DNA from: an uncultured Acidobacteriota bacterium
GTDB taxonomy: Bacteria > Acidobacteriota > Vicinamibacteria > Vicinamibacterales > UBA2999
Length of the DNA stretch: 32,774 bases
Assembly: GCA_902826065.1 (NCBI GenBank)
Contig: CADEDM010000034.1
Location: 1-32,774 of the forward strand
Direction of reading: 5' to 3'
The translations under genes were made by a program, and so were the position numbers. The notes below the pieces were generated by a model. It had not been told where the DNA came from. It worked only from the letters and a program-made list of their open reading frames with translations, and ran no database searches. Shown here piece by piece: positions 1 through 32,774 of the stretch. The number at the start of each line of letters is the position of its first letter. Position 1 is the first letter of the stretch.

Positions 1-451
1 CGCGACCTATCTGCCATTCCCGTTCCAGATCTTCCAGAGCCAGTCGGCGTTCTTCGTCGCCTACGAGTACGCCGGCGCGGTGCGCAACGTCTACCTGAAG
101 GACCCGGGGCCGCCACAGACCGACTCGTGGATGGGCCAGTCGGTGGGCCGATGGGACGGCGACACGTTCGTCGTCGAGACCTCCGGCTTCAACGACGGCA
201 CCTGGTTCGATCGCTCGGGCAACCATCACAGCGAGGTGATGAAGGTCACGGAGCGCTTCGCGATGACCGATCGCGATCACATCCAGTACAGCGCCACCAT
301 CGACGACGCGAAGACGTTCTCGCGGCCGTGGACGATGTCGATGCCGCTCTACCGGCACGTCAACGCGAACGCCCAGCTCGGGCAGTTCAAGTGCGTGCCG
401 TTCGTCGAAGAGCTGATGTACGGCCACCTCCGCAAGACGCCGTTGCCCTGA
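1..451 (+). CDS. Conserved exported protein, 5'-truncated, paralogue of the next gene
   Basis: The reading frame is open from base 2 to the TGA at 449-451, so this is the C-terminal part of a gene that begins before the window; the internal GTG at 80 is not a credible start. The protein shares blocks with the next gene: a GRWDGDTFVVETSGF segment matches GWWEGDTLVIETTNF, MKVTERF matches LKVTERL, and TIDDAKTFSRPW matches TIDDPQTFTKPW. The two are therefore tandem paralogues. Such proteins commonly sit beside DUF6152 genes in Acidobacteriota (recollection), but no biochemical role is known to me. The next gene starts 17 nt after the stop, so co-transcription is likely. Confidence 0.8.
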   Translation, partial: ATYLPFPFQIFQSQSAFFVAYEYAGAVRNVYLKDPGPPQTDSWMGQSVGRWDGDTFVVETSGFNDGTWFDRSGNHHSEVMKVTERFAMTDRDHIQYSATIDDAKTFSRPWTMSMPLYRHVNANAQLGQFKCVPFVEELMYGHLRKTPLP

Positions 452-468
452 GCCAGAGGACGTCCACC

Positions 469-1539
469 ATGCGCCGCATTCCGCGTTCGCTCGTTCCGGC
501 CGTCGCGCTCGTCGTCACCGGGGCCCTGCTCGTGCCCCTCTCCGCGCAGGCCCCGGCTGGCATCGCCAGGCCGTACGCCACGCCGCGCACGCCCGACGGC
601 AAGCCCGACCTGCAGGGCAACTGGTCGAACGCCACGGTCACGCCCCTCGAGCGGCCCACCGGGCAGGACGCCGCGCTGTTGAAGGACGTCGTGGCGCGCA
701 TCGAGAAGGGCGTGCAGGATCGCATCGAACGCCTGGCGCAGCCGAGCGATCCGAACCGGACCGCGCCGCCGCAGGGCGGTGATGGATCCACCGGCGCGGC
801 CGGCAACGTCGGCGGCTACAACAACTTCTGGATCGACGCCGGCGAGCGCGTGGCGGTGGTGAACGGCGAGTACCGGACCTCGCTGATCGTCGACCCGCCC
901 GATGGCAAGGTGCCGGCGCTCACCGAGGCTGGACGCGCGCGTCAGGCCGAGCGCATCGCGCGCTTCCGCGCCTTCGGCGAGTACGACAACCCCGAGAACC
1001 GTCCGCTGGCCGAGCGCTGCATCGCCTCGTTCGGCAGCAACGCCGGGCCGCCGATGCTGCCCAACTACTTCTACAACAACAACTACACGATCGTGCAGAC
1101 GCCCGATCACGTGATGATCATGACGGAGATGGTGCACGACACGCGCGTCATCCGCCTCGGCAAGCAGCACCAGCATCCGCCGGCGAGCGTGCGCGCGTGG
1201 TGGGGCGACTCGATCGGCTGGTGGGAGGGTGACACCCTGGTCATCGAGACCACCAACTTCCATCCACAGCAGTTGTTCCGCGGCGCTTCCGACACGCTGA
1301 AGGTGACGGAGCGGCTGTCGCGCGTGGACGGCGATACGCTGCTCTACAAGTTCACCATCGACGACCCGCAGACCTTCACGAAGCCGTGGAGCGGCGAGGT
1401 GCCGTTCGAGAAGCTCGACGAGATGATCTACGAGTACGCCTGTCACGAGGCCAACTACGCGCTCTCGAACGTGCTCAGTGGCGCGCGCTCGCAGGAGAAG
1501 GCCGATGCGGCGAAGAAGACGCCGCCGCCGCAGCGTTGA
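469..1539 (+). CDS. Conserved exported protein of unknown function (356 aa)
   Basis: The ATG at 469 is preceded by a purine-rich AGAGGA ribosome site and is followed by a signal peptide: basic MRRIPR, then a hydrophobic core up to about residue 26. Cleavage is probably LSA|Q. The mature protein starts with a region containing TPDGKPDLQGNWSN, a motif usual at the N-terminus of this family. The C-terminal half carries the GWWEGDTLVIETTNF, LKVTERL and TIDDPQTFTKPW blocks shared with the upstream gene. The C-terminus is polar and Pro/Lys-rich. It is probably periplasmic. Function is unknown. The frame extends upstream of 469, but that part overlaps the previous gene and lacks a signal peptide, so the ATG at 469 is preferred. 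Confidence 0.85.
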   Translation: MRRIPRSLVPAVALVVTGALLVPLSAQAPAGIARPYATPRTPDGKPDLQGNWSNATVTPLERPTGQDAALLKDVVARIEKGVQDRIERLAQPSDPNRTAPPQGGDGSTGAAGNVGGYNNFWIDAGERVAVVNGEYRTSLIVDPPDGKVPALTEAGRARQAERIARFRAFGEYDNPENRPLAERCIASFGSNAGPPMLPNYFYNNNYTIVQTPDHVMIMTEMVHDTRVIRLGKQHQHPPASVRAWWGDSIGWWEGDTLVIETTNFHPQQLFRGASDTLKVTERLSRVDGDTLLYKFTIDDPQTFTKPWSGEVPFEKLDEMIYEYACHEANYALSNVLSGARSQEKADAAKKTPPPQR

Positions 1540-1556
1540 TCCGGGAGATTCCAGTC

Positions 1557-2012
1557 ATGCGCACCACGTTCCTCGTTCTCGCTTCGGCTCTCGTGATCAC
1601 GGCCGGCGCCCGTCTGGCCGGTCATCACGCCTTCGGCGCGGAGTTCGACCCCAATGCGCCGATCAAGCTGCAGGGCAAGGTGGTGAAGCTCGAGTGGGTG
1701 AATCCGCACGCCTGGATTCACATCGAGGTGGTGAAGGACGGCAAGCCCGAGGTCTGGATGGTGGAGGGCGGCACGCCGAACACGCTGCTGCGCCGCGGCC
1801 TCACGCGCGACTCACTCACCGTGGGCACCGAGCTCATCGTCGACGGCTACCAGACCAAGGACCACTCGCTGAAGCGCGCCAACGGCCGCGACGTCACCTT
1901 CACCGACGGCCGCAAGATGTTCATGGGCTCGTCGGGCACCGGTGCCCCGCGCGACGGCCGCGACCCGACGGAAGCGCCGACAACGAAGAAGCCCGGGCCG
2001 GGCCGGCGGTAA
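1557..2012 (+). CDS. DUF6152 family exported protein (151 aa)
   Basis: A GGGAG ribosome site lies before the ATG at 1557, 17 nt after the previous stop, so this is the third member of one operon. A signal peptide (about residues 1-21) is followed by GHHAFGAEFDP and then LQGKVVKLEWVNPHAWIHIEV, which is the diagnostic start of DUF6152 proteins, whose fold I infer to be a small OB-like beta barrel. The tail is Gly/Pro/Lys-rich and probably disordered. Family function is unknown; these genes recur beside the tandem paralogues upstream, which suggests a shared periplasmic role. A hairpin at 2051-2069 probably ends the operon. Confidence 0.85.
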   Translation: MRTTFLVLASALVITAGARLAGHHAFGAEFDPNAPIKLQGKVVKLEWVNPHAWIHIEVVKDGKPEVWMVEGGTPNTLLRRGLTRDSLTVGTELIVDGYQTKDHSLKRANGRDVTFTDGRKMFMGSSGTGAPRDGRDPTEAPTTKKPGPGRR

Positions 2013-2050
2013 CACGCGGCGCCAGGGCCTGAATCGCTGAGGACGTCCGG

Positions 2051-2069
2051 GGAGACGGCCGACGTCTCC
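2051..2069 (+). terminator. Hairpin after the DUF6152 gene
   Basis: GGAGACG (2051-2057) pairs perfectly with CGTCTCC (2063-2069) across a 5-nt loop, 38 nt after the stop at 2012. No T-run follows, so intrinsic termination is plausible but not proven. Confidence 0.4.
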
Positions 2070-2104
2070 TGGCGTCGAGCCCGGCTGAAGCGTGCATGGC
2101 GGAC

Positions 2105-2117
2105 TTCCCGCCGGGAA
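2105..2117. repeat. 13-bp inverted repeat upstream of the 2133 gene
   Basis: TTCCC-GCC-GGGAA forms a perfect short dyad 15 nt before the ATG at 2133. It sits where a promoter would be (a weak TAGTCC -10-like hexamer is at 2123-2128), so it could be an operator. There is no independent support. Confidence 0.3.
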
Positions 2118-2132
2118 TGCGCTAGTCCCGGC

Positions 2133-3122
2133 ATGGAGACGTTCACGCTTCCGTCCACCGCCCGACTGGCGACGACTGCCTTCATCGTCGGCATCCTGTC
2201 CGCGGCCCCGGCCAGTGCGCAGGTTGGCACGGCGTTCACGCCACTGGCGATCGCGACCGCTCCGAGTTACGCCAGCATCCGGATCTACACCGGACAGAAC
2301 ACGATCGACCAGATGAACGCGGCGGGCGGCGTCACGTTGTTCGCCGCGACGGCGCCGAACGGCACCGTGCTGGCGCGGGTTCCGTACTTTCCGCCATTTC
2401 TCCCCAACCCCAACGAGTTGGACCCGACGTACGGGTGGGACTACCCGGGCGTGCCGCCGGGCACCTACTACGTGGCCGTGATTCTGGGCATCGTCGCCGC
2501 GCCGAACATCGCACCGGGCGACTGGACGCAACTGGTCGTGCCTGGCGGATGCGCCGGCCCGCCGGGCACCGGGCTCGTCAGCCGCGAGGTGTTCGGCAAC
2601 ACCGGGAACAACGTCCGCTTGAGACTGGCGTCCTGGGGCGGCTGTGCCTCGACCTATCTGGTGGACCTCGGGACCAGCCCCGGCGCCGCCAACCTGGGAT
2701 CGTTCCCGGTGTCGAGCGGCGTCCTCGGCGGCGCCGCCGTGCCTGCCGGCACCTACTACGTGCGGGTTCGCGGACAGAACGCGGCCGGTATCGGCGCTTA
2801 TTCCGCGGTGCTGCCGGTGACCGTGCCGGCGTGTTCGACGATTGACGAGGACGACTACGCGCTGACATCGACGGTGGTTGGCAGTCAGGTGACCCTGAAT
2901 TGGACGCCGAAGCCACCGCCACCAGGCGGACCGGTCACGTTCTACGAGCTTGCCCTCTTCGCCCCGTCCGTCCCGCTCGAGGCGTGGCCGCACATCCTGT
3001 TGCCGACGCCAGCCACGAGCATCTCGGCCAGCGTGCCACCCGGGGCGTACACGGTGGCGCTGCTGGCCGGCAACAGCTGCGGCTCGTGGCTGGCCGGCGT
3101 GGTCGCCTTCACGGTTCCGTAG
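2133..3122 (+). CDS. Secreted protein with three FN3-like repeats (329 aa)
   Basis: The ATG at 2133 gives a signal peptide ending ASA|Q near residue 29. The mature chain is rich in Gly, Pro, Ala, Thr and Tyr. It contains three imperfect units marked by VPPGTYYVAV (about residue 107), VPAGTYYVRV (203) and VPPGAYTVAL (301), a period of about 96 residues. The second is followed by RGQNAAGIGAYSA and the third by AGNSCGSW, the strand-turn-strand pattern typical of fibronectin type III or related beta-sandwich modules. No catalytic motif is visible, so a surface or extracellular role is likely. I do not recognise the specific family. The gene stands alone and converges on the DUF6644 gene; a 10-bp palindrome (3125-3134) follows the stop. 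Confidence 0.75.
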   Translation: METFTLPSTARLATTAFIVGILSAAPASAQVGTAFTPLAIATAPSYASIRIYTGQNTIDQMNAAGGVTLFAATAPNGTVLARVPYFPPFLPNPNELDPTYGWDYPGVPPGTYYVAVILGIVAAPNIAPGDWTQLVVPGGCAGPPGTGLVSREVFGNTGNNVRLRLASWGGCASTYLVDLGTSPGAANLGSFPVSSGVLGGAAVPAGTYYVRVRGQNAAGIGAYSAVLPVTVPACSTIDEDDYALTSTVVGSQVTLNWTPKPPPPGGPVTFYELALFAPSVPLEAWPHILLPTPATSISASVPPGAYTVALLAGNSCGSWLAGVVAFTVP

Positions 3123-3170
3123 CGCGTGCGCACGGCGCCCAGGACGGCGGTCGGGGAGCCGGTGCGAACG

Positions 3171-3641
3171 CTATGAGAAGCCGATCCAGCGGCCGGCGGC
3201 GGCCACGATGACCCACAGCGCGATCGAGGTCGCGCCGGTCATCGCGGCGATGCCGCGTGGCGTGGTCTCGGACTCGGCGACGCGTTGACGCACGAAGAAC
3301 GTGAAGCCGAGGGCGATCGGCAGCGTCAGCATCTTCACCCAGAACGACGGGCTGTAATAGCACTTCACCGCTTCCGAGAGGAACAGCGGCACGCCCGTGA
3401 GGAACATCACCACGACGGCGGCGATGAGCCACGGCCGCGTGTGCGTGGCCAGTGCCTGCACCGGCGTGCCGACGAGTCCGCGATTCAGCAGGCGCAGGTC
3501 CACGAGCAGCACGGCGCCGCCCAGCAGCGACAGCCCGAGCAGGTGCACGGCCTCGATCACCGGAAACAGCCACACCGACTCGCGCACCATCAGCCCGAGG
3601 CCGGTCGACTCCAGCGACTCGAAGAGCGGCAGCAGCTCCAT
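3171..3641 (-). CDS. DUF6644-like integral membrane protein (156 aa)
   Basis: The ATG at 3641 lies two bases after the TAG of the upstream gene (TAG-TC-ATG), so the pair is translationally coupled. The protein has about four membrane segments: near residues 20-46 (with an EAVHLLG motif inside the first helix), 66-90, 95-115 and 130-150. The first helix and the following VDLRLL motif match the upstream paralogue (ESAHVL, LDLRLL), so this is a tandem duplication that has diverged. The conserved histidine in the first helix could bind heme, but that is inference. The genes share a promoter region with a cytochrome c'-like gene, which points to respiratory or redox membrane work. Confidence 0.75.
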   Translation of the reverse strand: MELLPLFESLESTGLGLMVRESVWLFPVIEAVHLLGLSLLGGAVLLVDLRLLNRGLVGTPVQALATHTRPWLIAAVVVMFLTGVPLFLSEAVKCYYSPSFWVKMLTLPIALGFTFFVRQRVAESETTPRGIAAMTGATSIALWVIVAAAGRWIGFS

Positions 3642-3643
3642 GA

Positions 3644-4210
3644 CTACTGCGGCTCGGCGCCCGGCACGATGCAGCCGGCGGCCCAGTTCACGAACGCCGA
3701 CTGCGGCTGGATGTCGCAGTCGAACCAGTTGTAGGCCATCATGCGCCCGGCCACGATCACGGCCGTCCACGCCACCAGCGAGACGATCGCGGCCACCTTC
3801 GCGGCGCGCGGCGGCGTCGGCGCGGTGTCCCACGCCGCCACGCCGTGATGCGTGCGGCCGTGGAACCACCAGATGTTCAGGCCGGCCACGATCAGCAGCA
3901 GCACTTTGATGCGGAAGAACAGGTTGAAGTAGTAGCGGACCGGATTGGCGAACACGAGCGCCACGCCGGTGATCGTCATGATGGCGAACGCCACGCGCGT
4001 CCACGGCAACAGGCGTTCCGTGAACTCGGTGGCCGGCACGCCGCGGAAGCCGATGCCCAGCAGCCGCAGGTCGAGCATGGCCGCCGTGCCGGCGAAGAGC
4101 ATCAGGGTCAGCACGTGGGCCGACTCGAGGAAGGGCCACAGGAGCAGGGACTCGCGCAGGGCGATGCTCGACGGCAGATCGCCCATCCATCGGGCCCACG
4201 ACAGCAGCAC
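3644..4210 (-). CDS. DUF6644 family integral membrane protein (188 aa)
   Basis: The sequence fits the family closely: an amphipathic start, ALRESLLLWPFLESAHVL, MLDLRLLG, a LLPWTR turn, an IKVLLLIVAGLNIWWFH helix, and a final GRMMAYNWFDCD block. About five membrane helices are visible. I chose the GTG at 4210 because the family normally has about 20 residues before the ALRESL motif and because a TATACT -10 hexamer ends 6 nt before it, which would make the mRNA leaderless. The ATG at 4186 is the alternative. It is followed after two bases by its paralogue at 3641. Function is unknown. Confidence 0.75.
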   Translation of the reverse strand: MLLSWARWMGDLPSSIALRESLLLWPFLESAHVLTLMLFAGTAAMLDLRLLGIGFRGVPATEFTERLLPWTRVAFAIMTITGVALVFANPVRYYFNLFFRIKVLLLIVAGLNIWWFHGRTHHGVAAWDTAPTPPRAAKVAAIVSLVAWTAVIVAGRMMAYNWFDCDIQPQSAFVNWAAGCIVPGAEPQ

Positions 4211-4216
4211 GCCGAG

Positions 4217-4226
4217 AGTATATGCT
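4217..4226. promoter_or_regulatory. Overlapping divergent -10 elements in a 22-bp intergenic region
   Basis: On the minus strand TATACT occupies 4222-4217, six bases before the GTG at 4210. On the plus strand TATGCT occupies 4221-4226, six bases before the ATG at 4233. The two hexamers overlap by two bases and together explain almost the whole gap between the divergent genes. Initiation at the usual distance would fall on the first base of each start codon. A weak -35 for the plus direction (ACGACA, 4198-4203, spacing 17) lies inside the minus gene. Neither start has a Shine-Dalgarno sequence. Confidence 0.6.
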
Positions 4227-4232
4227 CGCGCG

Positions 4233-4730
4233 ATGCGAATCGCCGTCGTCGCCGCGCTCGTGGCTGCCGGTCTCGCCGCCACCGCACGCGCGCAGACCGC
4301 ACCGCCGCCGGCCCCTGCGCGGCCAGCCGCGCCGGCCGCTTCTCCCGCACCGGCGTTGCGCACCGTGGCCACGATGAGCGAACTGATGGTGCACATGATC
4401 CGGCCGACGTCGGACGCCGTGTTCTACATCACGAGCCGCACGCCGCAGACGCCCGAGGCGTGGGAGATCCTCGAGACGCAGACGCTCACGCTCTCCGAGG
4501 CTGGCACGCTGCTGATGCTGCCCACCCACGTCCGCGGCCGCGCGCAGTGGCTGACCGACGCGCGGCTGATGCGCGACGCCGGCCGCAAGGCCTTCGAGGC
4601 GGCGACGAAGAAGGACGTGGCGGCGCTCGAGGCGCTCAACGACGAGCTCTACCAGTCGTGCACGCAGTGCCACGAGCACTTCCGTCCGGGCTACGGCAAG
4701 CGTCCGCCGGTGGACGGCGCCCGGCACTGA
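4233..4730 (+). CDS. Cytochrome c'-like monoheme protein (165 aa)
   Basis: The ATG at 4233 opens a signal peptide cleaved at ARA|Q (about residue 20), followed by a Pro/Ala linker. The body is helical and ends with CTQCHEHFRPGY, a single CxxCH heme-binding motif near the C-terminus. That position and the surrounding Phe-Arg pattern match four-helix-bundle cytochromes of the c'/Cytochrom_C_2 type. The periplasmic protein probably carries one covalent heme; which small molecule or redox partner it meets cannot be told. It resembles the convergent gene at 4762-5232 (ITES/TLSEAGxLLML and CTxCH blocks), so they are paralogues. Alternative: an uncharacterised CxxCH family with the same fold. Confidence 0.8.
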   Translation: MRIAVVAALVAAGLAATARAQTAPPPAPARPAAPAASPAPALRTVATMSELMVHMIRPTSDAVFYITSRTPQTPEAWEILETQTLTLSEAGTLLMLPTHVRGRAQWLTDARLMRDAGRKAFEAATKKDVAALEALNDELYQSCTQCHEHFRPGYGKRPPVDGARH

Positions 4731-4735
4731 CGGCG

Positions 4736-4754
4736 CCGCCGCAGCCGTCGGCGG
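4736..4754. terminator. Hairpin between convergent cytochrome genes
   Basis: CCGCCG (4736-4741) pairs with CGGCGG (4749-4754) across a 7-nt loop in the 31-bp gap between two convergent genes. It could serve both directions. No T-run is present on either side. Confidence 0.35.
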
Positions 4755-4761
4755 GCGGCCG

Positions 4762-5232
4762 CTACTGCGCCGGCTGCACGTTCGGCCGCGTGATCTCCGG
4801 CGAGTACTTGGCGTGGCAGGCCGTGCAGACCTCGTAGACCTCGGCGCCGACGTCGAAGACGGCCTGCGGGTCGTGCGACGCCGCCGCCTTCACCGCTTTC
4901 TCGCCGACGTCGACGAGCTGTCGCGACAGCTGCATCCACTCGCCGCCGTCCTTCGGCCGCGGCCCCAACATCAGCAGGTTGCCCGACTCGGTGATCACGT
5001 AGGCGTGATTCACCAGCGCGTCCCACTCCTCGTTGGTCTCGGGCCTGATGTCCCAGGTGCCGCTGGCGTCGATGATCGTGCCAACGCCGTCCCAGTACTC
5101 GTCGGCGGCCGGCTCGACGACCGACTTCATCAACTGCTTCACGTCGGCGACGTGGCGGAATGGCGGCGGGGCCGGACCGCCGCAGGCCGCGGTGCCGAGG
5201 GCGAGAGCGAACGCGAGGACGACGCGGGACAC
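4762..5232 (-). CDS. Cytochrome c'-like lipoprotein (156 aa)
   Basis: Read from the GTG at 5232, the protein begins MSRVVLAFALALGTAAC, a compact lipoprotein signal with the lipid-modified Cys at residue 17, followed by a Pro-rich tether. The helical body ends with CTACHAKYSPEI, a single CxxCH heme motif close to the C-terminus, as in cytochrome c'. The segment YVITESGNLLMLGPRPKDGGEW parallels LTLSEAGTLLMLPTHVRGRAQW of the convergent gene. ATG codons at 5241 and 5244 are possible starts, but they lie inside a perfect TATGAT -10 box ending 7 nt before the GTG, so a leaderless GTG start is preferred. It is probably anchored in the outer or inner membrane facing the periplasm. Confidence 0.75.
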   Translation of the reverse strand: MSRVVLAFALALGTAACGGPAPPPFRHVADVKQLMKSVVEPAADEYWDGVGTIIDASGTWDIRPETNEEWDALVNHAYVITESGNLLMLGPRPKDGGEWMQLSRQLVDVGEKAVKAAASHDPQAVFDVGAEVYEVCTACHAKYSPEITRPNVQPAQ

Positions 5233-5239
5233 GCCGGGC

Positions 5240-5245
5240 ATCATA
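5240..5245 (-). promoter_or_regulatory. -10 element TATGAT, leaderless configuration
   Basis: TATGAT on the minus strand matches the sigma-70 -10 consensus at five of six bases and ends 7 nt before the GTG at 5232, so the predicted start site falls at or next to the start codon. No clear -35 is visible. In the other direction TAGCAT at 5264-5269 could serve the ankyrin gene. Confidence 0.5.
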
Positions 5246-5290
5246 CTGCCGACAGTGCGGGTGTAGCATGAGCGCCGACGAGGTGCGCTC

Positions 5291-5695
5291 GTGATGCTCG
5301 CCGTGCTCCTGACCGTGGTGGCCCTGCAGTCCGGGCCCGACGCCGATGGCCTGACGCCGCTGATGCGCGCCGCGGCGCGCGGCGACGTCGCGCAGGTGAC
5401 GAGCCTGCTGGCCGCCGGCGCCGACGTCAACCAGGCTCACGCCGAGGTACGCCTCACGCCGTTGATGTTCGCCGCCTACTTCGGCAGGGACGCCGCCGTG
5501 GCCTTGCTGCTCGAGAAGGGCGCGACCGCGAATCTGAAGGACGCCGCCGGGGCCAGCGCCGCCGACTGGGCCTCGCAGAATGGCCACCAGACCGTGGCCG
5601 ATCGGCTGGGCAAGGCGGGCGCGCAGCTGAACCCGTTCCTGAACGTGGGCATCCTGCCGTTCGGGCTGATGGAGAAGGCCGGCAAGGTCCCCTGA
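5291..5695 (+). CDS. Small exported ankyrin-repeat protein (about 134 aa)
   Basis: GTG ATG at 5291/5294 both fit; a GAGG at 5279-5282 is spaced well for the GTG. A short hydrophobic leader (LAVLLTVVAL) suggests export. Two to three ankyrin repeats follow: DGLTPLMRAAARGDVAQVTSLLAAGADVN, a TPLMFAAYFGRDAAVALLLEKGA unit and ASAADWASQNGHQTVADRL, each with the TPLM/A-A-G and LL..GA signatures. The last 20 residues (LNPFLNVGILPFGLMEKAGK) are hydrophobic and not ankyrin-like; they may be a binding peptide or capping element. Ankyrin proteins mediate protein contacts; the partner is unknown. It stands alone, divergent from the cytochrome lipoprotein. Confidence 0.75.
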   Translation: MMLAVLLTVVALQSGPDADGLTPLMRAAARGDVAQVTSLLAAGADVNQAHAEVRLTPLMFAAYFGRDAAVALLLEKGATANLKDAAGASAADWASQNGHQTVADRLGKAGAQLNPFLNVGILPFGLMEKAGKVP

Positions 5696-5708
5696 GGCGT
5701 CACCGGCG

Positions 5709-5728
5709 GGCGCGAAATCCGTCGCGCC
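5709..5728 (+). terminator. Hairpin after the ankyrin gene
   Basis: GGCGCG (5709-5714) pairs with CGCGCC (5723-5728) across an 8-nt loop, 13 nt after the stop at 5695. It lacks a U-tract. Confidence 0.35.
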
Positions 5729-5790
5729 GAGTCCGTCCTCCCTCGTGACGGAACCCGCCGCCGCACACCCGCGGCCCGAGGCGACACATC

Positions 5791-7302
5791 ATGGCCGACC
5801 GCATCGACTACGTCTCGAAGCAGACCGCACGCTGGGACGTCATTCGTGCCGGCACGCCACCGCCGGCTCCCCGCCGCAAGGAACTGCTGTGGGGCGACCA
5901 GGTCGTCGTCACCGGCCCCGGTCGCGCGGCCGGCGAGGTCACCGTGCGGGCGCGCGGCCAGACCGGCTTCGTGGCAGAGGCCGACCTCGGCGGCGAGCCC
6001 CTGCTCGAGATCTACTTCATCGACGTCGGCCAGGGCGACGGCGTCCTCATCGTCACGCCCGACCGCAAGCACATCCTCATCGACGGCGGCTGGCCGCGCC
6101 GCGGGCAGCCCAGCGGCAAGAACGCGGCCGACTTCGTGGACTGGAAGTTCGCGCAGGACTACCGCCGCGATCGCATCGATCTCGACGCCGTCATCTGCTC
6201 GCACAACGACCAGGACCACTACGGCGGCCTGTGGGACCTCTTCAACCCGGCCGAAGTCGACCAGCTGCAGATCCCGACCAATCGCATCTTCGTCGAGCGC
6301 CTCCTGCACGCCGGCGTGTCGTGGTGGACCCTCGACGGCCGCCGGTCGCTGGGCCGTTTCACCGAGACCGCCGAAGGCAAGCTGCTGACCGACCTGATCT
6401 CCTCGCGCGCCAGCGTGCTGGCCGGCCTGGCGCCGGGCGCCGACCCGCGTCTGCAGGGTGAGTGGGCGTCGTTCCTGCGCACGGCCACGGACATGAAGAC
6501 CGCCGGCGGCGCGGCGACGCCGTTCACGCGCCTGTCACACGCCATCGGCCACGTGCCCGGCTTCGAGCCGGGCGCCGGCGCCGTGACGATGCGGGTGCTG
6601 GGGCCGGTGGAGTTCACGGTCGACGGCGGCCCCGCCGTTCGCCGCTTCGCCGCCGACGCGTCGAAGAACACCAATGGCAACAGCGTGCTGCTGCGCCTCG
6701 ACTACAAGCGATCGCGCACGCTGCTCACCGGCGACCTCAACAAGGCCAGCCAGCGCACCCTGCTCGACGACTACGCCGGCGAACGCCACGAGTTCCAGGC
6801 CGACGTCGCCAAGGCCTGCCATCACGGCAGTGAAGACGTGTCGTACGAGTTCCTGCAGGGCATCGCCCCGGCGGTGACCATCATCTCGTCCGGCGACAAC
6901 GAAGGACACGACCACCCGCGTCCGTCGATCGTCGCGGCGTCGGCGACGGCCGGGTTCCTGCGCATCGAGAACGACGAAGTGGTGTCGCCGCTGGTCTACT
7001 CGACGGAGCTCGCGCGCAGCCTGAAGCTGGGCCGGCCCACGTCATTGCGGGTCGGCTCGGAGGCGCCGCCGCTCGACGTGCCCGAGGCCGACCTCACGCG
7101 CGCCCGCCTGGCCCTGGCCGTGACCAACGCCGGCGATCGCAATCCGTCGACGCGCTTCACGACGCTCGGCAACAGCCGCGTCGTCGCCGGCATCATCTAC
7201 GGGCTGGTGAACGTGCGCACCGACGGCGACCGCATCCTGTGCGCCACGATGAACGAAGCCGATCACACCTGGCAAGTGAAGGCGCTGCGATCACGCTTCT
7301 GA
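5791..7302 (+). CDS. ComEC-type metallo-beta-lactamase-fold protein (503 aa)
   Basis: The ATG at 5791 is preceded by GAGG. There is no signal peptide, so it is cytoplasmic. Residues about 1-68 form a small beta-rich module ending VRARGQTGFVAEADL, resembling SH3-like domains. From about residue 70 come the ComEC/Rec2 hydrolase-like motifs: DVGQGDGVLIVTP with LIDGG, then SHNDQDHYGG (the HxDxDH metal motif), LLTGDL after a strand with LLRLDYK, and KACHHGSEDVS followed by SSGDNEGHDHPRP. The full metal site of the family is present. The last 120 residues are not recognisable. Relatives hydrolyse phosphodiesters; ComEC itself is a membrane protein, but this one has no membrane helices. The substrate is unknown, and it is not obviously part of a competence locus. 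Confidence 0.75.
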   Translation: MADRIDYVSKQTARWDVIRAGTPPPAPRRKELLWGDQVVVTGPGRAAGEVTVRARGQTGFVAEADLGGEPLLEIYFIDVGQGDGVLIVTPDRKHILIDGGWPRRGQPSGKNAADFVDWKFAQDYRRDRIDLDAVICSHNDQDHYGGLWDLFNPAEVDQLQIPTNRIFVERLLHAGVSWWTLDGRRSLGRFTETAEGKLLTDLISSRASVLAGLAPGADPRLQGEWASFLRTATDMKTAGGAATPFTRLSHAIGHVPGFEPGAGAVTMRVLGPVEFTVDGGPAVRRFAADASKNTNGNSVLLRLDYKRSRTLLTGDLNKASQRTLLDDYAGERHEFQADVAKACHHGSEDVSYEFLQGIAPAVTIISSGDNEGHDHPRPSIVAASATAGFLRIENDEVVSPLVYSTELARSLKLGRPTSLRVGSEAPPLDVPEADLTRARLALAVTNAGDRNPSTRFTTLGNSRVVAGIIYGLVNVRTDGDRILCATMNEADHTWQVKALRSRF

Positions 7303-7316
7303 CGCCTGGTCAGGCG
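7303..7316. terminator. Hairpin at the MBL/helicase convergent junction
   Basis: CGCCT (7303-7307) pairs with AGGCG (7312-7316) around a GGTC loop. It starts right after the plus-strand stop and contains the minus-strand helicase stop (7310-7312). It is short and without a U-tract. Confidence 0.3.
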
Positions 7317-9868
7317 ATGGGCCGGACGCCGGCGAGCCACAGCACCGGCTGCTGACGGTCGCGCGACGCCTCGACGTCCACGACGCACTCCGCCAGCCAG
7401 TCGTTCAGGTCGTGGCTGTCGACGAGCACCTGCTGCACGCGCCACCGGGCCGGCGCCTCGCGTCGATCGACGTGAGTGTGCCGGCTGTTGCGGGCCTCCG
7501 GATCGAAGCGCAGCTCGCCGTGGTCGGGCGTGAAGGCGTCGAAGGCCGCTGTCAGATCGGCTGGACTCGCCGCCTGCGCGTCCGCCTCCGTCGGGGCGTC
7601 CAGTGCCGCGACCGTGGCCTCGCCGTCGCCGCGCGCCCACGCCTTGAGCGCGGTGAAGATGCGGGCACGGATGGCGGCCACGAAGGCCGGTGTGTCGGCG
7701 GTGAGGTCGTAGGGGGCCGCGGCCTGCGGCTTGCGCGCGAGCGCGTCGGCGCCACGGCCGAGCGGGACGTAGTTCGGGTCGCGCATCCGCTCCCATTCCT
7801 CGGCCAGGCTCGCGTCGGCCGTGCGCACGAGGGTGCGGAGGTACCACTCGATCTCGAGCACCTCGCCGGTCTTGGTCGACTCGGGCACGGTCTGGCTGAG
7901 TGCCTTGAAGACGCTGTTCAGGTGCCGCAGCAGCAGGCCTTCCGTGCGCTCGAGGTCGTACTCCAGGACATACTCGGCGAACGACTTGTAGGTCTCGAAC
8001 ATCTCGCGGGCGATCGACTTCGGCCGGATGTTCTCCTGCCCCACCCACGGGTGCCGGTCGGCGAATGCGTTGAAGGTGTCGTAGACGAAGTCGCGCAGTG
8101 GCTTCGGATGCTCGAGCTTCTCGAGCTCGGCCATCCGCTCGTCGTACTCCATGCCCTCGGCTTTCATCTCCGCCACCCGCCGTCCTTTCAGCCGATCGAG
8201 CTGCCGCCGCAGGATCAGCTCCGGGTTCTCGAGGATCGACTCGACCAGCGTCAGCAGGTCCAGCGCGTAGGTCGGCGACTCGCGATCGAGCAGCGGGATC
8301 GTCTCGATGAGATACAGCGACAGCGCCTGGTCCATCGAGAAGTCGTCCTGCAGGTCGACGTTCACGCGCACCGTGGCACGGCCCGTCTCGTGCGGCACGA
8401 ACTCGACGATGCCGCGATCGACCAGCGACCGGAACAACTGCCATCCGCGGCGGCGATGCCCGCCCTTGGCCGCGGCCGGCTCGTGGCTGTCGCGAATCAA
8501 CTGCTGCATCGCATCGCAGCCGTCGCCGGGCCGGCTGAGCACGTTTAGCAGCATGCCGTGCGAGACCTCGAAGCGCGAGACCAGCGGCTCTGGCGGCGCG
8601 CCGATGAGCCGCGTGAACACGTTGAGGTCCCAGTCGACGTAGTTGTGGTCCGGCGGCTTGCGCTTCACGAACTTGCGGCCGTCGCGCGCCGCCTTCTCGG
8701 CCAGGCGCAGGTTCTCGATCACGTGCTCCGGCGCCTGCGCCACGACGTAGCCGCGATCGTCGAAGCCCTTGCGGCCGGCCCGGCCGGCGATCTGGTGGAA
8801 GTCACGGGCGCTGAGCCGCGCCGTCTTCTGCCCGTCGAACTTGCACAGCTTGGTCAGCACCACGGTGCGAATCGGGACGTTGATGCCGGCGCCCAGCGTG
8901 TCGGTGCCACAGATGACGCGCAGCAGCCCGAGCTGCGCCAGCTGTTCGACGAGCACGCGGTACTTCGGCAGCAGGCCGGCATGATGCAGGCCGATACCGT
9001 GCTTCAGCCACTTCTTCACCGACGGCCCGTAGGGGCTGGAGAAGTCGAGCGTGTCGACGCGGGCAGCGATCTCGGCCTTCTGCTCGCGGGTGGCGATCTT
9101 CAGGCTGGTGAAGTCCTGGGCGCTGGCGGCGGCGTCGGCCTGCGTGAAGTGCACGACGTAGGCGGGCGTGCGGCCTTCGTCGACGAGCTTCTCGATGGTG
9201 TGGGCCAGCGGGATCTCCGCGTAGGCGTAGTCGAGCGGCACCGGACGTTCGCCCGACTTCACCGTGACCGTCTCGCGATGCGTGAGCCGCGTGATCCAGG
9301 CTTCGAAGGGCGCGGTCTCGCCCAGCGTCGCCGACATCAGCAGGAAGCGGGCCCGGCCCATCGTCAGCAGCGGCACCTGCCAGGCCACGCCGCGATCACG
9401 ATCGGCGTAGTAGTGGAACTCGTCCATCACCACGTGATCGAATGGCGCGTCGTCGCCGTCGCGCAGGGCCATGTTCGACAGCACCTCGGCGGTGCAGCAC
9501 AGAATCGGCGCGTCGCGGTTGATGCTGGCGTCGCCGGTCGACAGGCCCACCTGGTCGGCGCCGAACTCGCGGCACAGGGCCATCCACTTCTCGTTGACGA
9601 GTGCCTTGATCGGACAGGTGTAGACCGAGCGCTCGCCACGCGCCATGGCGGCGAAGATCATCGCGGAGGCGACGAGGGACTTGCCCGAGCCGGTGGGCGT
9701 GTTGAGGATGACGTTCTGGCCGTCGAGCAGCGCCAGGATGGCTTCTTCCTGCGCGGCATACAGCGCCAGGCCGCGCGTGTCGACGTAGCGGAGGAACAGA
9801 TCGAGCAGCTCGTCGTTCGGAGCCCCTGGCGACGGCAGCCAGTCGGTGAGTGACGATGTCGTGGCCAT
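7310..9868 (-). CDS. Ski2-like DExH helicase with DUF3516 (852 aa)
   Basis: The protein has all superfamily 2 motifs: the Q/aromatic lead-in, Walker A TPTGSGKS (residues 57-64), [11 protein letters not shown] (Ia), DEFH (149-152, motif II, DExH type), MSAT (178-181), then [26 protein letters not shown] and [11 protein letters not shown] (motif VI). The long C-terminal half corresponds to DUF3516, found on bacterial helicases of this length. Ski2/Mtr4-like enzymes unwind RNA or DNA 3'-5', often with a nuclease; the bacterial group is poorly characterised. The start ATG at 9868 lies 3 nt after the stop of the TOPRIM gene, so the two are almost certainly co-transcribed and may act together on nucleic acid. 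Confidence 0.88.
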
Positions 9869-9871
9869 CGC

Positions 9872-10540
9872 TCAGAACAGCGTCGGCTGCGGCTCGCCGC
9901 GACCCAGCACGCGCAGCATCGCGTCGGCGTCCGGACGCCCGAGCGCGTGCACCGTGCGCGTCGCCGGGTCGAGGCACGTCGCCTTCAGCGTGCCCAGGTC
10001 GAGCCCGGCCAGGCCGCGATAGCGCACCGCGTGCACGTCGTGGCCGGCCGCTCGCAGCGCCTGCGCCGACTCGCGGTACTCGGCGTCGTGGTAGACGTAG
10101 GTCGGCGTCGCCAGCGTGTGGCTCCACAGGGCCGCCATCGGCGCGTGGGCCACGAACACCCGTCGGGCCTCGAGCAGCGGCCACATCCGCCGGAAGAAAT
10201 AGAGGCACATCAACGCCGCGCAGTGGATGCCGTCGGCGTCGGCATCCATCAGCAGCACGACGCGCTCGTAACGGGCCCGCGCCAGCTCGAAGGTCGCGCC
10301 GTCACCGGCGCCCATGGCCTGCACGAGCGCCTGGAACAGCGGATTCGCCGCCACTTTCGCCGGCGGCGCCTTGGCCGCGTTCATCGGCTTGCCCTGCAGC
10401 GGCAGCACCGCCTGCGTCTCGACGTCGCGCACGATGCGCACCGAGCCGGCGGCGCTGTCGCCCTCGACGAGGAAGAGCTCGGCGCCCGAGCCCGGGCCGT
10501 GGCGGCGGCAGTCGTCGAGTTTTGGCGGCAGGGTGACCAT
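9872..10540 (-). CDS. Stand-alone GyrB/ParE-type TOPRIM protein (222 aa)
   Basis: From ATG at 10540 the chain begins LPPKLDDCRRHGPGSGAELF and continues with LVEGDSAAG (catalytic Glu at about 26), QAVLPLQGKPMNAAKA, then LLMDADADGIHCAAL (metal-binding Asp 99, 101 and 103) and YFFRRMWPLLE. It ends with RYRGLAGLDLGTLKATCLDPATRTV, matching the RYKGLGEM...TTMDP...R segment that closes GyrB. So the whole TOPRIM and end region of a type IIA topoisomerase B subunit is present and active-site residues are intact, but the GHKL ATPase and transducer domains (usually about 400 residues) are absent. Upstream DNA is the kynureninase gene, with no remnant of these domains. No Shine-Dalgarno is evident; a start farther upstream in the same frame (from 10630) is possible. 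The helicase follows after 3 nt. Function is unknown. Confidence 0.8.
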   Translation of the reverse strand: MVTLPPKLDDCRRHGPGSGAELFLVEGDSAAGSVRIVRDVETQAVLPLQGKPMNAAKAPPAKVAANPLFQALVQAMGAGDGATFELARARYERVVLLMDADADGIHCAALMCLYFFRRMWPLLEARRVFVAHAPMAALWSHTLATPTYVYHDAEYRESAQALRAAGHDVHAVRYRGLAGLDLGTLKATCLDPATRTVHALGRPDADAMLRVLGRGEPQPTLF

Positions 10541-10583
10541 GCGAACCGGGCGTCCGCGAGCGGCTGGACGGCCCCTGGGCAGC

Positions 10584-11822
10584 TTACGTGACCACCGCGC
10601 GCACGCGGAAGCGCGGATCGTCCCAGGCACGCGTGTCGAGCACGTCGGCGAGATGCGCGACGGCGCGAGCCACCTGCGTGAAGCTCAGGTACAGCGGGGC
10701 GAATCCGAACCGCATCGCCGCCGGGGCGCGGAAATCGCCGATCACTCCGCGCGCGATGAGCGCCTGCACCACCTCGTAGCCGTGGGCGTAGTCGAACGAC
10801 ACGTGGCTGCCCCGCTCGGCCGGCTCGCGCGGGCTGATCAGCGTGACGCCGTGATGACCGCATCGTGTCTCGACCGCCTCGACGAAGAAGCTCGTCATCG
10901 CGCGCGACTTGGCGTAGAGCGCCGGCAGATCGACGAGCGCCCACACCGCCAGCGCCTCGTCGAGCGCCGCCAGCGACAGCACCTGCGGCGTGCCGCACAC
11001 GAGACGGCGGGCGCCGGCGGCCGGCGCGTAGCCACGGGTGAAGTCGAAAGGCGCCGCGTGTCCCATCCAGCCCGAGAGTGGCTGGCGCAGTGCCTCGTGG
11101 TGTCGCGGATGGACCCACATGAACGCCGGCGCGCCAGGGCCGCCGTTCAGGTACTTGTAGGTGCAACCGACGGCCATGTCGGCATCGGCCGCGGGCAGAT
11201 CGCAGGCGACGGCGCCGGTCGTGTGCGACAGATCCCAGAGCACCAGCGCGCCACGCGCGTGGACGTCCGCCGTCACGGCCGCCATATCCCGCACCCGCGC
11301 GGTGCGGTAGTCGACGTGACTGAGCAGCAGCACGGCGACGTCGTCGCCGAGACCCGACGACACCGGCTGGCCCGGCTCGAGATAGCGCACGGTCGTGCCG
11401 GGCACCAGGTCGGCGAGGCCCTGCGCCATGTAGACGTCGGTCGGGAAGTTCGCGCCGTCGGCGAGCACCACGTGACGGCCGGGCCTGAGGTGCAATGCCG
11501 CCGCCAGCCCCTTGAACAGGTTCACCGACGTCGAGTCACCCACCGCGACCTCACCGGCGGATGCGCCGATGAGCGGCGCGATGCGATCGCCCACGGTCAT
11601 CGGCATCGTGAACCAGCCGGCGCTGGTCCAGCTGCGAATCAGGCCCTCGGCCCACTCGCCGGTCGCGGTCTCGGCCACACGCGCGGGCACGCGGGTGGGC
11701 ATCAGGCCCAGCGAGTTGCCATCCAGGTAGATCAGGCCGTCGGGCACGTGGAACTCGGCGGCGAACGGCGCGATCGGGTCGGCCGCGTCGAGGTCGGCGG
11801 CGCGGCGGAGGAAATCGGTCAC
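10584..11822 (-). CDS. kynU: Kynureninase
   Basis: The 412-residue protein is a fold-type I PLP enzyme. It has the kynureninase start FHVPDGLIYLDGNSLGLMP, the VGDSTSVNLFK cofactor-phosphate region, LWDLSHTTGAVACDL with the PLP-contacting Asp, and CTYKYLNGGPGAPAF carrying the Schiff-base lysine. It cleaves L-kynurenine to anthranilate and alanine (or 3-hydroxykynurenine to 3-hydroxyanthranilate). The GTG start at 11822 overlaps the TGA of the formamidase gene by four bases (GTGA), so the two enzymes, which act in sequence, are translationally coupled. Length is usual for the family. The next gene starts 43 nt downstream. No 3-hydroxyanthranilate pathway genes are in the window. Confidence 0.93.
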   Translation of the reverse strand: MTDFLRRAADLDAADPIAPFAAEFHVPDGLIYLDGNSLGLMPTRVPARVAETATGEWAEGLIRSWTSAGWFTMPMTVGDRIAPLIGASAGEVAVGDSTSVNLFKGLAAALHLRPGRHVVLADGANFPTDVYMAQGLADLVPGTTVRYLEPGQPVSSGLGDDVAVLLLSHVDYRTARVRDMAAVTADVHARGALVLWDLSHTTGAVACDLPAADADMAVGCTYKYLNGGPGAPAFMWVHPRHHEALRQPLSGWMGHAAPFDFTRGYAPAAGARRLVCGTPQVLSLAALDEALAVWALVDLPALYAKSRAMTSFFVEAVETRCGHHGVTLISPREPAERGSHVSFDYAHGYEVVQALIARGVIGDFRAPAAMRFGFAPLYLSFTQVARAVAHLADVLDTRAWDDPRFRVRAVVT

Positions 11823-12679
11823 GAGGTCATCTCCAGCAGGGCAAGGAACGCCGGCGAGGTGGGATTGGTCAACTCGTCCAGCACGTCGAAGTGGTCGCGT
11901 CCGGGGGCGGTGTGCGTCGTCAGGCGCGAGAGCCGTGGACGCCACGCCTCGACCAGCGCCGCGGACTGCTGCACGAACGCGTCGGGCTCGTCGGCGCCGA
12001 CCAGCACGTGCACGGGGACATCGCGCCCGGGGACCGTCGCGAGCGGCGAGAAATCGCGAACCTCGTCGGCGTCCATCTGGACGCGGTCGTTCACGTAGGA
12101 GGCCGCCACGGGCGCGAGATCGTAGACGCCACTCACCAGCACCGCGCCGGCGATGGCAGCGGCCGCGGCCTCACCGCCCTGGCCGGCCAGGAGCGCCGCC
12201 GCCAGGTGCGCCCCGGCGGAATGTCCGGCCACGACGAGGCGGGCAGGATCGAGGCCGTACGACGCCGCGTCCTGGTGCAGACGCACGACCACGGCCGCAG
12301 CCTCGCCGACGATCTCGCGCAGGCGTGCCTCCGGGGCCAGCGTGTAGCCGACGGCAGCGAGGGCGCGATCGTGTTCGGCCAGCACCGGGGCGGCAAACCC
12401 CGAGCCGTCCTTGCGTCCCTCCTGCCAGAAGCCGCCGTGGAAGTAGATGACGCACGGATGGACATCGTCGCCGGCGGGGACGAAGAGGTCGACGCGCGCG
12501 CCGGGCCGATCCGCGTACGCCACGTCGCGCCAGATCGTCAGGCCACCGGCATGGCAGAGCGCGGCCGTCGCGGTCTCGTGCCGGGCCAGTACGCCCCAGG
12601 GATCCTTGGCGGAACGGCTGGGCGAGAACTGGCGATCGAGCGCGTCGCGGGTCAGATGGGCGAAGGAGACGGACGGCAT
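11819..12679 (-). CDS. Kynurenine formamidase-like alpha/beta hydrolase (286 aa)
   Basis: The ATG at 12679 begins MPSVSFAHLTRDALDRQFSP. The fold shows IYFHGGFWQEG (HGG oxyanion motif), GHSAGAHLAAALL (nucleophile Ser in GxSxG), VLVGADEPDAFVQQ (acid region) and APGRDHFDVLDEL (catalytic His), the pattern of the esterase/lipase-type arylformamidases found in animals and some bacteria. It would hydrolyse N-formylkynurenine to kynurenine and formate. The specific function is supported by the GTGA overlap with kynureninase, since the family fold alone is promiscuous. This is not the cyclase-type KynB. The promoter appears to lie in the 30-bp divergent region shared with the transporter gene at 12710. 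Confidence 0.82.
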   Translation of the reverse strand: MPSVSFAHLTRDALDRQFSPSRSAKDPWGVLARHETATAALCHAGGLTIWRDVAYADRPGARVDLFVPAGDDVHPCVIYFHGGFWQEGRKDGSGFAAPVLAEHDRALAAVGYTLAPEARLREIVGEAAAVVVRLHQDAASYGLDPARLVVAGHSAGAHLAAALLAGQGGEAAAAAIAGAVLVSGVYDLAPVAASYVNDRVQMDADEVRDFSPLATVPGRDVPVHVLVGADEPDAFVQQSAALVEAWRPRLSRLTTHTAPGRDHFDVLDELTNPTSPAFLALLEMTS

Positions 12680-12695
12680 GGGCCGGACACCACGA

Positions 12696-12702
12696 TAAGC
12701 TA
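12696..12702. promoter_or_regulatory. Symmetric divergent -10 element between formamidase and APC transporter
   Basis: TAAGCT (12696-12701) ends 8 nt before the ATG at 12710 on the plus strand. Its complement gives TAGCTT (12702-12697) for the minus strand, with an untranslated leader of about 11 nt before 12679. The 30-bp intergenic region thus holds one near-palindromic element readable in both directions. Neither gene has a convincing -35; the plus gene has no Shine-Dalgarno. Confidence 0.45.
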
Positions 12703-12709
12703 CACGCGC

Positions 12710-14023
12710 ATGCCGGCGTCCACTCACGCACCGTCCTCCTCGCGCGCCGACGGCCTGGTCCGTGCGCTGGGGACGTTTGGTCTCGCGGCAGCCATCGTCA
12801 ACATCACCGTCGGCGGCGGGATCTTCCGCTTGCCGGCCAACGTCGCCTCGTCCCTGGGGGCGGCCGCGCCGGTGGCCTATCTCGTGTGCGCCGTGGCGAT
12901 GGGCCTGATCGTGTTGTGCATCGCCGACGCGGGAAGCCGCGTCTCGCTCACCGGCGGGCCGTACGCATACGTCGGCGTCGCGCTGGGGCCGTACGCGGCG
13001 TTCCTGTCGGGCCTGCTGCTGTGGATGCTGGGGCTCTTCGCCACGGCGGCGGTCTCCACGGTGTTCGCGGCCAGCCTTGGCCAGCTCGTGCCGGCGTTGG
13101 GCGGTGCCGTCGCTCAAGCGTCCGTGCTGATCGTCGTTTACGCGTTCTGGGCGCTGGTGAACGTGCGCGGCGTGGCCCTCGGCGCGCGGCTCAACACCGC
13201 AGCCACGGTCGCGAAGCTGGTGCCGCTGCTGCTCGTGGCCGTGGGCGGATTGTTTGCCGTGCGCGGCGCGCATCTCACGGTCACGACGTGGCCGGCCGCG
13301 TCCGATGTGGCGCGCACCTCGCTGCTGCTGGTGTTCGCGTTCGCCGGCATCGAGACGGCGCTCGTGCCCAGCGGCGAGGTCCGCGACACCGCGCGCACGG
13401 TCCCGCGGGCGATCGCGCTGGCGATGGCCGGCATCACGCTGCTGTACCTGGGGCTGCAGGCGTCGGCGCAGGGGATTCTCGGGCCGGCGCTGCCCGGGTC
13501 CGCCACGCCCCTCGCGGATGCGGCGGGGTTGGCGTTCGGCGGGTGGGGACGCACGATGCTGCTCGCCGGCGCGGTGATCTCGATGTTCGGGTATCTGGGC
13601 GGGATGACGCTCTCGGTGCCGCGCGTGGTCTTCGCGATGGCCGCCGACGGGTTCCTGCCGCGCGCGCTGGCCGCGGTGCACGGCCAGTTCCGCACGCCAC
13701 ATATCGCCATCGCGGCGCAATCGCTGCTGGCGCTGGCGCTGGCCGTGTCGGGCACCTTCGAGGGCCTGGCGATCCTGGCGAACGTCTCGGCGCTGGCGCT
13801 CTACTTCGGCTGCGCCGTGGCCGCGTGGCGGCTGCGGTCGATGGCGGAGGCGGACGGTGGCGCAGGCGGCGTGCGCCTGCCGCTCAGCGGCATCGCGCCG
13901 TTCCTGGCCGTGCCGGTGATCCTGTGGCTGCTCACCGGGTTGGCCCGCGACGAGTGGATCGCGTTCGGCGCCTGCGTGGCCGTCGGCTCGGTGCTCTATC
14001 TCGTGGCCCGCAGGACGTCGTGA
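12710..14023 (+). CDS. APC superfamily amino-acid transporter (437 aa)
   Basis: The protein has about twelve membrane helices. The first contains NITVGGGIFRLP, the unwound Gly-rich substrate site of APC transporters, and helix 6 has LLLVFAFAGIETALVPSGEV, the second conserved unwound region. Both mark the amino acid-polyamine-organocation superfamily. The fold predicts secondary uptake of an amino acid with a proton or Na+. Specificity cannot be read, but divergent placement 30 bp from the formamidase/kynureninase operon suggests tryptophan or kynurenine (inference). The ATG at 12710 is preceded by a -10-like TAAGCT at a leaderless distance. The stop at 14021-14023 abuts the stop of the pirin gene. 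Confidence 0.88.
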   Translation: MPASTHAPSSSRADGLVRALGTFGLAAAIVNITVGGGIFRLPANVASSLGAAAPVAYLVCAVAMGLIVLCIADAGSRVSLTGGPYAYVGVALGPYAAFLSGLLLWMLGLFATAAVSTVFAASLGQLVPALGGAVAQASVLIVVYAFWALVNVRGVALGARLNTAATVAKLVPLLLVAVGGLFAVRGAHLTVTTWPAASDVARTSLLLVFAFAGIETALVPSGEVRDTARTVPRAIALAMAGITLLYLGLQASAQGILGPALPGSATPLADAAGLAFGGWGRTMLLAGAVISMFGYLGGMTLSVPRVVFAMAADGFLPRALAAVHGQFRTPHIAIAAQSLLALALAVSGTFEGLAILANVSALALYFGCAVAAWRLRSMAEADGGAGGVRLPLSGIAPFLAVPVILWLLTGLARDEWIAFGACVAVGSVLYLVARRTS

Positions 14024-14992
14024 TCAGCTGACGGGATTCGGGCGCGCCAGGTGCAGCAGCTCCGGCGCGTCGAGTCGCGGGCCGCTGTAGTTCAGCACCT
14101 CGCCGAAGCGGCGATGCGCTTCCCAGTCGGTGCGCGCCTCGCGGATCTCATCCGGCGTGCGGGCCACGAAGTTCCACCACATCAGGATGGTCTCGGGGAA
14201 CGGCGCGCCGCCCACCAGCAGGACGCGCGCACCCGCGATGCTCACCAGTTCCAGCGCGTGGCGCCAGGTCCCGGTGTAGTAGAGCACGCGCGGCGCGAGC
14301 GGCTGTCCCTCGAGCGTGACGTCGCCGTCGAGCACGAGCAGTCCGTGCTCGTGCGACGGCGCCACCGGCACCGTGACCGTGCCACCGCGATGCACCTGCA
14401 CCTCGGCACCGACGATCGGAGAGAAGTGCGTGGCCGCCGAGTGAACGTCGCCGACGGCTCCGGAGAAGACCTGCACGAGCCCGCCAGGCGACTCGAGACG
14501 CGGCACCTCGCCCACGTGCTGGAACGCCGGCGCGGCGCGGCGGACGGCGTCGGGCAACGCGGTCCACAGCTGGACGCCGTTCAGCCTGCCGGTGTGATCG
14601 CGCGGCGTCTGCTCGGCATGGGCGATGGCACGGCCCGACGTCATCACGTTCACGCCGCCCGGCCGCAACACCGACTCCGAGCCGAGGCTGTCGCGATGCG
14701 CGATCTCGCCGTCGAGCAGCCAGCTCACCGTCTGCAGGCCGATGTGCGGATGGGCGGCCACGTCCATCGGCGCGCCTTCGGTGAAACTCAGGGGTCCGAA
14801 GCGGTCGAGGAAGCACCACGGGCCGATGAGGCGGCGGCCCTTCACCGGCAACGCGCGCTGCACCTGCAGGTGGCCAAGGGCGATATCACGCGTCGGGTAC
14901 GCGTCGAGCTGCGGCTGCGCGGCGCCGAGTGACACGCAACTCTCGGCGTTGACGGTGCCGTCGCTGCCGGGCGGGATGGCGCGGGAAGACAT
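14024..14992 (-). CDS. Pirin family protein (322 aa)
   Basis: Double cupin of the pirin type: GRRLIGPWCFLDRFGPL at the start of cupin 1, then AHPHIGLQTVSWLLDGEIAH and SGRAIAHAEQT, which give the three His and one Glu of the metal site. The second cupin (from about residue 190) lacks these residues, as usual. Pirins bind Fe and some have quercetinase activity; in bacteria several act as redox-responsive partners of metabolic enzymes. The C-terminal extension (FVARTPDEIREARTDWEAH) is typical of longer members. The ATG at 14992 is chosen because TAGCGT at 15005-15000 lies 7 nt before it and no Shine-Dalgarno is seen; the frame extends further upstream but is implausible. Confidence 0.88.
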   Translation of the reverse strand: MSSRAIPPGSDGTVNAESCVSLGAAQPQLDAYPTRDIALGHLQVQRALPVKGRRLIGPWCFLDRFGPLSFTEGAPMDVAAHPHIGLQTVSWLLDGEIAHRDSLGSESVLRPGGVNVMTSGRAIAHAEQTPRDHTGRLNGVQLWTALPDAVRRAAPAFQHVGEVPRLESPGGLVQVFSGAVGDVHSAATHFSPIVGAEVQVHRGGTVTVPVAPSHEHGLLVLDGDVTLEGQPLAPRVLYYTGTWRHALELVSIAGARVLLVGGAPFPETILMWWNFVARTPDEIREARTDWEAHRRFGEVLNYSGPRLDAPELLHLARPNPVS

Positions 14993-14999
14993 GCGTCCG

Positions 15000-15005
15000 A
15001 CGCTA
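15000..15005 (-). promoter_or_regulatory. -10-like element TAGCGT before the pirin gene
   Basis: TAGCGT on the minus strand is preceded by TTG and ends 7 nt upstream of the ATG at 14992, the same geometry as the elements at 4217-4226 and 5240-5245. It predicts a leaderless mRNA. No -35 is visible. Confidence 0.4.
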
Positions 15006-15098
15006 CAACCGCTGGCGTCGCCGCGTCCACCCGGCCCGCGTTTCGCCCTTGCCGGCAGGCCGGCACGCGCGCTATCAATGGCGCCTCCGGAGGCCCGC

Positions 15099-15971
15099 AT
15101 GACCTGGTACCGCACTCCTTCACGCCGGACGTTCCTGGGTGGCGCGGCCGCCGCGGCAGGCACATGGCTCACCGCCAACCGTACCGCCGTCGAGGCACGC
15201 CAGGCCGCGGCGCCGGTGGTGACGCGCACCGACCTCGTCTACGGCCGCGTCGAGGGATCGGCCCTGCTCGCCAATCTGGCCTATCCGGACGGACCCGGCC
15301 CGCGGCCGGCGCTGATCTCGGTGCACGGCGGACGCTGGCGGGCCGGCAACCGCACGGATGCCAGCAGCATCAAGGTGCAGCAATGGGCGGAGTATGGCTT
15401 CGTCGCCATGTCGATCGACTATCGCCTCGTCGGCGGCTCACCGGCGCCGGCGGCGTACCTCGATCTGCGCTGCGCGATTCGCTGGATGCACGCGCATGCG
15501 GCCGACTACGGCGTCGACCCCGAACGCGTCTATCTGATCGGCCAGTCGGCCGGCGGCCAGATGGTGTCCCTGGCCGCCACGCTCGGTGACGGCGCGTACC
15601 CGAAGGTCGGCGGCTGGGACGGCGCGCGCAGCGACGTGCGCGCGGTGGTCAGCGTGGCCGCGGCCTACGACCTGCCGACGCTGTCGTGGGGCAACCTGTG
15701 GACGCCCGTGTCGGGTGATGTGGAAGAGGCGCGGCGCATCGCCTCGCCGATGAACCACGTGAGCGCGACGACGAAGCCGATCCTCGTGGTCCATTCCGAC
15801 GACGACAAGTCGGTGCCGGTGCAGCAGGCCGTGGACTTCGCCGGCAAGCTCAAGGCCGCCAACATCGTGCACCGCTTCGTCCACTACACGGACAAGGGGC
15901 ACATGGGGATCACCGACGACGTGATTCGCGAGGCACGGGCGTTCATCGCCGAGCAGGAGCCGAAGAAGTAG
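15099..15971 (+). CDS. Tat-exported alpha/beta hydrolase, BD-FAE/lipase-like (290 aa)
   Basis: GGAGG (15089-15093) lies 5 nt before the ATG at 15099. The leader has a twin-arginine motif (SRRTFLGG) and an Ala-rich hydrophobic stretch, so the folded enzyme goes to the periplasm. The mature part shows ISVHGGRWRAGN (HGG), GQSAGGQMVSLAA (nucleophile Ser in GxSxG), HSDDDKSVPVQQA (Asp region) and YTDKGHMGI (catalytic His): a complete esterase triad of the carbohydrate-esterase/BD-FAE type. Likely substrates are acyl or acetyl esters of plant or microbial sugars (inference). It is divergent from the pirin gene and convergent with the sigma-factor gene. Confidence 0.85.
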   Translation: MTWYRTPSRRTFLGGAAAAAGTWLTANRTAVEARQAAAPVVTRTDLVYGRVEGSALLANLAYPDGPGPRPALISVHGGRWRAGNRTDASSIKVQQWAEYGFVAMSIDYRLVGGSPAPAAYLDLRCAIRWMHAHAADYGVDPERVYLIGQSAGGQMVSLAATLGDGAYPKVGGWDGARSDVRAVVSVAAAYDLPTLSWGNLWTPVSGDVEEARRIASPMNHVSATTKPILVVHSDDDKSVPVQQAVDFAGKLKAANIVHRFVHYTDKGHMGITDDVIREARAFIAEQEPKK

Positions 15972-15985
15972 GCCGCGCGACGGCG

Positions 15986-16000
15986 CCGGCCGTGGGCCGG
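15986..16000. terminator. Hairpin between esterase and ECF42 sigma gene
   Basis: CCGGCC (15986-15991) pairs with GGCCGG (15995-16000) around a 3-nt loop in the 32-bp gap between two convergent genes. It could work for both. No U-tract. Confidence 0.35.
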
Positions 16001-16003
16001 ACG

Positions 16004-17260
16004 TCAGTGCGTCACGCCGGCCTTCGCCAGCAACTGCGCCTTCTCGCGCGCGTTGGCGGTGAGAGCGGCGGCGCGTTCGAACTCGACGCGCGCTTCCTGG
16101 CCACGCCCGAGTTTCTCGAGCAGGTCGGCGCGGACCGCAGGCACGTAGTGGTAGGCGCGTAACGCGGGATCATCCGCCAGGGCGTCGACGAGGGGCAGGG
16201 CGGCCGCTGGCCCTTCGGCCATCGCGACCGCCATCGCGCGGTTCAGCGCCACGACCGGTGACGGCGCGACCTGCAGCAACGTCGTGTAATGGTCGACGAT
16301 CGCGACCCAGTCGGTGGCGTCGGGCGTCGTGGCTCGCGCATGACACGCGGCAATCGCCGCCTGCAGCGTGAAGAAACCCGGCGACGCCCGCCGGAGCTGC
16401 CACGCATCAGCCAGGCTCGCCAGGCCGGAACGGATCAGCGCCCGATCCCAGCGCCCGCGATCCTGCTCCAGCAGCAGCACCGGCGCGCCGGTGGCGTCGA
16501 CGCGGGCGTCCAGCCGCGACGCCTGCAGGTCCATCAACGCCGCCAGGCCGTGCGCGTCGGCCTCGCCCGGGGCCACGTCGAGCAGCAACCGGGCCAGCCG
16601 CCGCGCCTCATCGACCAGGCCACGGCGCACCAGATCCTCGCCGGCGCTCGCCGTGTAGCCCTCGTTGAAGATCAGATACAGGACGTCGAGCACCGAGGCG
16701 ACGCGCGCCTGTCGGGCCTCACCCGACGGCAACTCGATCGAGGGCCGCTCGGTCGACAGCTTCTTCTTCGCCCGCACCAGCCGCTGCGCCATGGTGGCCT
16801 CGGGCACCAGGAAGGCACGGGCGATCTCCGGCGTGGTCAGTCCGCCCACCAGCCGCAGCGTCAGCGCCACCTGCGCCTCGGATGGCAGCACGGGATGGCA
16901 GGCCATGAAGATCAGGCGCAGCACGTCGTCGTGCACCTGGTCATCGAAGGCGGCCTCGGGATCGGGCATCCAGGCCGCGGGGGCGATGTCGGCGCCGAAC
17001 GCCTCGAGCTTGCGCTTGAAGTTGGCGCTGCGCCGGATGCGGTCGATGGCGCGATGTTTCGCCGTGGCCATGAGCCAGGCTCCGGGCCGGTCGGGCACGC
17101 CCTGGGAGGGCCACTGCTCGAGCGCCGCGACCAGCGCGTCGTGCGCGAGATCCTCGGCGGTGGCCAGATCGCGGACCAGCCGCGTCAGGCCGCCCACGAT
17201 CTTCGGCGCCTCGACCCGCCAGATGGCGTCGATGGTGGCGTGGGGATCGGCCGGCGTCAC
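16004..17260 (-). CDS. ECF42-type RNA polymerase sigma factor with DUF6596/TPR-like tail (418 aa)
   Basis: Sigma-2 is at about residues 10-80 (DLATAEDLAHDALVAALEQW, then GAWLMATAKHRAIDRIRR) and sigma-4 at about 110-165 (LTLRLVGGLTTPEIARAFLV, with MAQRLVRAKKKL in the helix-turn-helix). Unlike ordinary ECF factors it continues with about 240 residues: VLYLIFNEGY and HGLAALMDLQ segments of DUF6596 and helical TPR-like repeats to the end. This architecture and the neighbouring DGPF gene define group ECF42, which lacks a classical anti-sigma and is thought to be controlled through its C-terminal extension. Start GTG at 17260. It lies 49 nt after the DGPF gene in the same operon. Confidence 0.9.
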   Translation of the reverse strand: MTPADPHATIDAIWRVEAPKIVGGLTRLVRDLATAEDLAHDALVAALEQWPSQGVPDRPGAWLMATAKHRAIDRIRRSANFKRKLEAFGADIAPAAWMPDPEAAFDDQVHDDVLRLIFMACHPVLPSEAQVALTLRLVGGLTTPEIARAFLVPEATMAQRLVRAKKKLSTERPSIELPSGEARQARVASVLDVLYLIFNEGYTASAGEDLVRRGLVDEARRLARLLLDVAPGEADAHGLAALMDLQASRLDARVDATGAPVLLLEQDRGRWDRALIRSGLASLADAWQLRRASPGFFTLQAAIAACHARATTPDATDWVAIVDHYTTLLQVAPSPVVALNRAMAVAMAEGPAAALPLVDALADDPALRAYHYVPAVRADLLEKLGRGQEARVEFERAAALTANAREKAQLLAKAGVTH

Positions 17261-17309
17261 GCCTGCCGATCACACCACCCTCCGCAGGGCGGCCGCAAGC
17301 CGCGCCGGG

Positions 17310-17738
17310 CTACTTCTTCTTGCGCGCCTCGAACTCGCGCCGCATCTCCTCCTCGCGCGCGATGACCTCGGGCGCCACGTCGCCGAAGTCCTCAGGCGCG
17401 AAGATCTGCCGGATCTCGAGTTCGGAGTCCTCGTTGTGCGGGTTGGGGCACTTCTTCGCCCAGTCGATGGCCTCCTGCAGGCTCTTGCACTCCCAGATCC
17501 AGAAGCCGGCGATCAGCTCCTTGGTCTCGGCGAACGGACCATCGACGACGGAGCGCTTCGGCCCCTCGAAGCGGATGCGCGCGCCCCGGCTCGACGGGTG
17601 CAGCCCCTCGCCCGCCTGCATCACACCGGCGGCGAACAGTTGCTCGTTGTAGGCGTGCATCGACCGCAGCATCTCGGCATCGGGCATCTGGCCGGCTTCG
17701 CTGTCCTTCGACGCCTTCACGATCACCATGAACTTCAT
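17310..17738 (-). CDS. YCII-related DGPF protein, ECF42 partner (142 aa)
   Basis: MKFMVIVKA at the start and VVDGPFAETKELIAGFWIWE in the middle are the signatures of DGPF proteins within the YCII (dimeric alpha-beta barrel) family. The C-terminal tail is highly charged and helical (REEEMRREFEARKKK), longer than in typical members, and may be a protein-contact or coiled segment. GAGAGGG before the ATG at 17738 is a good ribosome site. DGPF genes are the constant neighbours of ECF42 sigma factors and are their likely targets; the enzymatic or sensing role is unknown. Its promoter region contains the motif at 17823-17849. Confidence 0.9.
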   Translation of the reverse strand: MKFMVIVKASKDSEAGQMPDAEMLRSMHAYNEQLFAAGVMQAGEGLHPSSRGARIRFEGPKRSVVDGPFAETKELIAGFWIWECKSLQEAIDWAKKCPNPHNEDSELEIRQIFAPEDFGDVAPEVIAREEEMRREFEARKKK

Positions 17739-17822
17739 GACGCTAACCCTCTCTGGATGAACTCTTTAGCTGTGCCGTGCGGGAGCGCCGCGCGGCACCC
17801 TCAACGTCCTTCTTACTACGAC

Positions 17823-17849
17823 GTCGATTGGCAGACGCGGGAATCGACA
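17823..17849 (-). promoter_or_regulatory. Predicted ECF42-dependent promoter (TGTCGA-N17-CGAC)
   Basis: Reading the minus strand, TGTCGA lies at 17849-17844 and CGAC at 17826-17823, separated by 17 bases. As I recall, the motif reported for ECF42 factors is TGTCGA (-35) and CGA/TC (-10), so both boxes fit. Transcription would start near 17816, leaving a leader of about 78 nt before the DGPF gene at 17738, and would include the sigma gene: positive autoregulation. The rest of 17739-17898 holds no other signal I can support. Confidence 0.65.
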
Positions 17850-17898
17850 GCTCGACCGTTGTTCTTCCTGGTCCCCGGTGCCTGCCCGGCGAAGCCGC

Positions 17899-18607
<709 letters not shown>

Positions 18608-18630
<23 letters not shown>

Positions 18631-19381
18631 AGCGCACCTCGAGATGACGCACGCCCCAGGCCAGCAGCAGCGTCAGCAGCCAGTACATGACGGAGATCGT
18701 GAGATACGGCTCCCAGTAGCGCGAGTAGGCGCCGGCGACCGTGCGCGCGGCGTAGGCGAGCTCGCCGAGTCCCACCGCCGAGACCAGCGACGAGTCCTTG
18801 AGCAACGCGATGGCGTTGTTGCCGAGCGGAGGCAGCATGCGGCGGAACGCCTGCGGCAGCACGACGTGATACATCGCCTGGCCGTAGGACAGGCCGAGCG
18901 AGCGCGCCGCTTCCGTCTGTCCGCGGTCGATCGACTGGATGCCGGCGCGGAAGATCTCCGAGATGTAGGCCCCGGCGTTGAGCGACAGCGACACGATCCC
19001 GGTGATGACCGCCCCGTAGTTCTGACGCAGATCGCGGGCCGTGTCGCCCGAGATGAGCCAGCCGTCGGCCGGGTTCATGAACAGCGGCACCACGGCGAAG
19101 TGCATCAACAGGATCTGCACGAACAGCGGCGTGCCGCGAAAGAAGCTGACGTAGACGGTGGCGGGCCAGCGCAGCAGCACGCGCGTGAGCACCCTGGCCA
19201 CGGGCGACCGCGCGTCGGCGAGGCGCGCGAGGCCGAGCAGCAGTCCGAGCAGCGTGCCCAACAGGATGCAGACCACGGTGACGCCCACCGTCATCCGCAG
19301 CCCTTCCCAGAAGAGCGGCTCGTATTCCTTGATGATGTCGGCGCGGAACCAGCCGAACCAGAGGATCTGCGGCTCGTCCAT
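18608..19381 (-). CDS. Polar amino-acid ABC importer, membrane subunit (257 aa)
   Basis: HisM/GlnP-type permease with about five helices. It carries the family hallmarks [16 protein letters not shown] in the loop after helix 2 and the EAA loop [39 protein letters not shown], here split across positions about 142-180. [14 protein letters not shown] opens the first membrane helix. Because both binding-protein and ATPase genes flank it and only one permease is present, the transporter probably uses a homodimer of this subunit. It starts 12 nt after the binding-protein gene. Confidence 0.92.
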
Positions 19382-19393
19382 GGGGCGGCGGAC

Positions 19394-20170
19394 CTACGGC
19401 TTCGGCAGGGTCGGCGGCTCGCTCTTGAACCAGGTGCGGTAGATCGTCGCGTAGGTGCCGTCGGCGATGATGGCGGCCAGGCCCTTGTTCAAGGTGTCGC
19501 GCAGAGCGGCGTTGCCCTGCTTCACCGCGATGCCGAAGTATTCCTTCGCCATCGACGCGTCGTCCACCGTCTTCAGCGTCTTGTGCTCGCGCACGCGGTA
19601 GGCGATGACGCCGTTGTCGCCGATGGCCGCGTCGACGCCGCCGTTGGCCAGCTCCGCGATGATGAGCGGCGTCGTGTCGAAGCGGCGGATGTTCGCGCTG
19701 GTCTTGCCGAAGGCTTTCGAGGCCACGTCATCGCCGGTGCTGCCGGTGACGACGGCGATCTTCTTCCCCGCCAGATCCTGCAGGCGCGTGACCGTGCTCG
19801 ACGCGGGCACGGCCAGGAGCTGGCGCGCCTCGAAGTACGGCGTGGTGAAGTCGTACGACTGGCGGCGCCGTTCGTTGATGGTGACGCCCGAGACGACGAG
19901 GTCGATGTCGCCGTTGTTGAGCGACGCGAAGATGCCGACGAACGGCGTGTTCACGAGCCGCACGCGGATGCCGGCCTTCGCGGCAATCGCGTTGATGACG
20001 TCGACGTCGAAGCCGACGATCTGCTTCTGCGCGTTCTCGTAGGCAAACGGCGGATAGGTCGCGCTCGAGCCCACGACGTAGGTGCGCTGCGCCGCGGCCG
20101 GCACGACGCCGGCGGTGGCCAGCGCGGCCACCGCCAGGACGCACGACAGGGCGCGCACCCGAATCGTCAT
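19394..20170 (-). CDS. Periplasmic amino-acid binding protein (258 aa)
   Basis: A signal peptide is cleaved at AAA|Q (about residue 28). The mature protein begins VVGSSATYPPFAYENAQKQI-like, as in family 3 solute-binding proteins, and has GFDVDVINAIAA, GDIDLVVSGVTINERRRQSYDFTTPY (binding-site Arg and hinge), and a late GNAALRDTLNKGL block. It has no lipobox. The ATG at 20170 or the GTG at 20173 could start translation; the DinB stop overlaps the latter (TAGTG), so it is coupled to DinB. The ligand is probably a polar or basic amino acid, but the pocket does not settle it. Confidence 0.9.
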   Translation of the reverse strand: MTIRVRALSCVLAVAALATAGVVPAAAQRTYVVGSSATYPPFAYENAQKQIVGFDVDVINAIAAKAGIRVRLVNTPFVGIFASLNNGDIDLVVSGVTINERRRQSYDFTTPYFEARQLLAVPASSTVTRLQDLAGKKIAVVTGSTGDDVASKAFGKTSANIRRFDTTPLIIAELANGGVDAAIGDNGVIAYRVREHKTLKTVDDASMAKEYFGIAVKQGNAALRDTLNKGLAAIIADGTYATIYRTWFKSEPPTLPKP

Positions 20171-20172
20171 CA

Positions 20173-20673
20173 CTACATCGAGCCTTCGTCGGCCGAGGGC
20201 CCGTAGATCGCCGGCACGGGCACGCTATTGAGACGCAGGTAGACGCCGAGTTGGGCGCGGTGGTGAATCATGTGGTTCATGACGAAGCTGCGCAGCACGG
20301 CGATCTTCGGCATGGTGAAGAAGACCTTGTCGCCCTGCCGCAGCGTCCACGGCTTCATGAGGTCGGCGTCGCTCGCCCCGGACAGCGCCGGACGCGCCTT
20401 GGCCACGGCCTTGTCGAGCGCGCCCACGAGCTCCGACGTCGTTTCCGGAATGAACGGCTTGTAGTCGAACTTGGCGAAGTCGAGCTCGTCGGCCTCGATC
20501 GTCGAGTTCACCCAGCCGGCCAGCTCGGCGAGGTGACCCGCCAGCTGTCCCATCGCCATCGACTTCTCGTGCGGCTTGAACTCGCCCAGGCCTTCGGGCA
20601 CGCGTTCGAGGGTCTTGCGCAGGGTGGCGAACTCGTGGTCGAACTCGGGCAGCAGGCTCTGGGCGATCGACAT
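20173..20673 (-). CDS. DinB/YfiT-like four-helix protein (166 aa)
   Basis: GAGGAG lies just before the ATG at 20673. The sequence has the DinB-superfamily pattern: AMGQLAGHLAELAGWV in helix 2 (His ligand) and VLRSFVMNHMIHHRAQLGVYLRLN near the end, with the His-x3-His metal pair (HMIHH). These proteins bind Ni or Zn and some are thiol-dependent S-transferases; many are of unknown function. It leads the operon of an amino-acid importer, coupled by one shared base with the binding-protein gene. A role in metabolising the imported compound or a thiol is an inference. Confidence 0.88.
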   Translation of the reverse strand: MSIAQSLLPEFDHEFATLRKTLERVPEGLGEFKPHEKSMAMGQLAGHLAELAGWVNSTIEADELDFAKFDYKPFIPETTSELVGALDKAVAKARPALSGASDADLMKPWTLRQGDKVFFTMPKIAVLRSFVMNHMIHHRAQLGVYLRLNSVPVPAIYGPSADEGSM

Positions 20674-20691
20674 GACAGGCTCCTCGTCACA

Positions 20692-20725
20692 CGGCCGTGA
20701 CGCCACGGCCGGGCTCTCAAGAATA
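20692..20725 (-). promoter_or_regulatory. TATTCT -10 element followed by an 8-bp hairpin before dinB-like gene
   Basis: On the minus strand TATTCT is at 20725-20720, three bases after the stop of the ABC exporter gene. Just downstream, CGGCCGTG (20692-20699) and CACGGCCG (20704-20711) form a perfect 8-bp dyad with a 4-nt loop. If transcription starts near 20713 the hairpin is at the very 5' end of the DinB mRNA. It may also be the terminator of the exporter operon; it has no U-tract. Confidence 0.4.
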
Positions 20726-20727
20726 GT

Positions 20728-22526
<1,799 letters not shown>

Positions 22527-22530
<4 letters not shown>

Positions 22531-23282
22531 AGCACCGACGGCAGGTGATGCGGGAGCATCCGCCGCCACCACGGCCAGTCGTGGTTGACGTCGTGGCCCC
22601 ACAGATCCAGCACGTGCGGAATGCCGCGCGAGGCCAGCAGGTCCGCGAGCTTCTGCGATTCGGCCGGCGCCTCGTAGGCGCCCTGGCCGCTGACGATGAC
22701 GATGTGGCAGTCGGTGCGCAGCAGGCGCAGGGGTTCGCCGCCGAGTTCGCGCAGATACCAGGCGGGGTTGTTGAAGAAGCAGTCGTCGTCGCTGTAGCCC
22801 TTGAAGTAGCCGGGCTCCAGGTCGTAGAAGCCGCTCATCGCGATGACGCCGCGGAAGAGATCGGGCCGTCGGAACAGGCTGTTGGCGGCGTGGAACGCGC
22901 CGAAGCTGGCGCCGGTCGTGGCGATGCGCACCCCGGGGTCGCCGCAGGCGTGCCTGATGTAGGGCACGACCTCGTCTTCGATGTAGCGAGCATACAGGTT
23001 CTGGCGCCGTGCCTGCTCGGGCACCGGCACCTTCGGGTCCATCCACGCGTAGCGGTTGATGCTGTCGATCGAGAAGACGCGCACCTGGCCGGCGAGGATG
23101 AGCGGCTCGATCGACTTCACGAGGAAGAAGCGCTCGTTCTCGAGATAGTCGGCGGCGGCCGTCGGGAACAGCAGCAGCGGCGCGCCGGCATGCCCGTAGG
23201 TGACGACCGGCATGTCGAGCGAGGTCGTCGGGCTGTGCCAGCCATCAAGCCGTCGCGGCACCGCCGGATCGAGAAACTGCAT
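22527..23282 (-). CDS. Esterase family alpha/beta hydrolase (251 aa)
   Basis: The start ATG at 23282 has GAGAGGAG upstream. No signal peptide is present, so it is cytoplasmic. [25 protein letters not shown] and [31 protein letters not shown] (nucleophile Ser in GxSxG) match the putative-esterase family related to esterase D and mycolyltransferases; the late [20 protein letters not shown] segment contains the catalytic His and is conserved in this subgroup. The lid segment [15 protein letters not shown] is also typical. Substrate is unknown. The gene is translationally coupled to the ABC exporter and follows the ACT protein by 24 nt. Confidence 0.85.
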
Positions 23283-23306
23283 GACGTCTCGGCTCCTCTC
23301 CGCGCC

Positions 23307-23963
23307 TCAGAAGACGCGGCGCTGCAGGCGGTCGACGGTGAACTTCGCGGTCGTGGCGATGGCCATCACCGTCATGACGCCCGCCTGCACGGGATCGGTC
23401 ACGACCAGGTCGGCCGCGTCGGGCACACTGCCCGCCATGTTGAGGCTCACGACCAGCAGGCCCTTCGCCCGCACCTCGCGCACCGCGTTCTCGATATCGC
23501 CGCCCATGAGGGCGCCGGCGAGCACGAGGGCCTTCGCCCGCGGCAGCCGAGCCACGGCGCGCACGGCATCGGCCAGCGGCTGCTCGCCCACCAGCGGAAT
23601 CGTGTCGACCGAGATGCGCTCGCCGCGGATGTTGTGGCGGTCGGCCTCGGAGATGGCGCCAATCGCCACCTGGCCGACCTGCGCGCCGCCACCCATGATG
23701 ATGATGCGCTTGCCGTAGATGGCCTGGAGCGTGCCTACGACCGCGACCTCGCGCACGATCGGCAGCGCACGCATCTCGGCGGCCAGCAGCTCGCGCTCGC
23801 CGTCGAGAGCGATCTCGAAGTAGACGCGGGCCTCGTCGGCGCCGGCGTTGACGATCTCGATCGACGCGATGTCGCCGTTGAAACGCGCGATCACGCCGGT
23901 GAGCTGGAAGAGCACGCCGGGGCCAGGATCGGCGTGCACCATGAGTCCGAAACGATCTGCCAT
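23307..23963 (-). CDS. ACT-domain protein with Rossmann-like C-terminal part (DUF5612-like, 218 aa)
   Basis: Residues about 5-80 form an ACT domain: MVHADPGPGVLFQLTGVIARFNGDIASIEIV with the Gly at the strand-helix turn that normally binds an amino-acid ligand. From about residue 86 comes KRIIIMGGGAQVGQVAIGAI, a Gly-rich nucleotide-binding-like turn, then alternating beta/alpha segments with KALVLAGALMGGDIENAV and LLVVSLNMAGSVPDAADLVV. I recall this combination from DUF5612 proteins, mostly archaeal; no enzyme activity is known to me. It heads an operon with the esterase and the ABC exporter. A TAAACT/TAGCGT pair (24001-23991) may be its promoter. Confidence 0.7.
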   Translation of the reverse strand: MADRFGLMVHADPGPGVLFQLTGVIARFNGDIASIEIVNAGADEARVYFEIALDGERELLAAEMRALPIVREVAVVGTLQAIYGKRIIIMGGGAQVGQVAIGAISEADRHNIRGERISVDTIPLVGEQPLADAVRAVARLPRAKALVLAGALMGGDIENAVREVRAKGLLVVSLNMAGSVPDAADLVVTDPVQAGVMTVMAIATTAKFTVDRLQRRVF

Positions 23964-24026
23964 GGGGTGCGTCCGCGGGAAGGGCCGCGCACGCTAGTTT
24001 ATCCGGCCCGTCGTCGCAGGCGAAGG

Positions 24027-24053
24027 GCCGCCGGTGCGAGAGGCACCGGCGGC
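24027..24053 (-). terminator. Perfect 11-bp hairpin after the DUF4287 gene
   Basis: GCCGCCGGTGC (24027-24037) and GCACCGGCGGC (24043-24053) are exact reverse complements around a 5-nt loop. The hairpin begins 8 nt after the minus-strand stop at 24062 and ends before the ACT gene's predicted promoter. It is the strongest perfect dyad in the window, though still without a U-tract. Confidence 0.6.
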
Positions 24054-24061
24054 GCCTGGTG

Positions 24062-24868
24062 TCAGCGGCGCGCGCGTCGCGACGGCGGCGGCGGCGCGGG
24101 ACCTACGTGGGCGGCCAACGCCGTGAGCGCGGCGCGCCACTGCGAGCGGCGCGTCTCCACGGCGGCGGTGTCGGGCAGCTTCGTGTGCACGGCGATGGCG
24201 TCGGCGCGGCCGTCGGCACGGGGGACGAGCTGGAACTCGACGCGGCTGTCGTCCCACGCGAAGCGGCAGCGCTTCAGGCCCTTCGAGCCATCGGTCAGGC
24301 CGTTCGCGCCGGGGCCGCGCAGGCCGCCCAGCAGCGCCCGGATCAGTGCCGGCTCGGCGGACTTCGTCCACGCCGTTCGGGCCGTCGTTGCTTCGAGCGC
24401 GCGCGCCGCGGCGGGTACGTCGACCGGCAGCACCTTGCTCACCGAGACCTCGTAGGCGCCGTTCATGCGCTGGTTCACGGCGCGCAGACCGGTGGCACGC
24501 TCCCAGGCCACGGTGATCTCCTGGGCGTGCCAGCCGGGCACGCCGTGGTCCGCGCTCAGGTGACGGGCCGACGCGGTGTGGCCTTTGGTGCGGGCCCCGA
24601 AGTCTTCGAGCACGGCGAACCAGTGCGCGAAGTCATGGCCGCTGCGAGCGATGAGCCGCGTGTTCGCGGCGGCGCTGGGCATCGGTCCCGGGAATGCCGA
24701 CGCCGGGCGGGCCGCTGGGCGGATGGTGCTCGCGGTCGTGGCGGCGCGCGCGGCCGTGTCGCCGGGCGCAGGGGCGGCCAGCACGTGCCGGCGCGCGGCG
24801 GTGTAGCGCTCGCCGGTCTTGGCCATACGGGCGCGGATGGTGGTCTTGAGCGTACGTTCGCGGGTCAT
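24062..24868 (-). CDS. DUF4287 protein with SRPBCC-like C-terminus (268 aa)
   Basis: From the ATG at 24868 (AGAAGGA upstream) the N-terminus is short and basic: TIRARMAKTGERYTAARRHV. After an Ala/Pro-rich linker, residues about 80-130 carry FAHWFAVLEDFGARTKGHT, LSADHGVPGWHAQEITVAWE and RATGLR, which is the DUF4287 pattern. The C-terminal 130 residues (GAYEVSVSKVLPVDV ... CRFAWDDSRVEFQLVP ... HTKLPDTAAVETRRSQWRAAL) look like an AHSA1/SRPBCC-type helix-grip domain. Function is unknown. It is a single gene, ended by the hairpin at 24027-24053. Confidence 0.75.
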   Translation of the reverse strand: MTRERTLKTTIRARMAKTGERYTAARRHVLAAPAPGDTAARAATTASTIRPAARPASAFPGPMPSAAANTRLIARSGHDFAHWFAVLEDFGARTKGHTASARHLSADHGVPGWHAQEITVAWERATGLRAVNQRMNGAYEVSVSKVLPVDVPAAARALEATTARTAWTKSAEPALIRALLGGLRGPGANGLTDGSKGLKRCRFAWDDSRVEFQLVPRADGRADAIAVHTKLPDTAAVETRRSQWRAALTALAAHVGPAPPPPSRRARR

Positions 24869-25163
24869 CGAACCGGTCCTTCTCTGGCCACACGATCCCC
24901 AGCCCCCGCCTGTCGATCGCTGACCACGAAGAAATCCGGTTGAGCGGCCCGGGGTGCGAACCCCTTTGCCTCGATGGTGAGCCTCGCGGGGGGAGGCCGG
25001 GTCGAGGTGCGGCGTCAGGCCGGCGCCAGCGCGCACTGTCGCATCAGCCGCGGGCCGCCGTCAAGCACCGGGCGGTCTCCCGCTCGGCGTGAACAGGCCC
25101 GTGATCGCCGCCCGGGGCCTGCACGGAGGCGTGGCCAGCGCCCGCTCCGCGCGGCAGCGGCTG
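24869..25163. other. Long divergent intergenic region, mostly empty
   Basis: Between the DUF4287 gene and the TonB receptor promoter I find no coding potential. It contains GGGG-TGCGAA-CCCC (24951-24964), a short hairpin, and a CCGCT/AGCGG dyad (25142-25160) abutting the promoter at 25164. No riboswitch or small RNA is recognised. Confidence 0.5.
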
Positions 25164-25172
25164 TGCTAGGCT
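25164..25172 (+). promoter_or_regulatory. Extended -10 promoter TGCTAGGCT of the TonB receptor gene
   Basis: TG-C-TAGGCT has the TGn extension and a TAnnnT -10 box; no good -35 is present, as expected for extended -10 promoters. The identical nine bases recur at 28321-28329. The predicted leader is about 64 nt and ends with AAGGAGGT (25230-25236 region) six bases before the ATG at 25243, the strongest Shine-Dalgarno in the window. Confidence 0.55.
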
Positions 25173-25242
25173 CCGGCCGAAAAGCGTCGCGTCGTCGTCT
25201 CGTGCCGTTCTGCCATTCCGGTTCCCTCGAAGGAGGTCGGTC

Positions 25243-28236
25243 ATGCGCAGTGTTCTCGTCGGCGTGGGTCTGGCAGTCGTGATCGTGAGCGCGAGTGTGC
25301 CAGCACTCGCCCAGCAGGGAACGTCGGAGATCAGCGGCCGAGCCGTGGATCCCCAGGGGGCTGCGCTGCCCGGCGTGGCCATCGTCGCCACCAACGAAGA
25401 CACCGGTCAGTATCGGGAGGCCACGACCAGCGCCGAGGGCGTCTACCACCTCGCGCAGATGGTGCCGGGCCGCTACGCCATCGTCGCCAGGCTCACGGGG
25501 TTCCGCACCTTCGAGCGCCGCGGACTGATCGTGGCGGTCGGCACCACGCTCACCGTCGACCTCGCGATGCAGATCGGCGCGCTCGAAGAGTCGGTCACCG
25601 TCACCGGCAACTCGCCGATCATCGACCTCACCGCCACCGACGTCGGCGGCAACATCGGCACCGGCGAACTGGCCGAGCTGCCGGCGATGAACCGCAACTA
25701 CTTCGCCACGGTGGCGTTGCTTCCGGGTGTGCAGTTCTCGCCGTCGACGCAGATGGGGAACGACACCATCGTCTCGAACGGACAGTCGGCTCAGAACAAC
25801 AACGTGTCGGTCGACGGCGGCTACAACGGCGACAACGCGCTCGGTACCAGTTCGGGCGCGCAGGTGCGCACGCCGCTCGAGGCCATCCAGGAGTTCGAGG
25901 TCATCACCTCGATGTACGACGCCGAGTACGGTCGGGCCGGTGGCGCCATCGTCAACGCCGTCACCAAGACCGGCACCAACAAGTTCTCCGGCGTGGTGTT
26001 CGGCTACAACGTGAGCAACTCGCTCACCTCGAAGGACTTCATCGCCCGCCAGCGGAACCTGCCCAAGGCCAAGGTCGAGAAGCGCGAGTACGGGTTCGTG
26101 CTCGGCGGCCCGATCATCAGGAACAAGGCGCACTTCTTCGTCAGCCTGGAGCGGCAGGTCGACAAGCCCAATCGCTCGCGGACCTTCATCTCGCGGCCGG
26201 AATCGGACTTCTCGCAGGTCGAGGATCGCACCGACTGGAACACGCTGATTCGCTTCGACCATCAGATCACGGCCAATCACACCTGGGCGGTGCGATGGCT
26301 CCGCGAGACGGCGCCGCAGTTCCCGGTCATCCCGGTGCGCACGTCGGGGAAGGACAACTGGCAGGACGAGACCGACCTCGATCAGACCGCCGTCGGCACG
26401 TTCACGAGCGTGCTCGGCGGCACCAAGGTCAACACCTTCCGGATCGCGAAGACGTGGGAGCACTGGTGGCACGGCAATCTGTGCACGCGCGGCCAGGGCC
26501 CCGAAGGCGGCAGCGAAGGCTTCAAGTTCGGCACGGAAGACCAGAGCGACATGACGCTGTGCGCGCCGCAGCTCAACTACCTCGAGCAGATCGAGGGCGG
26601 CAGCACGGAATCGCAGGGCCCCTGGGACACCAACTACCAGATCGAGGACAACCTGTCGTGGTTCGTGCCGGGAAAGAAGGGCGACCACAACATCAAGGTC
26701 GGCGGGCGCTACACCTACACCAAGCTGCGCCGCGTGTCGCAGATCAACCAGAACGGCACCTTCAACTTCAACACCGATTTGCGCTTCGATCCGGCCAATC
26801 CCCGCACCTATCCGGAACGGCTGGTGATTCGCATCCCGAACGCCTACGACGCCACCATGACGAATCACGTCTACGAGGGCTTCGTGCAGGACAAGTGGCA
26901 GATCAACGAAGGCACGACGTTGAGCCTGGGCCTGCGCTACGACCTCGAGATCTTCCCGACACTGGAGACGGCCGACAATCCGCTGTTCACGTCGGGGCAG
27001 AGCACGAACGTCGATAAGAACAACTTCTCGCCCCGGATCGGCTTCACGCAGCAGCTGGGCGCGAACGGCAAGTCGCTGGTGCGCGCCGGCTACGGGATCT
27101 TCTACAACCGCACGATCCTCGGCGCGCTCGACGACACCATCGAGTTCCCGACGTTCACGTCGTCGATCGTCGCCAACTTCCCGAACGACAACGTCGATCC
27201 CGGTCCCAGCCGCGGCCAGTTCCCGACCGATCCCTTCCTTGCGAACGGACCGTTCGTGAATCGCGCGCTGCTCAACCAGATGTTCCCACCGGGGTCGGCG
27301 CCGCGAAACACCGGTGTGGTCATCTACGACTCGCCGGACCGCCGGCAGCCCTACGCCCACCAGATGACCGTGGGCTATGTCAGGGAACTCGCCTCGACGT
27401 TGGCGTTCCATGCCGACTACGTGCGGATCATGAACCGCGACATGTTCCTCTCGAGGAACCTGCTGCCGATGCGGCGCGTCGACACGACCCGGACCGGCCG
27501 GATCGAGCGTCTCGACGCGTTCGGCATCTTCGGAGCGGACGCCGTCAACTACAGGCAGCAGGTGTGGGCGTTCGAGAACGGCGGCAGCTCGGACTACGAC
27601 GCGCTCAACCTGCAGCTCGAGAAGCGCTACGCCGACAAGTGGTCGGGGCGCATCTCGTACTCGCTCTCGAAGTCGCGCGGCACGGCCACCGACCAGGCCG
27701 ACCGCAACACCGACCAGGTGCTCACGGAGATGAATCTCGACAAGCGCCACGGGCCGACCGCGATCGATCGGCGCCACGTCCTGTCGGTGGCCAGCCGCAT
27801 CGAGGTGCCGAAGACCTTCGGGATGACGCTGGCGACGACGGCGCGCTACATGAGCGGGTCGCCGTTCACCATCTACAACAGCAACATCGACGTCAACCAG
27901 AACGGGCAGCTCGACGACCCGTCGCCAGCCGGTACCTACAAGGGAACCGGCCTGAACGCGATGACGGACGTGGACAACAAAGGCGGACGCAACGGCGCCT
28001 ACGGCCCCGACTACTTCCAGGTCGACATCCGTGCCGGGTGGCGGCGGCGCATCCAGGACCGCACGCTGGAGGTCTTCGTCGACGTGTTCAACGTCACCAA
28101 CCGCACCAACTGGGACAACCCGCTCGTGGCCAACTCCGACGAGCGCCTGCCCAACACGTTCCTCACCCTGACCAACCTGCGCGGCGGCAGCGGCTTCCCG
28201 CGCTCGGTGCAGTTCGGGACGCGAATCGCCTTCTAG
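25243..28236 (+). CDS. Oar-like TonB-dependent receptor (997 aa)
   Basis: A signal peptide ends ALA|Q at about residue 24. Residues about 27-115 form a carboxypeptidase-regulatory-like domain (SGRAVDPQGAALPGV, GVYHLAQMVPGRYAI). The plug follows with SVTVTGNSPIIDLTATDVG, LPAMNRNYFATVALLPGVQ and QEFEVITSMYDAEYGRAGGA, then VTKTGTNKFSGVVFGYN opens a barrel of about 750 residues that ends in an aromatic strand, VQFGTRIAF with terminal Phe. This is the Oar-type receptor of Acidobacteriota and Myxococcota, used for outer-membrane uptake or export of large substrates; no classical TonB box is obvious. No SusD partner gene lies beside it. The substrate is unknown. Confidence 0.93.
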   Translation: MRSVLVGVGLAVVIVSASVPALAQQGTSEISGRAVDPQGAALPGVAIVATNEDTGQYREATTSAEGVYHLAQMVPGRYAIVARLTGFRTFERRGLIVAVGTTLTVDLAMQIGALEESVTVTGNSPIIDLTATDVGGNIGTGELAELPAMNRNYFATVALLPGVQFSPSTQMGNDTIVSNGQSAQNNNVSVDGGYNGDNALGTSSGAQVRTPLEAIQEFEVITSMYDAEYGRAGGAIVNAVTKTGTNKFSGVVFGYNVSNSLTSKDFIARQRNLPKAKVEKREYGFVLGGPIIRNKAHFFVSLERQVDKPNRSRTFISRPESDFSQVEDRTDWNTLIRFDHQITANHTWAVRWLRETAPQFPVIPVRTSGKDNWQDETDLDQTAVGTFTSVLGGTKVNTFRIAKTWEHWWHGNLCTRGQGPEGGSEGFKFGTEDQSDMTLCAPQLNYLEQIEGGSTESQGPWDTNYQIEDNLSWFVPGKKGDHNIKVGGRYTYTKLRRVSQINQNGTFNFNTDLRFDPANPRTYPERLVIRIPNAYDATMTNHVYEGFVQDKWQINEGTTLSLGLRYDLEIFPTLETADNPLFTSGQSTNVDKNNFSPRIGFTQQLGANGKSLVRAGYGIFYNRTILGALDDTIEFPTFTSSIVANFPNDNVDPGPSRGQFPTDPFLANGPFVNRALLNQMFPPGSAPRNTGVVIYDSPDRRQPYAHQMTVGYVRELASTLAFHADYVRIMNRDMFLSRNLLPMRRVDTTRTGRIERLDAFGIFGADAVNYRQQVWAFENGGSSDYDALNLQLEKRYADKWSGRISYSLSKSRGTATDQADRNTDQVLTEMNLDKRHGPTAIDRRHVLSVASRIEVPKTFGMTLATTARYMSGSPFTIYNSNIDVNQNGQLDDPSPAGTYKGTGLNAMTDVDNKGGRNGAYGPDYFQVDIRAGWRRRIQDRTLEVFVDVFNVTNRTNWDNPLVANSDERLPNTFLTLTNLRGGSGFPRSVQFGTRIAF

Positions 28237-28241
28237 CGCCC

Positions 28242-28267
28242 GGCGGCGGCGCACAAGCGTCGTCGCC
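28242..28267 (+). terminator. 11-bp hairpin just after the TonB receptor stop
   Basis: GGCGGCGGCGC (28242-28252) pairs with GCGTCGTCGCC (28257-28267) around an ACAA tetraloop; two of the eleven pairs are G-U. It begins 5 nt after the TAG. No U-tract follows. Confidence 0.5.
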
Positions 28268-28285
28268 GCGGACACGTCAACCGGC

Positions 28286-28320
28286 CGGTCGCGTGCGGGC
28301 CTCCCTCCCGCGCGCGACCG
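28286..28320. repeat. 14-bp inverted repeat abutting the downstream promoter
   Basis: CGGTCGCGTGCGGG (28286-28299) and CCCGCGCGCGACCG (28307-28320) are reverse complements with one G-T mismatch (G-U in RNA), around a 7-nt loop. The right arm ends at the base before the extended -10 at 28321. The loop sits where a -35 would be. It may be a second terminator of the receptor gene or an operator. Confidence 0.55.
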
Positions 28321-28329
28321 TGCTAGGCT
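28321..28329 (+). promoter_or_regulatory. Extended -10 promoter TGCTAGGCT of the hydroxy-acid oxidase operon
   Basis: Same nine bases as at 25164-25172. Initiation would fall near 28336, giving a leader of about 46 nt with GGAG (28370-28373) eight bases before the ATG at 28382. Confidence 0.55.
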
Positions 28330-28381
28330 CTGCGGTCGAACCACGGCTCATCCGTTGGTGTCTCCCCCCGGAGTGCGGCGT

Positions 28382-29833
28382 ATGACCACGACTCGCAAGG
28401 ACGCTCACGCGACGGACTCGCAGACGAGCCGCCGCCAGTTCTTCACCCTGCTCGCCGGCAGCCCGCTGCTGGCGCTGGCCTATCCGTCGCTGCCGGCGGC
28501 GTGGCAGCGTGAACTCGACGCGGTCGCGGCCGACGCGCGGCTGGCCGTGTCGCACGCGCAGGCCGGTACCTGCGCGATCTGCGGCCAGACGTTCGCGCCG
28601 CTGCCGTCGCATACGACGTCCAGCGCGCTGCAGCAGGGCGGTGCGGCTCCCGGGCAGCCTCCGGCGGCGCCGATCGCCCTCGACAGCCATTTCTCCGGGC
28701 AATTGGTCGATACCGCCGACGAGGCGATCAACGTGTGGGACTTCGAGCGCGTCGCCCACGCCAACACGCTGCCCCAGCACTGGGCCTACATCCACATGGG
28801 CGTCGACGACCTGGAGACGCGGGTCGCCAATCGCGAAGGCTATCAGCGCATCGCGCTGCGGCCACGACGCCTGGGGCCCGACGCCGCGAAGCTCGACACC
28901 TCGGTCACGCTGTTCGGCCGGAAGTGGGGCACGCCGCTGTTCCTCTGTCCAGTGGCTGCGCTCGAGGCGTATCACACCGAGGGTGAGGCGGGCGCCGCGC
29001 GGGCCGCGAAAGCCCGCGGCATCCTACAAATCCAGTCGCACCAGTCCTCGCAGACCTACGAGACCATCGCCGAGGCGCGCGGCGAGCCGCACTGGTTCCA
29101 GCTCTACGCCAACCAGGACTGGGACATCAACAAGAGGACCCTGGACAAGGTCAAGGCGGCCGGCTGCCCGGTCGTGGTGTGGACCGTCGACCTGCTCGGC
29201 GGTAGCAACCGCGAGCTGTCACGACGCTCGCAGGGCCGCGACGACTACAACCGGCCGCTCTGCCAGAACTGCCATCAGCACCAGAAGGGCTACCTGCGGG
29301 CGATGCATCGCGGTGTCTCGGGGCCGCCCGGACCGCGGCCGCCGTTCGATTGGGACTACGTGAAGCGCCTGCGCGATCACACCCAGATGAAGGTGGTGCT
29401 GAAGGGCATCGTCACCCGCGAGGACGCGGAACTGGCGGTGCAGCACGGCGCCGATGCCGTCTTCGTCTCCAACCACGGCGGCCGCGCTGAAAACAGCCTG
29501 CGCGGCACCATCGACTCGTTGCCCGAGGTCGTCGCCGGCGTGAAGGGCCGCGTGCCGGTGATGATCGACAGCGGTGTCCGCCGCGGCGCCGACATCTTCA
29601 AGGCCCTGGCGCTGGGCGCGGATGCCGTCGGCGTCGGCCGCCCCTACGTGTGGGGCCTGGGCGCGTTCGGCCAGGAAGGCGTGGACAAGGTCATCGACCT
29701 GCTGCTCGACGAGTTCACGATGGTGATGCGCCAGACGCGCACGTTGACGATCGATCAGATCGACGCGAAGTTCGTCATGCCCGGCCAGACGCCGATCATG
29801 ATGCGCCACAACACGCAGGGGTTCGGCCTGTGA
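28382..29833 (+). CDS. Tat-exported FMN-dependent alpha-hydroxy-acid oxidase/dehydrogenase (483 aa)
   Basis: The ATG at 28382 fits the GGAG site better than the in-frame GTG at 28355. The leader has a twin-arginine signal (SRRQFFTLLAG). The barrel shows FMN and active-site motifs of the lactate/glycolate oxidase family: HWFQLYANQD (Tyr 242), VVLKGI (Lys 341), VFVSNHGGRAENS with the catalytic base His 365, and DSGVRRGADIFKALALGADAVGVGRPY for the phosphate. Two cysteine motifs stand out: CAICG after the leader (Cys 64, 67) and CQNCH in the loop-4 insertion (Cys 294, 297, His 298). A CxxCH in a periplasmic protein could hold heme c; a zinc site made by both pairs is the alternative. Substrate unknown. 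Confidence 0.88.
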   Translation: MTTTRKDAHATDSQTSRRQFFTLLAGSPLLALAYPSLPAAWQRELDAVAADARLAVSHAQAGTCAICGQTFAPLPSHTTSSALQQGGAAPGQPPAAPIALDSHFSGQLVDTADEAINVWDFERVAHANTLPQHWAYIHMGVDDLETRVANREGYQRIALRPRRLGPDAAKLDTSVTLFGRKWGTPLFLCPVAALEAYHTEGEAGAARAAKARGILQIQSHQSSQTYETIAEARGEPHWFQLYANQDWDINKRTLDKVKAAGCPVVVWTVDLLGGSNRELSRRSQGRDDYNRPLCQNCHQHQKGYLRAMHRGVSGPPGPRPPFDWDYVKRLRDHTQMKVVLKGIVTREDAELAVQHGADAVFVSNHGGRAENSLRGTIDSLPEVVAGVKGRVPVMIDSGVRRGADIFKALALGADAVGVGRPYVWGLGAFGQEGVDKVIDLLLDEFTMVMRQTRTLTIDQIDAKFVMPGQTPIMMRHNTQGFGL

Positions 29834-30384
29834 CGGCGCGTCGACTCCTGGTGGCCACTGCGCTGAGCGTGGGGCTGTGCGCACCGGCGGACGCGCAGAC
29901 CTCGCCCATCGACTTCACGATCTCGGGCTCGTCGACGGTGCGCAACTGGACCTGCTCGGCGCAGGGCACCGTGGCGGTGACACCGGCCACGTCCGGCGCC
30001 GCCGTGCCGGGCTTCCCCACCGGCGTGCAGGGCGCGGTCGTGACCGTGCCGTTGAAGGCGTTCCGCTGCCCGAACGACGAGATGACGCAGCACCTCAACG
30101 AGGCGATGCAGTCGGACAAGTTCCCCGAGATCGTCTACCGGCTCGAGAAGTACGACCTGGCCGGTGGACAGCCGCAGGCCACCGGCACGATGACGATCAC
30201 CGGCGTCTCGGCGCCGGTGACGTTCCCGCTGACGCTCACGGCCGCCGGGCCGGGCGTGCAGGTGGAAGGCAACACGCGCGTCGACTTCGCCGCCTTCAAG
30301 CTCGAGCCGCCCACCGTGTTCCTGGGCATGCTGAAGGTGGGCCCGCAGGTGCGGATCACGTTCAAGGGTGCGATCGCGCGCTGA
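29830..30384 (+). CDS. YceI family periplasmic protein (184 aa)
   Basis: The GTG at 29830 overlaps the oxidase stop (GTGA), so translation is coupled. A signal peptide is cleaved at ADA|Q (about residue 23). The mature protein has the YceI lipocalin-like barrel: IDFTISGSSTVRNWTCSA, VVTVPLKAFRCPNDEMTQHLNEAMQSDKFPEIVYRLEKYD, ATGTMTITGVSAPVTFPL and the closing FKLEPPTVFLGMLKVGPQVRITF. YceI proteins bind polyisoprenoid or amide lipids; several act with respiratory or redox chains. Coupling to the oxidase suggests it carries a lipid or quinone for that enzyme (inference). Confidence 0.9.
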   Translation: MTARRLLVATALSVGLCAPADAQTSPIDFTISGSSTVRNWTCSAQGTVAVTPATSGAAVPGFPTGVQGAVVTVPLKAFRCPNDEMTQHLNEAMQSDKFPEIVYRLEKYDLAGGQPQATGTMTITGVSAPVTFPLTLTAAGPGVQVEGNTRVDFAAFKLEPPTVFLGMLKVGPQVRITFKGAIAR

Positions 30385-30392
30385 GTGCGCGG

Positions 30393-30411
30393 CGGCGCCC
30401 GGTCAGCGCCG
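30393..30411. terminator. Hairpin at the YceI/TonB-C convergent junction
   Basis: CGGCGC (30393-30398) pairs with GCGCCG (30406-30411) across a 7-nt loop that contains the minus-strand stop codon (30403-30405). It may serve both genes. Confidence 0.35.
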
Positions 30412-31395
30412 GGCCAGTGGATACGGCCACATGATCATGAACGGCTGATTGTCGACGCCCGTCGGCGCAAAGCGCCACTGGCGCGCCGCGGCCACGGCCG
30501 CGTCGTCGAGCCCGGGCAGCCCGCGCAGCACCGCGGCGTCCTTGACCAGACCGTCGGCGCCGACGACCACGCGCACACTGACCACCCCGCGCACGCCCGG
30601 CAACGTGGCCGGGTCGGGCCATGACGGCGGCACGCGATGCACCGGCTGCGGCATCACCCGCGGAGCCCCCCGCGGCGCGCCCGGCATGGGCAGCGCCGTC
30701 CCCGCCGGATCGACGGCCGCGAACGTCCCGCCGGTCACGGTCTCGTTCGCGAAGCCGACGCCGCTGCCACTGCTGCTCCACGAAAACGCACCCGCGGTGC
30801 CGCCAATGCGCCCCGCAGCAGCATCACGTTCGGCCTCGTCGAAACTCGCCCCCGTCTGTCCGCTGCCCGACATGCCGCGGTGCTGAATCACGGTGGCGCC
30901 ATCCGTCGGCGGCGGAAAGAAGGGCATGCCTGTGAACAGCACCCGTCCGGCCGGCGTCTCGAGTATCAAGGTGGGCATCGGTCGAGCGCCGCTCGCGCCG
31001 CGCGACACCTCGGGTTCCAGCAGCGTCACCGCGCCCTGCCAGCGTGCCTCGAACGGCCACTGTCCCTCGACGTCGCGGAAGATCCACGTCTGATCGACGA
31101 CGCCATCCGGCGCGTTCGACAACGGCGTGCCCCAGTCGGCCAGCACGACCACGGTACGCTGGGCGGGCGTGGCGACGACCCGCACGTCCGCCTGGCGGCG
31201 GCGAATCACCGTGACGCGGTCGTCGCCGTTGACGATGAGGGTGTCGCCGTCGGCGGCCTCGATCTGCCGGCCGTCCGGCGCGGGCGGGCGGATGTCACGG
31301 GGGAGGAACGGTCGAGGCGGCCGGCTCTGGGCCTCGGCGGCAACGGCAATGAGCACGATCGCGACGCCGAAGGGCCACGCATGGTCACGACGCAT
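30403..31395 (-). CDS. Exported protein with TonB C-terminal domain (330 aa)
   Basis: A signal peptide ends AEA|Q (about residue 22). The first two thirds have no recognisable domain; they are beta-rich with repeated VxVV segments and a Gly/Ser-rich stretch. The last ~85 residues form a TonB_C domain: HRVPPSWPDPATLPGVRGVV, VRVVVGADGLVKDAAVLRGLPGLDDAAVAAARQWRF-like ending PTGVDNQPF. There is no N-terminal membrane helix with a periplasmic Pro-rich span, so it is not a canonical energy-transducing TonB; such soluble TonB_C proteins are common in this phylum. GGGAGG before the ATG at 31395 is the ribosome site. It is divergent from the sorbosone-dehydrogenase-like gene. Confidence 0.82.
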   Translation of the reverse strand: MRRDHAWPFGVAIVLIAVAAEAQSRPPRPFLPRDIRPPAPDGRQIEAADGDTLIVNGDDRVTVIRRRQADVRVVATPAQRTVVVLADWGTPLSNAPDGVVDQTWIFRDVEGQWPFEARWQGAVTLLEPEVSRGASGARPMPTLILETPAGRVLFTGMPFFPPPTDGATVIQHRGMSGSGQTGASFDEAERDAAAGRIGGTAGAFSWSSSGSGVGFANETVTGGTFAAVDPAGTALPMPGAPRGAPRVMPQPVHRVPPSWPDPATLPGVRGVVSVRVVVGADGLVKDAAVLRGLPGLDDAAVAAARQWRFAPTGVDNQPFMIMWPYPLARR

Positions 31396-31425
31396 GAGAC
31401 GCCTCCCACCTGTGAATCCGGCCTC

Positions 31426-31435
31426 ACAGTATCAT
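31426..31435. promoter_or_regulatory. Overlapping divergent -10 elements
   Basis: Plus strand TATCAT (31430-31435) and minus strand TACTGT (31431-31426) overlap by two bases between the divergent genes. Leaders would be about 43 nt (to the GTG at 31485) and 24 nt (to the ATG at 31395); both genes have Shine-Dalgarno sites. Confidence 0.4.
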
Positions 31436-31484
31436 CGGGCGGAGTGCCCGCGGCCCCGGCGAGGCGCAGTCTGAAGGAGTTGTC

Positions 31485-32774
31485 GTGACCTACCGTGCCA
31501 TCGCCGTGCTCGGACTTACGGGCCTGTTTCTCTCGTCGTCCGCGCTTCAGGGCCGCCAGGCCGCGGCGCCCGGCTGCGACCCCGGCAACGGCGGGCTCAC
31601 GCTGCCGGCGGGCTTCTGCGCGCAGGTCGTCGCCGACGATCTGGGCGCCGCGCGGAATCTCGCGGTGGCACCCAACGGCGACCTCTACGTGTCGGTGCGC
31701 ACCGGCGTGCGTGTCCCGGGCCAGCCGATTCCGCCCGGCTACCTCATGGGCCTGCGCGACGCCGACGGCGACGGCAGGTTCGAGGTGAAGGAGAAGTTCG
31801 GCACCGTGGGCGCGACCGGCATCGCGTTGCGCAACGGCTATCTCTACTTCGCCACCACGCGATCGCTCGAGCGCTTCAAGCTCACGCCCGGCCAGCTCGC
31901 GCCGTCGGGCCCCGCCGAAGTGGTCGTGGGCAACTTCCCCGAGCAGCGCGGCCACCAGGACAAGGACTTCGCGTTCGACGACCAGGGCAACGTGTTCGTC
32001 ACGGTGGGCCTGCCGTCGAATGCCTGCGCGCAGCCGGATCGCCAGCCAGGCTCGAAGGGCGTGGACCCGTGCCCGCAACTCGAGACGTCGGGCGGCGTGT
32101 GGAAGTACAAGGCCGACGTCGCCGGTCAGACGTTCTCGCCCAAGGATCGCTACGCCACCGGCCTGCGCCAGGGTGTGGCCATCGCGTGGCACGCCGGCAA
32201 GCTGTATCTCGCGATGAACAGCCGCGACTCGCTCGACACGCTCTACCCCGACCTCTTCACGCCGGAAGAGAACCAGAATCGCCCGCTCGAGCCGCTGCTC
32301 GAGATCAAGGAAGGCGCGGTGTTCGGCTGGCCCTACTGCTTCCTCGACGGCAAGACCAACCAGATGATCCTGGCGCCCGAGTACGGCGGCGACGGCAAGG
32401 CGGTGGGCCGCTGCGCGCAGTACGAGAAGCCGATTGCCGGATTCCTGGCGCACTCCGCGCCGGTGGACCTGCAGTTCTTCAGCCACCCGGGCCTGCCCGC
32501 GCACTACCGCGGCGGCGCCTTCGTGGTGATGCACGGCTCGTGGAATCGCGCGCCGGCGCCGATGCAGGGCTACAACATCGTCTACCAGCCGTTCACGAAC
32601 GGGAAGCCGAGCGGCAAGTCCGAGGTGTTCGCCGACGGCTTCGCCGGCAAGACGCCGCTGATGGCGCCGAACGACGCCGTGTCGCGCGCCAATGGCATCG
32701 CCGTCGGCCCGAAGGGCGAGCTCTACATCACGGAGAGCGTGAAGGGTAAGACCTGGCGCGTGACGTATCGCGGC
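31485..32774 (+). CDS. Sorbosone-dehydrogenase/GDH-like beta-propeller protein, 3'-truncated
   Basis: GAAGGAGT (31473-31480) precedes the GTG at 31485, and the frame is open to the end of the window (430 codons), so the C-terminus is missing. A signal peptide covers about residues 1-20. The body has blade motifs of the PQQ-type GSDH/sorbosone dehydrogenase family: LTLPAGFCAQVVADDLGAARNLAVAPNGDLYV, GIALRNGYLYF, a GLRQGVAIAWH segment, EIKEGAVFGWPYCF, and GGAFVVMHGSWNR. Cys pairs at several loops suggest disulfides. Members of this group sometimes carry a C-terminal cytochrome c domain; that part would lie beyond the window. Sugar or aldehyde oxidation in the periplasm is plausible, with PQQ dependence unproven. 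Confidence 0.82.
   Translation, partial: MTYRAIAVLGLTGLFLSSSALQGRQAAAPGCDPGNGGLTLPAGFCAQVVADDLGAARNLAVAPNGDLYVSVRTGVRVPGQPIPPGYLMGLRDADGDGRFEVKEKFGTVGATGIALRNGYLYFATTRSLERFKLTPGQLAPSGPAEVVVGNFPEQRGHQDKDFAFDDQGNVFVTVGLPSNACAQPDRQPGSKGVDPCPQLETSGGVWKYKADVAGQTFSPKDRYATGLRQGVAIAWHAGKLYLAMNSRDSLDTLYPDLFTPEENQNRPLEPLLEIKEGAVFGWPYCFLDGKTNQMILAPEYGGDGKAVGRCAQYEKPIAGFLAHSAPVDLQFFSHPGLPAHYRGGAFVVMHGSWNRAPAPMQGYNIVYQPFTNGKPSGKSEVFADGFAGKTPLMAPNDAVSRANGIAVGPKGELYITESVKGKTWRVTYRG

Follow-up and report, generated by a model that had tools for sequence, protein, structure and literature searches.

The window, that is the whole stretch of 32,774 nucleotides that was analysed, contains two divergently oriented genes, which begin with a GTG at 4210 on the minus strand and with an ATG at 4233 on the plus strand and leave only 22 bp between them. 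The window corresponds to contig 34 of a 5.65-Mb assembly made up of 416 contigs, and among named records its closest relatives are Acidobacteria MAGs. Read directly, positions 4208 to 4235 are CAC GCCGAGAGTATATGCTCGCGCG ATG. On the minus strand the predicted -10 hexamer of the DUF6644 gene pair, TATACT (4222-4217), is separated by the six nucleotides CTCGGC from the GTG (4210-4208), and on the plus strand the predicted -10 hexamer of the cytochrome c' gene, TATGCT (4221-4226), is separated by the six nucleotides CGCGCG from the ATG. The hexamers overlap by the TA at 4221-4222 and together make up a putative symmetric promoter core, AGTATATGCT (ANNNTANNNT; 4217-4226), to which both sequence and conservation point. 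Because the two hexamers share this TA, the predicted transcription starts at 4210 and 4233 are 23 bp apart. An earlier sequence-only reading had given the coordinates, the hexamers, their overlap and the length of the gap correctly to the base.

Direct reading of the 22 bp revealed no Shine–Dalgarno sequence at a usable distance; a GAGAG at 4214-4218 lies 14 nt from the ATG. The earlier reading had also placed the -35 element of one of the two promoters inside the opposite gene. This is true for one promoter, but the count was wrong: with a spacer of 16-18 bp both -35 regions would lie inside the opposite gene. Their quality is poor, the best match being 4/6 on the plus side and 2/6 on the minus side. 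A conserved -35 element was found on neither face, and a sigma-70 scan requiring a -35 element detected no promoter at the gap.

The minus strand gene (3644-4210) starts with GTG and encodes a DUF6644 membrane protein of 188 amino acids, here called DUFa. Directly downstream on the same strand lies the gene for a second DUF6644 protein, DUFb (3171-3641). DUFa and DUFb exceed the gathering score of PF20349 (48 and 88.2 bits, respectively, versus 27), and their order is kept among the compared relatives; DUFb is probably in one operon with DUFa. The structure model of DUFa is a confident helical membrane bundle (pLDDT 86) with no significant fold match among the solved structures in the PDB, and a literature search, which was partial in coverage, found no mention of DUF6644. 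The position of the DUFa start codon is backed by homology. In three congeners the codon homologous to GTG 4210 is an ATG, in G033 and G027 the start is a GTG one codon further up, and the ATG that lies within the gene at residue 9 has not been conserved as ATG.

The plus strand gene (4233-4730), P1, encodes a secreted protein of 165 amino acids with a signal sequence and the haem motif CTQCH close to the C terminus. As its PF01322 score is under the gathering score (22.2 versus 26.5 bits), we name the protein cytochrome c'-like. PF01322 is matched by 18 of the 19 aligned proteins, with an E value of 6e-6 for the best homologue, and the residues C143, C146 and H147 are invariant. According to its structure model P1 would be a four-helix bundle with a C-terminal CXXCH, as is cytochrome c'; the model is like Kusta0087/0088 and cytochrome c' (Z 14.2-11.3), with helical bundles generally scoring high. 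In congeners the protein begins with MRI from the ATG, and a signal sequence is present in all. The gene order comparison further shows P2, a cytochrome c'-like lipoprotein paralogous to P1, whose gene (4762-5232, minus strand) converges with that of P1. The apparent start of P2, ATGATG (window 5245-5230, minus strand), falls within a -10-like TATGAT, and a GTG 7 nt later (5232) opens the lipoprotein-type signal VSRVVLAFALALGTAAC. Judged from these sequences, P2 probably begins without a leader at this GTG. Near its start, TATGATGCCCGGCGTG is conserved in congeners. The plasmid records searched contained no match.

We then asked how common leaderless-type starts are in this genome. The counts were made on 1.2 Mb of this genome (G000; 70% G+C) and 0.4 Mb of G005, using a gene finder seeded with amino acid frequencies. 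In the 1.2 Mb of this genome, TANNNT hexamers precede an in-frame ATG or GTG at distances of 6, 7, 8, and 9 nt in 42, 34, 15, and 22 cases, as compared with about six at other spacings, so the peak is at 6 nt. Expressed per gene, 112 of the 1012 predicted genes have such a hexamer at 6-9 nt versus 21 at the control distance of 16-19 nt, which is about five times the background. G005 behaves likewise (56 versus 13 of 335 genes). A Shine–Dalgarno peak coexists with the TANNNT leaderless peak in this genome. About a tenth of the genes are of the leaderless type, in agreement with the average of 13% leaderless genes published for Acidobacteria (PMC3160421). TATACT and TATGCT both recur as leaderless hexamers in this genome, TATACT being among the commoner ones, and on both sides of the gap the TANNNT hexamer stands at 6 nt, an enriched spacing. 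Because this spacing is enriched genome-wide and both hexamers are commonly used, the predicted leaderless expression of either gene singly is ordinary in this genome. For annotation this is a gain, as the -10 spacing can fix start codons in such genomes.

The combination of the two faces was examined with the pattern CAY-N6-ANNNTANNNT-N6-RTG, which has one match in the whole 5.65-Mb genome, at this gap. Since the reversed control also matches once, the pattern by itself is not persuasive evidence against chance; conservation across relatives, as judged from their sequences, is more than chance. The core AGTATATGCT is identical at all ten positions in the congeners G002, G003, and G004 and is present as AGTATAAACT (8/10) in G033 and G027, which represent two other genera. 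The core, both of its hexamers and the gene order have thus been preserved together in six genomes from three genera, next to flanks that have diverged to identities of 59-78% on the DUF6644 side and 38-55% on the cytochrome side; the six loci probably have one origin and are not six independent cases. TATACT is invariant in all six loci with this gene order, and the plus hexamer differs in its middle, T, A, and the terminal CT being retained (TATGCT versus TAAACT). Poor conservation of the hexamers under a kept gene order, which the sequence-only reading had named as an observation that would speak against it, was looked for in the relatives and not found. Across the six loci the plus spacing is 6, 6, 6, 6, 8, and 8 nt and the minus spacing is 6 (GTG), 9, 9, 9 (ATG), 7 (GTG), and 9 nt (GTG), so that in the relatives it ranges from 6 to 8 nt on the plus side and from 7 to 9 nt on the minus side. 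Only the present genome shows the exact 6/6 symmetry. On the minus side leaderlessness in the strict sense is not conserved, since four relatives, including one with a GTG start, have a spacing of 9 nt there.

The distance between starts in bidirectional promoters is most often 18 bp, and 10 and 23 bp are also common (PMC12825309). The gap has the makeup of the 23-bp class, with -10 elements overlapping on opposite strands and predicted starts at 4210 and 4233. Double-leaderless 23-bp patterns are modestly enriched in the class, with 259 matches versus 182 in the reversed control among 193 genomes and 77 versus 41 within the family, where the pattern controls read AT for TA and probably overstate chance. 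The 18-bp double-leaderless version had no apparent enrichment over its control when compared by eye. Thirty matches were retrieved from other genomes, and in about eight of them the reading frames to the left and to the right of the pattern are convincingly coding. One such 23-bp pattern is conserved in two genomes of one genus (L153:1501 and L155:1501; G077 and G079) between glycogen-synthase-like and KsgA-like genes, names that were read from the N-termini. In the present genome a second overlapping -10 pair, CACGCGGAGAAATGATACCGTCCCAGCCGTG, occurs with spacings of 8 and 7 (L047:1754-1784, contig 14 of G000). This second pair separates a YbaK-like protein from a putative esterase, both named by sequence reading.

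Two leaderless genes on one symmetric -10 had been called extreme. This holds for the exact 6/6 spacing, which is rare, but not for the arrangement as such: similar pairs with coding sequences on both sides occur in the class, this genome has another overlapping pair, and the csoR-cueA promoter pair is published. Our literature search, again with partial coverage, found no case of two leaderless genes on one bidirectional core. Three findings support the central proposal of the reading, two predicted promoters that are opposed, overlap in their -10 elements and are essentially leaderless: the hexamers are conserved, leaderless-type genes form a class throughout the genome, and the geometry agrees with the 23-bp class.

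How the two genes came to lie back to back can be approached by comparing relatives. In the genus g2 and in another family, P1 orthologues are located at other sites, and DUF6644 genes are not alongside in the loci read. Nearly all P1 orthologues have a TANNNT hexamer 6-8 nt before the start (exceptions are L191, L192, and L195). As this also applies to orthologues at unrelated sites, the cytochrome face is, by this comparison, the older one. The g2-type P1 promoter is GGTGTTAGACT. In the other family (L147, L184-L190, L196) the -10 of P1 is TATTATA, which is symmetric in the 18-bp configuration, with TATAAT on the opposite strand. The A that gives the opposite-strand -7T is present in six of six divergent loci versus 2 of 17 P1 promoters outside, near-duplicate loci being left out and the counts uncorrected for shared ancestry; among the leaderless-type promoters of this genome 15 of 113 have it. 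In g2 and in G014, P2, DUFa, and DUFb are arranged in this order on one strand and P1 is absent between them, whereas in the divergent clade P1 is inverted between P2 and DUFa, with its end adjoining the end of P2. The P1 tree unites the cytochromes of the divergent loci in a single group (80/92). In the DUF6644 tree the operon-type G014 is placed, with weak support, inside the divergent group, and therefore one would have to assume a loss or some more complicated course of events. From gene order and promoter sequences we tentatively propose a promoter capture, to which we give somewhat less than an even chance: a leaderless gene would have inserted into an operon in inverted orientation, one substitution or a few of them would have given its promoter symmetry, and the orphaned DUF6644 genes would now be driven leaderlessly from the reverse side of the same -10. 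If true, this would be a natural example of a one-way promoter turning into a two-way promoter.

Taken as a whole, the gap is likely to be one bidirectional promoter of the 23-bp class, leaderless or nearly so on both sides, which would have taken over the DUF6644 pair. We infer the firing of both faces, the exact start positions and the history of the locus from gene order and sequence. ANNNTANNNT would act as a single bidirectional core of the housekeeping type that RNA polymerase can melt in either orientation. Rightward transcription would begin at or next to the ATG at 4233 and yield the cytochrome c' mRNA, and leftward transcription would begin at or next to the GTG at 4210 and yield the DUFa-DUFb mRNA. 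Neither mRNA would have a leader, apart from 0-3 nt on the minus side in relatives, and translation would follow the leaderless route of roughly one in ten genes of this genome. An older leaderless cytochrome c' gene would have come to lie inverted within the P2-DUF6644-DUF6644 series, its entry would have cut the DUF6644 pair off from the upstream gene, and the back of the P1 promoter, made symmetric, would have taken over this pair. A partner regulator would be unneeded, and the only coupling expected between the two genes would be steric exclusion under strong activity of one side. Although the core has room for one polymerase at a time, the mutually exclusive or balanced expression suggested in the sequence-only reading is possible but not supported, because basal firing is too rare for competition in E. 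coli: five of five bidirectional promoters tested were too weak basally for polymerases to compete, and competition emerged only when one direction was strongly activated (PMC12825309).

We considered several alternatives to this bidirectional promoter. The cytochrome face could be the sole real promoter, with TATACT as its by-product; the DUF6644 genes would then be transcribed by read-through or from a start within the cytochrome gene. Bacteria commonly have promoters inside genes, and this explanation would also agree with the greater age and wide distribution of the cytochrome -10 and with a minus spacing that varies from 6 to 9 nt. However, these spacings are the very ones enriched genome-wide, and TATACT is the hexamer that stayed invariant in the six loci, whereas the plus hexamer has altered in its middle positions. 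Moreover, P1 promoters with no DUF6644 gene next to them seldom possess the outer A, which supplies the -7T of the minus strand. We therefore regard a promoter that serves the cytochrome gene only as unlikely.

Alternatively, the near-palindrome could be the operator of a dimeric regulator placed over a weak promoter pair, and the regulator would then explain the conservation. The core is indeed a 10-bp palindrome with one mismatch, and in csoR-cueA an operator covers the overlapping -10 boxes (PMC5057107). Against this, no dyad extends past the 10 bp already explained by the overlapping hexamers, no recognisable regulator gene adjoins the locus, and AGTATANNCT, found six times in the genome versus three times in the reversed control, is not clearly enriched; we hold an operator to be quite improbable. 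That the gap is a chance AT-rich spacer and both transcripts begin elsewhere would fit the expectation of about one exact pattern per genome, as given by the reversed control. But the core is conserved across genera and the hexamers are consistently placed at an enriched spacing. By its conservation the chance spacer is largely refuted, and we consider it hardly credible.

The predicted bidirectional promoter can be compared with several known systems. In the bacterial bidirectional promoters described by Warman, Grainger and colleagues (PMC12825309, PMC10268837) a near-symmetric -10 is likewise usable both ways; those of the 23-bp class share with the gap the distance between starts, predicted in our case, and weak -35 elements. 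They are known from mapped starts, whereas the starts at the gap are predicted and would coincide with the start codons. The TANNNT leaderless genes (PMC3160421; Deinococcus-Thermus, PMC12340547; Mycobacterium, PMC3898074) resemble both sides of the gap in their spacing of 6-9 nt and in having no Shine–Dalgarno sequence, but they are usually described singly, whereas here two would use one core. In csoR-cueA of Bradyrhizobium liaoningense divergent genes also have partly overlapping -10 elements, and the csoR mRNA has been mapped as leaderless (PMC5057107). Unlike the predicted arrangement at the gap, only this side is leaderless, the other having a 42-nt leader, a CsoR operator lies over the promoter, and one of the paired genes encodes a repressor (PMC5057107). 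We regard the gap as a compact instance of two types of gene start that are already known, and as no new type.

If the bidirectional reading is true, -10 symmetry and leaderless translation fit into 22 bp for two transcription units and are conserved across genera. The relatives would then form a before-and-after set, comprising the leaderless cytochrome gene alone, the operon without P1, and both fused back to back, by which the origin of a bidirectional promoter becomes testable by swapping a few bases.

Two further groups of sequences were observed among the short divergent patterns. Recurring near-palindromic sequences of the CATGCAATCATGCTATCATGC type fit the 23-bp pattern in several genera (G125, G128, G097, G121) and could represent another promoter or operator that is conserved in its own right. 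CATCCATCTAATATAGCGCCATG and CATGGGGATATCATAGTCGGATG resemble genus-conserved candidates for the 18-bp double-leaderless arrangement (G111, G127, G128, G129; G099, G101-G103).
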